Origin: Atribacter laminatus
GTDB lineage: Bacteria; Atribacterota; Atribacteria; Atribacterales; Atribacteraceae
Direction of reading: 5' to 3'
Assembly (NCBI RefSeq): GCF_015775515.1
Contig: NZ_CP065383.1
Span: 744,001 to 808,000, forward strand
DNA: 64,000 nucleotides
The notes under the pieces are model-generated. The model did not search any database, had not been told where the DNA came from, and was given only the letters and a program-made list of their open reading frames with translations. Both the position numbers and the translations under genes were made by a program. Position 1 is the first letter of the stretch; the number at the start of each line of letters is the position of its first letter. This document shows positions 1 through 64,000 of this stretch, in pieces.

Positions 1-1218
1 CCCGTTGCGCTTATCAACAATAATTTTGGTAATCACACGCTTGGCACCGGGATAATAATGAGCCTTATCCGGAGCGGGTACCAAGGTATACTCAGCATCA
101 AAACCCAAATCCTTAGCTTGTTTCATCCCTAAACCAGTTCGTGATACCGTGTAATCGAATAGCTTAAAAACAACTGAATTTAATCCACCTCGAAATACTT
201 CCTGTCCTCCAGCGATATTAATAGCCACTGCCCTTCCTTGTTTATTAGCAAGAGAACCCATAGGCATATAAGCATTCTTCATACAAACTAAATTTTCTAT
301 TTCAACACAATCTCCTGCAGCATAAATAAATGAATCACTGGTCTTCATAAATAAATCAACTTTTATCCCACCGGTTTCTCCAATTTCTATGCCTGATTTT
401 TTCGCTAAATCGGAATTGGGACGAAATCCAGTTGCAATAATAACCGCATCAGTATCATATACACCTTTGTCGGTAACAACTTTTTTAACGATCCCACTTT
501 CTCCCTCCAGTCGGAGTATTTTCTCTTCAACTCTCACATTAACCCCTTTTTCCTGACAATAACGTCGTACTAAAATTCCAAGATCATCATCAATAATGGG
601 AAGAATTTCCGGTAACATTTCTATGACAGTAACCAATAGACCACTTTTCACCAAACTCTCAGTCATTTCCATTCCGATCAAGCCGCCACCAATGATCACC
701 GCTTTTTTTGCCATTTTTTCTTTTATGGTCCATCGAATCGCTTCGGCGTCTTCAATTCCATGAAGAGTATAAACATGGGACAAATCCATGCATCCCAATT
801 CCATACCAGGTTGATCGACATCTATTGCTTTTATTGGTGGTATCATTACTTTTGCACCAGTAGCAAAGACTAGATAGTCGTAAGGCAAGGTTTTTATCTG
901 ATTGGTATCGAGGTTTTTTATTTCGACTTCTTTTTTTAACCGATCTACTTTTATAGCTTCGGTTCGATTGTACACTTTGACATTTTTGGTTTTCTCAAAA
1001 AATTCAGGATCACGCAATACTCCTACTGGAGTTTCCATTAATTCTCGCTGTTCTTTTATGTCTTCACAAATATAATAAGGTAAGCCGCAACCGGCATAGG
1101 ATAAAAATTTACCTTTTTCAATAATAGTTATTTCTGCCTCATGATCTAACCTTCTTAGTTTTGCGGCTATTTTTGGACCAGCAGCAACTCCACCAATAAT
1201 TACGATTCTTTTTGCCAT
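1..1218 (-). CDS. FAD/NAD(P)-dependent disulfide reductase, CoA-disulfide-reductase/NADH-oxidase type (partial)
   Basis: I translated this by hand; about 406 residues are visible and the C-terminus lies outside the window. The N-terminus MAKRIVIIGGVAAGPKIA is an FAD-binding Rossmann motif. Near residue 42 is SYAGCGLPYY, the single redox cysteine context of CoA-disulfide reductase, NADH oxidase and persulfide reductase relatives, not the CxxxxC of glutathione reductase. A second Rossmann motif (AVIIGGGLIGME) binds NAD(P)H, and YAAGDC is the second FAD motif. Family role: NAD(P)H-dependent reduction of CoA disulfide, oxygen or persulfide in the cytoplasm. The start ATG at 1216-1218 has a GGGGTGG ribosome site. 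Whether a C-terminal rhodanese domain follows cannot be seen, so the exact substrate is open. Confidence 0.85.
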   Translation of the reverse strand, partial: MAKRIVIIGGVAAGPKIAAKLRRLDHEAEITIIEKGKFLSYAGCGLPYYICEDIKEQRELMETPVGVLRDPEFFEKTKNVKVYNRTEAIKVDRLKKEVEIKNLDTNQIKTLPYDYLVFATGAKVMIPPIKAIDVDQPGMELGCMDLSHVYTLHGIEDAEAIRWTIKEKMAKKAVIIGGGLIGMEMTESLVKSGLLVTVIEMLPEILPIIDDDLGILVRRYCQEKGVNVRVEEKILRLEGESGIVKKVVTDKGVYDTDAVIIATGFRPNSDLAKKSGIEIGETGGIKVDLFMKTSDSFIYAAGDCVEIENLVCMKNAYMPMGSLANKQGRAVAINIAGGQEVFRGGLNSVVFKLFDYTVSRTGLGMKQAKDLGFDAEYTLVPAPDKAHYYPGAKRVITKIIVDKRNG

Positions 1219-1262
1219 CTTTTACCACCCCTATTTTTTATAAAACCTGTGAACGACATCTA

Positions 1263-1538
1263 TCATAAACGAGCTTTAATATCCATTACGCTGTTATAAA
1301 TGGCACCCAAACAATAAACAGCTACACCTCCAATAATGATTACTAAACCACCAATCACTCCACCAATATTTCCAATTATTGCTGAACTCATCCCGGGCAT
1401 CATTGCATTCGATTCGTTGGATACATAGGGTGAATTTAGAAAACTCAAAAATCTACTCATTCCAAATAACGTAAAAACTATAACAATAATTCCAAAAACC
1501 AAAATTATAATCCCAAATATTTTTAAAAATATGCCCAT
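1263..1538 (-). CDS. Small two-helix membrane protein, unknown function
   Basis: A 91-residue protein with two hydrophobic segments, about residues 2-27 and 58-80, joined by a polar loop with YVSNESNAMMPGM. I chose the ATG at 1536-1538 because AGGAGGGG lies just upstream; an upstream in-frame start would place 13 charged residues before the ribosome site. It sits 44 bases upstream of the flavoprotein gene on the same strand, so the two may be co-transcribed. I recognise no family and assign no function. Confidence 0.6.
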   Translation of the reverse strand: MGIFLKIFGIIILVFGIIVIVFTLFGMSRFLSFLNSPYVSNESNAMMPGMSSAIIGNIGGVIGGLVIIIGGVAVYCLGAIYNSVMDIKARL

Positions 1539-1577
1539 TTTACCCCTCCTAAAATTTTCTTTTTTTAATTGTATCAA

Positions 1578-2084
1578 AATGCATGCCCCCGTAGCGAAGA
1601 ACCATCCTCTATATTGAAAAAAGTAGAATTCACTCTCATCCTGACCTTCTTTGTAGGAACAGGGAGAAATTAGTATTTAAAGGCATCTTGGCGAGGAGCA
1701 TAGCATCGTGGTAATCTCTCATATTCCATTTTATTATTCATATCCCTATGGTTTAAAAGAGATGAAGTTGGAATCGGTTTTGGTATAATAGTGGTATTAA
1801 TTGACTTTCGATTCTTTCTATACTATAAAGTATTTAAAAATAAAATGAAGTAATCCTTTTTCAATTCACAGTAATAATTTATATAAGACTTCTTAGTTTT
1901 ATAAATCTTCTATCCTTTAATACATGTATAAAAAAAAGAAAAAATGGGTTCATTTATAACAATTGAATACCTAATCAAAGCAAATTATTCGAGAAATTTA
2001 AGGAGGTGATATTATACAAAAAACCAAGTTCCCTAAATATTAAACTTTTGGAAAATTGTAAGGGAATTTTTGGGAGGGATAAAC
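1578..2084. other. Intergenic region with decayed repeat and leader of the sugar operon
   Basis: No convincing gene. Bases 1686-1721 are a decayed copy of the dispersed GCGAGGAGCG...CGTGGCAATCTC repeat found intact at 36774-36808. A plausible promoter (1801-1829) and an isolated, very strong Shine-Dalgarno sequence (1999-2010) precede the sugar-binding protein gene. Confidence 0.6.
1801..1829 (+). promoter_or_regulatory. Candidate sigma-70 promoter for the first sugar ABC operon
   Basis: TTGACT (1801-1806), 17-base spacer, TATAAA (1824-1829). It implies a leader of about 250 bases before the ATG at 2085. Found by eye only; AT-rich DNA gives chance matches. Confidence 0.4.
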
Positions 2085-3131
2085 ATGAAAAAAAATAGAA
2101 TAGTATTGTTATTCATTACTCTGATTTTTGTTCTCTCTTTTACTCTCGGAGTATTTGCCAAGCATGGTGAGCCCCCGTACACGGTCGGGTTAAGCAATGG
2201 ACCGTTTACCCATAGCTGGCGGGTACAGATGATTGAAAGTATTCAACAGGAATTCGAGTTTTACAAAGAACAAGGATTGGTTGATAAGCTTATTATTCAA
2301 AACGCCGGTCCTGATGTTAATACCCAGATTGCCCAAATTCGTAATCTTATTGCCTCTGATGTTGATCTTCTGCTCGTTAATCCCAATTCTTCAACCGCAC
2401 TAAACCCAGTTATGGAAGAAGCCCAAGAAGCAGGAATTACAGTTATTGTTTATGACATGCCAATTGATAACGAAAAAGTCCTGGATGTTTTTATGAATCA
2501 AGATTGGTGGATGGCTCCTCTTACTGAATGGTTTTGTGAAAAGTTAGATGGAAAAGGAAATATTGTATATATAAGTGGAATTGCCGATCAACCTGGGAAC
2601 ATCGAAAGAGACGTATCTGCCGATAAAATACTGGCCAAATATCCGGATATTAAACTTTTAGCGAAAGCTAATGGTAACTGGGACCAGGCAGCTGCACAAC
2701 AAGTTATGAGCGATCTCCTGGCATCCTTCCCCCAAATAGACGGTGTTCTTACCCAAGATGGAATGACTTTGGGAATTATCCGAGCTTTCGAAGCCGCCGG
2801 GAGAGAAATTCCGGTGGTCACTGGTGAAACCCAAATAGCTTTTATTAAAAAGTGGAAAGAAATGAAAGACGCTGTTGGTTTTGATACGGTTGGAATCGTT
2901 AATCCACCAGGTTATGTTAATAATGCACTTGGCATAGGTTTGCGACTTTTACAGGGGAAAAAGCTGAAAGACGATGTCTTAGTCAACGGTCACATTATTT
3001 ATGTTAAACCCAATCTGATTGTCGATAATAATAATATCGATGAGATTTATGAACAATATAAGGACTGGGCGGATTCCTATTACGTGAATTCCTGGTATAG
3101 CCAAGAAGAACTTGACGCTCTCTTTGAGTAA
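2085..3131 (+). CDS. Sugar ABC transporter substrate-binding protein (RbsB-like)
   Basis: 348 residues. Residues 1-26 (MKKNRIVLLF..., cut after VFA) form a signal peptide, so the protein acts outside the cytoplasmic membrane. The rest reads as a type I periplasmic binding protein of the ribose/galactose family, with the usual early segment YTVGLSNGPFTHSW and an inter-lobe segment DLLLVNPNSSTALNPV. The ATG at 2085 is chosen because GGGAGGG lies 7-13 bases upstream; an in-frame TTG at 2070 would precede that site. First gene of an operon with one ATPase, two permeases and a sugar isomerase. A long hairpin separates it from the ATPase gene. The sugar is unknown. Confidence 0.9.
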   Translation: MKKNRIVLLFITLIFVLSFTLGVFAKHGEPPYTVGLSNGPFTHSWRVQMIESIQQEFEFYKEQGLVDKLIIQNAGPDVNTQIAQIRNLIASDVDLLLVNPNSSTALNPVMEEAQEAGITVIVYDMPIDNEKVLDVFMNQDWWMAPLTEWFCEKLDGKGNIVYISGIADQPGNIERDVSADKILAKYPDIKLLAKANGNWDQAAAQQVMSDLLASFPQIDGVLTQDGMTLGIIRAFEAAGREIPVVTGETQIAFIKKWKEMKDAVGFDTVGIVNPPGYVNNALGIGLRLLQGKKLKDDVLVNGHIIYVKPNLIVDNNNIDEIYEQYKDWADSYYVNSWYSQEELDALFE

Positions 3132-3142
3132 CAATCTATAAA

Positions 3143-3186
3143 AGTTTCAGTCCAGGGCTGTTTAAAAACAGCCCTGGACTGAAACT
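3143..3186 (+). other. Long perfect intergenic hairpin (no U-tract)
   Basis: AGTTTCAGTCCAGGGCTGTTT (3143-3163) and its exact reverse complement (3166-3186): a 21-bp stem with a 2-base loop, or about 19 bp with a larger loop. It lies 11 bases after the binding-protein stop and 13 before the ATPase start. There is no following T-run, so it is more like an mRNA-stabilising or partial-termination hairpin that favours binding-protein expression than a classic terminator. Confidence 0.8.
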
Positions 3187-3199
3187 CTGGGTCTAATGA

Positions 3200-4714
3200 A
3201 TGTCATTCATTCTTGAAGCAAGAAACATAAAAAAAAGTTTTGACGGGGTAGTGGCTCTTTCTGACGCTAATTTTACCCTCAACCAAGGAGAAATTTGTGG
3301 TTTAGTCGGAGCGAATGGTTCCGGCAAAACTACCTTTGCTCGAATAATCAGTGGTCTTATCCGTCCTGATTCCGGTCGGCTCTACCTTTATGGATCTCAA
3401 ATTCATTTAAAATCTCACCATGAAGCCGAAAAACTTGAGATCTCGATGGTCCATCAGAATCTCAGCCTGATACCGGAAATGACGGTTTGGGAAAATATCA
3501 ATTTGGGACGAGAGTCGGCAACGCCCTTAGGGATTCTCAAAAAAGAAGAAGCTCTAAATAGAGCAGAAGAAGCTCTTCAAGAACTTAAGGTAAATATTTC
3601 TCTTTATGACAGAGTATCTCAATTAGCACCTTCAGATAAACAACTCTTAGAAATCGTTAAAGCTCTATCTCGTAGTCCAAAAATTTTAATTCTTGATGAG
3701 CCGACTGCTTCTTTGGGATTCAAACAAGTTGAAATACTATTTGAAAAACTGAATCAATTAAAAAACAACCGGGTATCAGTAATCTTTATCTCCCACCGGA
3801 TTTGGGAAATAACCAGAATCTGCGATCGGTTAGTTGCTTTCCGCAATGGGAAAACCGTGGGTGAAGTTGACTTTCGTCAACAGCCAAGAGACGAAAGGCT
3901 GATTATTCCCCTTATTACCGGGAAAAAAGAAAATGAGGACGATAAAAGCATTCACGAAAAACGACCTTATCAAAGCTTTGATACCCATCAAATTGTTTTA
4001 GAAGTTGATAATCTTTCAAAAAAAGAAAAACTTTATAATGTTTCTTTTAAAATTCGAGAGGGAGAAATCGTCGGGTTGGGAGGTTTGAATGGCCAAGGTC
4101 AAGAAGAAATCCTCCTCATCCTATCCGGTTATCTGAGAAAAACCTCTGGGAAAGTTAAAATTAATAATCAAGAAGTATTTATAAAAAACTCTGGACAAGC
4201 AATCGAGCGTGGAATTTTTTTAGTGCCAGGCGATCGTCAAAAGGAAGGACTCTTTCTCAATCATAATGTTTTCACCAATCTTATTTACCCTCAGGTCGCA
4301 CTGAAACAGCAGAGGTTTCTTCTGTCTTTAAAAGAGATGCGTCAAGCAGTTAATGCAACGATCAAAACCATATCATTAATCCCTCCGGATCCAAGAAAAT
4401 TAGTCTCTCATCTCAGTGGTGGCAACCAACAAAAAGTTGTCATTGGCAAATGGTTATCCCTTTCTCCAAAAATATTATTACTTAATGACCCGACCAAGGG
4501 GGTAGATGTTGAAACCAGAAGAAATCTTTATAAAATAATTGCGGATTTATCCAGTCAAGGGGTTTCAGTCTTACTTTATGCCAGTGATAATGAAGAACTG
4601 ATTGCGAATTGCGATCGAGTTTTAATCGTTTTTGAAGGGCAAATTGTTGAAGAAATATGTGGTGAAGGAATTTGCGAGGAAAATTTGATTGCCTGTTCGT
4701 TGCGAATACAGTAA
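3200..4714 (+). CDS. Sugar ABC transporter, double ATPase (RbsA-like)
   Basis: 504 residues with two nucleotide-binding domains, the usual size of RbsA/MglA proteins. Domain 1 has an intact Walker A (GANGSGKT, residues 37-44) and Walker B (ILILDEPTAS) but a degenerate signature (APSDKQ). Domain 2 has a good signature (LSGGNQQKV) but a degenerate Walker A (GLNGQGQEE) and LLNDPTKGVD where relatives have DEPTRGVD, so the catalytic glutamate is Asp. One competent ATP site, made of domain 1 Walker motifs and the domain 2 signature, is expected. Energises uptake with the two downstream permeases. The ribosome site is weak (TCTGGG), which fits lower expression after the hairpin. Confidence 0.9.
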   Translation: MSFILEARNIKKSFDGVVALSDANFTLNQGEICGLVGANGSGKTTFARIISGLIRPDSGRLYLYGSQIHLKSHHEAEKLEISMVHQNLSLIPEMTVWENINLGRESATPLGILKKEEALNRAEEALQELKVNISLYDRVSQLAPSDKQLLEIVKALSRSPKILILDEPTASLGFKQVEILFEKLNQLKNNRVSVIFISHRIWEITRICDRLVAFRNGKTVGEVDFRQQPRDERLIIPLITGKKENEDDKSIHEKRPYQSFDTHQIVLEVDNLSKKEKLYNVSFKIREGEIVGLGGLNGQGQEEILLILSGYLRKTSGKVKINNQEVFIKNSGQAIERGIFLVPGDRQKEGLFLNHNVFTNLIYPQVALKQQRFLLSLKEMRQAVNATIKTISLIPPDPRKLVSHLSGGNQQKVVIGKWLSLSPKILLLNDPTKGVDVETRRNLYKIIADLSSQGVSVLLYASDNEELIANCDRVLIVFEGQIVEEICGEGICEENLIACSLRIQ

Positions 4715-4746
4715 TGCCTTAAAAAAAGAAATTTATTGGAGAATAG

Positions 4747-5718
4747 TTGGTAAAAATGAAAAATCGATTAAATTGGAAAAGTATATATCAAAACCCTTCT
4801 TTCCCAAGTTTTCTCATTTTAATTGCTATTATTATCCTTAATGCTTTTCTTCAACACAACTTCTTTACCTACCGAGCTTTTAAATCAAATTTACTTACCT
4901 TTACACCTCTTATTTTAACCAGTATTGCTCAAGGATTAGTCATTTTAGTAGGCTGTGTGGATCTTTCACTAGGTGCTACCATCTCTTTGATAACGGTACT
5001 CATGGCTTCTCTTATGGGCGATTCATTATTGAGTATGGTTTTAGTTGTGTTTATCGGAACAGGATTGGCGCTTTTAATGAGCTTTATCAATGGTTTTATT
5101 ATCAGTTATTTCGGCCCTCCTCCTCTTTTAACCACCTATGCTACTTCAGTGCTATGGTTTGGGATTGCTCTTTTTTTTATGCCAACGCCAGGGGGATATA
5201 TACCAAGTCATTTTAGCAAAATGTATCGAAGCGATCTCTTTCCAAGCTTTCCAGTCGTGCTTCTTTTTCTCATCGGAGCTTTTTTCTTTCTCTTTTTCAT
5301 GAGTAAAACCAGGTTTTTTAAACATATTTATGCTGTAGGAGGGAACGAAGAAGCTGCCTATGCCAATGGTGTGAACGTATTTCTCACTAAAATCAAGGTT
5401 TTTTTGCTGAGCGGGATTTTTATTGCTCTAGCGGCTATTTGTGTAGTAGCTCAAACTGCTACCGGTGATGCTCGTAGTGGATTAAGTTTTAGTCTTAACT
5501 CGGTTGCTGCTTCCATTATTGGAGGGCTTTCGTTCTCCGGTGGAAAGGGGAGCATTATCGGACCGATTATGGGAGGATTAATTCTTGGACTTCTCATTAA
5601 TGTTCTTTATTTTGCCAACATAACCTCTTTTTACCAGGAATTTATGAAAGGAATTATCATAATTTTCTCCCTTGCGGTAGGAGCTATTCCAAAATATCTG
5701 AAAACCCGATCACTTTAA
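4747..5718 (+). CDS. Sugar ABC transporter permease (RbsC-like), first
   Basis: 323 residues, almost entirely hydrophobic, about 8-10 membrane segments. It carries typical BPD_transp_2 signatures: CVDLSLGATISL in the first half and IIGGLSFSGGKGSIIGPIMGG near the end. Probably forms a heterodimeric channel with the next gene. The start is uncertain. GGAG (4738-4741) is 5 bases from a TTG at 4747 but 14 from an ATG at 4756, so TTG is preferred. It follows the ATPase gene by 32 bases. Confidence 0.88.
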   Translation: MVKMKNRLNWKSIYQNPSFPSFLILIAIIILNAFLQHNFFTYRAFKSNLLTFTPLILTSIAQGLVILVGCVDLSLGATISLITVLMASLMGDSLLSMVLVVFIGTGLALLMSFINGFIISYFGPPPLLTTYATSVLWFGIALFFMPTPGGYIPSHFSKMYRSDLFPSFPVVLLFLIGAFFFLFFMSKTRFFKHIYAVGGNEEAAYANGVNVFLTKIKVFLLSGIFIALAAICVVAQTATGDARSGLSFSLNSVAASIIGGLSFSGGKGSIIGPIMGGLILGLLINVLYFANITSFYQEFMKGIIIIFSLAVGAIPKYLKTRSL

Positions 5719-5736
5719 AGTGAGGGCAGGTAAACA

Positions 5737-6723
5737 ATGAACAACAACAATTCTCCAATATTGATATCAGACAAAATAAAACCAAAAGAATTTTTATTTT
5801 CTAAATTGGCCATATCTTTTTATGCAATCATTCTTTTGTTTGTTTTTGGAGAAATTATTCTTCCCGGTTTCATTAGTTTTTCTCATGTGATGTCAGTTCT
5901 TCGGCTTTCAGTTTTTTTGGGTATTGTCGCTTTAGGACAAACCTTGGTTGTCTTATCGGGTAATGAAGGAATCGATTTATCGGTTGGATCAATCCTCTCT
6001 ATTGGTGTTGTTTTGTCCGCATTTTTCCTTAATGGACAAAATATGAATATTCCTAAAGCTCTCCTTTTTACCCCTGCAGTTGGTTTAGCATTTGGATTGA
6101 TTAGCGGGTTAGCTATCTCATACATTGAAATTCCTCCTATTATTATGACCTTGGCCATGGCCAGCGTTGTAGAAGGTACATCACTAATCATAACTAAAGG
6201 ATTTCCAACCGGGAATGCTCCGCCTTTTTTGGAAACCATTGGGAGTGGAAAAATATTTAATATACCTTTTTTGATATTATTGTGGATTTTATTAATAATC
6301 ATTGCTTCGTTCGTTCTTAAAAAAACCAAATGGGGAACCCTTCTTTATGGAGTTGGATCCAATAGCTTGACTGCGGAGCTGAGTGGAGTTAGGGTTAGAC
6401 GTTTCCGTGTATTTGTTTATGGAATTTGTGGTGCTATTGCTGCTTTAGCCGGTCTTTTCCTACTAAGTTACACAGGAACTCCTTACCTCAATCTTGGAGC
6501 AACTTACACCATGCCCTCAATAGCTTCTCTGGCCATCGGGGGAATATCCCTTGCTGGAGGAAGCGGAAATTATATTGGCGCGGTGACTGGCTGTATCATT
6601 CTCACTACCCTCAATAGTATCCTGGTTGCCCTCCGAACCACCGAAGCTGTCCGACAGATTACTTTGGGCTTACTCCTCTTAATATTAGTAATTGCCTATA
6701 CCGGACGAAGAAAAAGATGGTGA
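5737..6723 (+). CDS. Sugar ABC transporter permease (RbsC-like), second
   Basis: 328 residues, multi-spanning membrane protein of the RbsC family. Signatures GNEGIDLSVGSILS and SLAIGGISLAGGSGNYIGAV are present. GTGAGGGCAGG precedes the ATG. Paralogous to the gene 18 bases upstream; a two-permease arrangement implies a heterodimer, unlike the single-permease operon at 9.9-13.5 kb. Confidence 0.9.
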   Translation: MNNNNSPILISDKIKPKEFLFSKLAISFYAIILLFVFGEIILPGFISFSHVMSVLRLSVFLGIVALGQTLVVLSGNEGIDLSVGSILSIGVVLSAFFLNGQNMNIPKALLFTPAVGLAFGLISGLAISYIEIPPIIMTLAMASVVEGTSLIITKGFPTGNAPPFLETIGSGKIFNIPFLILLWILLIIIASFVLKKTKWGTLLYGVGSNSLTAELSGVRVRRFRVFVYGICGAIAALAGLFLLSYTGTPYLNLGATYTMPSIASLAIGGISLAGGSGNYIGAVTGCIILTTLNSILVALRTTEAVRQITLGLLLLILVIAYTGRRKRW

Positions 6724-6760
6724 AAATAAAGATACAGATGATTAAAGGAGATGAATTTTA

Positions 6761-7723
6761 ATGAGAATTGGTATTTTTACCAATTTATTTCAAGAAAAAC
6801 CTCTTGAAGAGGTAGCCCAATATGTTTCTTCTTTAGGATATCAAATGGTTGAACTACCTGCCTGGGAAGGAAATACTCATCTAAATGTTGAAAAAGTGTT
6901 AAAGGGAGACCGCTCAGTTAAGAAAATGCTCAATAAATATAATCTTGATATTTCTGCCTTAAATTGTGGAATGCCAGGTCAATTGGTTTTAGGACCGCAT
7001 GACGAATCAACCGACGAATTTGCCCCGTTACCTGATACGAACGAAAAAATAAAATATGCGATTTCAATGATGAAAAAAGCCGCACAGGCTGCTTCTGAAT
7101 TAGAGGTTCCTGTAATTTGTGGGTTTGTCGGTTCCCATGTCTGGGACAAATGGTATATCTTCCCCCCTAAGAATGAAGAGTTATATGAAAAAGGATGGGA
7201 AGTATTCGCTGACCGTTGGGGAGATATTTTAGATACCTTTAAAAAATATGGGGTGAAATTTGCTCTTGAAGTTCATCCCAATGAGATTGCCTATAATATT
7301 GAAACCGCTCAACGAGCAATTCAAGCTTTAGAAAGCCGAGATAACTTTGGTTTTAACTTTGATCCGAGCCATCTAATATGGCAACTTATTGATCCAGTAG
7401 TTTTTATTAAAATCTTCAAAGAAAGGATTTTTCATGCTCACGCCAAAGATTCAGAGATACAGGAAGACGAAGTCCGGCGCTCAGGAGTTATCCCCACCGG
7501 TTCCTGGATGAGACCGGATCGTGGTTTTCGCTTTCGGGTGCCCGGTTGGGGTGACGTGAAGTGGAAAAAGGTTATGAGTGCCTTATTGAGTGTTGGGTAT
7601 GATTATGTTCTTTCTTTTGAGCATGAAGACCCGGTGATGTCAAGGGAAGATGGTTGTGAAAAAGCCATTGAATTTCTCAAACCATTAATCATAAAAGCTC
7701 CACTTCTTAAGGTATGGTGGTAA
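6761..7723 (+). CDS. Sugar phosphate isomerase/epimerase-like TIM-barrel protein
   Basis: 320 residues of the AP-endonuclease-2/xylose-isomerase-like TIM-barrel superfamily. MRIGIFTNLF opens strand 1. Metal-ligand positions are visible: FALEVHPNE, FGFNFDPSHLIW, HAHAKDSE and a late LSFEHEDPV. These proteins usually isomerise or epimerise a keto-sugar with a divalent metal, and some act as dehydratases. AAAGGAGATG sets the start. As the last gene of the transport operon it probably acts on the imported sugar or polyol, or a product of it; the substrate is unknown. Confidence 0.85.
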   Translation: MRIGIFTNLFQEKPLEEVAQYVSSLGYQMVELPAWEGNTHLNVEKVLKGDRSVKKMLNKYNLDISALNCGMPGQLVLGPHDESTDEFAPLPDTNEKIKYAISMMKKAAQAASELEVPVICGFVGSHVWDKWYIFPPKNEELYEKGWEVFADRWGDILDTFKKYGVKFALEVHPNEIAYNIETAQRAIQALESRDNFGFNFDPSHLIWQLIDPVVFIKIFKERIFHAHAKDSEIQEDEVRRSGVIPTGSWMRPDRGFRFRVPGWGDVKWKKVMSALLSVGYDYVLSFEHEDPVMSREDGCEKAIEFLKPLIIKAPLLKVWW

Positions 7724-7769
7724 ATTTCGATAAAAAACCTACTTAAGGCATTTAACCTGTATTTTTATA

Positions 7770-8675
7770 TTATTTCATTTTTTCCATAAATTCTTGAGTT
7801 TGCGTAAGATTGGGAATTCCCGTACGTCCTCCTAATTTTGTGCACTTCAGAGCAGCAACTGCATTGGCAAAACGAGCAGTGTAAACCATATCCCAATTTT
7901 TCAAAAGACCAAATACGAAGGCACCATGAAAAACATCACCACAACCAGTGGTATCAACAACATCTACTTGGTATCCTGGAACTTGAAAGTTTTCATTTCC
8001 AGCTTTACCCAAACATCCTCTTTCTCCCTGGGTTAAAATAACTACCTTTGGACCTAAGGCAGCAACTTTTTCTATGGCAATATTTGGATTTGAAGAATGA
8101 AAATTTCTAGCAAAAGTTTCTGAACCGATTAAAACATCAGTTAAGGCCACTAAATTTTCTCTTTGTTTATCCCAGTTATCTATATCCAAGACAATTCTTC
8201 TTCCTTCAGTATGTTCACGAAAGTATCGGGCAGCTTCATAAGCGGTTTCCGGTTCATGGGCATCTAAATGAAGGATTTTCCCTTGGCAAAGAAAATCGGG
8301 ATCAATTTCATTCAGCCTTAAAGGAGTTAAATTTTTATACCAAAAAATAGTTCTTTTTCCACTCTTTTGATCAATGATACAAAAGGCAGTCAGGCTCATT
8401 TTTCCCTTTTCCTTAACTAGCTGGCTAATATCTACTCCTTCTTGAAAAAATTCCTTAGAGAGAAATTCTCCTGACTCATCATCGCCCACTTTCCCAACGA
8501 AAGAGACTTTTGCGCCTAAACGAGCTAAGGTTACCAGAGCAGTAGCCACCTCTCCACCACCCTGACGAAGAAAATCTTTTAGGCGAATCCGCTGATCAAG
8601 CTGGGGGTAAGATTCAACAATTCCTAAGTTATCAAGAGCGACATGCCCAACTCCTACTACATCAAATTGCGGCAT
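7770..8675 (-). CDS. PfkB-family carbohydrate kinase
   Basis: 301 residues, ribokinase fold. Sugar-binding glycines sit in FLRQGGGEVATALVTLARLG (about 35-54). The second PfkB signature is DTTGCGDVFHGAF (241-253), with D247 the expected catalytic base; relatives usually have GAGD, here GCGD. Phosphorylates a sugar or nucleoside with ATP in the cytoplasm. Last gene of the - strand operon running from the binding protein at 13.5 kb through ATPase, permease and the URO-D-family gene, so it probably phosphorylates the imported sugar. It converges with the preceding + strand operon. Confidence 0.88.
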   Translation of the reverse strand: MPQFDVVGVGHVALDNLGIVESYPQLDQRIRLKDFLRQGGGEVATALVTLARLGAKVSFVGKVGDDESGEFLSKEFFQEGVDISQLVKEKGKMSLTAFCIIDQKSGKRTIFWYKNLTPLRLNEIDPDFLCQGKILHLDAHEPETAYEAARYFREHTEGRRIVLDIDNWDKQRENLVALTDVLIGSETFARNFHSSNPNIAIEKVAALGPKVVILTQGERGCLGKAGNENFQVPGYQVDVVDTTGCGDVFHGAFVFGLLKNWDMVYTARFANAVAALKCTKLGGRTGIPNLTQTQEFMEKMK

Positions 8676-8729
8676 TTATTTCTCCTTTTAATAAATAATT
8701 CAATTTTTCTAAAAATTGATAATAAAATT

Positions 8730-9872
8730 TTATTTCGAATTATTAAATTTCTGAATCGATCGTTCAATCCGCTTCCCAATGCCCGGGTCACGACGTGCGT
8801 CTACATATTGACCCTCTTGGAGAGAGAGAGCCGGAGCAATATATGATATCACTATGAGCCCTTGCGAGCCCATTTTTTGAAACAATTGTTGGTAATAATG
8901 ATCAATTCGATTATCCTCAAGATTAAAATCGCCAACCATATAAACCAGTTTTTTTTCGGCAAGAGCATGCCGAAGACGAGCAGCCTCATCGAGATGGTCT
9001 AAATTGAGGTTATGGATAGCTATCAATCCGCGAGTCGATAGAAAATTTTCAATGTGTTGATTTGCACAGCCACAAAAATGAATAACTCCTCCCCCAAAAG
9101 CTTCAAGAATCTGACTATTATAAGGAACTACGAATTCACGATAAAGATCTTTTCCAAAAATAACCGAATCATCATCGGAAATCCAAACGCCCCCAAGGCT
9201 TCCGGGGATTTTTACACCTAAAACATAGGCATCATCATCCAGGCTCTGACCGGCAACTTCTTTTTGAACACCAATCCATTCAATCAAAGAATCGGTAACC
9301 AGCTGCATTAAATCATGGATCATCTCGGGATGATCATGCATCCAGTAAATCATTTTATCGTATCCGACAATCTGCAAAGCGGTCGTCAATGGCCCCTGGC
9401 AATCGGTAACCCCCACGGGAAAATCAGTGTTTTCTCGCATATATCGAATGGTGTTGAGAACCCGAGGCATGAGCCCATCTTTCAAAGGATTCGGCTTTTT
9501 TAAATCTCGTATTTGCTGAACATCTCGAATGGTCGGCAAATCAACAGCCGGATCCATTTTGTCCAGGAATTTTACATCAATCCCAAAACCCGAGGCAAGA
9601 ACTCCTGTTCCAAACCAGGGCATTAAAAAAGGAATATAAACATCATGGTACTCTCGCATATGGGTTTCAATTTTTTGAGCTTGGTAATTGGTCATGATTG
9701 AAGGATCTTCGCTACAATATCCATCGGGAATTTCCTCCGATAAAGCACCGAACAACCAATAATTTACATCGTAAATGATATAAGGTGCTTCTTGGTTTTT
9801 AAATTGAAATGCTTCTCTGATACGATTTTCCGATTGAATATTTCTCTCCCGATATCTTTCTGAAGTATTCAT
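8730..9872 (-). CDS. Uroporphyrinogen decarboxylase-family protein (MtaA-like branch)
   Basis: 380 residues, URO-D fold. The conserved zinc-site start IHFCG (H265, C267) of methylcobamide:CoM/MtaA-type relatives is present. The second Cys that completes the site in MtaA is not evident; the corresponding region reads GLIVISYIAPALS. Not a heme enzyme by context: no hem genes, and it lies between a sugar permease and a sugar kinase. Relatives can transfer methyl groups to or from corrinoids, but no corrinoid protein is encoded here. Function in sugar metabolism is unknown. A second paralogue lies at 13712-14977. Confidence 0.75.
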   Translation of the reverse strand: MNTSERYRERNIQSENRIREAFQFKNQEAPYIIYDVNYWLFGALSEEIPDGYCSEDPSIMTNYQAQKIETHMREYHDVYIPFLMPWFGTGVLASGFGIDVKFLDKMDPAVDLPTIRDVQQIRDLKKPNPLKDGLMPRVLNTIRYMRENTDFPVGVTDCQGPLTTALQIVGYDKMIYWMHDHPEMIHDLMQLVTDSLIEWIGVQKEVAGQSLDDDAYVLGVKIPGSLGGVWISDDDSVIFGKDLYREFVVPYNSQILEAFGGGVIHFCGCANQHIENFLSTRGLIAIHNLNLDHLDEAARLRHALAEKKLVYMVGDFNLEDNRIDHYYQQLFQKMGSQGLIVISYIAPALSLQEGQYVDARRDPGIGKRIERSIQKFNNSK

Positions 9873-9912
9873 TTGTACTCTCCTTAAAGTTTGCTATTTT
9901 TCCATAAATTTT

Positions 9913-10893
9913 TTATAAAAGACCCTTTCTCTTTTTGCTTAACGTATCAATCATTACTGCAACTAAAAGAGTTGTCCCAATAACAAAAGTATTCCAATAA
10001 ACATCAACCCCTAAAAGGGTAAGAGAATTTTGAATTAAAGCCATCAAAAGGGTTCCCAAAAAAGCTCCCGCAACCGTTCCTTCTCCGCCCTGTAAACTTG
10101 CACCACCAATAATAACCGCAGAAATAACCCTGAGCTCCAAACCAGTACCTGCCGATACCGATGCCGCTCCTAAGCGAGCCGTCATAATGATACCAGCAAA
10201 TGCTGCTAATCCACCGGCAAGGGCATAATTAAATACTTTCATTTTACTAACATTAATTCCCGATAACAAAGCCGCTCTTTCATTACCACCAATATAATAA
10301 TTTTGCCGAAAAAATTGGGATTTTCGCAGTAAAAAATCTCCTATAATAACCAAAATAATGGCAATTAGAATTGGATACTGAACATTAAAAAACTTACCTT
10401 GACCTAACATTTTAAAAGAATCAGGAAGACCGGTAATATTTTTCCCTTTGGTTATCACCAACAAGAGACCCCGAACTAAATTAAGCATTCCTAATGTGGT
10501 AATGAATGGATTTATCCCAATTTTTGATACTATCAAACCATTACCCATACCAATTAAAACTCCTAAGCCAATTCCTACCATAATTGCTAAAATAACTGGT
10601 ATTCCCCTGGACATCAACATTGCTGCCATTGCTCCGGTAAAACCAACGGTTGAACCCACAGACATGTCGAATCCACCTGAAACCATTAAAACTGTCATTC
10701 CAATAGCAATGATACTTTCAATCGATAGACTTAAGAGAGTGGCTAGAATATTCCCCGAGGTAAAGAAAATCGGTGACAATATAGTCATAAGAACTACGGC
10801 ACCAATAATAATGAATAAAATCATGAATTCATGTATTTCAGTTAAGCTTCGCCATAGGTTTCGATGATTTTTGGTTTGCTCTCGTTGACTCAT
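9913..10893 (-). CDS. Sugar ABC transporter permease (RbsC-like)
   Basis: 326 residues, multi-spanning, RbsC family. GGFDMSVGSTVGFTGA in the first half and VIIGGASLQGGEGTVAGAFLG near the end are family signatures. The only permease of this operon, so it presumably forms a homodimer. AAAGGAG precedes the ATG by 9 bases. It starts 24 bases after the ATPase gene. Confidence 0.92.
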   Translation of the reverse strand: MSQREQTKNHRNLWRSLTEIHEFMILFIIIGAVVLMTILSPIFFTSGNILATLLSLSIESIIAIGMTVLMVSGGFDMSVGSTVGFTGAMAAMLMSRGIPVILAIMVGIGLGVLIGMGNGLIVSKIGINPFITTLGMLNLVRGLLLVITKGKNITGLPDSFKMLGQGKFFNVQYPILIAIILVIIGDFLLRKSQFFRQNYYIGGNERAALLSGINVSKMKVFNYALAGGLAAFAGIIMTARLGAASVSAGTGLELRVISAVIIGGASLQGGEGTVAGAFLGTLLMALIQNSLTLLGVDVYWNTFVIGTTLLVAVMIDTLSKKRKGLL

Positions 10894-10917
10894 TCGATTT
10901 CTCCTTTAAGAGTTTTC

Positions 10918-12432
10918 TCAAGTTAGCGTGTTCATTTTTCTGACGCCTGTTGCACAAGTAATGACTCTTTCTTCGGTTGCTTCATTTTGATTAAATTCTC
11001 CAACGATTCGTCCACCCCTCATTACTAGGATACGATCACTTACACCTAATATCTCAGGCAAATCAGATGATATCATTACAATACCAATTCCTGATAAGGT
11101 TAAATCACGCAAAATTTTATAAATTTCCCTTCGGGCTCCCACATCGACTCCTCGGGTTGGCTCATCAACAATTAAGACGTTTGGGTTAATCCCCACCCAC
11201 ATGGATAACAATACTTTCTGCTGATTTCCACCCGATAGGTTTCTGACTTTTTGAAAAACTGTCGGAGTAATAATTTTAAATTGCTCTTGTGATTGTTCAG
11301 CAAAAGAAGTAATTTTATTTTCATCAAGAATATTCATTCTCTTTATAAATCTTTTCATATCAGGTGCTATCAAGTCTTCTCGATAACTCATCTTTAAAAA
11401 AAGCCCTTGTTGTTTTCTATCCTCTGTTAAGTAGGCAATTCCTTCTTGGATGGCATCGCCGGGGGAATGTATTGATAGAAATTTCCCATTGAGCTTTATG
11501 CTTCCCTCAGAAAATGGCTCTAATCCAAATATTGCTCTGGCTAATTCTGTTCTTCCCGCTCCAACTAACCCAGCTATTCCTAATATTTCTCCTCTTTTCA
11601 GAGAAAAAGATACTTTGGTGAAGATTCCATCTTGAGAGAGGTTTTCAACCTGAAAATATTCCTCACCAATTTTTGAATTCCGTTCTCCATACATATTTTG
11701 AATTTCTCGGCCTACCATGAGCTTTACAATCTGTTCCTCATTTACTTCAGAAATGTTATGAGTATCTATATATTTCCCGTCCCTAAAAATAGTTACCCGA
11801 TCAGCAATTTCAAATATTTCTTGAAGATGATGAGAAATATAAACAAATGATACTCCTTTTTCTTTTAAGAGCTTAATGTTCTTAAATAGAAGTTTGGTTT
11901 CTATCTGGGTTAACGAAGAAGTTGGCTCATCCAGTATGAGAACTTTTGGATTATAGGAAATTGCTTTAAGAATTTCAACGACTTGCTGCTCAGCAACCGA
12001 CAGTCCTTTTACTGGAGTTCGAGGGTCAACCTCCATATTAAAATATTTTAAAACCTCTGATGTTTTTTGATACAAAAGATTCCAATCAACCAATTTCATG
12101 CGCTTAAGAGGTTGACGATTGGCAAAAATATTTTCAGCGATAGAAAGATTTTGTACTAAACTCAATTCCTGATAAACAACGCTTATTCCCTCCTGAGATG
12201 CATGGTAAGGGTTTTGTAATTTAACTTTTTTTCCTTCTATGAATACATCTCCACTATCAGGTTTATACACTCCTCCTAAGATGTGCATTAAAGTACTTTT
12301 CCCAGCTCCATTTTCACCCACCAGGGCATGGACTTCACCCTTCTGTAGTTGAAGCTGAACTCCATCAAGAGCTCGAACTCCGGGAAAGTTTTTTACGATA
12401 TCTCGTGCTTCTAAAATTATTGATTTATTCAT
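10918..12432 (-). CDS. Sugar ABC transporter, double ATPase (RbsA-like)
   Basis: 504 residues, two ATPase domains. Domain 1: Walker A GENGAGKS (39-46), Walker B VLILDEPTSSL. Domain 2: degenerate Walker A (GLVGAGRTE), signature LSGGNQQKVLL and an intact Walker B VLIVDEPTRGVD, the pattern usual for RbsA/XylG/MglA. The ATG at 12430-12432 is preferred because GGAGGAATTC lies directly upstream; an in-frame TTG at 12442-12444 is part of that ribosome site. Same operon as the permease and the binding protein at 12568-13539. Confidence 0.92.
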   Translation of the reverse strand: MNKSIILEARDIVKNFPGVRALDGVQLQLQKGEVHALVGENGAGKSTLMHILGGVYKPDSGDVFIEGKKVKLQNPYHASQEGISVVYQELSLVQNLSIAENIFANRQPLKRMKLVDWNLLYQKTSEVLKYFNMEVDPRTPVKGLSVAEQQVVEILKAISYNPKVLILDEPTSSLTQIETKLLFKNIKLLKEKGVSFVYISHHLQEIFEIADRVTIFRDGKYIDTHNISEVNEEQIVKLMVGREIQNMYGERNSKIGEEYFQVENLSQDGIFTKVSFSLKRGEILGIAGLVGAGRTELARAIFGLEPFSEGSIKLNGKFLSIHSPGDAIQEGIAYLTEDRKQQGLFLKMSYREDLIAPDMKRFIKRMNILDENKITSFAEQSQEQFKIITPTVFQKVRNLSGGNQQKVLLSMWVGINPNVLIVDEPTRGVDVGARREIYKILRDLTLSGIGIVMISSDLPEILGVSDRILVMRGGRIVGEFNQNEATEERVITCATGVRKMNTLT

Positions 12433-12499
12433 GAATTCCTCCAATAACGCTGAGTATCACTGATATTCCTGCACTCTTTCCTCAATCGAATAAATAACC

Positions 12500-12549
12500 A
12501 ATAATCATAAAGGAGCGTGATAATGGATACACGCTCCTTTATGATTATT
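12500..12549 (-). other. Long perfect intergenic hairpin (no U-tract)
   Basis: Arms 12500-12519 and 12530-12549 are exact reverse complements (20 bp) around a 10-base loop. They lie between the binding-protein stop and the ATPase start, the same place as the unrelated 21-bp hairpin at 3143-3186. No T-run follows on the transcribed strand. Likely stabilises the upstream binding-protein mRNA or limits read-through. Confidence 0.8.
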
Positions 12550-12567
12550 AATTTATCTTTGGTTAGA

Positions 12568-13539
12568 TTAATCTCTCATAAAATATTCATAATTCGATTC
12601 ATCTACAATAACAACACCAGTATCTATAACAGCTGGGGTTCCTGAGATCTTAGCTTTTACATTGTCGCTGGAAATTGGAATGTCATAATTATAAAGATTA
12701 AATAGAATCTGAGTACCGTAAAATGGCATTAAAGCGGTCTGCTGAGCGACCGACGCTGAAATGATCCCGTCTTTAATGTATTCTAAAACATCATTTCCTC
12801 GATCCATGGAAACAATCTTAACCTGACCTGCTTTCCCGGCTTCATTAACCGCGGTAGCAGCCCCAGCCCCACCAGCAGCTTCAACACAACCAATACCAGC
12901 TAAGTCTGGGTACTTTTGAAGAAGAGCTGCAGCAGCTTGAGCGGCAACCGTTGGGTCTGACTGAGTATCAGCAATCTGTACTATTTCAATATCAGGATAT
13001 TGAGCTAAAGCATCTTTATATCCAACAATTCGTTCTTCAAGGTTTGATTGGCCTGGTCTGGTCATTATTGCAACTTTCCCTTTTTCACCAACGAGAGAAG
13101 CAAGCTTTTTGCCTCCCTCAAAACCTGCTTGATAGTTGCCCGTTCCAACAAAGGCAATTCTTTTTGAACCTGGTAAATCGGCATCAAGTGTAACAACTGG
13201 GATACCTGCATCAATGGCTTTATCGACTATCGCGTCGAGTGAAGGTTCAAAACCGACTACCAATATCCCCTGGGGTTTTTTGGCAATTGCCTGTTCAAAT
13301 GCGGTGATCATGGCTGCCATATCAAAATCAGCCGGTCCAACATACTCAGTTTTTACTCCCAAATATTTTCCAGCTAATTCCATTCCTAATTTATGGTCAT
13401 AAAAATAATCTAAACTTCCTAATGCTGAAACTTCAATATAAAGTTGTTCAGAAATTGGTAATTTTTCTTCAGCAAACGCCGGAATTATGAAACTGAAAAC
13501 ACATACTGCTACCATGATAAAAATCATCATCTTTTTCAT
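12568..13539 (-). CDS. Sugar ABC transporter substrate-binding protein (RbsB-like)
   Basis: 323 residues. The signal peptide MKKMMIFIMVAVCVFSFIIP, with cleavage likely after AFA (about residue 23), exports it. The mature protein is a type I periplasmic sugar-binding protein: GILVVGFEPSLDAIVDKAID and IPVVTLDADLPGSKRIAFVG match the first lobe, and IISASVAQQ the hinge region. GAGGTGG sets the start. First gene of the operon with ATPase, permease, URO-D-family protein and kinase. The ligand is unknown. Confidence 0.92.
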   Translation of the reverse strand: MKKMMIFIMVAVCVFSFIIPAFAEEKLPISEQLYIEVSALGSLDYFYDHKLGMELAGKYLGVKTEYVGPADFDMAAMITAFEQAIAKKPQGILVVGFEPSLDAIVDKAIDAGIPVVTLDADLPGSKRIAFVGTGNYQAGFEGGKKLASLVGEKGKVAIMTRPGQSNLEERIVGYKDALAQYPDIEIVQIADTQSDPTVAAQAAAALLQKYPDLAGIGCVEAAGGAGAATAVNEAGKAGQVKIVSMDRGNDVLEYIKDGIISASVAQQTALMPFYGTQILFNLYNYDIPISSDNVKAKISGTPAVIDTGVVIVDESNYEYFMRD

Positions 13540-13711
13540 TTTTTTCCACCTCGATTTATTTTTTTCTAAAACTGCACTTCATAAATTATTCAGATTTCAC
13601 CTCCCAACCCTATTTTTATCATAACCATAAATATAAATTAATGATTTGCAAATTATTTATATTTTAAGAACAATAATATTGCTTATTGAATTTTTCATTC
13701 AGTTAAATTTT

Positions 13712-14977
13712 TTAACGGTTTTCTTGAAAGGTCTCAAAAAAAGCGAGTAAATTTTCTACCGGAATTTTTGCTTGAATATTATGGACATTAGCAAAAACAA
13801 ACCCTCCATTGGGCTTAAAAGTATTCATCAAATATCCGACTTCTTGACGAACCTCCTCAGGAGAACCAAAGGGAAGAGTTGATTGGGGATTCACTCCCCC
13901 TCCCCAAAACGTAAAGTCTGAACCAAAATGTTCTTTAAGTTCTTTCGGGTCCATTTTGGCTGCAGAAACTTGCACCGGATTAAGAATATCAAAACCCGCT
14001 TCTTTTAAATCAGGGAGAAGATCAAATACTGAGCCACAGGTATGGATGAAGACTTTCCACTGAGTATTTTGGTGTATCCATTCATTCATTGCTTGGTGAT
14101 AAGGTTTAAAGAGTTCTCGATAAAGAGCTGGTGAAATAAATGGACTATTCTGGGATCCAAAATCAGTCCCCGATAGGACGATAACCTGAATTCTCTCACC
14201 AACAGCTTCATAGAATAATTTAAGATTCTTTAAACCAATTTCAGTCATCCGAGAAAATACCTCTTTTAAAAAATCCTTACGAGTCATGAGGGAAACATAC
14301 CACTCCTCAACTTCTCTAATCCCTTGAGGATTTTTCATACCTGGTCCTGGAACCAAAGCAATATCACCTAAGTTAGTTCCAGGTACTCCACCAAAAACCA
14401 CAGCGCGGTCGGTTTCCTCGTAGAGTCTTTTTGCCTCTTTTTCATAGTAAGCCAGGTCTTCTCCGTTCATAATCGAATATTCTTCAACTTGGTCTTCCAC
14501 TTTCAGCTTCGATTCATCAACAATTGGCTTTTGCCGCATAATAGAATCGTGATAAAAGCCGTCTTTCGGCATTCTCATTGAGGCAGGTACCGAACGATCA
14601 CCTTCAGGATACTGAAGAATATCACCATTCGGTTCTGGTATAGTATTAAATTTCTCCGGAACCAAAACTGGTGTTCCATCAAAAAAAGTCCACGGTTTCC
14701 AATTTTCATTTTTAAAGCCGAAGAAATTTTTGATAGATGGTAATGGAACTGTATCAATTCCCAATACATCCCGGAGATCATCGTCTACTTCTCCAAGCAT
14801 TTGAAAGGGATCAAACACTTTTACTGGGTCATTTTCCCCGGTTAACCCCAAAGCAACTTTTAACTTATGAAGACTACTTACATGAATACCACTAATGAGT
14901 GTTGACCCCAAATCCAAAGGAACTTTATCCGGAGTTTGGTGGTTGATTGCAGCTAAAACTCTCTCTCGAGAAGTCAT
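13712..14977 (-). CDS. Uroporphyrinogen decarboxylase-family protein
   Basis: 421 residues. It opens MTSRERVLAAINHQTPDKVP, the standard N-terminus of non-heme URO-D-family proteins. The zinc-type motif IHTCG lies about three-quarters along, and a later FVFANVHNIQAKIPVEN resembles the sugar-cluster subgroup of this family. The ATG at 14975-14977 is chosen because AAAGGGG lies 10 bases upstream. It sits 172 bases upstream of the binding-protein gene, so it may lead or regulate the same transport cluster. The reaction is unknown; methyl transfer is possible but no corrinoid partner is nearby. Confidence 0.75.
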   Translation of the reverse strand: MTSRERVLAAINHQTPDKVPLDLGSTLISGIHVSSLHKLKVALGLTGENDPVKVFDPFQMLGEVDDDLRDVLGIDTVPLPSIKNFFGFKNENWKPWTFFDGTPVLVPEKFNTIPEPNGDILQYPEGDRSVPASMRMPKDGFYHDSIMRQKPIVDESKLKVEDQVEEYSIMNGEDLAYYEKEAKRLYEETDRAVVFGGVPGTNLGDIALVPGPGMKNPQGIREVEEWYVSLMTRKDFLKEVFSRMTEIGLKNLKLFYEAVGERIQVIVLSGTDFGSQNSPFISPALYRELFKPYHQAMNEWIHQNTQWKVFIHTCGSVFDLLPDLKEAGFDILNPVQVSAAKMDPKELKEHFGSDFTFWGGGVNPQSTLPFGSPEEVRQEVGYLMNTFKPNGGFVFANVHNIQAKIPVENLLAFFETFQENR

Positions 14978-15021
14978 ATTATATATCCCCTTTCTCAATC
15001 CTTCTATTATTCATTAATAAA

Positions 15022-16095
15022 TTAAATAGATTTTTTAATCCTCTCAATTTCATCATCGGTCAATTCCTTATCAAAACTACGAATTCCTGATACCTTAAAG
15101 CCGTGTTTTAAGGCAAGGGTACTTATTTCTTTCACACGTTCAACTTGCACTTCTTTCCCAAGAGTAAAATCTTCAAATCGGCCTTCTAAGGTCAAGATCA
15201 TCGTTTCCGACATACAAGCATAAGCTTTACCTGGTGGATATCCAAAATTCATTCCAAATACAGGCTCTCCAGGCACATCGACAATTCCGCCTTCAATAAC
15301 TAAAATATCCTTTCGGGACTGCATGATTTCTTTAGCTACATTTCGAGGTCTTGACACATCACAAACCACGGCTCCACGTTCAATCCAATGACTCTGAATT
15401 ATGGTCTCAATAGCCGAAGTAACGGTTAAAATCATTCGACATCCTTTGATCCCTTGTTCGATATCGGTAAATTTTTTCACTGGGTGAGAAGAAAATTGTT
15501 CAACTTCCTGCTGGACATTCTGAACTTTTTCATGATCACGCCCAATAATCCTAACTTTCTTTTTTTCTCGTGCTAAAATGAGAGCACAGGCCCTCCCAAT
15601 TGAACCAGTAGCCCCTACTATTGCGTACTCTTCATTGGCAAAGTCGATTGACATCTTTTGGGCTGCAATCATAGTTGCTTCCAAAGCAGTTGCTACAGTA
15701 TAACTATTACCGGTAGTAACGGCAATATTCAAGCCTTTTTTTGGTGTAATCCCCCCATCACCGGCTACTGATGTGAAAGCACCTAAACCAATAATTTGAG
15801 CTCCGAGTTTTTCTGCCAATAAACCGCACTTATGGATTTGCTTCGATACAAAAGGAAATGGGTATTCAATGAGAACCCTTGAAGTCATAGGTAGACCCAC
15901 GAACCACCCTTTGATTTCCTTCCCAGTCGCCCGTGAGCGAATCCCGGTTACATGGGATAAAACGAACGGCGATATGTGAGAGGCAAGATACTCAACTGAC
16001 CGGTTTGGTAAAAAACGGAGAATTTTCTTATGATCCTTGATGTCTTGAGCGTTCATTGCGTGGATTATAAAAGCAAAGCTATCCAAGAAACTCAC
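15022..16095 (-). CDS. Acyl-ACP reductase-like (AAR/COG5322) dehydrogenase
   Basis: 357 residues from a GTG at 16093-16095 (AAAGG 6 bases upstream), which begins the family-like segment SFLDSFAFIIHAMNAQD. Motifs seen: GLGAFTS (103-109), TTGNSYT (127-133), a Rossmann loop GATGSIG (161-167), a segment VIEGGIVDVPG, and YACMSETMILTLEG with Cys at 294. As I recall the cyanobacterial acyl-ACP reductases, these are their landmark motifs in the same order, including the catalytic cysteine that carries the acyl thioester. The inferred reaction is NAD(P)H reduction of an acyl-ACP or acyl-CoA to aldehyde. An upstream extension to 16161 is possible but lacks a ribosome site. Next to an SRPBCC protein and an aminotransferase. 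Confidence 0.7.
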   Translation of the reverse strand: MSFLDSFAFIIHAMNAQDIKDHKKILRFLPNRSVEYLASHISPFVLSHVTGIRSRATGKEIKGWFVGLPMTSRVLIEYPFPFVSKQIHKCGLLAEKLGAQIIGLGAFTSVAGDGGITPKKGLNIAVTTGNSYTVATALEATMIAAQKMSIDFANEEYAIVGATGSIGRACALILAREKKKVRIIGRDHEKVQNVQQEVEQFSSHPVKKFTDIEQGIKGCRMILTVTSAIETIIQSHWIERGAVVCDVSRPRNVAKEIMQSRKDILVIEGGIVDVPGEPVFGMNFGYPPGKAYACMSETMILTLEGRFEDFTLGKEVQVERVKEISTLALKHGFKVSGIRSFDKELTDDEIERIKKSI

Positions 16096-16365
16096 CTTCA
16101 ACCTTTCAATACAGTGATAAGTCAAAAATCTCAAAACATAAACTAAAACGATAAAATGCAAACACCTTCATGCTCATTCACCTTTTGAATCGGAAGAAAT
16201 TATTTTTTTAAAGCTCTATTTGCTTCTCTCTTCAAATTCCCTTTTCCTCTCTTGTTTTGCAGGATATTTTAAAATTCATGATAAATTGCCTCATTTTCAC
16301 TTAATTTATTGAATCAATTTAAAATTCTATTCTATCTCCTTCACAATTTCATCATTAGGCTGGAT

Positions 16366-16806
16366 TTACTCTTGATCGATCATTTGTTTTAAAGCTTTTA
16401 ACATTGCTTGAGCATTTTCTAACATCTTCTTTTTAAGAAAAGCATTAATCAAAGCCCCTACCAGAGGAAGTCCTAAATCATATTCAATCTCGAGCTCCAC
16501 TCTTGTCTCCTTATTGGACAAGGGAATAAATTTCCATATGCCTTGGTAGACCTTAAAATCTCCTTCTAGAATAAAAAAACGACATTCTTTTTTTGTACCA
16601 TCCCATATATCTCGTTCAGTCCACTTCACTTCTCTCCCTTGAAAGCTGCCTTTCCAAAAACTATCAACTTCGTTCTGATTTTTTTGGAGAACTCTCACCT
16701 CTTGAAGGTCTGGAAGAAATTTTGCTAATTGCTCGATATCCTGAGCTTCGAGGAACACTTTTTCGGCTGACTGTTGAATGGTAATAACATCATTGACTTT
16801 TCCCAT
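16366..16806 (-). CDS. SRPBCC-family (COQ10/polyketide-cyclase-like) protein
   Basis: 146 residues with the START/SRPBCC layout: N-terminal VITIQQSAEKVFLEAQDIEQLAKFLP, antiparallel strands (VRVLQKNQNEVDSFWKGSF, WTERDIWDG, RVELEIEYDLGLP), and a long C-terminal helix with LKKKMLENAQAMLKALKQM. Such helix-grip domains bind hydrophobic ligands such as lipids, quinones or polyketides, and may be carriers or enzymes. AGGAG 11 bases upstream sets the ATG. It lies 5 bases after the aminotransferase gene, so it is in the same transcript. A lipid-binding role is inferred from its position beside the acyl reductase. Confidence 0.75.
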   Translation of the reverse strand: MGKVNDVITIQQSAEKVFLEAQDIEQLAKFLPDLQEVRVLQKNQNEVDSFWKGSFQGREVKWTERDIWDGTKKECRFFILEGDFKVYQGIWKFIPLSNKETRVELEIEYDLGLPLVGALINAFLKKKMLENAQAMLKALKQMIDQE

Positions 16807-16811
16807 AGCCT

Positions 16812-18074
16812 TTATTCTCCTCCTATCTCATCTAATAATGCTTGCACTGAAACCAGAGATTCGGCAAATCTGGATAAAACTATATCTATCTCCTCGTAAG
16901 ATATTGTCAGTGGTGGCTCAATACGAATCACCGTTGGATTGTTAAGAGTATAAGCCACTAAAACATGGCGTTGAGCCATCTCCATTGCTAGCAAAGATGC
17001 GATGTCAGAATCACCAAATTGGATACCAATCAACAAACCCATCCCTCTCACTTCTTGAATCATTCCTTCTGACCCAGCTTGAATCTCTCTAAGACGTTGT
17101 AAAACTTCCTGACCTTTGATCCAGGTTAACTCGGGTATTTTTTCTTCTTGAAGGACTTTTAAGGTTTCTATACCAGCTACGCAACTAAGAGGATTCCCTC
17201 CCAATGTAGAAGAATGAATAAAGGGATTCTCTTCAAATACTTTCCAAATCTCAGCTGTACTGATGAATGCTCCAATAGGGAGCACGCCCCCTCCTAATCC
17301 CTTTGCAAGAGTCATAATGTCTGGCACAACATTAAAATGCTCGCAAGCAAACATCTTTCCCGTTCGTCCCAATCCGGTTTGGATTTCATCCAAAATAAGT
17401 AAAGCTCCCTGTTCTTCACAAATTGATTTTACTTGCTTTAAGTAACTAGGAGAGGGAATAATGATACCTCCTTCTCCCTGTATCGGTTCTAAAATAACCG
17501 CAGCGGTTTTTTTATCTATTGATTTTTTTAAGGCATCGATATCATTAAACGGAACTTGATATATTTCTGGCAAACCAGGCAAAAAAGGCTTTTTATAAAC
17601 TTCTCGCCCCGACAGACTTAAGGAACCCATAGTTTTACCGTGAAAGCTATTTTCTGCCGAAATCAATTTTTCCCGACCAGTATAAAAACGAGCCAGCTTT
17701 AAGGCACCCTCAACTGCTTCTGTTCCACTGTTCCCAAAAAATGAGTATTGAAGATTACCCGGGGTTATCTTGGCTAACATTTCGGCTAAATCAGCTTGAT
17801 GTTTATTAAACAAGGTACGAGTAGAAAGCGGGAGTCGCTCTAATTGTTCCTTAACAGCTTGAACAATTCGGGGATGGTTCCTCCCAACATTGAAAACTCC
17901 AAATCCCCCTAAACAATCAATATATTCATTACCATAAACATCCCATACCTTGGAACCGGCGCTAGTCCATTCTACCGTATCAAGTTGAGCAAATTTATAG
18001 TAACGCGCCAAGCCAGGATTAATATATTTAGCATATTTCTCAATAGTCTCTTCAACAAGCTTTTTTTTGTCCAC
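16812..18074 (-). CDS. Class III PLP aminotransferase (putrescine/ornithine aminotransferase-like)
   Basis: 420 residues, normal for the family. [14 protein letters not shown] (227-240) holds the PLP-pairing Asp229, and TLAKGLGGG holds the Schiff-base Lys258; [18 protein letters not shown] is the phosphate-binding segment. Homologues transaminate a terminal amine or aldehyde (putrescine, ornithine, GABA or longer omega-amines). Beside an acyl-ACP-reductase-like enzyme, one reading is conversion of a fatty aldehyde to a fatty amine; a normal polyamine or amino-acid role is not excluded. It opens the segment reductase/SRPBCC/aminotransferase on the - strand. Confidence 0.85.
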
Positions 18075-18128
18075 TTCTATTTCCCTCCGTGGATTTTTTT
18101 AATTACTCTAAAATATAAATGAGACTCT

Positions 18129-19043
18129 CTATAAATAGAGTAGCCGAGGTTGAATATTTAAGGTATTCATTAATTGTAAATATTCCTCGGGTAAAATATT
18201 ATCAGGATGTTTCTCGAGTATTGATACAAAAATTGCTTGTAAAACATTCGCACCAAAAGAACGCCCGTTCATCTCAGGAGTAGTTGTGATGAGCATTTTG
18301 ACTCCGGACTTCCGAAGAACCTCGATATCATTATTCGTAACAGTATTGGTAATAATAACCTTCCCAACCATATCGTCCGGCATAAATCGATTGATATATA
18401 AAAAGTCACCGGCTACGATGTCAGCTCTTTTAAAAAGATGAGGAGATCGAGTTACTCGTGCTTCTTGACTTTTTCCGGTTGGATATAAAACTTTCAAAGG
18501 AAGACGTCTAAGCACCGGCATCATTATAATGGATAGAAAGCGAAGGGTAGAAAGCCGGGTTAGGGGAATGGGTATTCCTAATGCAAATGGCATATCTCCA
18601 ATCAAAAGCCGACAACCTTGCTGAGAAAGCCCCTCTGCTAACCCATAACGATCCATCCCACTCATAAAAAGGGCGGTTTTCCCTTGTAAATTTAATTTAT
18701 CTTTTTCAACTAAAATTTGTGGAACCTTTCTTTCCCAAGTTTCTTTAAGCTCTCCACCATCAACAATTGGTGTTTTTTTCAAAACTGAAACCATTTTAGC
18801 AATATCAACCACTCGGTATTTATATCGGCCAGCACGGAGGTAAAGGTCAGCACCCCCCAAACCAAAGGCATCAACTTTACCATCCAATTCTCTTAAGATT
18901 TGCATAAACTTTTTTCTATCACCATCAACACCTATTCTTTTAATTTTAATGTTCAAACCCATTAATTCAACTTCAGCTTGGTGGTTACGAAGCGAAGAAC
19001 CCAAACTCACACTAACGACTGTTTTACTTTTCACCACTATCAC
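18129..19043 (-). CDS. Conserved protein, unassigned (sometimes labelled quinate/shikimate dehydrogenase-like)
   Basis: 304 residues from a GTG that overlaps the bactofilin gene by 20 bases. KTVVSVSLGSSLRNHQAEVE and AFGLGGADLYLRAGRYKYR open the protein, and the C-terminal part has ITNTVTNNDIEVLRKSGV and TTPEMNGRSFGANVLQA. I recall similar proteins annotated as quinate 5-dehydrogenase in some Firmicutes, but I see no certain catalytic motif and do not assert that activity. Its place between the aminotransferase and the bactofilin/CoaX genes suggests one operon with the reductase group. Downstream GTGs at 19037 or 19034 could also be the start. Confidence 0.55.
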   Translation of the reverse strand: MIVVKSKTVVSVSLGSSLRNHQAEVELMGLNIKIKRIGVDGDRKKFMQILRELDGKVDAFGLGGADLYLRAGRYKYRVVDIAKMVSVLKKTPIVDGGELKETWERKVPQILVEKDKLNLQGKTALFMSGMDRYGLAEGLSQQGCRLLIGDMPFALGIPIPLTRLSTLRFLSIIMMPVLRRLPLKVLYPTGKSQEARVTRSPHLFKRADIVAGDFLYINRFMPDDMVGKVIITNTVTNNDIEVLRKSGVKMLITTTPEMNGRSFGANVLQAIFVSILEKHPDNILPEEYLQLMNTLNIQPRLLYL

Positions 19044-19383
19044 CAGTCTGGGGGAATGTCAATCCACCCTCAAACGTTGTTCCAGGTTCTATGGCAATTC
19101 CATTTGACATAATTATTCCCGTTATTCGACACGAACTACGACAGATAACTTTTTCTGTATGGGTAAAACCTGCTAAAGTTCCCCAAATCTCTAAGTTTTT
19201 TGCCTGGATAAAGGCTTTTGATTGACCATGTCGGGTAATAATGACATTCACTGAATCAATAGATCCACTAAATTCACCTTGAATCATGACCGTTCCCTCG
19301 CCTTGATAATGACCATCAAGACGAGTTTGATCCCCCAATATTGCGACATCTTTTACACTTTCATGACTTTTGATTAAGCTCAT
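19024..19383 (-). CDS. Bactofilin (polymer-forming cytoskeletal protein)
   Basis: 119 residues, a single bactofilin domain made of short beta-helix turns: VAILGDQTRLDGHYQGEGTV, IQGEFSGSIDS, AKNLEIWGTLAGFT, CRSSCRITGIIMSNGIAIE, then GTTFEGGLTF. Bactofilins polymerise without nucleotide, often at the membrane, and scaffold envelope enzymes. It overlaps coaX upstream by 23 bases and the unassigned gene downstream by 20, so it is translationally coupled to both. A bactofilin inside a putative lipid-modification operon may organise those enzymes at the membrane, but that is inference. Confidence 0.8.
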   Translation of the reverse strand: MSLIKSHESVKDVAILGDQTRLDGHYQGEGTVMIQGEFSGSIDSVNVIITRHGQSKAFIQAKNLEIWGTLAGFTHTEKVICRSSCRITGIIMSNGIAIEPGTTFEGGLTFPQTGDSGEK

Positions 19384-20140
19384 TAATAATTCTCAAACCT
19401 TCAAGAGTAAGTGTTGGATTAAAAAAATCAATAAAATCACAATAATTATGTAGAAATATTCCCCATCCTCCCGTTGCAACGACTCGTGCTTTTGGGGCAA
19501 ATTCTTTCTTCATATTTATAACAATCTCTCTGCATAATCCGATGTATCCATAGAAAATGCCTGAATGCATTGCCTCAACCGTATTACGCCCAATACATTT
19601 ATCCGGGATTTCAACATCAATTCGAGGTAAACGAGCAGTTTTTTCATAAAGAGCTTCTTGGGAAATTCCTATTCCTGGAGCAATTGACCCTCCCAAGTAT
19701 TCACGATTCGCATTAATTGCACAAAAGGTAGTTGCTGTTCCAAAATCGATAATCACTAAGTCACCACCATAAATATGCGCAGCTGCTACAGCATTAACAA
19801 TTCGATCAGCGCCGGTTTCTTTTGGTTCCGCTCTTATTGATAAACCAGTACGAACTCCTGGACCGATCACCATTAATACATTTATCCATTTCTTCTCAAA
19901 CAGTTCACGAAGATTATTGAGGACTGGCGGCACAACGCAGGATATCGCCACTTGATTTATATTTTTTTCCTCAATGCCTTGATCGGCTATGAGTTCTTTT
20001 AGTATATATCCCCATTCATCACTCGTTCGACGCGACGAAGTCGAAACTCTCCAATCAGCTAGAAGCTTTTCGCTATGAAAAACTCCGAAAGTGGTATGGG
20101 TATTTCCAACATCTATGGTTAAAAGCATATTCTTATCCAA
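19361..20140 (-). CDS. coaX: Type III pantothenate kinase
   Basis: 259 residues, the usual CoaX length. Motifs: LLTIDVGNTHTTFGVF (phosphate 1), GADRIVNAVAAAHIYGG (pantothenate and ATP site), DFGTATTF, and GGSIAPGIGIS. Phosphorylates pantothenate in the first step of CoA synthesis; this type needs a monovalent cation and is not CoA-inhibited. The start is either TTG at 20138-20140 (AAGGTGG 5-6 bases upstream) or ATG at 20126-20128, which gives the family-typical MLLTIDVGNT. First gene of the bactofilin/aminotransferase/acyl-reductase stretch; a supply of CoA or ACP arm would fit acyl-thioester chemistry. Confidence 0.92.
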   Translation of the reverse strand: MDKNMLLTIDVGNTHTTFGVFHSEKLLADWRVSTSSRRTSDEWGYILKELIADQGIEEKNINQVAISCVVPPVLNNLRELFEKKWINVLMVIGPGVRTGLSIRAEPKETGADRIVNAVAAAHIYGGDLVIIDFGTATTFCAINANREYLGGSIAPGIGISQEALYEKTARLPRIDVEIPDKCIGRNTVEAMHSGIFYGYIGLCREIVINMKKEFAPKARVVATGGWGIFLHNYCDFIDFFNPTLTLEGLRIINELNQKS

Positions 20141-20777
20141 TTCACCACCTTGGCATGATACCTAGCATTATAATCCAATAATGTCATCTCTAAAATACCA
20201 TGTAATAATCATATAAGCTATTCCGCAAATCCATTTGTGAGTTTGATGTATCAAGCTCTTAAAAAGGATTAAAAACGAAGGAGTGATAATTTTTTGCACT
20301 CAGTCTTTATTTGAAGTAGTGAAAAGCTATGGTAGGTCTAATTTTGGGCTTTCATCACCTTCTATTTTGTAAATATTGTGATATTTGAGTTTTGAGTATT
20401 GATTAATTAAATTTTATCCCTATCCTTACTTTCTCCCATCAAGTGAGAAGGAGCGATAGAGATGCCTCGTCCTGGGGATTCACATTTCAAATCCGTAAGG
20501 ATCTCATCTCATAAACCTTTCTTCAAAATACTTTAAAGGATTGGATTCTCACGTTGCGCAAGACGCTCCTCAGAATAACCGAGAAAGTTAATGAGATTGC
20601 CACGTCTTTGTACTTTTAACAATAACGGATTAGTGAAACCGTACTTTTATCACCCTCCTATCATACAATGGTAGGAGGATCTATTCTGAAAATACTGGAA
20701 TGATTTTTTATAGGTAATCATATTGAGCAACTAACCAGGATCTCATTCTGGGCTTTCACCCTCATCCTCACCTTCTC
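20141..20777. repeat. Intergenic repeat mosaic, left flank of the IS element
   Basis: No gene seen. From about 20420 the sequence is built from dispersed repeats also found at 36-37 kb: TTCTCCCATCAAGTGAGAAGG (20432-20452), AAGGATCTCATC...GACGCTCCTCAGAAT (20497-20577), GAGATTGCCACGTC (20593-20606), a hairpin unit ending TCTATTCTGAAAATAC (20643-20695), and CTAACCAGGATCTCATTCTGG...CACCTTCTC (20731-20777), which matches 36701-36747 closely. The last block is cut by the IS element. Confidence 0.75.
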
Positions 20778-20841
20778 GGTATGATCCGGACACATAGGTA
20801 ACAGAAAGTTCCTGACACATAGGTAACACTTTGTATACTAC

Positions 20842-20868
20842 TGGCATAAGGAGGAATGCCTTATGCCA
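20842..20868 (+). promoter_or_regulatory. Hairpin sequestering the transposase ribosome site and start codon
   Basis: TGGCATAAGG (20842-20851), loop AGGAATG, CCTTATGCCA (20859-20868): a perfect 10-bp stem. The Shine-Dalgarno AAGGAGG (20848-20854) straddles the 5' arm and loop, and the ATG (20863-20865) lies in the 3' arm. Folding would block translation initiation, as in other IS elements that limit their own transposase. Confidence 0.7.
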
Positions 20869-22029
20869 TGGACGGAGGTACACAAAGTGGATCTCAGACA
20901 AGAATTGATTTATCGTTATCTCAACAAGGAAAAGGTGACAGATTTGTGTCGAGAATATGGAATCTCTCGAAAAACCGCCTATAAGTTTATTCATCGTTTT
21001 CAAGCCTTTGGTTTGGATGGACTTAAAGATCAATCCCGACGTCCTCATCACCTGGCGGGTCAAACTGATGCCCTGACCGAGCAAATGATTCTGGATACCA
21101 AATTCAAGCATCCCAGTTGGGGAGCTAAAAAGCTCAAGCCCGCCTTGGAAAGACAGTATCCCGATATTGTCTTTCCAGCAATCAGTACCATCAGTGCCAT
21201 CTTATCTCGCCATGGACTGGTGAGATCACACCCTCGTCGATTGAGAAGAAGTGTGCCAACCAGTCAACTTCGAACCAGCCATGAACCCAATGAGATCTGG
21301 TGTGTCGACTTTAAAGGACAATTTCGAACCCAAGATCGGAAATACTGTTATCCTTTAACCATCACCGATCACTATAGCCGGTATCTCCTTGCCTGTGAAG
21401 CTCTTTCCTCTCCCAGCATTCAAGAATCCCTTCCGGTCTTCAAAGAGTGCTTTTCCACATATGGTCTTCCCCAGGTGATCCGCAGTGATAACGGGAGTCC
21501 CTTTGCTTCTCTTCACTCTCCCTTTGGACTCACTCAACTCTCGGTGTGGTTAGTGAAACTCGGCATCATCTTAGAGCGCATTGATCCGGGACATCCAGAA
21601 CAAAATAGCCGTCATGAACGGATGCACCGCACCTTAAAAGAAGAGGCCTGTCAAAAACCAGCCACCAATCTTTTCACCCAACAAGACCGCTTTGAAACCT
21701 TTAAAACCATCTATAACACCGTACGACCCCATGAAGCAATCAACCAAGAAACCCCAGCTTCCTGGTACCACAAAAGTGACCGGCCCTATCCAAAAACCTT
21801 AAGTGATTGTGAATATCCTCATCATACGCTCACTCGTAAAGTCGATTCCTCAGGACGGATTTCTCTTTATGGCAACCGTCTGATCAGAATCAGTAAAGTC
21901 TTTGCTGGTGAACTTCTCGGATTCAAAGACTATACTCATTCCTGGTTAGTTAGTTTCTCTACCTATGATATTGGTATAATTGATAAAAAGACCCTTACTT
22001 TTGAATCAACGGAGATTCAAGATGATTAA
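20863..22029 (+). CDS. IS481-family DDE transposase
   Basis: 388 residues. The N-terminal helix-turn-helix region (VTDLCREYGISRKTAYKFIHRF) recognises the ends. The rve/DDE catalytic domain has WCVDFKGQF (first D), VIRSDNGSPFAS (second D) and HPEQNSRHERMHRTLKEE (E), in the spacing of IS481 and retroviral-type integrases. No stop or frameshift, so it may be active. Coding GC looks higher than in neighbours (about 47% in sampled lines). Translation start: AAGGAGG 8 bases before the ATG, inside a hairpin. Confidence 0.93.
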   Translation: MPWTEVHKVDLRQELIYRYLNKEKVTDLCREYGISRKTAYKFIHRFQAFGLDGLKDQSRRPHHLAGQTDALTEQMILDTKFKHPSWGAKKLKPALERQYPDIVFPAISTISAILSRHGLVRSHPRRLRRSVPTSQLRTSHEPNEIWCVDFKGQFRTQDRKYCYPLTITDHYSRYLLACEALSSPSIQESLPVFKECFSTYGLPQVIRSDNGSPFASLHSPFGLTQLSVWLVKLGIILERIDPGHPEQNSRHERMHRTLKEEACQKPATNLFTQQDRFETFKTIYNTVRPHEAINQETPASWYHKSDRPYPKTLSDCEYPHHTLTRKVDSSGRISLYGNRLIRISKVFAGELLGFKDYTHSWLVSFSTYDIGIIDKKTLTFESTEIQDD

Positions 22030-22083
22030 AAAGTGTTACCTATGTCCTTAGACTAAAGTGTAACCTATGTCCCCGTTCGTACA

Positions 22084-22300
22084 CTCCCATCAAGGGAGAA
22101 GGAACGATTAATTCTTTTGTTCTTTTTCCCTCGCCCCTTCGTGGGAGGCTTTTTTCTTTTTTCCTCTCCCCTGGTGGGAGAGGATTAAGGTGAGGGGGTA
22201 ACTCATTTTCATACTCATCTGGTGCTGCGAAGCAGCATGAGGGTTTATCCTGTAAAGATAGTAAAAAGTTAATGGCATTAAAAGCAAAACTAAAAAATTC
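22084..22300. repeat. Repeat mosaic, right flank of the IS element
   Basis: No gene. CTCCCATCAAGGGAGAAGGAAC (22084-22105) continues the repeat split by the IS. A second hairpin (CCTCTCCC-TGGT-GGGAGAGG) lies near 22160-22182, and a complete hairpin repeat unit at 22203-22260. Confidence 0.75.
22203..22260. repeat. Dispersed hairpin repeat, copy 1
   Basis: TCATTTTCATACTCATCTGG, stem TGCTGC (22223-22228), loop GAA, stem GCAGCA (22232-22237), then TGAGGGTTTATCCTGTAAAGATA. Same unit as 36311-36366, 36611-36665 and 36944-37003. Confidence 0.8.
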
Positions 22301-22813
22301 TCATTTTGAAGGGAACTGGTGCTGCAATATTTTGACCAAAGGAAGAACAATTATCGCTGAAAAAATGAGTTCTAATGTTCCATTTAAAGCAATAATTGGA
22401 GCTATCTGTTGTAGGGTAAAATTCCCAAATAAAACAGCTAAACCTAAGACTCCTATTGTATTAACAAAAGTAGCTCCCAAGCTTGATGCAACGATACCAA
22501 CATTTCCTTTCTTCAAACCAGTCCAAATATAAAAAGCAACTACACCAATCAATATTCGAGGAACAAAACAGGCAACAAGATTAACCCCCATGGCGAAGAA
22601 CAAATTCATTGTAGAAAAAGCAAGGATAAGACCAACTAAAGCGCCAACCAAAGGACCACCAATTATACCAGCAACTATAGCTGGTATATGCATCGTCGTT
22701 GCTGATCCTGAGAGATTTGGTACCGGGATTAATCCAATAGGAGTTACACTGAGGATAATAGAAATTGCCCCTAACACACCAGCTAATACTATCTTTTTTG
22801 TTTGTAATTTCAC
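22301..22813 (-). CDS. ECF transporter S-component (vitamin/cofactor uptake)
   Basis: 170 residues, about five to six membrane helices, size and pattern of energy-coupling-factor substrate-binding subunits. ATTMHIPAIVAGIIGGPLVGALVGL resembles the pantothenate/riboflavin-like S-components, but the ligand cannot be named. It needs the shared EcfA/A'/T module, which is not in this window. The start is a GTG at 22811-22813 with GGAGGG upstream. The 161-base leader contains strong stem-loops (see findings), so it may be riboswitch-controlled. Confidence 0.8.
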   Translation of the reverse strand: MKLQTKKIVLAGVLGAISIILSVTPIGLIPVPNLSGSATTMHIPAIVAGIIGGPLVGALVGLILAFSTMNLFFAMGVNLVACFVPRILIGVVAFYIWTGLKKGNVGIVASSLGATFVNTIGVLGLAVLFGNFTLQQIAPIIALNGTLELIFSAIIVLPLVKILQHQFPSK

Positions 22814-22974
22814 GCTTTTCCCTCCGTTCCAGTTCTCTGCTGAGATACCAGACGGATAAAGTTTTCTTTATCCATCTCTCGCCGCCTTTTTGGTCGACGG
22901 TTTAGACTAAATTCGTCCCTATTTTCGATAAGCTAAAACATCCTTCTTTCAGTCTAAATTTTAACTTTATCAGT
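22814..22974 (-). promoter_or_regulatory. Structured leader upstream of the ECF S-component gene
   Basis: On the - strand TTTAGACT pairs with AGTCTAAA some 50 bases later. Then GATGGATAAAG-AAAA-CTTTATCCGTC forms an 11-bp stem (one G-U) close to the ribosome site. It does not match TPP, FMN, cobalamin, THF or preQ1 consensus features that I know. Candidate regulatory RNA, unassigned. Confidence 0.4.
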
Positions 22975-23898
22975 TTATTTTATTATATCACTTCGTGAAG
23001 GAAGCATAGGTAACCCTTCAGCGAATAAAATTGAATGGATAACAGCTTCGGCAACACTTTCATATAACCCCTGAAGTATGCTCAGATAGTTGGGACGTCG
23101 ATCACCCATTGAAACCATAAAAATGGTATCCCCATCAAAAAGAGTTGCATAGGGTCGAATGCAAGTTGATAAAGCAGAATGAACAACATGAGAAAGCATT
23201 AAAAGGTCTTCTCTTGAAAAAAAATAGTCCAGAACAACCAAAGTCAAGGTGGTATTATAATAAGATGTAAAACCAGTATCATTTTGAATATTTTTCAAAA
23301 AGCCTTCAATTTCCCCGCTTTTGTTTCTTCTACCAGCTAATAATTGTCCATTTCTAGGATCATAAATGTCGCCTAATGCGTTGGTAACAATAAAAGTATG
23401 GATACCGTCTCGATGCTGAGGAGATTTTCCCCATCCAAAACCACTTTTCATAGCAAATCGAATTCCCGAGCTTTTTCCTACTGAAGCCCCAGTCCCAGCT
23501 CCTACCGTTCCTTCTTTTGGTTTCTCGGTTGCGTTCTCACAAGCAGTATAAACCCATTCTGAATGAGGAGCAGCATTTTTTCCAACTTCTAAATCATAGA
23601 TAACTGCACCAGCGACAATTGGAATATTGGCGGCTTTGGTTTTATATCCAACTCCTTTTTGGCGTAGATACTCAACTGCTCCTGACATACTATCAATTCC
23701 AAATGAACTACCTCCAGAGAATACCAAAGCATCAATATTTTCAACCAATTGCCCCGGAGAAAGAGCATTGAGCTCCCTACTTCCCGGTGCACCACCACGA
23801 ACTGAGGCTATAGCGCGGTTTTTTCTTTCAAAAAGAAATACTGTACTCCCGGTATAAACACTTAAATCTGTATAATGCCCAATTTTCAACCCTTTCAT
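22975..23898 (-). CDS. P1-family (DmpA/NylC-like) autoprocessing peptidase
   Basis: 307 residues, Ntn-hydrolase of peptidase family S58/P1. Family landmarks: GLKIGHYTD, RGGAPGSRELNAL, VFSGGSSFGIDS, GTVGAGTGASVGK, and YYNTTLTLVV with Asn215-Thr216, the expected self-cleavage point that frees the nucleophilic Thr. A late IRPYATLFDGDTIFMVS matches the usual IRPxHTxxDGD segment. Family members hydrolyse N-terminal residues of peptides, beta-peptides or nylon-type amides. Upstream of the ECF subunit on the same strand; the substrate is unknown. Confidence 0.88.
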   Translation of the reverse strand: MKGLKIGHYTDLSVYTGSTVFLFERKNRAIASVRGGAPGSRELNALSPGQLVENIDALVFSGGSSFGIDSMSGAVEYLRQKGVGYKTKAANIPIVAGAVIYDLEVGKNAAPHSEWVYTACENATEKPKEGTVGAGTGASVGKSSGIRFAMKSGFGWGKSPQHRDGIHTFIVTNALGDIYDPRNGQLLAGRRNKSGEIEGFLKNIQNDTGFTSYYNTTLTLVVLDYFFSREDLLMLSHVVHSALSTCIRPYATLFDGDTIFMVSMGDRRPNYLSILQGLYESVAEAVIHSILFAEGLPMLPSRSDIIK

Positions 23899-24078
23899 GA
23901 ATTAACTTTTAAATCCTTTCTCATGGTTTTATTGTTAAATTATAACTTTAAATATAATACTAGTATGATAATAGTTAAATATTTAATAATTACTCAATAC
24001 CACATAATCTTTTTTATTTTTTTAGAGAAAAAATGAGTGAAATGAGGATGGACAAGTCGTCATTATAATTGACTATTT

Positions 24079-24705
24079 CTATGATAAGCGGCAACCACAA
24101 TATGGGCAGAGCTTAAAATCAGGAGATACTTTTTTCCCGCATTTAGGACACACGCCAATTTTTTCTTCTTCTACATCAGGAACATAATTATCTAAAGCAG
24201 TTTTTATGGCTTGATGCCATTGTGAAAGGTCAACCATGCTGTCAAAAAATAATTCTTTTTCTCTTCCCCATTCATCTATATAACTCACCGAAAGATATTC
24301 TGGCTTTCGATTGACACGTCTTACATTCATACTAGGATGAAGTATGCCTTGAGAGATAAGTTCTTTTTCGGGGATTGTTTTGGTTTGACCAATCCGGGAG
24401 AGTGGAATTCGAAAAATGACTTTTTCGAAAGGAAAAGCAAATCCAAAAATATTTGCACCTTTTTCAAAATTCTCGAACCACAAACTTTTTGACATTAAAA
24501 AAAGGAGGCCTTCCGTTGTCGTTTCAAAACGGGCATGGCCTCCTAAATAACGGGCAAAAGATGAAAGGATTCTTTTTTCTGAATATTCACTTTCTTTTTC
24601 TTGCCAAAAATCAGAAACCGAGATCGTCTTTTTTCTCTTCAAACCCCAGACAATCGCTCCAATTATTAAAACTGCAAAAATTAAAATATATGAAAAGCCG
24701 CCCAT
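24079..24705 (-). CDS. Membrane-anchored protein with C-terminal zinc ribbon, unknown function
   Basis: 208 residues. One N-terminal membrane helix (about 5-22), a middle cytoplasmic domain with no family I recognise, and a C-terminal zinc ribbon CPKCGKKVSPDFKLCPYCG. The middle segment IPLSRIGQTKTIPEKELIS and later YISVSYIDEWG-like strands hint at a PH-like or GRAM-like fold, but this is a guess. It begins one base after fmdB, so the two zinc-ribbon genes and groESL share a strand and perhaps transcripts. Confidence 0.65.
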   Translation of the reverse strand: MGGFSYILIFAVLIIGAIVWGLKRKKTISVSDFWQEKESEYSEKRILSSFARYLGGHARFETTTEGLLFLMSKSLWFENFEKGANIFGFAFPFEKVIFRIPLSRIGQTKTIPEKELISQGILHPSMNVRRVNRKPEYLSVSYIDEWGREKELFFDSMVDLSQWHQAIKTALDNYVPDVEEEKIGVCPKCGKKVSPDFKLCPYCGCRLS

Positions 24706-24706
24706 G

Positions 24707-25000
24707 TTATTCCTTCGTCTTTAAAGCCGGGGCCTTTGAGTTTGATGAACTTCCACAGGTCGAACAATTCCCAGTGCTACAACCACTTGAACAATTTGAA
24801 TGGGCAGGTGAAGAATGAGAAGAACGATAATCGGTACAGTAAAAACCGCTTCCCTTAAAAGATAAGCCCACACCCTTGCTTACTAGTTTTCTAACTCTCC
24901 CTTTACAGAGAGGACATTGAGTTATTGGTTTATCAGAGAATGATTGCAACTCTTCAAACACATTCCCACACTCTGTGCACTGGTATTCATAAATTGGCAT
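24707..25000 (-). CDS. FmdB-family zinc-ribbon protein
   Basis: 97 residues. MPIYEYQCTECGNVFEELQSF then TQCPLCKGRVRKLVSKGVGLSFKGSGFYCTDY is the FmdB regulatory-protein domain with CxxC...CxxC metal site and the conserved FKGSGFY motif. The tail (about 65-90) is rich in Ser and Cys (SNCSSGCSTGNCSTC), low complexity. FmdB proteins are small putative regulators of unsettled function. GGGAGGT lies upstream of the ATG. Confidence 0.85.
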   Translation of the reverse strand: MPIYEYQCTECGNVFEELQSFSDKPITQCPLCKGRVRKLVSKGVGLSFKGSGFYCTDYRSSHSSPAHSNCSSGCSTGNCSTCGSSSNSKAPALKTKE

Positions 25001-25034
25001 TTTTGCTACCTCCCAGACCTATCAACTGCATCCC

Positions 25035-25071
25035 AATATAGCCCGGAGAAATCATCCCTCCGGGCTATATT
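25035..25071. other. Hairpin between groEL and fmdB
   Basis: AATATAGCCCGGAG / CTCCGGGCTATATT, 14 bp with a 9-base loop. The only T-rich stretch follows it in the + direction (25077 onward), although both genes run on the - strand. On the transcribed strand it is therefore a U-tract-less hairpin like those at 3.1, 12.5 and 46.7 kb. Confidence 0.65.
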
Positions 25072-25088
25072 ATAGCATTTTTTATTTT

Positions 25089-27025
<1,937 letters not shown>

Positions 27026-27487
27026 TCGACATTCACCCCTTTCGGAAGTATTTATTTAATTTATCGTATCTCATTTTAACCATTTTTTTGAAAATTGCAA
27101 GAGGGTTAAAGTCAATCAAAATCAATTTCCTGTCAAATTGACAAGTATTAATATTAAAAATCGGTTATTTATGCAACATTTCTCTTGATAGTGTGCCAAA
27201 TTAACATATTTGACAAAATGAAAGAGGAAAATTTTCTTAGTTTTATTGGTTTACTGTAGTGAGATAAAAGCTTTAACGAGAAATTTATTCAAGGATTCGA
27301 ATTCAGTAAAAAAAAGGGGCATCTCTATTAATATCCTCAATAAGAAAATTAAGTTATTTTATTATTTAAAACATCCTTTCAATCACCCTTTTTTAGAAGA
27401 CGAACACACAATGACGGGAAATCATTTTATCGTTTTTCCTTACAATCTCATTCCTCAAAATGGCATGAGCAGCTTTTAAATATACCT
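27026..27487. other. Intergenic region upstream of groESL
   Basis: AT-rich. Contains a candidate groESL promoter (27073-27100, - strand) and the palindrome TGTCAAATTGACA at 27131-27143. A 77-codon + strand frame at 27246-27479 has no ribosome site or recognisable protein and is not called. Confidence 0.5.
27131..27143. promoter_or_regulatory. Operator-like palindrome upstream of groESL
   Basis: TGTCAA-A-TTGACA, perfect 6-1-6 palindrome, about 105 bases upstream of the groES start. It is in the place where a heat-shock operator would be expected but does not match CIRCE (TTAGCACTC-N9-GAGTGCTAA). Confidence 0.4.
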
Positions 27488-28807
27488 CTATTGTTTATCA
27501 AGATTATACTGTTCGATTTTACGATAAAGGGTACGAAGACCGATTCCAAGAATTTGGGCACTCTTACTCTTGTTAAAACGATTTGCTTTCAGGGTTTCCC
27601 AAATTAAAATTTTTTCTGCTTGTTCCAAAGGCATTCCAACTTCTATTTGAAGCGATCGAACAGTCCCGATACCGCTTTTAATGTGAACAGGGATGTCTTC
27701 AGGGAGAATCAGCTCACTTTCACTTAAAATAACCATACCTTCCAAGGTATTTTTTAACTCAGTAATATTACCAGGCCAATGATATTCTAATAACAAATTC
27801 AAAGCTTCTTTGCTAATTTTAATTGTTTTTTTATTGGTTCCTTCTTCAATTTCCTTTAAAAAAACATCGATTAGAAAAGGAATATCCTCCATCCTTTCTC
27901 GTAGAGAGGGTACTTCGATTTTTACTGCATTGAGAAAATAAAAGAGATCATTACGAAACATTCCCCGGGCTACTTCTTCTTCAAGAGGAACTTCGGTTGA
28001 AGTAATTATATGTAAATCTTTATCGCCTCGACTAAAACGATTTTCCTCAAGAAAATCTATGAATTCGATCTGAAGAGGGTAGGGTAAAAGATGGATATCC
28101 TCAAAATAAATCGTTCCGGATAGCAACTGATCAAGAGCATCCTTTTTTGATGAAACATCAATATCGCGATAAAATATTTTTCCTTTAAGGGCACCAGGTG
28201 GTAAATTGCTACAGAGTATTTTGTAAAAACCTTTTTCATCAGGAAAGGCATATTTATGAATGGCTCGTGCTATCATTTCCTTTCCAGTGCCCGATTCCCC
28301 CAAAAGTAAAATCGGTCGTTTTATTTGTGAAACTTGAAGTATTAAAGAAAAAACTTTCTGCATTTTTTCTGATACCCCAGTAATTCCAGCAAAAGAATAA
28401 CGATAGTCAATTCGGCGCTTTAAGTCTTTGTTTTCTTCCAGAAGAGTTATCCTCTCCTCTGTTCTTTTAATTGAGGAAAGTACTCTTGAAGGAGTAAGGG
28501 GTTGTGATAAGTATTCATAAATTCCTTTAGTGAGAAGACCCCGGACTCGATACGCATTCTCGTTTTCACCGAAGGCAATTATAACTATATTAGACCAGCG
28601 TTGTTTGGCAACTGATAAGAGTTCAAAACCATTTTCTTGAATAATTTTCTCAGCTATAATCATTATTTCAATTGATTCTCTTTCTAAACAATTGATGGCC
28701 ACGCTTCGATCTTTTACAGCAATAACATAATACCCCTCATCACGGAGTAAATTTGATAGCCTTTCTCGGATTAAAATATCTTCTTCAACAATTAAAATCT
28801 TACGCAT
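27488..28807 (-). CDS. NtrC-family regulator with pseudo-receiver and no GAFTGA loop
   Basis: 439 residues in three parts. The receiver domain (1-115) keeps the acidic pocket (EED, 8-10), but Ala52 stands at the phosphoacceptor Asp position and Gln102 at the switch Lys. The AAA+ domain (138-370) has Walker A GESGTGKE (170-177) but no GAFTGA loop (that region reads NLPPGALKGKIFYRDIDV), and Walker B is GTIYFEDI with Asp/Glu order reversed. A C-terminal Fis-type helix-turn-helix (395-437) has ALKANRFNKSKSAQILGIGLRTLYRKI-like segments. It probably acts without phosphorylation and without sigma-54 remodelling, like TyrR-type proteins. The start is the ATG at 28805-28807; a GTG 21 bases upstream is the alternative. 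No kinase gene nearby. Confidence 0.8.
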   Translation of the reverse strand: MRKILIVEEDILIRERLSNLLRDEGYYVIAVKDRSVAINCLERESIEIMIIAEKIIQENGFELLSVAKQRWSNIVIIAFGENENAYRVRGLLTKGIYEYLSQPLTPSRVLSSIKRTEERITLLEENKDLKRRIDYRYSFAGITGVSEKMQKVFSLILQVSQIKRPILLLGESGTGKEMIARAIHKYAFPDEKGFYKILCSNLPPGALKGKIFYRDIDVSSKKDALDQLLSGTIYFEDIHLLPYPLQIEFIDFLEENRFSRGDKDLHIITSTEVPLEEEVARGMFRNDLFYFLNAVKIEVPSLRERMEDIPFLIDVFLKEIEEGTNKKTIKISKEALNLLLEYHWPGNITELKNTLEGMVILSESELILPEDIPVHIKSGIGTVRSLQIEVGMPLEQAEKILIWETLKANRFNKSKSAQILGIGLRTLYRKIEQYNLDKQ

Positions 28808-28952
28808 GTTTTTTTCTTTAATGAGCACTCACTTCATTTTCATTCATTTTCATATCACCCTAAAAAAAGAAATTTTACTTCTAAAAAAACCCCCTGCCCA
28901 ACTTAAACCATCTAACAAAAAACCCTTCTCATTTCAACAAATTAAAATCTAG

Positions 28953-29957
28953 TTATAATCTTACTATGATACCTTTTTCCATTGATTCCAGAGCTGCAGT
29001 AGCTATTCGAACGGCAGTAATTCCGTGGTCTGGAGTTGCTTGCTCGATGGTTCGATGGTTTTCAATACAATCAAAGAAATATTTTAGTTCTAGATAATAA
29101 GCATCATCATCTTGAGCGTTAATTTTTTCTTCTTTTTCACCCTCTCGATAGATAATTATAGGATTCGCATCTCCTCTTTGCTCAATATTTACTCCGGCAC
29201 GGAATTCCCATTCAATAACACCTTCTGTTCCCAAAATCCGGTACCCCATTGTAAAAGGAAATTCTCCCTTCATCATCCAGCCGCCTTCGATATTTGCTAT
29301 TATTCCATCACTATAACGAATGCTAGTTTGAGCATGATCCCAGGAACCATTAACCGACTGAACTCCTCGTGAAAATACTTCTATAGGCTTTCCCCCAACC
29401 CAGTTCGCAAAATCCAAGTCATGAATATGAAGGTCTAACGCAGCTCCGCCACTTAAATTTTGCTGAAGAATCCAGCTAACCACCGACCAAGTGGGCGAAA
29501 CGCTGAGTCGGTAAGCATCCAAGGAGAGTATTTTCCCAATTTTTCCCTGTGTAACCAATTCTTTAGCTTTCTTATATTCTCCCCAAAACCGGAGCGCATG
29601 ACCAATCATAAGCTCAACACCATTCAGTTGACAGGCATTTTTCATTGCTACAGCATCTTCGACATTTAAAGCCATTGGCTTTTCACAGATGATGTGTTTC
29701 CCGGCTTGAGCAGATTGCAAAACATAATCCCGATGCAAAAAGGTTGGCAAACAAACATCTACAATATCAACTTCCTTCTCCTCCAATAAACGAGGCAACG
29801 AAGAATAGTGAGGTATTGAATATTTTTCTTGAAAATTTAGGGCTTTTTCGGGTACTATCTCAAAAAAAGCAACTATATTAGCCCCTGTGATTCTTTTCCA
29901 ACCTTCCATATGGACCCCTGCAATAAATCCAGAACCTAACAATGCAATATTTTTCAT
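28953..29957 (-). CDS. Gfo/Idh/MocA-family oxidoreductase
   Basis: 334 residues. N-terminal Rossmann NAD(P) domain: IALLGSGFIAGVHMEGWKRI, DIVDVCLPTFLH, and the EKP motif IICEKPMALNVEDAV (about 90-104). The C-terminal domain has GGAALDLHIHDLDFANWVGG with the usual catalytic His/Asp. Oxidises or reduces a sugar, inositol or amino-sugar hydroxyl. ATGA overlap with the upstream PIG-L gene shows co-translation. Last gene of the LacI-headed operon. Confidence 0.9.
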   Translation of the reverse strand: MKNIALLGSGFIAGVHMEGWKRITGANIVAFFEIVPEKALNFQEKYSIPHYSSLPRLLEEKEVDIVDVCLPTFLHRDYVLQSAQAGKHIICEKPMALNVEDAVAMKNACQLNGVELMIGHALRFWGEYKKAKELVTQGKIGKILSLDAYRLSVSPTWSVVSWILQQNLSGGAALDLHIHDLDFANWVGGKPIEVFSRGVQSVNGSWDHAQTSIRYSDGIIANIEGGWMMKGEFPFTMGYRILGTEGVIEWEFRAGVNIEQRGDANPIIIYREGEKEEKINAQDDDAYYLELKYFFDCIENHRTIEQATPDHGITAVRIATAALESMEKGIIVRL

Positions 29958-30832
29958 TGAGATTGACCCCCAGAATTATCTATCTTTTCTATTTGATGAA
30001 TGTATTTTTTATACTCACACCGAGGACGTGGTTCAAAAGAAAGAAAGACTTCGGCCACCTGATTATTTGAAATTATTCTTTCTTCTCGAGCTTTTAATAG
30101 TCCAGATATAATTTTTGCTTGGGTTTGATATTCTTCCATGGCTTTAAGGATATTCTTTTCCGCTTCTATAGGAGCCTTCAATGCCCGATTAGCTCGGATT
30201 TTGACGTCTACGCCCTCAACCATTGCATCTTCAGGAGAAAAATCACTCCATACCGCATATTGTAGAATCGAGCGAATGGGTTCAGTTTGGCCCCAGTCTG
30301 CCATTACTGGATCACCAATTTGAGGAGTGTCAAAAGATCCAACCATATAAGTAGCTGTATGATCAAGATGTTCTCTATATCCATTGGGGACTAAAACCCG
30401 GGTGATCTTTAACTGACGAAGTAGAGGCATAATTTTCTTAAATGTACCCTCCTCGCCTCCGGGAAGCTTAAAACCAATAAAGGGGAAAACGCTATAATCA
30501 TCGTATTCAAGGCGGTGGATTTTCTCTTCCTTAATCCCCAAAATGTTATAAGCTCGAGCTGTTTCTCGGGAGCGAAGGGCAGTGATAATATATTTCTGTT
30601 CTATAACACTATACCCACCAGAACCATTACAAAATATAATAATATGGACGTCACCTCCAAAGAGGGGAATGCCCTGAATAAGCGATCCTGGCCCAAGAAT
30701 CCCATCGTCATCATGGGGCGAAAACACTGCAACCCTTTCATCTTCCGGTTTCCAACCGGGGAAAATAATATTGATATCATTACCCTTTTGACCCGACCGA
30801 AGATTATAGAAAATGAAGTCTCCCTTACGCAT
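29954..30832 (-). CDS. PIG-L (LmbE-like) family deacetylase
   Basis: 292 residues. VAVFSPHDDDGILGPG is the metal-binding PHxDD motif (here PHDDD, about 39-43), and YREHLDHTATYMV holds the third His ligand. PIG-L enzymes use zinc to remove N-acetyl groups from amino sugars such as GlcNAc conjugates. In this operon with an isomerase-like TIM barrel and a Gfo/Idh oxidoreductase it suggests catabolism of an acetylated amino sugar or related glycoconjugate; substrate not shown. GGAGG lies upstream of the ATG. Confidence 0.88.
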   Translation of the reverse strand: MRKGDFIFYNLRSGQKGNDINIIFPGWKPEDERVAVFSPHDDDGILGPGSLIQGIPLFGGDVHIIIFCNGSGGYSVIEQKYIITALRSRETARAYNILGIKEEKIHRLEYDDYSVFPFIGFKLPGGEEGTFKKIMPLLRQLKITRVLVPNGYREHLDHTATYMVGSFDTPQIGDPVMADWGQTEPIRSILQYAVWSDFSPEDAMVEGVDVKIRANRALKAPIEAEKNILKAMEEYQTQAKIISGLLKAREERIISNNQVAEVFLSFEPRPRCEYKKYIHQIEKIDNSGGQSQ

Positions 30833-30844
30833 AATGTCTGCCTC

Positions 30845-31639
30845 CTAAACGATTATTTTTTGAAGATAATCATAGGATTTTTTCACGCATTCATCAACAT
30901 AAGTAACTGGATGGTCAAATGAACCACTGTATTCAATTTCAACACTTAATGGTACATCAATCTTTTTCTCTCTCAAGATACTAATAATCTTTTTAAAATC
31001 AACCTTCCCCTCACCTAAGGTTGGAAAGTTCCATACTTTATAACCACCTATTTTATCCTTTAGATGGATATGAAGAATCCAGGGAAGACAATGAATGATA
31101 TCTTCCTCGGGTAAACTATCACCATAAAAAATACAGTTCCCAGTATCATAATTAATTCCAATAGCTGGATGATTAATAGTTTCCATGATTTTCTTTGCTG
31201 CTTGTCCATTTTTTAGAACATCACCATGGATCTCAAGCCCTACCTTAATTCCTTTATTAAGTGCGTACTTACCTAAATCTGGAATATATTGATAAAATAC
31301 CGCTAAGTCGCTTTCTTTTTCAACCGATCCAGTATTGACAACCTTAACACCAAGCATTACTGCTAAATCAACTGCCTTTTTTAGATTCTCAAAGCCTTCG
31401 GGCTGAGATAAATCGGAATGACCGCTCAGGCTACTTATCTTTAAGTTGTATAGGTCACATTTTTCTTTTAATTTTCTTATATCTGCCTCGGAAAAACCTT
31501 GTAATGAAAAATGCTCAGTCCAGCCCCGAACACATGCCAACTCTAAATATTGAAAACCAGCCTGGCTTATGCCTTTTAAAGCATCGTCAAGGGAAAAATT
31601 ATGGTAAGTATTGGTTGAAACGGCTAAAACCTGAAACAT
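30845..31639 (-). CDS. Sugar phosphate isomerase/epimerase-like TIM-barrel protein
   Basis: 264 residues, xylose-isomerase-like TIM barrel: LAVSTNTYHNFSLDDALKGI, LELACVRGWTEHF, KVGLEIHGDVL, IGINYDTGNCIFYG, ILHIHLKDKIGG and SVEIEYSGSF supply the metal-ligand strands. Probably isomerises or epimerises a keto-sugar or polyol. It lies 12 bases upstream of the deacetylase gene in the same operon. GGAGG sets the ATG. Confidence 0.85.
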   Translation of the reverse strand: MFQVLAVSTNTYHNFSLDDALKGISQAGFQYLELACVRGWTEHFSLQGFSEADIRKLKEKCDLYNLKISSLSGHSDLSQPEGFENLKKAVDLAVMLGVKVVNTGSVEKESDLAVFYQYIPDLGKYALNKGIKVGLEIHGDVLKNGQAAKKIMETINHPAIGINYDTGNCIFYGDSLPEEDIIHCLPWILHIHLKDKIGGYKVWNFPTLGEGKVDFKKIISILREKKIDVPLSVEIEYSGSFDHPVTYVDECVKKSYDYLQKIIV

Positions 31640-31694
31640 AACACAACCTCCTTCAGGTAAAAATTTAATTTTCTCAAAATCTTTTATTTTAACA

Positions 31695-32864
31695 TCATAA
31701 AATAATGATTTCTCGGCGATATGGGTTAAATTCTCGAATCCCTTTTTCTGTAACTACGATTCCATCTTCATACCTCATTCCTACCTCACCATCAGCAAGC
31801 CATATATCAATATTAAACACCATGTTCGGTTGAATAACAAAGGGGCTATTTTCAGATAGCCAAAGACCTTCGACTTCGGAAACTCCCGTCCCATGCGCAG
31901 GTCCATAAAGAGTAAATTTTTCCCATCCATATTTTGCTAGATGATTATGATATTTTTTAAAAACATCAGTAGAAAGAACACCTGGCCGCATTATTTCCAG
32001 AGCATCTTCCATCGATTGGAGGGCAACCAACATCATTTTTTTTACTTTTGGGTCGGGCTCTCCAATGGAAAAAACCCGACACATGTTTCCACAATATCCC
32101 TGATATCGAGCACCAAAAGTAATTTGCACTAATTCGTTTGCCTGAATAAGTTTATCGGTTGACCTACATAAACTTCGAGAAGTGTTTTTTCCCGAACAAA
32201 CCCATATAGGATAAGATGTTCCTTCCGCCCCCAAATCAAGCATTACTTTCCGACCTTCATTTTCTAAAAAACGTTCACTCACGCCTATTTGTGCAACTTC
32301 TAAAGCACGTTTTACTGACTCCTCAGTAATACGATAGGCTTCAGCAATAACCTCAATTTCTTCTTTCGACTTAATTTGACGAACTCGAAGCAGCATTTCA
32401 TCACCAGACACGACCTCAGCATTAGGAAGATTTTTTACCAAATCTTGAAATATAAGGTATGGAAAAGTATTCCATTGACTAATGGCTATTTTTTTTGGAT
32501 GAATCCTTCCTATAACCTGGGGAATTATAGCCGAAAAATCTAAAATTTCAGTATCAGGAACCCATTCAGGTGCTGAAGTTTCAACAAACAAACCATGAAT
32601 AAGAATTTTTTTAATCCGGGAAAATTCTTTAGCCATCTCATACGATTCCGGTCCACCGGTGAGTAAAACTGCTTCACCTTCTCTGGGTACCATAACACCA
32701 GCAAAATCAAAAAAAGGCTGAAATCCTGCTAAATACAAAGATATCGAGGCTTCACTTTCACTTGAATAACCCACCCATAAGTCAACATTTTCTTTTTTCA
32801 TTTCTTCTTGTAACCGTTTTACTCGATGTTGAAAGTCTTGATCGCTAATTTTTCGGTTTTTCAT
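31695..32864 (-). CDS. Creatinase/M24-fold hydrolase with altered metal site
   Basis: 389 residues, two domains: creatinase N-terminal domain (about 10-150) and pita-bread domain (165-389). Of the five metal ligands of M24 aminopeptidases, Asp1 is Thr249 (VQITFGA), Asp2 is Asn260 (YCGNMCRVF), the His is kept (H324, GPAHGTGV), Glu1 is Asp353 (NIDIWL) and Glu2 is kept (E366, RYEDGIVV). Such loss is typical of creatinase, which hydrolyses a C-N bond without metal, rather than of prolidase. The ATG at 32862-32864 follows GAGGAGG; an in-frame TTG at 32877-32879 is part of that site. Substrate unknown. Confidence 0.82.
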   Translation of the reverse strand: MKNRKISDQDFQHRVKRLQEEMKKENVDLWVGYSSESEASISLYLAGFQPFFDFAGVMVPREGEAVLLTGGPESYEMAKEFSRIKKILIHGLFVETSAPEWVPDTEILDFSAIIPQVIGRIHPKKIAISQWNTFPYLIFQDLVKNLPNAEVVSGDEMLLRVRQIKSKEEIEVIAEAYRITEESVKRALEVAQIGVSERFLENEGRKVMLDLGAEGTSYPIWVCSGKNTSRSLCRSTDKLIQANELVQITFGARYQGYCGNMCRVFSIGEPDPKVKKMMLVALQSMEDALEIMRPGVLSTDVFKKYHNHLAKYGWEKFTLYGPAHGTGVSEVEGLWLSENSPFVIQPNMVFNIDIWLADGEVGMRYEDGIVVTEKGIREFNPYRREIIIL

Positions 32865-32882
32865 AGCAAACCTCCTCAATTT

Positions 32883-33920
32883 TTATCCTATAAAAAGTTG
32901 CTGTGGATTCTTTTTTACTATGTCCCAAACTATTTTTTCTTCAACTCCAACATCTATGAGCATTGGAACAATATTGGAAAGAATATGATCATAACCCCAT
33001 CCTCCATAAGCGTGAAGCATTGCTTTCAAACAGATATCATTGGTTATAAGAAGCCGATTTTGATAACCAAGATCGACCAACCTACGGATAACCTGGACTC
33101 GGTCTCGATCGGTAGCAAAATTTCCTCCAGCAAAATTCCTTTTTTCAACAGGAATCCAAAATTCTTTCCCAAAATTATCAAACTCGATAAATGCACCTCT
33201 TTTCATTATTGTAATCATATAATTGGGATTCATATCTACATCTGAGTGGCAGATAACCACCTGGGAAAGATTTGCACCTTCACTTTCTAAAATATTCAAT
33301 ACTTCTATTCCATTTTCCGACCAAGGATAGATATGTATAAAAATTGGAACCCTGCTTTGGGATTGAGCTTTCCCCACTGCTTGAAGAACCTTTTTTTCAT
33401 TCAGATGGATCTGCCGACTGGTTCCAATTTCGCCAATGACGCCAGAACGAACTTGAGTCTGATCCATTCCAATCAACAAGTCATTCATGATTAATTCAGT
33501 TATATCTTCAACCGATTTCTTCTCAATATCAGCCGGGTGAGTATCATGAGTGTAAAAACCACATCCCGCTATAATATTTACCCCTGTTTCATCCATAAGT
33601 TTTTGCAATTGTTTTGGCTCACGATCAATCCCAATTGGAGTGACATCAATAATAGTTTGGCCTCCACATTCTTTAAAGGCCATTAATTCATCGCGAGCAA
33701 TATCGTATTCAGAGAGAATTAAATTATCTTTTACCACATAGGGATCTCGACGAAGATATCCCAAGTTACTCATAGCAATCTTCTGATAAGCTAACCTTTT
33801 CTCAAATGGGGTTATGGGTTCGGTAAATTGATTACTAATATCGATAAATATTTGTTCATGCGGTAGGATGACACCTAATTCTTCAATTTTTTTCTCACCA
33901 CAAACTGTCATTACCTTCAA
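32883..33920 (-). CDS. Phosphotriesterase-family amidohydrolase-like protein
   Basis: 345 residues, TIM-barrel amidohydrolase. It opens MKVMTVCGEKKIEELGVILP then HEQ (21-23), where the family has HxH, so the second His is Gln. Later ligands look present: Glu164 (VIGEIGTS), His196 (FIHIYPW), His225 (VICHSDVD), Asp295 (ITNDICLK). Family members hydrolyse phosphotriesters, lactones or sugar lactones. Start TTG at 33918-33920 (GGAGG 9 bases upstream) or ATG at 33911. A lactonase role would suit a sugar-oxidation operon, but the changed ligand makes activity uncertain. Confidence 0.8.
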   Translation of the reverse strand: MKVMTVCGEKKIEELGVILPHEQIFIDISNQFTEPITPFEKRLAYQKIAMSNLGYLRRDPYVVKDNLILSEYDIARDELMAFKECGGQTIIDVTPIGIDREPKQLQKLMDETGVNIIAGCGFYTHDTHPADIEKKSVEDITELIMNDLLIGMDQTQVRSGVIGEIGTSRQIHLNEKKVLQAVGKAQSQSRVPIFIHIYPWSENGIEVLNILESEGANLSQVVICHSDVDMNPNYMITIMKRGAFIEFDNFGKEFWIPVEKRNFAGGNFATDRDRVQVIRRLVDLGYQNRLLITNDICLKAMLHAYGGWGYDHILSNIVPMLIDVGVEEKIVWDIVKKNPQQLFIG

Positions 33921-33973
33921 CTTCCCCTACCTCCCCTTTTTTAAAACATTATATTTTTAATAATTTAAATGTA

Positions 33974-35002
33974 TCAAACCGATAGTATGGTAGACGATCG
34001 AATAGTTAATGTTGGCTCAATAGATAAATTACCCGCTTTAATGTTATCTAATCGAATGGCTTCTAATAACAGTTCTGAAGCAGTTTCAACCATTTTCTTC
34101 TTATTTGGGTCAATAGTGGTTAGTGGAATGGGAAGCAAAGAGCTTATGTTAATATTATCGAATCCCACTATTGAAATATCGCGTGGAATCGTTAAACCCA
34201 CATCTATTACTGCCTTCATTACGCTTATGGCTAAAATATCGCAGAATACAATGACAGCTGTTACTTTTCCCGATTGGTAAAAAAACTTTTTTGTTTTTTG
34301 ATAAACATCATCTAGATCAAAGCTGGCATGAATCAGTAAAGATTCATCGTAATCTATACCAAATTCTCTTAAGGCTTTTTGGTAACCTAAAAAGCGATCA
34401 TGGGCACTGGAAATGTGATGAAAAACATTAATAAAAAGAATTTTATGATGCCCTAGTTCAAGGAGATGTTGGGTTGCTAAATATCCTCCCCGTTCATCGT
34501 TTGAGGTAACGCTCGGTGCTATTGGCTCATCAAAATGTCTCCCTAATAAAACTATTGGAACTCGGTTTTTTAAAATTTCCTGAAGATTTTCTCCATTTCT
34601 TCCAACTGGTGTTAAAAGTATCCCATCTACTCTTTTGTTGATTAAAGTTTCGATAGAATGCTTTTCTTGGTCAAAATTTTCCTGAGTATTACAAAGAATA
34701 AGATTATATCCACGAGAACGGAAAAAAACTTCAGCATCTTTCACCATTTCTCCAAAAAAAGGATCAGAAATGTCGCTCATTACCATTCCAATAGTACGTG
34801 TTGATCTTTGAACCAAAGCACGAGCAATTGCATTAGGAGTATAGTTCAGTAACTGAGCGGTTTTGATAATGTTTTTTTTGGTTTCGGGACTCACATCGGG
34901 TTTATTGTTCAATGCTCGTGAAACGGTATTTACCGAAACACCAACTAACCGCGCTATTTCCCGAATTGTTGGAGGGTTACTCTTTTTCACCTTAACCACC
35001 AT
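33974..35002 (-). CDS. LacI-family transcriptional regulator
   Basis: 342 residues. The N-terminal helix-turn-helix PTIREIARLVGVSVNTVSRALN and hinge NYTPNAIARALV bind DNA. The rest is a periplasmic-binding-like effector domain with SDISDPFFGEMVKDAE and ISIVGFDNINISSLLPIPLTTI. It heads the operon of phosphotriesterase-like, creatinase-like, isomerase, deacetylase and Gfo/Idh genes and probably represses it until an effector sugar is bound. A LacI-type operator sits over its own predicted transcription start, implying autorepression. The leader is very short, with no good ribosome site before the ATG at 35000-35002; a GTG at 34988-34990 is an alternative start. Confidence 0.92.
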   Translation of the reverse strand: MVVKVKKSNPPTIREIARLVGVSVNTVSRALNNKPDVSPETKKNIIKTAQLLNYTPNAIARALVQRSTRTIGMVMSDISDPFFGEMVKDAEVFFRSRGYNLILCNTQENFDQEKHSIETLINKRVDGILLTPVGRNGENLQEILKNRVPIVLLGRHFDEPIAPSVTSNDERGGYLATQHLLELGHHKILFINVFHHISSAHDRFLGYQKALREFGIDYDESLLIHASFDLDDVYQKTKKFFYQSGKVTAVIVFCDILAISVMKAVIDVGLTIPRDISIVGFDNINISSLLPIPLTTIDPNKKKMVETASELLLEAIRLDNIKAGNLSIEPTLTIRSSTILSV

Positions 35003-35070
35003 GAACGTTAACGGTATCGTTCACAATGAATATAACATATTGTGACTTTCACATCAAACTAAGTTTTTAG
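35003..35070 (-). promoter_or_regulatory. LacI-gene promoter with overlapping operator
   Basis: On the - strand TTGATG, 17-base spacer TGAAAGTCACAATATGT, TATATT (-10 near 35030-35035). The operator TTAACGGTATCGTTCA (35008-35023) is a LacI/PurR-like imperfect palindrome with the central AACG-N4-CGTT and covers the start of transcription. It implies a leader of only about 20 bases. Confidence 0.6.
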
Positions 35071-35312
35071 AAAAGAAGTATTTATGATATGCTAACCAAT
35101 CCAGTTTTTTTAGAAATAACGTATTCTTTTTTTGTTATTAAGGAAAAACTCGGTTCACCTCGTTGGCAAAGTACTATTAAGGTTTGCTTATCTAAATTAT
35201 AAAAAGTACGTTTTGATTATTCAGTCTTAAAAAACATTAAATTTTTGGAATAAATAATCGCTATGAGGTTTAAAATAAGTGTTAATTCGCTTAAGAAAGG
35301 AAGGAAACTTAA

Positions 35313-35936
35313 ATGAAAAAATATATCGTATTCTTAATGACAACCTTTCTTCTTTTTTCCTTTTCAGTTATGGGAATAACACAAACCAACGAAATTATTG
35401 AAAGAGCTCAAGTAGTGACACTAAAAGGAAAACCAATTACTTTAATAGGACCCGAACTTACGGTTGGTGATTTCGCTCCAGATTTTCAAGTCGTTGCTCA
35501 GGCTTCTTTAGTCGATGAAGAAATGAAAATTATGAGTTTAAATGATTTCGCTGGAAAAATTAAGGTTATTTCAGTCACACCCTCTCTGGATACTCCTGTT
35601 TGTGATCTTCAAATTCATAATTTTAATGAGGAAGCTTCCACCTTCCCAGACGATGTGGCCGTAATCAACATCAGCATGGATCTTCCCTTTGCTATTCATC
35701 GGTTTTGCGCTACCTCAGGAATTGATAAAGTGATAGCTCTTTCTGATTATCGTTTTGCATCCTTTGGGACCAATTGGGGAGTATTAATTAAAGAGTTGCG
35801 CTTATTAACTCGAGCCCTTTTTATTGTTGATAAGGAAAATGTCATTCAATACATAGAAATCGTTCCTGATACCACTCAAGCACCTGATTATGAGCGCGCC
35901 TTAAATGCTTTAAAGCAATTAATCCATAATGAATAA
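35313..35936 (+). CDS. tpx: Thiol peroxidase (Tpx) with an export signal
   Basis: 207 residues, about 40 longer than cytoplasmic Tpx. Residues 1-22 are a signal peptide (MKKYIVFLMTTFLLFSFSVM). The Tpx domain shows FAPDFQVV, SVTPSLDTPVCDLQ with peroxidatic Cys97, and MDLPFAIHRFCATSGI with resolving Cys132, the atypical 2-Cys pattern. Reduces hydrogen and lipid peroxides using a thioredoxin-like donor, here probably outside the membrane. AAGGAAGG sets the ATG. It stands alone, followed by a repeat island. Whether it is cleaved or membrane-tethered is not clear. Confidence 0.88.
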   Translation: MKKYIVFLMTTFLLFSFSVMGITQTNEIIERAQVVTLKGKPITLIGPELTVGDFAPDFQVVAQASLVDEEMKIMSLNDFAGKIKVISVTPSLDTPVCDLQIHNFNEEASTFPDDVAVINISMDLPFAIHRFCATSGIDKVIALSDYRFASFGTNWGVLIKELRLLTRALFIVDKENVIQYIEIVPDTTQAPDYERALNALKQLIHNE

Positions 35937-36087
35937 TATAGTTCTAACCTGTAAATACCTTCAAATGAATTCTTTAATCGGTCATCCTGAGCCCTCGCTT
36001 TTTGAGGGTTTGAGGATCTCATCCTTTCAGTATTTTTAAAATATTTCTAAATGAGATTGCCACGTCGCCTAGGACGCTCCTCGCAAT

Positions 36088-36238
36088 CAGGCTGTGTCAC
36101 AATACACCAAGAAGAGTTTGAAAGTGGAGGATACATTCTATTTATCTTCAGTTTTTTGGTTATCTATTCCCAATATTCCTGTAAAATATTAACATAAGTG
36201 GTGGTAAAAAATTTATAGAATAATTATGACACAGCCTG
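36088..36238. mobile_element. MITE-like 151-bp element nested in a repeat
   Basis: Terminal inverted repeats CAGGCTGTGTCACAAT (36088-36103) and its partner at 36223-36238 (15 of 16 match). It is flanked by a 3-bp duplication AAT (36085-36087 and 36239-36241). Removing the element and one AAT restores CGCTCCTCGCAATGACCG, close to the uninterrupted copy at 36580-36598. No coding capacity. Parent transposon not in the window. Confidence 0.8.
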
Positions 36239-36310
36239 AATGACCGAGCAGGAAAAAATTCAAATCCCCCTAACCCCCTTTGCTAAAGGGGGAAACGATT
36301 CCTGGGTAAG

Positions 36311-36366
36311 TATTTTCATCATCATCTGGTGCTGCGAAAGCAGCATGACGGTCTATCCTGAAAATA
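36311..36366. repeat. Dispersed hairpin repeat, copy 2
   Basis: TATTTTCATCATCATCTGG, stem TGCTGC (36330-36335), loop GAAA, stem GCAGCA (36340-36345), TGACGGTCTATCCTGAAAATA. The outer ends TATTTTCA and TGAAAATA also pair. Confidence 0.85.
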
Positions 36367-36610
36367 CCATCTTATAAATTCCCCCATTGAGGGGGGATAA
36401 AGGGGGGTGTGCCTTTAATCGGTCATCCTGAGCCCTCGCTTTTTGAGGGCGTGAGGATCTCATCTTTTAATTTTTTTCTTCATAAATACTTTAAATGATG
36501 AGATTCTTACGTCGTCCGGCAAAAACACCGGACTCCTCAGAATGACTAAGTGGATGGTAGAGATTGCCACGTCGCCTAGGACGCTCCTCGCAATGACGGA
36601 TTTAGATAGG

Positions 36611-36665
36611 TATTTTCATCCTCATCTGGTGCTGCAAAGCAGCATGACGGTCTATCTTGAAAATA
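36611..36665. repeat. Dispersed hairpin repeat, copy 3
   Basis: As copy 2 but loop AAA: TGCTGC (36630-36635), GCAGCA (36639-36644), ending TCTATCTTGAAAATA. Confidence 0.85.
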
Positions 36666-36943
36666 CTTGAATGTTTTTTAAAGTAACTCTTTTATAGCAA
36701 CTAATCAGGATCTCATTCTGGGCTTTCACCCTCATCCTCACCTTCTCCCATCAAGGGAGAAGGAACTTTGAGTCGTCATTGCGAGGAGCGAAGCGACGTG
36801 GCAATCTCTCATGCTCAATCTTTATTATTTTCTCTCTTTATATAAAGGGAAATTAAGAGGGATTCAATTAGTTACTAAAAAACTCAAATCCCCCTAACCC
36901 CCCCCCCTTTTTTTGCTAAAGGGGGAAACGATTCCTGGGTAAG

Positions 36944-37003
36944 TATTTTCATCATCATCTGGTGCCACAATGTGGCATGAGGAAAGGGTCTATTTTGAAA
37001 ATA
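36944..37003. repeat. Dispersed hairpin repeat, copy 4, with compensated stem
   Basis: Same outer sequence as copies 2 and 3, but the stem is TGCCAC (36963-36968), loop AAT, GTGGCA (36972-36977): the bases changed on both sides and pairing is kept. Confidence 0.85.
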
Positions 37004-37168
37004 TATTGAGTAATGTAGGAATATAATAATCTATTTCCTTCCCCCCTCAAGGGAGAAGGAAACTAAAACCGTCACTGCTGGTAAGGCAATAATGCGGATA
37101 TCTTTTGAGCTCAATTTTTTCTCCTTTGATGATAGGGAGTGACCAAGGAGTTTCTCTAAAACAAAAAC

Positions 37169-37197
37169 CCCACCGTTGTTATAACGGTGGGATTTTT
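37169..37197 (-). terminator. Bidirectional Rho-independent terminator
   Basis: CCCACCGTT (37169-37177), loop, AACGGTGGG (37183-37191). T-runs follow in both directions (ATTTTTTT on +, GTTTTTG on -). Placed 35 bases after the fasciclin gene stop on the - strand. Confidence 0.85.
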
Positions 37198-37231
37198 TTG
37201 AAATTACTTTTTTCGATTGCTTACTGAGTTA

Positions 37232-37825
37232 TCAATTCAACAAATCAACCGAACACGCCTTCCAGGGAGTAAGAACAGTATCAATCACATAGATGTTTCC
37301 ATTGGTGGCTTCAATCATGTTCTTGTCGGCGACGATTCCCTTGACTTCACACGACCCCGGAGCACCGTTCATGATGTTCACGGTTCCTTCTCCTCCCACT
37401 CGGAGATACAGAGGATAGTTATCAAACAGAGTCCGCAAGGTTAAGGTGTTCACTAAGTCTCGGGCATTGACTCGGAAAGGAACCACATGGTAGGAAAGAA
37501 TCTGAACCAAGAGGTCTTGATTTTCCGGTTTCAGGAGTCCATCGACAAAACCAGCCGGTAAGGCAGCAAAGGCAGCATCATTGGGAGCAAACACCGTGAT
37601 GTTTTGGGTATTGGCTAAGATATCGGCCAGACCTGCTGCTTGGGCAGCTGCTAAGAGAGTGGTAAAGATACCCGCCCCTTGGGCAGTATCAACGATATTC
37701 TTATCACTGGTGACGGTGACGATATCAGCACTGGATGCCACTCCACTCATGAAAGCGATCAAAAGAACTACACTTACGAGAAGAAACGTTTTTCTACTCA
37801 GAATCATCGAGGTTAATCCGTTCAT
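37232..37825 (-). CDS. Exported fasciclin-domain protein
   Basis: 197 residues. Signal peptide about 1-33 (RKTFLLVSVVLLIAFMSG, cleavage near ASSA). One FAS1 domain: NIVDTAQGAGIFTTLLAAAQAAGL, the conserved ITVFAPNDAAFAALPAG, YHVVPFRVNARDLVN, and a final ATNGNIYVIDTVLTP. Fasciclin domains mediate adhesion or surface-matrix contacts. GC in sampled lines is about 48-57%, well above neighbours, which hints at transfer or high expression. AAGGAG sets the ATG; a strong terminator follows. It stands alone beside the repeat island. Confidence 0.9.
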   Translation of the reverse strand: MNGLTSMILSRKTFLLVSVVLLIAFMSGVASSADIVTVTSDKNIVDTAQGAGIFTTLLAAAQAAGLADILANTQNITVFAPNDAAFAALPAGFVDGLLKPENQDLLVQILSYHVVPFRVNARDLVNTLTLRTLFDNYPLYLRVGGEGTVNIMNGAPGSCEVKGIVADKNMIEATNGNIYVIDTVLTPWKACSVDLLN

Positions 37826-37972
37826 GGTCTTTCACTCCTTTAGTTTTCATTCAGTATCATTAGTAAATTACTAAACTTACTCATATTATATTCTCTTCTT
37901 TTTCTTTGTCAAGAGGTGAAAGAGTAAATTTTAAAAAATATTTTTAAAATCAGGGTTTGGATTTGACTGTTC

Positions 37973-38015
37973 AACTTTCATACCCTTGACAATCATACTT
38001 TGAAAGTTTTAGTAT
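37973..38015 (+). promoter_or_regulatory. Promoter with flanking inverted repeat upstream of the adaptor/permease genes
   Basis: TTGACA (37986-37991), 18 bases, TAGTAT (38010-38015). AACTTTCA (37973-37980) and TGAAAGTT (38001-38008) are an exact inverted repeat around the -35 box, a likely regulator site. The rest of the 37826-38314 gap shows nothing further. Confidence 0.5.
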
Positions 38016-38314
38016 TCGTTTTTAAACATAAACTAAGTTCTGCAGAAAAAAGAGAACATATTTATAAAAAATGAAATAACAATACAATATATAAAACGAA
38101 GTTATTATATAAAATTAGCTTCATAAGAGTTCAATCAGCATTTTTTAGTTCAAAAGAAAGTGCATAAAAATTCCAATCTGGTTTTTTAAATTTCCACAGA
38201 TAATCCTTACAATCACTTAGAAAAACCGATTTATTTAAAACCGGAGAGGATAAAACTTTTTAAAGGATTTATAATTGTTCATTATTAAGAAATCGGTTGA
38301 GGAGGATAATTCCT

Positions 38315-39604
38315 TTGTCAAAAAAGGGAAGAAAAATAATTATTTTATTATTTATTTTAGGAGTCGTCTTTGTAGCAATTTGGTTTTTGTTTCTAAAAAA
38401 TAATGTTCCTTCAAGTCAAAAAGAAAACGCCGTTACTTATAAAACCATTCCAGTAGAAAAAGGTACGATCAGCAATTCAATTTCTGTGGTTGGAACGGTT
38501 GAATCCCTTACTCGTGCAGAAGTAAAGTCAGAAATTGGTGAAAAAGTTACTCAAATTTTTGTCAAATCAGGTGATTTAGTCACTAAAAACAAACCTCTTT
38601 TCCAACTAGATACTCGCGAACTGGAAATTAGTCGTCAAAAAATAGAATCTCAACTGTTATCCGCTCAAGCAGAACTCGATAAGCTTCTTCAACAACCAAG
38701 TGAGGTTGACCTTCAACAAGCCGAAGCCAATTATCAGGAGGCTTTGATAGCATTAGAAAATGCCCAACGAACTCTTGAGCGGCATCGGGAATTATTTATA
38801 TCTGGTGGGTTATCACAAGAACAATTAGAACAAAGCGAGGATCAGGTCATCCTAAAGAAACAAGCAGTTAATGTTTCTAAAGCAAAATTAGATGATCTTA
38901 AAGAACAACCCAAAAAAGAAGACGTCGAAATCAGGCGTGCCCATATTACTGAGATCAAAGCGAGCTTAGAATCAATAAAAAACCAGTTAGAAACATCCCT
39001 AGTAAAATCACCAATTGCTGGAACTGTGATTGACATGAATGTCAAAGTAGGAGATATTATTCAAACTGGAAGTACAACAACTACTAATATAACTGCAACT
39101 ATTGATGATATGAGCACTATGAAAGTAGTCGTCCCGATCAATGAAATTGATGTTCCCCGTATTAAAGAAGGCATGAAGGCCAGAGTTATTCTTGATGCTC
39201 TTCCTGACAATCCCTTTGATGGAGAAGTTGATTCTATCTCTTTTCTGGGAAAAATAACAGAAAATGTAGTTACTTACGACGCTACTGTTCTTATCCCAAA
39301 TCCCGATCGCATTATTCGTCCAGAAATGACTGCTGATGTAGAAATAACCACTCAATATAAAGAGAATGCCACCATTATTCCTCTCGATGCTCTTATTGAA
39401 AAAGAGGGAAAGGGTTTTGTACTTATTGCTAACCAGGAAGGTGAACCAATTGAAAGGGAAGTAAAGCTTGGAATTCGTAATGATAGCCAAGTTGAAATCA
39501 TTGAGGGCATTGAGGCAGGAGAGCAGATTGCTCTTCCTTTATTGGCAAACCGACGCACTCCCCCCGTTTCTATGGGTGGTCCTTTTGGTGGCGGAGGAAG
39601 GTAG
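38315..39604 (+). CDS. HlyD/MacA-like membrane fusion protein (efflux adaptor)
   Basis: 429 residues. Membrane anchor at about 7-27 (IIILLFILGVVFVAIWFLFL), then YKTIPVEKGTISNSISVVGTVESL, lipoyl half-motifs around a long coiled-coil hairpin (about 90-215; LLSAQAELDKLLQQPSEVDLQQAEANY begins it), and beta-barrel segments SPIAGTVIDMNVKVGDII. It links an inner-membrane transporter to the outer envelope in MacAB-like export. TTG start at 38315 chosen: GAGGAGG lies 9 bases upstream, while the in-frame TTG at 38297 overlaps that site. The C-terminus is Gly-rich (GGPFGGGGR). It precedes the permease gene by 4 bases. Confidence 0.87.
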   Translation: MSKKGRKIIILLFILGVVFVAIWFLFLKNNVPSSQKENAVTYKTIPVEKGTISNSISVVGTVESLTRAEVKSEIGEKVTQIFVKSGDLVTKNKPLFQLDTRELEISRQKIESQLLSAQAELDKLLQQPSEVDLQQAEANYQEALIALENAQRTLERHRELFISGGLSQEQLEQSEDQVILKKQAVNVSKAKLDDLKEQPKKEDVEIRRAHITEIKASLESIKNQLETSLVKSPIAGTVIDMNVKVGDIIQTGSTTTTNITATIDDMSTMKVVVPINEIDVPRIKEGMKARVILDALPDNPFDGEVDSISFLGKITENVVTYDATVLIPNPDRIIRPEMTADVEITTQYKENATIIPLDALIEKEGKGFVLIANQEGEPIEREVKLGIRNDSQVEIIEGIEAGEQIALPLLANRRTPPVSMGGPFGGGGR

Positions 39605-39608
39605 CCTC

Positions 39609-40820
39609 ATGAATGCTTATGAAAGTTTGAGAACGTCAATCTCCAGTCTGGTATCCAATAAACTTCGTTCCTTTCTTACCATGCTCGGTATTATTATCGG
39701 TGTATCCGCTGTTGTTTCTATGATTTCACTGGGCACTGGGGTTAGAACCTCTATAGTAGATCAGATTGGAAGTTTAGGTTCAAATCTCTTAACTGTGGTT
39801 GGAGGAACTACACGGCAACGGCCAGGCGCACCAATCATGATGAGAGGAATGTCGAATATTTTAAAAATTGAACATTTTAGAGATATTCAAGCCACCTCTA
39901 TTCCAGGTGTTCAATCCATTATCGCTGAATCTACTCTACGAAAGACAGTTGTCTATGGAAGAAATAATACATCGGTATCAATCGTTGGAACAACTGCCAA
40001 TTATCCAACAGTTCGTAATTTCAGCCCTTCTTTGGGTCGCTTTTTTAGCAATTATGACTATATTAATTTAAATAATTATGCGGTAATTGGTGACACTGTT
40101 GCAATCGACCTTTTTGGAGATATTAATAAAGCAATTGGCAATAGAATCAGGATCGGTCGAGTGAGTTTTGAAGTAATTGGTGTTATGGAAAAGAAATCAA
40201 TGGGCCCTCAAGATTTAGGAAATCAAATCTTTGTTCCTCTCACAACCCTTCAAAAAAGATTAACTGGCTCAAGATATATACAAAGCATCACCATACAATC
40301 CGACTCTTCCGAGGATATGGATACTATTTCTCAATCAGTGGAAAAGTTTTTTCTTCGAAAATTAGGTGATATTGATCGATTTACCATTATGAATCAGCAA
40401 GATATTCTTGATACTATTAATCAGGTCACTGGAACCATAACCCTTTTTCTAGGAGCCATAACTGGCATCTCCTTGCTCGTAGGAGGTATCGGTATCATGA
40501 ATATTATGTTGGTTTCGGTTACAGAAAGAACCCGAGAAATTGGCCTTCGAAAAGCAATCGGTGCTCGTCCAAGTGATATTCTTTTTCAATTCATGGTTGA
40601 ATCATCAGTGCTGAGTTGTTTGGGAGGAGTTCTTGGGATTATTTTTGGAGCAATCGGCGCTCGTTTAATAGGGAATTTTACCCAATGGGTTACTAAAGTC
40701 AGCTTGGGCTCTATCGTTATATCTTTTGGGGTCTCGCTGGCTGTCGGTTTATTCTTTGGTATACTCCCCGCCCGACGAGCCAGTAAGCTCGATCCAATCA
40801 CGGCTTTAAGGTATGAATAA
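39609..40820 (+). CDS. MacB-like ABC transporter permease (FtsX family)
   Basis: 403 residues. Four membrane helices in FtsX/MacB layout: one near the N-terminus (SFLTMLGIIIGVSAVVSMISLG), a large periplasmic MacB-PCD domain, then three C-terminal helices, with the signature LVGGIGIMNIMLVSVTERTREIGLRKAIGA. Start ATG at 39609 with GGAGGAAGG upstream; longer in-frame starts would overlap the adaptor gene. No ATPase domain is fused and no ATPase gene is adjacent, so the energising subunit must be encoded elsewhere. Confidence 0.88.
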   Translation: MNAYESLRTSISSLVSNKLRSFLTMLGIIIGVSAVVSMISLGTGVRTSIVDQIGSLGSNLLTVVGGTTRQRPGAPIMMRGMSNILKIEHFRDIQATSIPGVQSIIAESTLRKTVVYGRNNTSVSIVGTTANYPTVRNFSPSLGRFFSNYDYINLNNYAVIGDTVAIDLFGDINKAIGNRIRIGRVSFEVIGVMEKKSMGPQDLGNQIFVPLTTLQKRLTGSRYIQSITIQSDSSEDMDTISQSVEKFFLRKLGDIDRFTIMNQQDILDTINQVTGTITLFLGAITGISLLVGGIGIMNIMLVSVTERTREIGLRKAIGARPSDILFQFMVESSVLSCLGGVLGIIFGAIGARLIGNFTQWVTKVSLGSIVISFGVSLAVGLFFGILPARRASKLDPITALRYE

Positions 40821-40876
40821 AAGCCTTATATTCTTTTAATTTCCAACAACATAATAGGAATTTTATAGAACTAAGC

Positions 40877-41701
40877 TTACTCACCGGTTATACTTTCTTC
40901 ATCACCCCTTCCCTCAATCACATCAACAATCCTTTGAACTAGCAAGGGTGCAACCCTTTCAGCAAAATCATAATTGGGATGAGAATCATCGCTGGAAGCA
41001 GCATATTGATCTTTTAAGTAAATTCCCCCCTCGGTTTCCAACTCGAAAAAATCCCAGACAAAAATATTGTCTCCGGACTGATCCCACTCCTCTTTAACCC
41101 ACTTAAAAAATTTTTGTGCTCTTTGGGCATTCTCCTTAGAAGTAGCGCCTCTTACTTGAGCCGCTCCTGTCCAAACTAGAAAAAGTGTTTCAGGAAATTC
41201 ATGCATTTTCCCCTTAAGAGCCGAATATTGAAGTTGATAATTTTTAATGGATTTAACATCGGAGCTCACGTCTGATCCTCCACTATTTTCCTCAATATCA
41301 CTTACCGGGAAACAATGTTTCCAAATAATCATTTGATAATTCTGGGTAAGTATTTCTAGAGTCGGTTCATCCATAAACGGCTCTTCTCCAGCATTTTCAA
41401 CCCAGATATTCCAATAATCATAGGGATAGTTACTCCATCCATATGGATAATCCTTGGGAAATTCCTGGGCTTCGATATAATATGAGGTACCGTTAGTGTT
41501 GTTATGTTGATCAATTAAATCGGGAACACCGCCTTCCCAAATAACTTGACCGGTACTATGGTGTAGAAAAAGGATATTTATTTCTTGGGCAAAAGCTGAA
41601 GAGTTAAACAAACCTCTATGGTTTGGATAAGCTTGAGAAAACAGAATGAACATCACTAAACCAAAAACTAGTAATTTAAGAAATAAATCTTTAAATCTCA
41701 T
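40877..41701 (-). CDS. Exported SGNH/GDSL-like protein
   Basis: 274 residues. N-terminal hydrophobic signal (LFLKLLVFGLVMFILFSQ), probable cleavage after AFA (about 38). The mature part begins EINILFLHHSTGQVIWEGGV, where Ser49 would be the SGNH nucleophile, and near the end has SSDDSHPNYDFAERVAP, the Asp-x-His block. Relatives are esterases, acetyl-xylan or carbohydrate esterases; exact activity unknown. The ATG at 41699-41701 is 9 bases after GGAGG; another ATG at 41707 is too close to it. A 32-bp perfect palindrome lies just upstream. Confidence 0.7.
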   Translation of the reverse strand: MRFKDLFLKLLVFGLVMFILFSQAYPNHRGLFNSSAFAQEINILFLHHSTGQVIWEGGVPDLIDQHNNTNGTSYYIEAQEFPKDYPYGWSNYPYDYWNIWVENAGEEPFMDEPTLEILTQNYQMIIWKHCFPVSDIEENSGGSDVSSDVKSIKNYQLQYSALKGKMHEFPETLFLVWTGAAQVRGATSKENAQRAQKFFKWVKEEWDQSGDNIFVWDFFELETEGGIYLKDQYAASSDDSHPNYDFAERVAPLLVQRIVDVIEGRGDEESITGE

Positions 41702-42241
41702 TTTCATTCCCCTCCCGTTTTTTACCTTCATTTGGCAATATTTGTACAAATATTGCCAAATCATGACTTTTGATAAAATTGGTTTAATAATACTGTTGAT
41801 GGTAATCTCTCTAAAAATATTTTACTCCAAATAAATAAATACAACCCCTTTATTGAGTATAATTTTTAAATTTTTTTTGAATAAATTTATAAAAAATGAG
41901 TTTAAGATATAATAGAGTGAAGCTCCTAATTTTATAAATGGAAGGATGAAGCTAAAAACCACGGTTATTATTCATCTTCAGGAAGAATCATAAGACTTCA
42001 CTAAAAGAGGCTGTTTTTTTCATTGTCTTTAGAAGCGAAAATTGAACGGGATGCTCGTCGTGATTTTTTTTCTGAAAATGTTGGTTTCATATACTTTATA
42101 GTACGTACCTATTAGCTTATTGTATCCTTTATTGTTCAATCGATATCTTAGGAATGATCAGAAAATTTTCCCGTTTAGCGATCAATTGTTTATCACACAA
42201 CTGAAATCATGAGTAAACATGAAGAGGAGGAATTAAAAGAA
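41702..42241. other. Intergenic region with palindrome
   Basis: Contains the 32-bp palindrome at 41730-41761. The rest is AT-rich leader between divergent genes; no further structure or gene seen. Confidence 0.5.
41730..41761. promoter_or_regulatory. Perfect 32-bp palindrome
   Basis: ATTTGGCAATATTTGT followed directly by its exact reverse complement. It ends 28 bases upstream of the SGNH-like gene. Could be a repressor operator or, in RNA, a hairpin hiding the ribosome site region. Confidence 0.7.
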
Positions 42242-42490
42242 ATGAAAAAAATTATGTTGTATGCGTTGAGCACCTGCCCTTTTTGTACCATGGCAAAGAA
42301 ATATTTTACCAACCATCAGATTGCCTATGAATCAGTAGACGTGGATCTCCTCAAAGAGGAAGAAAAAGAAAAAGCCATTAGTGAAGTTCAAAAAATTTCT
42401 GGACGTCGAGCGTTCCCAGTTATTGTTATTGATGATGAAGTCATCGTTGGATACGATGAACTACGCATCAAGGAGGTCTTGGAACGATGA
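42242..42490 (+). CDS. Glutaredoxin-family protein (NrdH/Grx-like)
   Basis: 82 residues, one thioredoxin-fold domain. The CPFC active site is Cys12-Cys15; SGRRAFPVIVIDDEVIVGYDE contains the cis-Pro and the glutathione/substrate-facing segment. The ATG at 42242 is used (AGGAGG 11 bases upstream); an upstream in-frame ATG at 42209 would place the ribosome site inside the coding region. It overlaps the FTR-like gene by 4 bases (ATGA), so the two are translated together, and it probably passes electrons from that protein to target disulfides. Confidence 0.9.
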   Translation: MKKIMLYALSTCPFCTMAKKYFTNHQIAYESVDVDLLKEEEKEKAISEVQKISGRRAFPVIVIDDEVIVGYDELRIKEVLER

Positions 42491-42888
42491 ATGCCCAGAG
42501 AAAAATCCTCTGCCCTGTTTGCCAGGTCAACTTTATTTTAAAAGAAACCAAAGAGCCTGGGGAAAAGGTCATTTGTCCAGTCTGTGGTGCAGTTTTAATA
42601 ATGGTTTTAAAACAAGATCAAATAGGTTTAGAACGACCTAAGGACATTTCCTTGGAAGATGAAATAAGGCAAAGAATGGATAATTTTGCTCGGTTTCGGG
42701 GGTATCGCTTCAATGAAATGAAGGAAGCTCTCGTCGAAGGATTGCTTAAAAAGCATCAGCGATTTGGAGATTTCTATTGCCCGTGTCGAATTGACAATAT
42801 TCAAGAGAATGTTTGCCCGTGTATTTACACTCGTCAGGGGGATGTTGAAATAAATAATCGGTGCCATTGTGGTTTATTCTGGAAATAA
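42487..42888 (+). CDS. Ferredoxin-thioredoxin reductase catalytic-subunit-like protein with N-terminal zinc ribbon
   Basis: 133 residues. Zinc ribbon Cys9, 12, 30, 33, then an FTR-beta-like domain with YCPCR (98, 100), NVCPC (110, 112) and RCHCGLF (126, 128). By analogy with known FTR, 98, 110, 112 and 126 would hold a 4Fe-4S cluster and 100/128 form the redox disulfide. Spacing is CPC-9-CPC-13-CHC rather than the plant-type 16 and 8. It reduces a disulfide with two single electrons from ferredoxin. Partner: the glutaredoxin overlapping upstream. A strong terminator follows. Confidence 0.85.
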   Translation: MNAQRKILCPVCQVNFILKETKEPGEKVICPVCGAVLIMVLKQDQIGLERPKDISLEDEIRQRMDNFARFRGYRFNEMKEALVEGLLKKHQRFGDFYCPCRIDNIQENVCPCIYTRQGDVEINNRCHCGLFWK

Positions 42889-42918
42889 AAAAGGGCGATC
42901 GTAAGATCGTCCTTTTTT
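42887..42918. terminator. Bidirectional terminator between the FTR-like gene and nifS
   Basis: AAAAAAGGGCGATC, loop GTAA, GATCGTCCTTTTTT: 14 bp with one G-U, T-run on + and, through the A-run, on - as well. Serves two convergent genes. Confidence 0.85.
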
Positions 42919-42927
42919 ATTTCCTTT

Positions 42928-44112
42928 TCAAGATGCATATCCCTTCCCCGTTAATCTTTCCTGGCCGAATGGTGAAATGAGTCGAAGGTTTTTAATAATT
43001 TCCGGCATGACTTCGATTACCTTATCAACTTCTCTCTCCTGATTATACCTACTCAAAGAAAACCTTACTGAACCATGGATAGCAGTGTTGCGAACCCCCA
43101 TAGCTCGTAATACATGACTTGGCTCTAATGATCCTGATGTACAGGCCGAACCTGATGATGCACAAATGCCATATTCATTCAGTAGAAGAAGGATCGCTTC
43201 TCCTTCAACGAACTCAAAACTAATATTAGACGTATTTGGGAGCCGGTTTTCTTTGTCGCCGTTGATACTGGCATCCGGGCAGTTGCTTAATAAGCTATTT
43301 TCAAGCTTATCTCTAAGGTGTTTCACGAAGCCAACTTCTTTTTGTATACTCTTTGCTGCTATCTCACAAGCTTTTCCTAATCCAATTATGAAGGCAACAT
43401 TCTCTGTTCCTGCTCGACGTCCGTTTTCCTGATGACCACCAATGAGATAAGGATAAAACCGGGTTCCTTTTCTTACATATAAAGCTCCAATCCCCTTAGG
43501 CGCGTGGATTTTATGTCCAGAAAGAGTAAGCATATCAACTGGAAGGTCCTTTACATTTATGGGTAATTTACCTACAATTTGAACAGCATCGGTGTGAAAA
43601 ACCACTTTTCTTTCCTTAAGAATATGCCCAATCTTTTCTATGGGAAAAATAACTCCGGTTTCATTATTCGCATGCATAATTGAAACCAATGCCAAATCAT
43701 CATCAATAACCTGCAAAAGTGAGTCAATTTCTAATCTCCCCTTACTGTCAACCGGTAAATAGGTCACTCGATATCCTTTACGGCTCAGATGTTTACAGAA
43801 ATTTAAAACTGCCGGATGTTCCACTTTAGTAGTAATAACGTGCTTTTTTGTTGGATTGGTTTCTATCGCGCTCATGATTGCCGTATTGTTACTTTCGGTC
43901 CCACAACTCGTGAAAATGATTTCATCTGGATCTGATCCAATGAGTAATGCAACTTGTTCCCGGGCTTCTTCAATCTTACGATAGATCTGTCCTCCGAATG
44001 TATGCATGCTGGAGGGGTTTCCATAAAATTCCCGAAAATAAGGAAGCATGCTGTCTAATACTTCTTGGGCAACTTGGGTTGTAGCATTATTATCAAAATA
44101 AAGAGTTTTCAT
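42928..44112 (-). CDS. nifS: Cysteine desulfurase (NifS-like)
   Basis: 394 residues. MKTLYFDNNATTQVAQEV opens the protein; the PLP lysine is Lys201 in LTLSGHKIHAPKGIGA, and the catalytic cysteine is Cys324 in SGSACTSGSLEPSHVL. Removes sulfur from cysteine as a persulfide for Fe-S cluster building. It overlaps nifU by 4 bases (ATGA), so its partner scaffold is fixed by context. Named NifS by this pairing; nitrogen fixation is not implied. Confidence 0.95.
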   Translation of the reverse strand: MKTLYFDNNATTQVAQEVLDSMLPYFREFYGNPSSMHTFGGQIYRKIEEAREQVALLIGSDPDEIIFTSCGTESNNTAIMSAIETNPTKKHVITTKVEHPAVLNFCKHLSRKGYRVTYLPVDSKGRLEIDSLLQVIDDDLALVSIMHANNETGVIFPIEKIGHILKERKVVFHTDAVQIVGKLPINVKDLPVDMLTLSGHKIHAPKGIGALYVRKGTRFYPYLIGGHQENGRRAGTENVAFIIGLGKACEIAAKSIQKEVGFVKHLRDKLENSLLSNCPDASINGDKENRLPNTSNISFEFVEGEAILLLLNEYGICASSGSACTSGSLEPSHVLRAMGVRNTAIHGSVRFSLSRYNQEREVDKVIEVMPEIIKNLRLISPFGQERLTGKGYAS

Positions 44113-44945
44113 TCTTCGACTACCATTATTTCTTCTCCAACAACTTCTTTGAGTTTATCTTCAATACTTTTTAGCGTTATCCCACCCATAGGGCAGGAAA
44201 CACACATCGCACGAAAACCTACTATAACTTTGTTTCCCTCAATATCAATCAACTCAATATCGCCTCCGTCGGCTTGTAAACTTGGTCGAATTTCTCGCTC
44301 TAAAATATCTTGGATGAGGGCGATTTTTTGCAAATTAGTGCGTTTTTTAATTGATCTTGCTTCAATTTTAATTGGTTCTTTTGTTGACCAAACATCCTTA
44401 AGAATAGTTTCAATCTCTCCAAGGCAAGAACCGCAAGCACCTCCGGCTTTGGTAAAATTGGTAATTTCTTCAACTGTCTTAAGGTGATTTTCTTGAGCAA
44501 CTTTACGGATTTTTTCCTCGGAAACATTAAAACATTTGCAGATAATTCTTCCCTGAGGTTCAATGGGTTGCTTTTCTCCTTTATAATTTTTTATGGCTTC
44601 TTCCAGTGCTTCTTTACCCATAACCGAGCAGTGCATTTTCTCTTCTGGAAGTCCCCCCAAATAATCAGCAATATCTTGATTGGTAATTTTTTGTGCTTCT
44701 TCAATGGTTTTTCCCTTTAATAACTCAGTTAAAACTGATGAGCTAGCTATCGCTGATGCACAACCAAAAGTTTGAAACTTAACATCAATAATTCGGTTTG
44801 TTTTCCGATCCACCTTAAAGGTGAGTTTTAAAGCATCACCACACACAATATTTCCTATAATACCTACAGCATCAGGATTTTCAATTTCCCCCACATTTCG
44901 AGGGTGAAGAAAATGATCTTTAACTTTTTCAGTATAGTCCCACAT
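44109..44945 (-). CDS. nifU: Three-domain Fe-S scaffold NifU
   Basis: 278 residues. The N-terminal IscU-like domain has Cys35, Cys62 and Cys106 (VCGDALK, GCASAIASSS, MHCSVMG). The central BFD-like 2Fe-2S domain has Cys136, 138, 171, 174 (IICKCF, ACGSC). The C-terminal NifU/Nfu domain has CVSCPMGG (Cys248, 251). The full three-domain form is usual in diazotrophs and in epsilonproteobacteria and various anaerobes that use NifUS as their only housekeeping system. It assembles clusters from NifS sulfur. First gene of nifUS. Confidence 0.96.
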   Translation of the reverse strand: MWDYTEKVKDHFLHPRNVGEIENPDAVGIIGNIVCGDALKLTFKVDRKTNRIIDVKFQTFGCASAIASSSVLTELLKGKTIEEAQKITNQDIADYLGGLPEEKMHCSVMGKEALEEAIKNYKGEKQPIEPQGRIICKCFNVSEEKIRKVAQENHLKTVEEITNFTKAGGACGSCLGEIETILKDVWSTKEPIKIEARSIKKRTNLQKIALIQDILEREIRPSLQADGGDIELIDIEGNKVIVGFRAMCVSCPMGGITLKSIEDKLKEVVGEEIMVVEE

Positions 44946-45351
44946 GGCATTTTACCAAACCTTTATTAGTTATTCGATATATTTAGTATATTATACTACC
45001 GTTGTTTAAAAATTAAATTGCTAAAAAAGAAACTATCCGATTATTATACACCAGAATTTAGGTGTCCTTTTTTAATCAATCAACTGTATTTATTAATATC
45101 CATAGTTTGCCAATTTAATTAAACCACCCTTATGATTTCCAGTGTCTTTATAAAAACACAATTCGCTATTCTTTTTCCTTCTTTGAAAAACATTAATAAA
45201 AAGGATATCCTTTTCAGTGTTTAAAGAAGATAGTGTTCTATCCACACAATTTTCTAAATTGAATGATAAACTAACTGGTAGATCCAATTGTTAAAAAAAT
45301 GTTTAATTCTTTTTTCGAATTTAATTGTTGAATATAGAAAAGGAGGATTTT
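44946..45351. other. Intergenic region between divergent nifUS and the GatZ-like gene
   Basis: AT-rich, promoter-bearing for both sides: TATAAT on the - strand at about 44989-44994 for nifU. A small hairpin ACACC...GGTGT followed by CCTTTTTT (45046-45070, + strand) has no gene to end. A 64-codon - strand frame (45093-45287) is not credible. Confidence 0.45.
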
Positions 45352-46650
45352 ATGCTGGAACGAAAATACATTGACAATAGTCTAATCCGTGAGCGAGCAA
45401 AAAAGCTTGGTATACCAACTTGTGATTTGTTAATGAGAAAAATGATGGAATTAAGCATTTTGAAAAACACTCCCCGGACGCTTTTTGCTGCCTGTCCCAA
45501 TTCTGAAACGGTGATAAAAGCTGCCCTGAGATCGGCTCAAAGGGCTAATGCCCCTATAAAATTTGCTGCTACTCTCAATCAAGTCGACTTAGACGGTGGA
45601 TATACCGGGATGAACCAGTTTGAATTTGTAAAAATGGTAAAGCTTGAAGCAGAAGCTATTCATTATAATGGACCAATTATCATTGCTATCGACCATGGTG
45701 GTCCTTGGCTAAAAGATATACAAAGCCAAGAAAATTGGCCTCTAATAAAATGCATGGAATGGATAAAAAAATCCTTCGAGGCCGCCATCGAAGCTGGTTA
45801 TGACCTCATTCATGTCGATCCAACTGTAGACAGGACTCTCCCTTCTGGTTCAGTTATACCTATCGATTTGGTAATCACCAGAACTGTGGAATTAATCGAA
45901 CACGCTGAGAAGTTCCGTAGAGACCACCAATTCCCACCGATATCCTATGAAGTTGGAACAGAAGAAGTCCATGGAGGTTTAGCTGACCTATCAGTCTTTG
46001 AGAATTTTCTTAAAGGCTTAAAAAATCAGCTTCAAAATCGAGGATTATCTGATGTATGGCCAATTTTTGTTGTAGGGAAAGTTGGAACCGATCTTCATAC
46101 CACTACCTTTGACCCTCAAGTAGCCCAAAAATTGGTTCAAATAGCTAAAAACTACGGATCATATATCAAAGGCCATTATACTGATTATGTCGAAAATCCG
46201 GCCGACTACCCCCTATCAGGCATGGGTGGTGCTAATGTTGGCCCTGAGTTTACTGAAGAAGAATATAACTCACTTCTCGAGTGTGAAAAAATTGAAATTG
46301 ATCTGGATAAACAAGGAGGAATTGCCAAAAAATCCAACATAATGGAAAGCCTAGAACAAGCAGTTTATCAAAGTGGTCGTTGGAAAAAATGGCTCCAAAC
46401 CGAAGAAAAAGGAATTGATTTTTTCTCTCTAACTCCCGAAAGAAAAGCCTGGCTAACTAAAACCGGTTGCCGTTACATATGGTCGAAACCAGAAGTGATA
46501 AAATCTCGATTTAGTTTATATCAAAATTTACTTAAAAACGGCTATCAAGCGGAAACTATTGTTCTCTCAGCCATAGAAAAAAGCATGGGTAAGTATTTTC
46601 ACGCCTTCCAGCTAATTGATTTAAACCAAAAAATTCAAAAGGTTCTTTAA
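45352..46650 (+). CDS. GatZ/KbaZ-like class II tagatose-bisphosphate aldolase subunit homologue
   Basis: 432 residues. Matches the non-catalytic subunit family: NTPRTLFAACPNSETVIKAAL, FAATLNQVDLDGGYTGM, IIAIDHGGPWLKD, SYEVGTEEVHGGL, and IKGHYTDYVENPADYPL. In E. coli GatZ supports the GatY aldolase that splits tagatose 1,6-bisphosphate; no GatY-like gene is present here, so its activity may differ. The ATG at 45352 follows AAAGGAGG; an in-frame TTG at 45325 is unlikely. Divergent sugar-kinase and PHP genes lie downstream in the opposite direction. A long hairpin follows. Confidence 0.8.
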   Translation: MLERKYIDNSLIRERAKKLGIPTCDLLMRKMMELSILKNTPRTLFAACPNSETVIKAALRSAQRANAPIKFAATLNQVDLDGGYTGMNQFEFVKMVKLEAEAIHYNGPIIIAIDHGGPWLKDIQSQENWPLIKCMEWIKKSFEAAIEAGYDLIHVDPTVDRTLPSGSVIPIDLVITRTVELIEHAEKFRRDHQFPPISYEVGTEEVHGGLADLSVFENFLKGLKNQLQNRGLSDVWPIFVVGKVGTDLHTTTFDPQVAQKLVQIAKNYGSYIKGHYTDYVENPADYPLSGMGGANVGPEFTEEEYNSLLECEKIEIDLDKQGGIAKKSNIMESLEQAVYQSGRWKKWLQTEEKGIDFFSLTPERKAWLTKTGCRYIWSKPEVIKSRFSLYQNLLKNGYQAETIVLSAIEKSMGKYFHAFQLIDLNQKIQKVL

Positions 46651-47016
46651 TTCTGCCTAAAAACATTTACGGGGGACCGATTTTGGTGTCGGTCCCCCGT
46701 AAATGCAAGGAGGGGAAAGATCCTTTATATTTTTATTAAATTCCCTTTAATTTTCTGCTTCACTTTTTTTATATAAACTTTTCAGCTCATTAATTATCAT
46801 GATATCGTTGTCTTTATATATTCTGCAAAACCCTAAAAAGTTTCAATTCAAAACGAATATTTTCAACTTACTAAACTAAAAAACTTAAAGTGAACTCCTG
46901 CTTTCTATAACAATTAAGGGAAAGAAATTATTCCATTCAGCCAAAATGCCCATTTTAACTTATTATTTAATCATAAAGGGTGAAATTCCTTCTTTTTCTC
47001 GTTTATTTTTCATTTA
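46651..47016. other. Intergenic region with long hairpin
   Basis: Bases 46664-46680 and 46689-46705 form a perfect 17-bp stem (CATTTACGGGGGACCGA) with loop TTTTGGTG. No T-run follows on +. Nothing else recognisable up to 47016. Confidence 0.7.
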
Positions 47017-47970
47017 TTAATAATTTTCTAAAAAGCTATTCCCACTTTCAACCTCCACTTCAGGCAAAAGGAGCTGGATATCATCCCAGGTTATCGCTGC
47101 AGCTTCCCAGATTTGAGCGTTAGCAGCACCCGAGGCAATACCGAGACGCAAGCACTCATTCCATTCTTTTCCATTAACCAGGCCAAAAATAAATGCAGCT
47201 AAAAAAGAATCACCGGAGCCTACTGGATTAATCGAGTTCACTTTGGGGGGGCAACCAAACCAAGATATTCCTTTCCCTCGAAACCAAGCTCCCTTTTCTC
47301 CCAAAGTGAGAATAAGATATTCAATTCCTTTATTATTGAGAAATTCATAAAATTTGTTTAAGTCATCACCACAGCTAATTTTTTTCTCCCAGGTCTCTTC
47401 CGCTTCTTCACGATTCATTTTTACTATCCAAGGCTGGGTTTTTAAGGCTTCGATCAGCGGTACCCCACGGCTGTCGATGATGGTTTTTATCCTATTTTTT
47501 TTTGCAATCTGAATCATTCGATAATAAATGTCATGAGCACTTTGATCAGAAACACTTCCACAAAAAACGATCAACTCCGCTGATGGAATAATCTTTTCAA
47601 ATGTTAATAATACTTGATCCATTTCATGTGGAAAAATGACCGGTCCTGGCTCAAAATAAGCAACTTGTTGCCAACTCCGATCAACGATAGTCGTAACAAC
47701 TCGGGTTAATTGAGAAATCCAAGCAGGATAAACCAAGACTCCATCTAATTCCATTAAGTTTTTTACTCTTTGCCCAGTATGCCCCCCTAAAATAATGAAG
47801 TGCCCAACTTCAACGCCAAGCCGATGCAATACTCGACTCACGTTGGAACCTTTTCCACCAGCTATTTCTTTAACTTTTTCCACCTTAATTTTTGCTTTTG
47901 GAACAATACTTTCAACAAAAAGAGTCTTATCAATGCATGGATTGGGAGTTACAATCAAAATCATGCCCAT
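47017..47970 (-). CDS. PfkB-family kinase, 1-phosphofructokinase/tagatose-6-phosphate-kinase type
   Basis: 317 residues. LIVTPNPCIDKTLFVE and AGGKGSNVSRVLHRLG are the FruK/LacC-type N-terminal segments; NPVGSGDSFLAAFIFG (249-264) holds catalytic Asp254. Phosphorylates a sugar phosphate such as fructose 1-phosphate or tagatose 6-phosphate, giving a bisphosphate that a tagatose-type aldolase could split, which fits the GatZ-like neighbour. It overlaps the upstream PHP gene by 10 bases; a second ATG at 47962-47964 would give an ATGA overlap and the family-like start MILIVTPNP. Confidence 0.88.
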   Translation of the reverse strand: MGMILIVTPNPCIDKTLFVESIVPKAKIKVEKVKEIAGGKGSNVSRVLHRLGVEVGHFIILGGHTGQRVKNLMELDGVLVYPAWISQLTRVVTTIVDRSWQQVAYFEPGPVIFPHEMDQVLLTFEKIIPSAELIVFCGSVSDQSAHDIYYRMIQIAKKNRIKTIIDSRGVPLIEALKTQPWIVKMNREEAEETWEKKISCGDDLNKFYEFLNNKGIEYLILTLGEKGAWFRGKGISWFGCPPKVNSINPVGSGDSFLAAFIFGLVNGKEWNECLRLGIASGAANAQIWEAAAITWDDIQLLLPEVEVESGNSFLENY

Positions 47971-49301
47971 CGCTTTATCAATTCCTCAGTTGAAAGTGAT
48001 CCTATTTGTTCTAATTGATCTCTATCTGCGGGAATAACTTGACCAATTTGATAGTAAAATCGGTTTTTTGCTTTCCGATCTTGAAAAGTCTTTGCTGCCC
48101 ATTTGCTGGTATATCCACGTTGTGAAGATCTTTCCATGATAATGTGACCCCAAAGCATCCATGCACTTCTCAAGAAATATGGCGCTATTGGAGCTAATGC
48201 CGCAGATTCGAATTCATCAACAAATTTTTGCCCAAATTTATTCAATTCCGTCCCTACAAATATGGGGAATTCTCTCCGTTTTGCTTCCTCAACAATTTCA
48301 TAGAGCTTGGCAAGTTTTAATCGTCTTTCTTCTTGATCAGGGAGGTCCCAATTTCGGTCAGGAACAATAAATAAAGTTTCAATGCCTTTCGCTTCACAGA
48401 AATCCAATAATTCTTTTGGATCTTTTTCACCACTTCGAGTACCATCAAGCCAAGAAAAGGATGGAATCGCTCCCAAGTCCAGTATCATATCAGTTACCTG
48501 CTCAAGAGTCGGAAAGTCGCCCACATCGGGTTTGACGTATCCGACACCTCCATGCTTCATTAATTTAGACCGAATAAAATCATAAAAATCGGGTTTATGA
48601 TTTAAAAAATCTTCAACCTTCTCTGGGAAAATTTCCAATTTCTCTGACCAGAATTTCACTCTCTCTCTTTGGTCAGGGAAAATTTGGTCTGCCTTTATAT
48701 CATAGGCCATGACCAGATGCCGCTCGGTAGGATTCCCTGAAGGTGTTAATGGAAGAACATCTTTTTCTAAATCGATCGTAACCGGCTGTAAGTATGAATT
48801 CACCCTTTTTAAAACGCTTCTATTCCTTTTTTGGGCGATTTCTTTTAAATATCTTAAAGTTTTACCTGTTTTTGTCTCTAATTCAGGAAGCTGAGTAAAA
48901 CCATTTCCCATAAAATAAGCTACTCCGGGCTCTTTGGGAGAACTCAACTCTCGATCTTGAAATTCGGGTAAATACACTCGAGTTTCAATACCACTGGATA
49001 CCGGTAAGTTCACTTCGAACCCACCCCAAAGAAATTCTTCCATAGCGTCCAAAACATCAAAATCTACACTGCCAGCCATGGCTAATCCTTCTTTTCGAGC
49101 TCGCCAGATAATGTGCAAAGGAGAATATCCATAAGCGTTAAAGGAAAAAAAAGTATGATAGTGAAGGTTCACTCTTGATGAAGAGTTGGGTAAAAGAACT
49201 TTTTTCTGATCTACCAACGATTTCAGCTCTAAAAAAGCTTTTTTTCTTTCTTCTACATTAAAATTATCGAGCTCCCTTTCTATTTTTCCCAGTGAATTCA
49301 C
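47961..49301 (-). CDS. PHP-domain metal-dependent hydrolase-like protein
   Basis: 446 residues. VNLHYHTFFSFNAYGYSPLHI (His47, His49) is the first PHP metal motif; a later GSVDFDVLDAMEEF fits the second, and FVGTELNKFGQKFVDEFE lies in the C-terminal part. PHP proteins use two or three metals to hydrolyse phosphate esters. The 446-residue length is long for a stand-alone PHP domain and the middle part is unfamiliar. GTG start with AGGAGG 10 bases upstream. Co-transcribed with the sugar kinase. Confidence 0.72.
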   Translation of the reverse strand: MNSLGKIERELDNFNVEERKKAFLELKSLVDQKKVLLPNSSSRVNLHYHTFFSFNAYGYSPLHIIWRARKEGLAMAGSVDFDVLDAMEEFLWGGFEVNLPVSSGIETRVYLPEFQDRELSSPKEPGVAYFMGNGFTQLPELETKTGKTLRYLKEIAQKRNRSVLKRVNSYLQPVTIDLEKDVLPLTPSGNPTERHLVMAYDIKADQIFPDQRERVKFWSEKLEIFPEKVEDFLNHKPDFYDFIRSKLMKHGGVGYVKPDVGDFPTLEQVTDMILDLGAIPSFSWLDGTRSGEKDPKELLDFCEAKGIETLFIVPDRNWDLPDQEERRLKLAKLYEIVEEAKRREFPIFVGTELNKFGQKFVDEFESAALAPIAPYFLRSAWMLWGHIIMERSSQRGYTSKWAAKTFQDRKAKNRFYYQIGQVIPADRDQLEQIGSLSTEELIKRWA

Positions 49302-49329
49302 AATTTTTATTCCTCCTTTTTATAGGATA

Positions 49330-49430
49330 GATGGTTAAGCCGATTTACAGCACCAGATGAGAATGAAAATTCCTATCTAAAAACGTCATTGCGGAGCCCA
49401 ACCATTCTTTGGTTGGACGACGGAATAACT
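49330..49430. repeat. Dispersed repeat fragments
   Basis: Reverse-strand half of the hairpin unit (CAGCACCAGATGAGAATGAA, near 49350-49370), followed by CGTCATTGCGGAGCCCAACC...GGTTGGACGACGG (49384-49422), a variant of the GCGAGGAGCG repeat with a different self-complementary core (CCAACCA/TGGTTGG). Confidence 0.7.
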
Positions 49431-49486
49431 CTTATATCACTTCCCTAACGCCCAATGGGAATGAAAAAAACCTCACCATTATTCAA

Positions 49487-50335
49487 TTAAATCTCTTTTT
49501 TTAAAGCCTTATAAAAAATCAAAGGTGTGACGAAAACAATCCAAAAATTAAGAAAAAAGTACCGCATAAAATAAGCCCAGAGCGAGATCGGAAAAATGAC
49601 TTTCATCCCAAGGTATAGAGCAATTACCATAACCATACCTAATCCATAATGCGCTAACCGATCCTTAAAGCTCAATGGTAAAACAAAATTGATAAGGGTG
49701 CTTTCGAGAACTGTACCACATAAGATTCCAGTAAGAGATCCGGCAACGCGAGCCGATAAAGGATCGGAAGAAAAATAGTAGAGCAACCCTCCCACTAGTA
49801 AACTCAAGAAAAAAGCTCTTACGGGAATAAATTTTAACCTTAATCTCTCAAACCGATTAAATAAATACCAGAAAAAAAGAGCAAATACAAATCCTAAAAT
49901 TGCACCAACAATAACATCGCGCGGATAATGAACCCCCAAGTAAATCCGAGAAATTGCAACGATAGAACTCAGAATAATTGCTAAAAGGAAATATATGTTT
50001 TTAGGATAAGACCATGCTAAAAAAAAGGTAACAGTTGCAACCGATTGAGCATGACCACTCGGAAAAGATTTCCCTTCGGGATTCTCCAAAACCCGTAGTT
50101 CCGGGTGTTGAGGTCGAGGAAGATTAAATAATTCCTTTAAAGTAAAATTAATATACATTGAAAAAAAGATAACAATACCAAGTTGGATGGCAATCTTCTT
50201 GTTCAAGCATAAATAGATAAAAGAAAGAAAAAACAAGTAAAATAATTCCGATCCAAAAAAGGAAAAAAAATGAAAGAGAAAATCAAAAACTGGATTAGAA
50301 AACTGCTGCAAAACAAGAATGAATCCTTCGCTCAC
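49487..50335 (-). CDS. PAP2-family lipid phosphatase
   Basis: 282 residues, about eight membrane segments. The three PAP2 motifs are LKELFNLPRPQHP, PSGHAQS, and SRIYLGVHYPRDV. Hydrolyses lipid phosphates such as undecaprenyl diphosphate, phosphatidic acid or PGP at the membrane. GTG start with AAGGGG 10 bases upstream. Alone on its transcript; function is inferred from family only. Confidence 0.9.
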   Translation of the reverse strand: MSEGFILVLQQFSNPVFDFLFHFFSFFGSELFYLFFLSFIYLCLNKKIAIQLGIVIFFSMYINFTLKELFNLPRPQHPELRVLENPEGKSFPSGHAQSVATVTFFLAWSYPKNIYFLLAIILSSIVAISRIYLGVHYPRDVIVGAILGFVFALFFWYLFNRFERLRLKFIPVRAFFLSLLVGGLLYYFSSDPLSARVAGSLTGILCGTVLESTLINFVLPLSFKDRLAHYGLGMVMVIALYLGMKVIFPISLWAYFMRYFFLNFWIVFVTPLIFYKALKKEI

Positions 50336-50432
50336 ATTAAATAACCCCTTCTTTTCTCAAAATTTCCAATCTTTCCTTGAGACTCTATAAAGGGGAGTAA
50401 AAACAAATCTTTAACCTTTATTGGTTGTCAAA

Positions 50433-52142
50433 TTATAAAACCAAATTCAAGATTAATCCAGTAAGAGTTGATGCAAAAAGCATAATTATCGTTCCTTGAA
50501 TCAGTTTTTTTGCTCCAAGTTCTTTTAAAATTACCATAAAAGTTGCCACACAGGGAAAAAACATGGCTAACATTACCGAAGAGATAATCAACTGTTTCAC
50601 CGTGAGTTGTAAGGGGGCGAGCAAGCCCATAGCTATATCTTTCCGAAGAAAACCTAGTACTAATACCAAGGAAACTTCACTGGGGAGACCTAAAAATCTT
50701 TGAAAAAAAGGGCCAACAATTTGTGCAATATAAGGGAAAAGATTGGTCATAAATAAAAGATTAACCGCCAGAATTCCCAAAGAAACAACGGGAAGAGCTT
50801 CTTTTAAAAAACCTTTTACGCGTAACCATAATTTAGGAAGAAGTGTTTTCCAATAGGGAAAACGGTAAGGAGGTATTTCCAGAATAAGAGCTGGACGATA
50901 ACCTTTTACGGTATATTTTAATATAACCCCCAAGATAATCCACACCAAGAGAAGAATAAAATAAACCAACATGACCGGCATCGTACCGTGTTTCCCTAAA
51001 ACACCAAAAATCAGGGCTTGTTGTGAAGCACAGGGGACAGCAATCGAAATCAAAACTGAAATGATAAATCGTTCGGTTTTACTTTCCAATATTCTTGTAG
51101 ACATTATTCCCGGAACGTTGCATCCCAAACCCAATAAAGTGGGTACTATTGCATAACCATGTAAACCTACCCGGTGAAAAAAACCATCTAACAAAACCGC
51201 TAAACGAGGAAGGTAACCAGTATCTTCCAGTAGCCCAAGAATAAAATAAAAAGATATAATATAGGGAAGAACAACCCCCAATTCAACATAAATCCCCGTG
51301 GAAAGCAAACCAAGTGATTGTTCAAAATCGATTTTTCCGTCGACCAGATGTCCTATTAAAATTGTCCTTAAAAAAGGAGAAAAAGTTAAATACCTATCAA
51401 GACTCAGCAAGAGAGGATAATAAAGTCGATAAAGAATTGGGTCAAGAATATAATTTATAAGCCCTTCCCCAATAAACCGAACTACCCAAAATACTCCATA
51501 TAAAACCCCCAAACCAATAAGAAACCCACTGAAAGGTAACAGGGTGGCTTCTTTTAAACGATCAACCCAAGTTGGTTTTTTATAAGAAAATGATTGTACG
51601 GCTTGAATAACCTGTCCAATTTCATGCCATCGTTCCTGATGAGAACTTGGTTCGACAATTGGAATTCGAGCATGGTCAAGGTCTTGGAGAAGTTGCTTCA
51701 TCCCCTCTCCAGTAGTAGCAACTACCGGAATAACCGGTATACCTAAAATCTTCGAAAGAGTCGGAATATCTATTTTGACTCCCCTTCGCTGTACCTCATC
51801 CCACATGTTTAGAGCAATTACCATTGGTTTCTTTTTTTCTAAAAGTTCAAAAGTAAGATATAGGTTTCGCTCGAGGTTGCCAGCATCAATTACATTGACA
51901 ACAATATCAGCTTCATCAATCAGTTTTCCAGCAATTCTTTCGGCTTCGGCATCGGCTTCTAAAGCGTAAGTTCCAGGAGCATCAATTAACTCAAATTTCA
52001 CTCCATCACGACTTATTTGACTCCGAGATATCTCAACTGTTGTTCCCGGATAGTTTGATGAAACCGCATAAATCCCGCTTAACCGAGTAAAAAAAACGCT
52101 TTTCCCGACATTTGGATTTCCTGCTAAGACGACTTTTTTCAT
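50433..52142 (-). CDS. feoB: Ferrous iron transporter FeoB
   Basis: 569 residues, shorter than E. coli FeoB (about 770). The G domain has G1 GNPNVGKS (8-15), G3 DAPG (54-57) and G4 NMWD (112-115). The membrane part includes LLEDTGYLPRLAVLLDGFFHR, GLGCNVPGIMSTRI and SIAVPCASQQALI, the Gate segments. Imports Fe2+ with GTP. ATGA overlap with feoA; with fur upstream, the operon is fur-feoA-feoB under a Fur box. Confidence 0.93.
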   Translation of the reverse strand: MKKVVLAGNPNVGKSVFFTRLSGIYAVSSNYPGTTVEISRSQISRDGVKFELIDAPGTYALEADAEAERIAGKLIDEADIVVNVIDAGNLERNLYLTFELLEKKKPMVIALNMWDEVQRRGVKIDIPTLSKILGIPVIPVVATTGEGMKQLLQDLDHARIPIVEPSSHQERWHEIGQVIQAVQSFSYKKPTWVDRLKEATLLPFSGFLIGLGVLYGVFWVVRFIGEGLINYILDPILYRLYYPLLLSLDRYLTFSPFLRTILIGHLVDGKIDFEQSLGLLSTGIYVELGVVLPYIISFYFILGLLEDTGYLPRLAVLLDGFFHRVGLHGYAIVPTLLGLGCNVPGIMSTRILESKTERFIISVLISIAVPCASQQALIFGVLGKHGTMPVMLVYFILLLVWIILGVILKYTVKGYRPALILEIPPYRFPYWKTLLPKLWLRVKGFLKEALPVVSLGILAVNLLFMTNLFPYIAQIVGPFFQRFLGLPSEVSLVLVLGFLRKDIAMGLLAPLQLTVKQLIISSVMLAMFFPCVATFMVILKELGAKKLIQGTIIMLFASTLTGLILNLVL

Positions 52143-52420
52143 TTCTCTATTTTAACTTTAATCCGACTTGCAATCCCACGCCCCAAGGCAAGGTCATGAT
52201 CATCGATACGAATTACGATTGGTCCGCCAACCAAGATTTGGCTAATTTTCATTACTTTTTTTCCAGGTATAATACCCATCACACATAGTTTTCTCACCAA
52301 CCCATGGCCATGATCGATCTCAGTAATTGTTCCAGTCTGACCAGGAAGCATATCAATTAATGTAGTACATGAATCAGCTGATTTTGGAACTATGCATCGT
52401 TTTAGGATCAAGAAAACCAT
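52139..52420 (-). CDS. feoA: FeoA-family protein
   Basis: 93 residues, SH3-like FeoA domain: PGQTGTITEIDHGHGLVRKLCVMGI and GKKVMKISQILVGGPIVIRIDDHDLALGRGIASRI. It assists FeoB. The ATG at 52418-52420 sits directly after AAGGGG, which is close; a TTG at 52406-52408 with GGGGATGG upstream is an alternative start. Overlaps feoB by 4 bases. Confidence 0.9.
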   Translation of the reverse strand: MVFLILKRCIVPKSADSCTTLIDMLPGQTGTITEIDHGHGLVRKLCVMGIIPGKKVMKISQILVGGPIVIRIDDHDLALGRGIASRIKVKIEK

Positions 52421-52439
52421 CCCCTTAAGTTTTTAGATC

Positions 52440-52874
52440 TCATCGACATTTATCACAGAGTCCATAAAAATAAATTTGGTGGGATTCAATTTTAAAACCA
52501 TATCGCTGAGTTAATTCTTTTTCTAAATAGGAAACGAACTCACTTTCTCCCATAATCTCACTGTAATCAACAACTCTGCCGCATTTATTGCAAACCAAAT
52601 GGTGGTGATGAATGGGTCTTTGAGTGATTTCAAAATGATCCTTTCCGTCTCCAAAATTGACTCGATGTAATATTCCCACTTTGGTTAGTAAATCAAGATT
52701 ACGATAAACTGTGGCAATTCCTGCTTTTTGATTCCTTTTTTTTAGAAATTCATGAACTTCTTCCGCAGAAAGATGTTTTCGATTTTCTTCAAACAACTCA
52801 ACTATAGCCATTCGAGACGAAGTAACCTTAATATTATGTTTTTTTAAAACCTTTTCCCATTCATGATTAGACAT
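52440..52874 (-). CDS. fur: Fur-family metal-dependent repressor
   Basis: 144 residues. N-terminal winged helix (KVTSSRMAIVELFEENRKHLSAEEVHEF begins it; recognition helix IATVYRNLDLL). Metal sites: HHHHLVCNKC (Cys95, Cys98) and the C-terminal CDKC (Cys140, Cys143) for structural zinc, with regulatory ligands in the His stretch. Its own promoter has a Fur box, and it heads feoAB, so Fe2+ repression of the operon is expected. PerR is not excluded by sequence alone, but the feoAB context favours Fur. Confidence 0.9.
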   Translation of the reverse strand: MSNHEWEKVLKKHNIKVTSSRMAIVELFEENRKHLSAEEVHEFLKKRNQKAGIATVYRNLDLLTKVGILHRVNFGDGKDHFEITQRPIHHHHLVCNKCGRVVDYSEIMGESEFVSYLEKELTQRYGFKIESHQIYFYGLCDKCR

Positions 52875-52890
52875 TTTTCTACCAACTTAT

Positions 52891-52909
52891 AATGATAATC
52901 ATTCTCATT
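52891..52909 (-). promoter_or_regulatory. Fur box
   Basis: AATGATAATCATTCTCATT, a close match to the 19-bp GATAATGATAATCATTATC consensus, 17 bases upstream of fur. Confidence 0.85.
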
Positions 52910-53239
52910 AACAATTATAATTCCTCAAACCTTAAACTTCAAGATAAATTTAATTTATTAAAACTTTTTTATACGAACTAGAAAAACGCTTAAGAACTAT
53001 ACTGTAAATTCACCAACCGGTTTGTTTTATCAAACACCGACAAAAATTTAAAAAATTATTGAGGCACAACTAATCGTGCCCGTTTTAAGGAACTTTTGTC
53101 TTCATTTGACTCCTTCAAGAATGGAAAGGCCGATTAAATCTTTTTGACCCTTCTACTCTTTTATTTCAATATTTTTTTAGGTTTTCTTGCAATTTCATGT
53201 TGAGTGTGGTATATTTCTGCTACTTTTATAGTATAGCCT
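52910..53239. other. Intergenic region upstream of the T-box leader
   Basis: AT-rich. It should carry the promoter of the ilv-leu operon; TATAGTATAG at 53228-53237 may be the -10 region. No gene or repeat seen. Confidence 0.4.
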
Positions 53240-53535
53240 GGGATGCAAATAAACACTAGGCGGATAAAAACTATGAAGGGGCTCAGTAGGTATCGAAGGG
53301 GTTACAGAGAGCTTGCTCCTTGCTGAAAGTAAGCACCCAAAAGAAATACCGAAACTCACCCTGGAGTTACAGGCTGAACGAGAACCTAGTAAGCCGAGTC
53401 GGGAACTCCCGTTATAGAGGATGGTATAGGCTCATGCCCGTACCTGTAATGAGTTGGCCGATATGTTGGCAAGTCGGGTGGTACCGCGGGGAAGTTCTTA
53501 GAACCCCTCGTCCCTGTGAGGACGAGGGGTTTTTT
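53240..53535 (+). promoter_or_regulatory. T-box leader, leucine specifier (CUC)
   Basis: Stem I: AGTA (53285-53288), GGTAT/ATACC helix, distal AGAGAGC, and the specifier loop CCGAAACTCACC, with CTC at 53355-53357 in the canonical GAAA-NNN-A setting. The T-box sequence is GGGTGGTACCGCGG (53476-53489), whose TGG pairs with the tRNA 3' end. Terminator AACCCCTCGTCC (53502-53513)/GGACGAGGGGTT (53520-53531) plus T-run. Uncharged tRNA-Leu should prevent termination and switch on ilvDBNC-leuACD. Confidence 0.93.
53502..53535 (+). terminator. T-box attenuator terminator
   Basis: 12-bp perfect GC-rich stem with loop CTGTGA followed by TTTTTT; 70 bases upstream of the ilvD start. Confidence 0.92.
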
Positions 53536-53604
53536 GTTATTCTGATTTCCCTAATATTCCTAGTTTTTATAGATAGCCATGAATATCCACAAAGGAGGAG
53601 TTTT

Positions 53605-55260
53605 ATGAAAAGTGAATTAGTTAAAAAAGGATCCGATCGTTGTCCACACCGTTCCTTGCTTTTTTCTACTGGAATATCACGCTCTGCAATGGAGAGACCC
53701 TTTGTCGGTATAGCTAGTTCCTATTCTGATTTGGTTCCCGGACATATCCATATGCGAGAATTAGAGCGCTTTATCGAAAGAGGCATTGAAGCTGGAGGCG
53801 GAACCCCTTTTATTTTTGGAATTCCAGGAATATGTGATGGCATTTCTATGGGCCATGAAGGTATGCGATATTCCTTACCCAGCCGCGATGTGGTTGCTGA
53901 TAGTATTGAAGCGGTTGCCAAGGGACATGCTCTTGATGGTCTGGTACTCCTCACCAACTGTGATAAAATTACTCCGGGAATGCTTATGGCTGCAGCCCGC
54001 TTAAACATTCCTGCTATAGTTGTAACAGCCGGGCCCATGCTTTCCGGCCGGTATCAGGGAAGGAAGCTTTCCTTCGTTCGAGACACTTTTGAAGCAGTGG
54101 GAAAGTACCACGCTGGCCTTATCGATGAAAAAGAATTATATGCTTTAGAGATGGAAGCTTGCCCCGGTGGAGGATCCTGTCAAGGACTTTATACTGCAAA
54201 TACCATGGCTTGTTTGACTGAAACTATGGGAATGAGTCTACCAGGATGTGGAACTGCACCAGCGGTACTGGCAGAAAAACGAAGAATTAGTTATGAAAGT
54301 GGCAAACAAATTAATCATTTGATAAAACAAGGTTTAACCCCTCGGGCAATTCTTAACTCGGTATCCCTAAGAAACGCTATTACAATGGATTTAGCTTTGG
54401 GTGGTTCTACTAACACCGTCCTTCATCTATTAGCTTTGGCTAATGAGTTAGGTTTGAAGGAAATCAACCTCGACACTTTCAACCAACTCTCACTGAAGGT
54501 TCCACACTTAGTGCTCCTGCGTCCCGCGGGTGAGCTTTTTATGGAAGATCTTCATTTTGCTGGCGGCATTCCCGCTGTTGAAAAAATTCTCGGTGATTTA
54601 ATTGAAAACAATCCTACGGTGAGTGGATTTTCAATTAGAGAAATACAAGACTCTGTCCAGTATTTTGATCATGAGATTATTCGATCTCGTGATAATCCTC
54701 ATTCTCAAGAGGGTGGTATTGCAATATTAAAGGGTTCGTTAGCTCCTGAAGGAGCTGTTGTCAAACAATCTGGAGTTAGTCCAGATACGAAAGTTTTTCG
54801 TGGTAAAGCAATCTGTTTTGATAGTGAAGAAGATGCTATGGCAAAAATTACCAAGGGTGAAATTTCGAAGGGCAGTGTTATTGTGATCCGTTACGAAGGG
54901 CCAAAGGGAGGTCCAGGGATGAGAGAAATGTTAGCTCCAACCTCAGCTATAGTTGGAATGGGTCTTAGCCATGATGTTGCCTTGGTTACTGATGGTCGTT
55001 TTTCCGGTGGAACTCGAGGACCTTGTATAGGTCACATTGCCCCCGAGGCCTACGACCGGGGACCGATTGCACTGGTCAAGGACGGTGACGAAATTATCAT
55101 TGATATTCCATCCAGAAAATTAGAATTATTGATAAGTGATGAAGAAAAACAAAAACGGCAAGAACAATTGGTTCTCCCGCCACCCAAATATACCCACGGC
55201 CTCCTCGGCCGCTATATTGAAAGAGCCCGGCCCACGAACCAAGGGGCGGCAATGAAGTGA
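53605..55260 (+). CDS. ilvD: Dihydroxy-acid dehydratase
   Basis: 551 residues. Fe-S and substrate motifs: [30 protein letters not shown] (Cys119), [16 protein letters not shown], and late [19 protein letters not shown] and [11 protein letters not shown]. Dehydrates dihydroxy-isovalerate and dihydroxy-methylvalerate to the keto acids of Val and Ile. The ATG at 53605 follows AAAGGAGGAG; a longer in-frame reading from 53320 runs through the T-box and is rejected. First gene of the operon. Confidence 0.97.
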
Positions 55261-55276
55261 TTGTGAGGTGAATGCA

Positions 55277-56944
55277 TTGAAAATGAAAGGTGCTCAAATT
55301 TTAATCGAACTCTTGAAAAAAGAGGGGGTTACTACGATATTTGGTTATCCAGGTGGCTCAGTAATCGATATATATGATGCTTTGTATCAAGCTCCTGAAA
55401 TAAAGCATATTTTGGTTCGCCACGAACAGGCTGCAGCCCACGCTGCTGATGGCTATGCTCGAACTACCGGCAAGGTAGGAATTTGTATGGCAACTTCCGG
55501 GCCGGGATCAACCAACCTGGTTACTGGTTTAGCCAACGCCTATATGGATTCAATTCCTATTATTGCTATCACCGGCCAAGTGGGCACGCGTCTTATTGGA
55601 AAGGATGCGTTTCAAGAAGCTGATACAACCGGTATCACCATGCCAATTACAAAACATAACTTTCTAATAAAGAGTATTCATGAACTGCCGTTAATAGTCA
55701 GAGAGGCTTTTTTAATTGCTTCTACAGGTCGTCCTGGACCAATCCTAATTGATATTCCAAAAGATGTTCAGACTGCCGAGGTTGATTTTAACTATCCAGA
55801 AAAGTTTGAAATCCCTGGTTATAAACCAACCTATCGTGGCCACATCAATCAGATCAATATGACAGCTCAGGCTATAAAGGAAGCAAAAAAACCACTCCTT
55901 TATGTCGGCGGTGGCGTTATTGCCTCTGGAGCATCAGATATTCTTCTTGAGTTTGCAGAAAAAACCGACATTCCTGTTACCTATACCCTCATGGCAAAAG
56001 GGGCCATTCCCGAGGATCATCGACTTTCATTAGGATGGCTCGGAATGCATGGTTCCTACCATGCTAATAAGGCTATTATGAATTGTGATCTTTTAATTGC
56101 TGTTGGTACCCGCTTTGATGATCGGGTTACTGGAAATACTGCCACCTTTGCCAATCGAGCTAAAATCGTCCACATTGATATTGATCCAGCTGAAATAGGT
56201 AAAAATGTCAAGATCCAGATCCCCATTGTTGGTGACGCTCGTAACATTCTCAACGAGCTCAACAAAAGAACTGAGACAAAAAAGCATGATGAATGGTTAC
56301 AAACCATTGAAAAATGGAAAAAAGAATATACACCAAAACCATCCGCTAACAATGAACTGGTAGCCCAGACTATCATCGAATCGGTTTATCGGGCTACTCA
56401 GGGTGATGCCATTTTGGTTACCGATGTTGGCCAGCATCAAATGTGGGCGGCAAAACATTTTCTCTGTCATCAACCACGCAAATGGGCTAGCTCAGGTGGT
56501 CTTGGAACTATGGGATTTGGTCTTCCAGCCGCAATTGGTGCTCAGGTTGGTAATCCCGATCAAACAGTTGTTCTTTTTAGCGGTGACGGAAGCATTATGA
56601 TGAAAATACAAGAACTGGTTACCGCGGTCAATAATTGTCTTCCTCTTAAAATTTTCGTTTTGAACAATAACTATCTCGGCATGGTACGACAGTGGCAGGA
56701 ATGTTTCTTTGATTGTCGATATTCATCAACCCATATTATCAATCCCGACCTTGCCAACCTTGCTCAAGCTTTTGGTGCTGAAGGTATCCCGGTTCAAAAC
56801 CAAGAGGAACTCGACAAGGCCATACAAAGAGCTTTGGAAGTGAAAGATCATCCGGTTCTCGTTGATTGTCGTATCAGTAAAGAAACGAATGTGTATCCTT
56901 TTGTACCTCCGGGAAAATCATTAGACGAAATGATTTTAGAATAA
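55277..56944 (+). CDS. ilvB: Acetolactate synthase, large subunit
   Basis: 555 residues. GAQILIELLKKEGVTTIFGYPGG opens the TPP enzyme fold, RHEQAAAHAADGYAR carries the catalytic Glu, and GDGSIMMKIQEL...NN is the TPP-Mg motif. Joins pyruvate to pyruvate or 2-ketobutyrate. TTG start at 55277 with GTGAGG 8 bases upstream preferred over an in-frame GTG (55268) that overlaps that site or an ATG at 55283. Partner: ilvN. Confidence 0.96.
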   Translation: MKMKGAQILIELLKKEGVTTIFGYPGGSVIDIYDALYQAPEIKHILVRHEQAAAHAADGYARTTGKVGICMATSGPGSTNLVTGLANAYMDSIPIIAITGQVGTRLIGKDAFQEADTTGITMPITKHNFLIKSIHELPLIVREAFLIASTGRPGPILIDIPKDVQTAEVDFNYPEKFEIPGYKPTYRGHINQINMTAQAIKEAKKPLLYVGGGVIASGASDILLEFAEKTDIPVTYTLMAKGAIPEDHRLSLGWLGMHGSYHANKAIMNCDLLIAVGTRFDDRVTGNTATFANRAKIVHIDIDPAEIGKNVKIQIPIVGDARNILNELNKRTETKKHDEWLQTIEKWKKEYTPKPSANNELVAQTIIESVYRATQGDAILVTDVGQHQMWAAKHFLCHQPRKWASSGGLGTMGFGLPAAIGAQVGNPDQTVVLFSGDGSIMMKIQELVTAVNNCLPLKIFVLNNNYLGMVRQWQECFFDCRYSSTHIINPDLANLAQAFGAEGIPVQNQEELDKAIQRALEVKDHPVLVDCRISKETNVYPFVPPGKSLDEMILE

Positions 56945-56964
56945 TTTTGATAAGGAGATGTGCC

Positions 56965-57450
56965 ATGCAACATATAATATCGGTTCTGGTGGAGAATAAA
57001 CCACGGGTTCTGGCACGAGTGGCGTCCCTTTTCGCCAGGCGGGGATACAATATCGAAAGTCTTGCCGTCGGTCATACCCAGGACCCTGATGTTTCACGAA
57101 TCACCTTAGTGGTTCGTGGTGATGAAGACATTCTTGAACAAATCACCAAACAACTTTACAAATTAATAGAAGTTATTAAGGTTGGTGATTTTACAGAGAG
57201 TAGTTATGTTGATCGAGAGCTTTCTCTGATTAAGGTGAATGCTCCTTCCAATCTTCGTGGTGAGATTGTGCAAACCGCTGAAATATTTCGTGCGAGAATT
57301 GTTGATGTCAGCGAAAAAAGCCTTCTTATTGAAGTTACTGGAACATCAGATAAAATAGATGCCCTTGAACAACTCATGAAAAAATATGGAATCATTGAAA
57401 TGACTCGAACCGGTAAAATTGCTTTAGCCCGGGGAAGTCAATCCTTATAA
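56965..57450 (+). CDS. ilvN: Acetolactate synthase, small regulatory subunit
   Basis: 161 residues. The N-terminal ACT domain HIISVLVENKPRVLARVASLFARRG then YNIESLAVG binds valine for feedback control; the C-terminal ALS_ss domain has SEKSLLIEVTGTSDKIDALEQL. The ATG at 56965 is 6 bases after AAGGAGATG; an in-frame TTG at 56947 is rejected. Confidence 0.96.
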   Translation: MQHIISVLVENKPRVLARVASLFARRGYNIESLAVGHTQDPDVSRITLVVRGDEDILEQITKQLYKLIEVIKVGDFTESSYVDRELSLIKVNAPSNLRGEIVQTAEIFRARIVDVSEKSLLIEVTGTSDKIDALEQLMKKYGIIEMTRTGKIALARGSQSL

Positions 57451-57505
57451 TTTCCTAAAAATTATATAAAACTTAATCAATTTATACTTTTGGGAGGTTA
57501 ACATT

Positions 57506-58498
57506 ATGGCTCAAATTTTTTATGATCAAGACGCTCAATTGGAATTGTTGCAAGGAAAAAAAGTATCAATAATTGGATTTGGAAGCCAAGGAAGCGCACA
57601 AGGCCAAAATCTTAGAGACAGCGGAATCGAGGTCATCATTGCTGAGTTACCGGGTACTCCCGGTTATGAAAAGGCAAAAAAGGTTGGATTCTCTCCGGTT
57701 ACTGCCGACGAAGCGGCTCAAAAGGGAGATATTATACAAATGTTAGTACCAGATCAATTTCAACCGATGGTTTACCAACAATCGATTGCAAAAAATCTTT
57801 CCTCCGGGAATGCTTTGATGTTCTCTCACGGTTTTAATATTCATTTCCACCAAATCGTTCCACCACCTTCGGTCGACGTAATCATGGTAGCACCCAAGGG
57901 ACCAGGCGATTTGGTCAGAAGAATGTATCAGGAAGACAAAGGGGTTCCTTCCTTGATCGCTGTTTACCAAAATGCTTCAGGTCAAGCCAAAGAACTCGCT
58001 ATGGCTTATGCTCGTGGAATCGGTGCTACCCGAGCAGGAGTTTTAGAAACCACCTTCGAAGAGGAAACCGAAACTGACCTCTTCGGTGAACAAGCGGTTT
58101 TATGCGGAGGATTAACTGCGTTAATAAAAGCTGGCTTTGAAACTCTCTTGGAAGCAGGTTATCAACCTGAAGTTGCTTACTTTGAATGCCTCCATGAAAT
58201 GAAACTTATAGTTGATCTGGTATATGAAGGAGGCCTTAGTTTAATGCGTCAGGTAGTGAGTGATACTGCTGAATTTGGTGACTTGACCCGTGGTCCAAGA
58301 GTAGTAAATCAAGAAACTAAAAAAGAAATGAAGAAGATTTTAAGCGAAATACAAGACGGGAGTTTTGCCCGGGAATGGATTTTAGAAAACCAGGCTAACC
58401 GACCTACCTATCACGCTTTAAGAGAAAAAGACTTTCAACATACCATTGAAAAAGTTGGTAAACAACTGCGTGATATGATGCCCTGGTTAAAAAAATAA
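57506..58498 (+). CDS. ilvC: Ketol-acid reductoisomerase (class I)
   Basis: 330 residues, short class I form. NADP motif [17 protein letters not shown], then [13 protein letters not shown] and the C-terminal knotted domain with [28 protein letters not shown]. Isomerises and reduces acetolactate. Cofactor preference (NADPH or NADH) cannot be set by eye. GGGAGG sets the ATG. Confidence 0.97.
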
Positions 58499-58514
58499 CA
58501 GGGAGGGAAACAGC

Positions 58515-60047
58515 GTGAAAAAAGTTCGAATTCTCGACACCACGCTAAGAGATGGGGAGCAATCCCCAGGAGTATCATTAAATGTTCAAGAGAAATTAGA
58601 AATAGCTAGACAGTTAGCCCGTCTCAATGTTGATGTTATTGAGGCTGGTTTTGCCGTTGCTTCTCTTGGTGATGCACTGGCAGTAAAAACCATTGCTCAA
58701 GAGGTAAAAGGACCAATTATCAGTTCTCTTGCTCGTTCTAAAGAAAAAGATATTGATATTGCTTGGGAATCTGTTAGATTTTCTGAACAACCAGCGATTC
58801 ATACTTTTATTGCTACTTCCGATATCCACCTCAAATACAAGCTTCGAATGAGTCGCGAGCAGGCTCTTGAACAAGCAGTTTGGGCAGTTAAACGTGCTCG
58901 CAGCTATGTGGATGAAGTTGAGTTTTCCGCCGAAGATGCAACCCGTTCTGACTGGGATTATCTTTGCCAAGTATACTCAGCGGTTATAAAGGCTGGCGCA
59001 AGAATTTTAAACGTACCTGATACGGTTGGTTATACTACCCCCGAAGAGATGAAAGCCTTAATTCAGCATCTTTATAAACACACCGATGGGATAGAAAAAG
59101 TAATAGTGAGCATTCACTGTCATAATGACCTGGGATTAGCAGTTTCAAATTCTCTTTCGGCAATGTTGGGTGGCGCAGGTCAAATTGAATGCACTATCAA
59201 TGGAATTGGAGAGCGAGCAGGAAATGCTTCTTTGGAAGAAATCGTTATGGGTTTACATGTTCGAAAAGATTTCTACCAAGCAGAGACCGGTATTAATTAT
59301 TCTGAAATTTATCGGACCAGTCGTTTGGTCAGTCAACTCACTGGTATGTTAGTCCAACCCAACAAAGCGGTAGTTGGTCAAAATGCTTTTGCTCATGAAT
59401 CAGGAATCCATCAAGATGGTGTATTGAAAGAAAAAAGTACTTATGAAATCATGGATGCGAAGCTAATCGGACGCGAGGAAAAAGTCTTAGTGTTGGGGAA
59501 ACATTCTGGTCGGCATGCCTTCAACAAAAAATTAGAGGAACTTGGGTATCACCTTTCCGAGGAAGAGCTCAATCAAGCTTTTGAACGCTTTAAGGATTTA
59601 GCCGATCAGAAAAAACAGATTGCCGAAGCTGACATTCAATTTATCGCTGCAGATGAAGCTACTCGAACCGAAGAAGTTTACCGCTTAGATTTTGTTCATG
59701 TTTGTTGTGGAAACAACATCCTACCAACTGCCACGGTAAGGCTCGTCCAGGAAAATGGATCTACCTTACAAGGAGTCGCCACTGGTGTTGGTCCAGTTGA
59801 TGCTGCTTATAAAGCAATTGGTCAAATGGTTGGACTGTCTTCAAGTTTGGTGAACTTTACCCTTCAATCGATATCGGGAGGAACTGAAGCATTAGGGGAA
59901 GTTGTGGTTCGAATTTTTACTGATGACACTGTCTATGTGGGGAGAGGTTCTCATCAGGATGTTGTGGTTGCCAGTGTCATTGCTTATCTTTCAGCTATAA
60001 ACAAAATGACCCAACAGAAAAAATTGAATCCTCAGACACAGATATAA
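58515..60047 (+). CDS. leuA: 2-Isopropylmalate synthase
   Basis: 510 residues. HMGL catalytic domain: [48 protein letters not shown]-terminal LeuA allosteric domain (about 390-500) with [11 protein letters not shown] and [14 protein letters not shown]. Condenses acetyl-CoA with ketoisovalerate. GTG start after GGAGGG. Leucine feedback is expected from the C-terminal domain. Citramalate synthase is a related alternative, but the leu context favours LeuA. Confidence 0.95.
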
Positions 60048-60080
60048 AATGAATGGGGACCTTAAAATATTAAATAATTA

Positions 60081-60113
60081 GGACGAGTGAATCTTTTAAT
60101 GGATTCACCGTCC
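60081..60113 (+). other. Hairpin between leuA and leuC
   Basis: GGACGAGTGAATC (60081-60093) pairs with GATTCACCGTCC (60102-60113), one A bulged, 12 bp. A loose T-rich stretch follows (60124-60128). It may reduce leuCD expression relative to leuA or protect upstream mRNA. Confidence 0.6.
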
Positions 60114-60146
60114 TTCATTATACTTTTTACAATAGGAGTCTTAACC

Positions 60147-61412
60147 ATGGGAATGACAATTACTGAGAAGATAATTGCTGCTCATAGCGGCAAAGAAAGG
60201 GTATCGGCAGGTGAGTTAGTACAGGTTTCTGTTGATTTAGCCCTTGCTAATGATATCACCGCTCCATTGAGCATAAAGGAATTAGAGAAACAACGAATTA
60301 ATTCGATGTTTAATCCAAACCAAATTGTTTTAGTTGCTGATCATAATACTCCAGCCAAAGATATCGCTTCAGCCCAAAATTTAAAATTAATGAGAGAGTT
60401 TGCTCAAAAAAACCAAATAAAAAACTTTTTCGAAGGAGGTTCAGTAGGTATTGAGCACGTTCTCCTCCCAGAAAAAGGATTAGTCTTGCCTGGTGACCTG
60501 ATTATTGGAGCTGACTCTCATACTTGCACCTATGGGGCATTGGGCGCTTTTTCCACTGGGATGGGAAGTACTGATATTGCAGCTGCTTGGGCATTAGGAG
60601 AAACTTGGCTTAAAGTCCCGGAATCAATTAAATTTATCTATAGCGGCCAACCCAACCGGTTTGTTACCGGAAAGGACTTTATCCTTTTTATCATCGGAGA
60701 AATAGGAGTTGAGGGAGCTCGTTACTGCGCCATGGAATTTACCGGATCGGGAATCTCTACTCTTTCGATGGATGGACGTTTTACAATGGCTAACATGGCA
60801 GTTGAAGCCGGAGCAAAGAATGGTATCATGGAAGCTGATACGCTTACTTTATCTATGTTATCGAATATTCCTCTATCGAGAAAACCAAAGATATATCGTT
60901 CAGATTCTGACGCGGAATGGAAAGATGTTATCGAAGTAAACGTTTCATCAATTGAACCTCAAATAGCTCTTCCCCACCTTCCTGAGAATACCCAATCGGT
61001 TTTTTCATTACCACGCATCTCAATTAATCAATCAGTTATTGGTTCATGTACCAATGGCCGAATTGAAGACTTAAGACAGGCTGCTGAAGTTTTGAGAAAC
61101 CGCAAAGTCCATGTTGGGGTTAGGCTCTATATTTTTCCTGGGACTCCCGCCATTCTTTTGCAAGCAGAAAAAGAAGGCTTAGTACAAATCTTTTTAGAAT
61201 CAGGTGCAGTTCTCTGCCCTCCTTCCTGTGGACCTTGTCTTGGTGGACATTTAGGGGTTTTAGCCGAGGGAGAGCGTTGCGTCTCAACCACTAATCGTAA
61301 TTTTGTTGGGAGAATGGGACATACCAAAAGCGAAGTTTACTTAGCAAATCCCTATATAGCTGCCAGCTCCGCTATTGCTGGATATATTATTACTCCCGAC
61401 CAGCTCATGTGA
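60147..61412 (+). CDS. leuC: 3-Isopropylmalate/homoaconitate dehydratase large subunit
   Basis: 421 residues, the short archaeal/LeuC2 form. Aconitase-type motifs: LVADHNTPAKD, IIGADSHTCTYGALGAFSTGMGSTD, GSCTNGRIEDLRQAAEVL (Fe-S Cys) and CPPSCGPCLGGHLG (two more Fe-S Cys). The ATG at 60147 with GGAG upstream is chosen over an in-frame upstream start at 60087 that would overlap the hairpin. Confidence 0.94.
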   Translation: MGMTITEKIIAAHSGKERVSAGELVQVSVDLALANDITAPLSIKELEKQRINSMFNPNQIVLVADHNTPAKDIASAQNLKLMREFAQKNQIKNFFEGGSVGIEHVLLPEKGLVLPGDLIIGADSHTCTYGALGAFSTGMGSTDIAAAWALGETWLKVPESIKFIYSGQPNRFVTGKDFILFIIGEIGVEGARYCAMEFTGSGISTLSMDGRFTMANMAVEAGAKNGIMEADTLTLSMLSNIPLSRKPKIYRSDSDAEWKDVIEVNVSSIEPQIALPHLPENTQSVFSLPRISINQSVIGSCTNGRIEDLRQAAEVLRNRKVHVGVRLYIFPGTPAILLQAEKEGLVQIFLESGAVLCPPSCGPCLGGHLGVLAEGERCVSTTNRNFVGRMGHTKSEVYLANPYIAASSAIAGYIITPDQLM

Positions 61413-61511
61413 TAAGAAGTTAGTTAAAAATATTTTCAAACAAAAGAATTTAGCGTATTTCAAGTTAGATGTTTTTTAAGAATTTTCATTTTTAAATTTG
61501 GAGTTGATTTT

Positions 61512-62006
61512 ATGATAATACAAGGAAAGGTTATCCAATATGGTGACAATGTTGATACTGATGTAATTATCCCAGCTCGGTATCTAACTGCAACAGATCC
61601 TTTGGAATTAGCAAAGCATTGTATGGAAGACATAGATCCTGATTTTCAAAAAAAGCGAAATAATCATTCAATCATCGTTGCAGGAAAAAACTTTGGCTGC
61701 GGCTCTTCCCGAGAACATGCTCCCCTAGCCATTAAAGGGTCGGGGATAAAGGCAATTATTGCTTCTTCTTTTGCAAGAATTTTTTATCGGAACGCTATCA
61801 ATGTTGGGCTTCCCATATTAGAACTGGAAGAAGCAGATACACGTTTGCTCTCCGGGGATGAAGTCGAAATAAACATTCAAAAGGGAACCATTACCAACCT
61901 AACTCAAAATAAAGTTTACCAAGCTCAGCCCTTCCCTCAGTTTATACAAGAGATAATGGCTCGTGGAGGCTTGATGAATCTGGTTAAGGAAAGAATTTCA
62001 TCTTAG
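61512..62006 (+). CDS. leuD: 3-Isopropylmalate dehydratase small subunit
   Basis: 164 residues, short LeuD2 form. [21 protein letters not shown], then [19 protein letters not shown], the substrate loop. Partner of LeuC. TTGGAG upstream of the ATG. Last gene; leuB is not in the window. Confidence 0.95.
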
Positions 62007-62046
62007 TTTGTTAACAGGGGGAATGATTCATCTCCCTGTTAACAAA
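62007..62046. other. Hairpin between convergent leuD and the LacI pseudogene
   Basis: TTTGTTAACAGGG (62007-62019) and CCCTGTTAACAAA (62034-62046), extendable to 16 bp. An A-run, not a T-run, follows on +. Confidence 0.6.
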
Positions 62047-62070
62047 AAAATATTTTAATAACCAAGCCTC

Positions 62071-63095
62071 TTATCTTTTAATTCCACAAGAATCGCGAAC
62101 CATGAATTCAGTAGTAATGGTTCGACCGGATATAATATTTTCTCGCCCTTCAATTATTTTAACCAGCAGCATAACTGCTTGTTCTCCTAATTCTTTGGCT
62201 TTCCAATCTATTCCAGAAAGAGCCGGCTCAAAAAAATTCGTTGCCTGGTTTTCCAGCATGCTTACTATCGATAGATCACCAGGAATACTTCTTCCAAGAT
62301 TTTTTGCAGCTATCATAGCTCCTTTAGCTAAAATTTGGCTTTCGGTGAAGAGAGCTGTAATGTTTGGGCTTTTTTTTAAACATTTTTAACTACCAACTCG
62401 GTTCGGTAAGAATCTGGTTCCAGATGTATAATTATCAGATCCTTCTTGGTTTTCCCCTCTTTCTCTAAAGCTTTTTCAAAACCTCTTTGAGTTTGAAGAG
62501 TTAAAATCCTTTTGTCTTCTAATCCCAAAAAAGCTATATGTTGATGGCCATTATTTATAAGTTTACGAATTGCCTTTTCTACCATGGCTGTCAAATCTAT
62601 TGATACCCAGCTTACCTCTCGAGTATCTTGAACTTCTGGTTTTCCTATCGTGACGAATGGTTTACTACCTTGAATAAAACGCTTTAGACGACTATCTCTT
62701 TTCAGTAATTCTAAGATTAGAAATCCATCTCCCAATTCGGTGTTGAGCATTTCATCATAGATCATGGTTGGATGAAAATCCTGTCCTGAAGTAGCAATTA
62801 TTAGCTGATAATTTAATTGTTGGGCAGCAAAAGCAATTCCCTCAAGTATTTCTTGATATAGGGGGAAATTTAAAAACCGGCGTAAAAAATGGGGATAAAG
62901 AACATTGATAATATTCAATTTTGGAAAAACATGTCCTTTCCTTGCCCGGTGAGACCGATATCCTAATTCATCTATGAGTTGTTCAACTCGGGCCTTTGTA
63001 TAGGCGCTTACTCTTTCATCCCGATTATTTAAAACATTTGATACAGTACTTTTTGATACACCAGCGCTTAGGGCTATTTCATCTAAGGTAATCAT
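62071..63095 (-). pseudogene. LacI-family regulator, frameshifted
   Basis: The 5' part (63095-62376, 239 residues) has the helix-turn-helix VSKSTVSNVLNNRDERVSAYT and most of the effector domain. It stops at a TAA beside an A8 run (codons for VVKNV, stop). The rest continues in the -1 frame: SPNITALFTESQILAKGA, then MIAAKNLGRSIPGDLSIVSM, to a stop at 62071. One extra base (for example TTTT before the A-run) would restore a full protein of about 340 residues. No slippery heptamer is in frame, so mutation or a homopolymer sequencing error is more likely than programmed frameshifting. Confidence 0.85.
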
Positions 63096-63228
63096 TCTTA
63101 AATGCCTCCCAAATCATTAAAAAGGAGAAGCCGATGATACCCAAATTTCCTTTTTCAGCTTAAAATTTTCATTTATTAATTAGCACATTTATTATAATTT
63201 TTTAAATTTCACTAGTTCCTGACGGGCA

Positions 63229-63759
63229 TTATCGAGTGTATTTATAAAGACGATATTCCTGATCTACCAAATCCGGATCCCAGTCTTTTAATATCCATAC
63301 ATATGAAACAATTCTTGAGCCCGGTTTAAGTTCTTTTAAGAATTTATCTCTCAAGAGATCATTTACATTTTGGAATAGAAAAATTGTCACGACATCGGCA
63401 TTTTGTAACGATATATCATGAATGTTTTTTAGCTCAACCCTAATCTGGCGATGTAAACCGAGAAAATAAATCCGAATCCAGGACAAAGCAAAGAGCCAGG
63501 GATTAATTTCTATACCTACTGCTTTAGCACGGTAGTTTCGAGCAGCATAAATAAGAATTCTCCCATCTCCGCAGCCCAAATCATAAAGAGTTTCATCGGG
63601 TTTAAGGTCTGCCATTTCCAACATGCGCTTCACCCTTTTCATATCGGTTGGTTGCCAGGGAATTCCATGGAAAAATAGGGGAAAAATCCACCAGAAAAAA
63701 AGAAACAGTATTCCTATAAGTATAAAAATAAAAAATAAACTCACGGACCACTCTCCCAA
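63229..63759 (-). CDS. Membrane-anchored class I SAM-dependent methyltransferase
   Basis: 176 residues. Membrane helix at about 8-30 (FFIFILIGILFLFFWWIFPLF), then a Rossmann methyltransferase domain with motif I LYDLGCGDGR (58-67) and VGIEINPWLFALS as motif II. Small, with a short C-terminus after PGSRIVSYVW. The substrate is unknown; a membrane substrate is likely from the anchor. It runs away from the window end and nothing further is seen between 63760 and 64000. Confidence 0.85.
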   Translation of the reverse strand: MGEWSVSLFFIFILIGILFLFFWWIFPLFFHGIPWQPTDMKRVKRMLEMADLKPDETLYDLGCGDGRILIYAARNYRAKAVGIEINPWLFALSWIRIYFLGLHRQIRVELKNIHDISLQNADVVTIFLFQNVNDLLRDKFLKELKPGSRIVSYVWILKDWDPDLVDQEYRLYKYTR

Positions 63760-64000
63760 ATTTAATAGCCGAGCAACTCTGGTAAACTCCCTAATTATAC
63801 CCCAGGAAAAAATTTTAACATAATTTAAAAAGTGTAATTCTTCGTGACGAATATTGTTATCATAAAATAATTCGCAGCACTTTATTTAAAATTATAAAAA
63901 TAAATTGATTTCCCTACTATAACACTATCCCTCATCAAAATACCGAGGTATTCTGGGTAAAAAACTATTTTTCAACTGGCTTTGAGTTTACTTTCAGCTA

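Follow-up and report, generated by a model that had tools for sequence, protein, structure and literature searches.

A split acyl-thioester reductase and aminotransferase gene set in Atribacter laminatus with a proposed role in amine formation

The two-step route from an acyl thioester through an aldehyde to an amine was previously known from pigment and antibiotic clusters. TamH, of the tambjamine YP1 pathway in Pseudoalteromonas tunicata, converts C12-ACP to the aldehyde and then to the C12 amine (PMC9594044). PigE, of the prodigiosin pathway in Serratia (structure 4ppm), reduces and transaminates a thioester, and channelling has been proposed for it on the model of glutamyl-tRNA reductase and the aminomutase that partners it (PMC8341465). 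Both are single chains, with opposite domain orders. Two further enzymes serve as references for the separate activities, namely the acyl-ACP reductase of Synechococcus (SeAAR; 6jzq, 6jzu, 6jzy) and the E. coli putrescine aminotransferase YgjG (4uox), for which the roles of the pocket residues discussed below are taken from PMC4244111.

Here we describe a locus of Atribacter laminatus in which an AAR-like reductase (AAR) and a class III aminotransferase (AT) are separate enzymes, with the gene of an SRPBCC protein between them. Like TamH, the set combines in sequence a PLP class III transaminase with an AAR-like thioester reductase, and the transaminase-then-reductase order of TamH matches that of the fusions found in one Atribacterales genome (G009) and in Bacillota. 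By its published description, TamH differs in being a single, NADH-specific chain from a secondary-metabolite cluster, whereas the Atribacter genes show conserved core synteny and the reductase keeps NADPH-type residues. PigE is the best NCBIfam match of the reductase and among the best of the AT; however, it is one chain of the opposite order, it falls in a separate clade in both trees, and the two Atribacter proteins, encoded by two genes, score far under the cut-off of its model NF053554 (187.5 bits for the reductase and 411.3 for the AT, against 850). We read the set as a split and widespread version of an enzyme pair that is already known. We found no published description of it in the openly licensed literature, including that on clostridial alkyl amine lipids, on the label 'quinate 5-dehydrogenase' and on bactofilin in Atribacter.

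The gene set and its setting

The window, as we call the whole stretch of 64,000 nucleotides that was analysed (contig NZ_CP065383.1, positions 744,001 to 808,000), sits within a 3.10 Mb genome on one contig. The genes are transcribed from the minus strand in the order coaX, bactofilin, p304, AT, SRPBCC, AAR. By window position, the features are:

15022..16086, minus strand: AAR-like acyl-thioester reductase (AAR), 354 residues from the favoured TTG start; catalytic Cys and GATGSIG dinucleotide loop
16087..16365, minus strand: intergenic stretch from SRPBCC to the reductase; partial similarity to one genus relative only
16366..16806, minus strand: SRPBCC (Polyketide_cyc) protein, 146 residues; orthologues adjoin the same AT subclass in Bacillota
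16812..18074, minus strand: class III PLP aminotransferase (AT), 420 residues, of the putrescine-aminotransferase/PigE subclass
18129..19043, minus strand: p304, conserved 304-residue protein with a two-domain alpha/beta model; directly upstream of AAR in many Bacillota and Armatimonadota
19024..19383, minus strand: bactofilin, 119 residues; synteny in Atribacterales only
19361..20140, minus strand: coaX, type III pantothenate kinase (family searches), operon neighbour

The AT, SRPBCC, bactofilin and coaX genes that an initial annotation had read from the sequence were recovered by family searches. The AT matches PF00202 (E 3e-109, 365.7 bits against a cut-off of 30.5), the SRPBCC protein PF03364 (E 2.6e-18, 66.9 against 23.4 bits) and the bactofilin PF04519 (E 2e-16, 60.8 against 27.9 bits); these similarities, as that of the AAR, are far above chance. 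The SRPBCC protein stays under the equivalog cut-off of the RatA toxin model NF007999 (44.6 against 258 bits). The tight packing that the annotation had described also holds on the coordinates, with 5 bases between AT and SRPBCC and a bactofilin gene that shares 23 bases with coaX and 20 with p304. The SRPBCC-AAR spacing is 279 bases in the window versus roughly 3-30 bases in most other genera. For the reductase, the alignment makes a TTG start at 16086 more likely than one at 16095 because relatives begin MDSFAF, and AAGGTGAG lies just 5' of this TTG.

The mtaA-like gene at 13712-14998 was rejected as a member of the set, as it adjoins AAR in the same genus only. An anti-phage role was likewise rejected, with a PADLOC search giving no match for AAR, SRPBCC or p304. 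The G+C content of the window is close to the 38.7% reported for Atribacter laminatus (PMC7736352).

Reductase and aminotransferase compared with characterised enzymes

The reductase carries GLGAFTS, TTGNSYT and GATGSIG in this order, followed by Cys294 (counted from 16095) in AYACMSETM, which aligns exactly with Cys294 of SeAAR. The catalytic Cys of the [FY]AC motif lines up in this protein and across all correctly split rows of the family alignment. Basic residues are kept at R189, R193 and R314 of SeAAR (equivalents R189, K193 and K314 in the window protein), which in SeAAR hold the NADPH phosphate (PMC7089970). The AF2 model (pLDDT 90) has the three-domain AAR fold and superposes over its full length on 6jzu and 6jzy, the AAR with stearoyl and NADPH, at TM 0.77-0.80. 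Catalytic residues and predicted fold support placing the protein with AAR-like enzymes, as the initial annotation had proposed from the order of the motifs. Of the features on which this homology could have failed, the cysteine aligns, and the acyl tunnel, judged by the fold and a few residues, does not speak against it.

The window protein shares about 22% identity with SeAAR, and its best NCBIfam matches, the PigE model over its N-terminal half (E 4e-55) and then the cyanobacterial long-chain acyl-ACP reductase model TIGR04058 (E 4e-27, 95.4 against 449.7 bits), both fall under the curated cut-offs. The ADO-docking positions R73, R79 and K80 of SeAAR are P, K and Q, with R73 and K80 replaced, and Tyr247 is Arg in the window protein and throughout the family; the partner would be a transaminase, not ADO. 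The absence of an aldehyde decarbonylase, noted before for the neighbourhood, extends to the whole genome (no PF11266 match), and the cyanobacterial AAR-ADO alkane route was rejected on this and on the replaced docking residues. At 189 and 314 the basic residues are missing from most fused AT-AAR proteins, in line with the NADH-specificity that has been reported for TamH, itself a fusion (PMC9594044). The stand-alone reductases, the window protein included, keep them and are predicted to use NADPH.

Lys258 of the AT falls opposite Lys300, the PLP-binding residue of YgjG, in agreement with the class III assignment made earlier. Counting distinct enzymes, the closest solved relatives of the AT by sequence are, in this order, the E. 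coli putrescine aminotransferase, acetylornithine/acetyl-lysine aminotransferase and PigE, and with 451.1 against 658.65 bits it stays under the cut-off of the putrescine aminotransferase equivalog TIGR03372. YgjG residues F91, F180, K183, L419, T332, E243 and R426 are kept, the hydrophobic entrance of the pocket among the conserved parts; the window protein has Lys147 (K183, not Arg), Leu377 (L419), Glu201 and Arg384. The carboxylate-binding Arg of acetylornithine, ornithine and GABA aminotransferases is missing, with Lys in its place. Unlike YgjG, the window protein has Arg86 at the position of Gln119, which binds the second, far amine of putrescine. This position is Arg in Atribacterales ATs and Lys or Arg in every SRPBCC-linked AT examined, whereas Gln is kept in YgjG, PigE and nearly all fusions and clostridial stand-alone enzymes. 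A diamine is therefore unlikely as the substrate, and the basic residue hints at an acidic group on it.

Linkage of the genes across genomes

The AT-SRPBCC-AAR order holds throughout Atribacterales, usually preceded by coaX-bactofilin-p304. AAR is present in 23 of the 25 Atribacterales genomes, and the AT subclass occurs in the same ones, if one case truncated at the end of a contig is counted. One genome that is 96% complete (G010) lacks both, whereas the completeness of the other AAR-negative one (G005) is just 75%. Both are also missing from families f5-f7 of the phylum. In G009 the place of the three genes is taken by a single fused AT-AAR protein of 879 residues, which shares 33-39% identity with the window parts and still has p304, bactofilin and coaX next to it.

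Outside Atribacterales the genes occur as separate p304-AAR and AT-SRPBCC pairs, or as AT-AAR fusions; p304 and AAR form the tighter pair and the AT usually lies at another locus. A scan of genome contigs gave at least 576 reductase relatives, of which the best 80 were kept, 70 of them outside Atribacterota. Among these 70 of the best 80, p304 lies at the reductase in 36, coaX near it in 38 and AT in 2, while SRPBCC and bactofilin are near it in none. The AT is directly beside AAR in an Alkaliphilus locus (L076). The typical Bacillota order is coaX-dusB-HTH protein-p304-AAR-greA-lysS, named from reading the sequences and with weak support for the HTH protein.

Co-occurrence reaches beyond adjacency. 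A class III AT at E < 1e-60 is found in 22 of 24 AAR-bearing genomes, mostly clearly stronger than the ArgD-like enzymes. In the phylum of Thermoanaerobacter 161 of 249 genomes have AAR, and the AT subclass, at a cut-off chosen after inspection of the score distribution, occurs in 138 of these 161 and in 6 of the 88 AAR-negative genomes (odds ratio 82, Fisher p 1e-36, shared ancestry not being corrected for). A stricter cut-off that excludes most fusions leaves 107 and 6 genomes, respectively. With the same reservation about ancestry, p304 is present in 157 of the 161 and 29 of the 88. More than a dozen AT-AAR fusions were inspected in this phylum. SRPBCC orthologues are rarer than AT or p304 (25 genomes, 24 of them with AAR). 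Of the 23 matches with good coverage, 21 have an AT of this subclass within 200 bases and the other 2 have one within about 3 kb. Synteny, fusion, pairwise adjacency, co-occurrence and co-absence link the reductase, p304, AT and SRPBCC across genomes, often as pairs or fusions, which bears out the association that the initial annotation had made open to refutation. Related versions of this putative two-step route are common in anaerobic bacteria.

The bactofilin, proposed earlier as a scaffold, did not follow this pattern. It adjoins p304 only in Atribacterales and, as it was near none of the 70 outside loci, it was rejected as a part of the system and is probably outside the pathway.

In the reductase tree, the Atribacterales stand-alone proteins group together as a single clade that lies among their counterparts from Bacillota, Armatimonadota and Chloroflexota. 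A second clade comprises the fusions, that of G009 included, so this genome has taken up a Bacillota-type fusion. PigE groups with a single Bacillota protein, which has the same domain order. In the AT tree, rooted on ArgD-like enzymes as outgroup, the fusions, the clostridial 460-residue enzymes and PigE share one clade, and the Atribacterales and SRPBCC-linked ATs fall outside it. From both trees, reductase and transaminase were therefore joined in more than one way.

The proposed route and its alternatives

We consider it reasonably probable that AAR and AT are consecutive enzymes, an unfused thioester reductase and transaminase of the PigE/TamH type acting on medium or long acyl chains. 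By analogy, the cysteine of AAR would accept the acyl group of an acyl-ACP or acyl-CoA, which the enzyme would reduce with NADPH to the aldehyde, and AT would convert the aldehyde with an amino-acid donor into a primary amine. The SRPBCC protein would most likely bind or carry the hydrophobic aldehyde or amine, p304 may serve the reductase as an accessory protein or as a further enzyme, and a fatty acyl chain of medium or long length is the most likely substrate. Incorporation of the amine into a membrane lipid, which the initial annotation had suggested, is conjectural. The acyl thioester to aldehyde to amine chemistry, advanced already in the initial annotation, is well supported by inference because TamH and PigE, fusions of the same domains, perform it and provide the experimental precedent; gene presence, catalytic residues, fold, conserved synteny, fusion and co-occurrence were observed directly, and we infer the direction toward the amine in vivo. 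Against this reading we counted the position of the AT outside the PigE/fusion clade, the tighter p304-AAR pair and the basic residue at the Gln119 position.

The same two reactions could instead act on a short acyl group or one with a polar or acidic end, giving an omega-amino acid or another small amine. The Lys or Arg that all SRPBCC-linked ATs carry where YgjG contacts the far end of putrescine, the Arg in place of SeAAR Tyr247 across the reductase family and the housekeeping and cofactor gene neighbourhoods in Bacillota would suit such a substrate. Nevertheless, the reductase fold matches the long-acyl AAR and the SRPBCC partner is of the hydrophobic-ligand type, so that we regard a small product as rather unlikely. 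Beta-alanine, the most obvious one, is itself unlikely: its supply for CoA, an idea suggested by the adjacent coaX, was rejected since neither PanD nor PanC was found in the genome and PanD is commoner, not rarer, in AAR-positive genomes of Bacillota (110 of 161, versus 39 of 88 AAR-negative ones).

Transamination and acylating dehydrogenation are reversible reactions. A catabolic direction, in which AT would deaminate an amine to the aldehyde and the reductase-like enzyme would oxidise this to an acyl thioester, would also be in line with the catabolic putrescine aminotransferase as the closest solved relative of the AT; it appears improbable, however, given the NADPH-type residues of the stand-alone reductases, the two characterised fusions that run toward the amine, and neighbourhoods in which no amine transporter or catabolic gene recurs beside the set. 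It seems just as improbable that the aldehyde (or an alcohol) from the reductase serves some other end, for example an ether lipid, with the AT a mere neighbour: p304-AAR without an adjacent AT is the usual arrangement outside Atribacterales and the AT subclass is missing from 23 of the 161 AAR-positive genomes of Thermoanaerobacter's phylum, so that not all of them would have the amine step, but the AT-AAR fusions, the in-place fusion in G009, the Alkaliphilus adjacency and the strong co-occurrence argue for a functional link.

Returning to the consecutive reductase and transaminase, a broader claim is possible, although we hold it only tentatively and with more doubt than belief: the genes could constitute a core, not secondary-metabolite, long-chain alkyl amine pathway that Atribacterota share with many Bacillota, Armatimonadota and relatives, and p304 would be one of its enzymes, so far undescribed. 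Anaerobic bacteria would then have amine-bearing lipids or signals of a class not yet on record, and, should the product be a fatty amine, a common kind of bacterial lipid or signal would have gone unnoticed. The enzyme pair occurs here as conserved, vertically kept genes of anaerobes, in 138 of the 249 sampled genomes of one phylum, and cultured relatives (Thermoanaerobacter, Moorella, Sporomusa) carry the genes, which makes the prediction directly testable.

The pair is accompanied by p304, a conserved protein family without a Pfam entry (no Pfam family matched in the family search) and the most constant neighbour of the set. Many of its polar residues are invariant, which suggests an enzyme or ligand-binding protein. 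Its predicted model (pLDDT 92) gave weak PDB matches to shikimate dehydrogenases, periplasmic sugar-binding proteins and FolD, the top listed TM being 0.46 to AAR 6jzq. That p304 is an AAR paralogue was considered unlikely, as an hhalign profile comparison of the two was not significant and the fold resemblance weak. In some genomes without a detected AAR the regulator-p304 pair persists, with neighbours that did not reveal its function. Two such p304 loci (L229 and L230) hold degenerate AAR-like frames.

A putative regulator beside p304

The 304-residue conserved protein p304, which has no Pfam family, is adjoined across Bacillota by a protein that is likely a dedicated regulator:

L116:6465-6998 and relatives, HTH protein of 170-190 residues with an undescribed C-terminal domain

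The same protein also adjoins the class III aminotransferase (AT) in locus L169 and the fusions of AT with the acyl-thioester reductase (AAR) in L184 and L194, and none was seen adjoining the Atribacterales genes of this set. In genomes where AAR was not detected (L227-L232), p304 and its HTH neighbour are kept, with divergent AAR-like frames following p304 in L229 and L230.

Fused and stand-alone reductases

In three genomes (G280, G084 and G168; loci L223, L222 and L224), a single contig encodes both a fused AT-AAR protein and, adjoining p304, a divergent AAR that stands alone. In the Atribacterales genome G009, the gene next after the fusion may serve in the disposal of stray aldehyde:

L037:1-1394, aldehyde dehydrogenase-like gene

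Flanks of the operon and pantothenate supply

The window operon is flanked as follows:

20863-22029, + strand, ORF for an integrase-like transposase, flanked by coaX and the next gene
22301-22813, BioY/ECF-transporter-like gene (identity by eye)
8730-14998, genes for the permease, ATPase and binding protein of a sugar-type ABC transporter, with two URO-D/MtaA-like methyltransferase-family genes

The relatives examined have no transposase ORF at this position, so it probably inserted there, upstream of the operon, in recent times. Neither PanC nor PanD was found in the window genome despite the presence of coaX, so that its host probably takes up pantothenate. Directly downstream of the operon, the two methyltransferase-family genes bracket the transporter genes, an arrangement whose conservation is limited to the genus.
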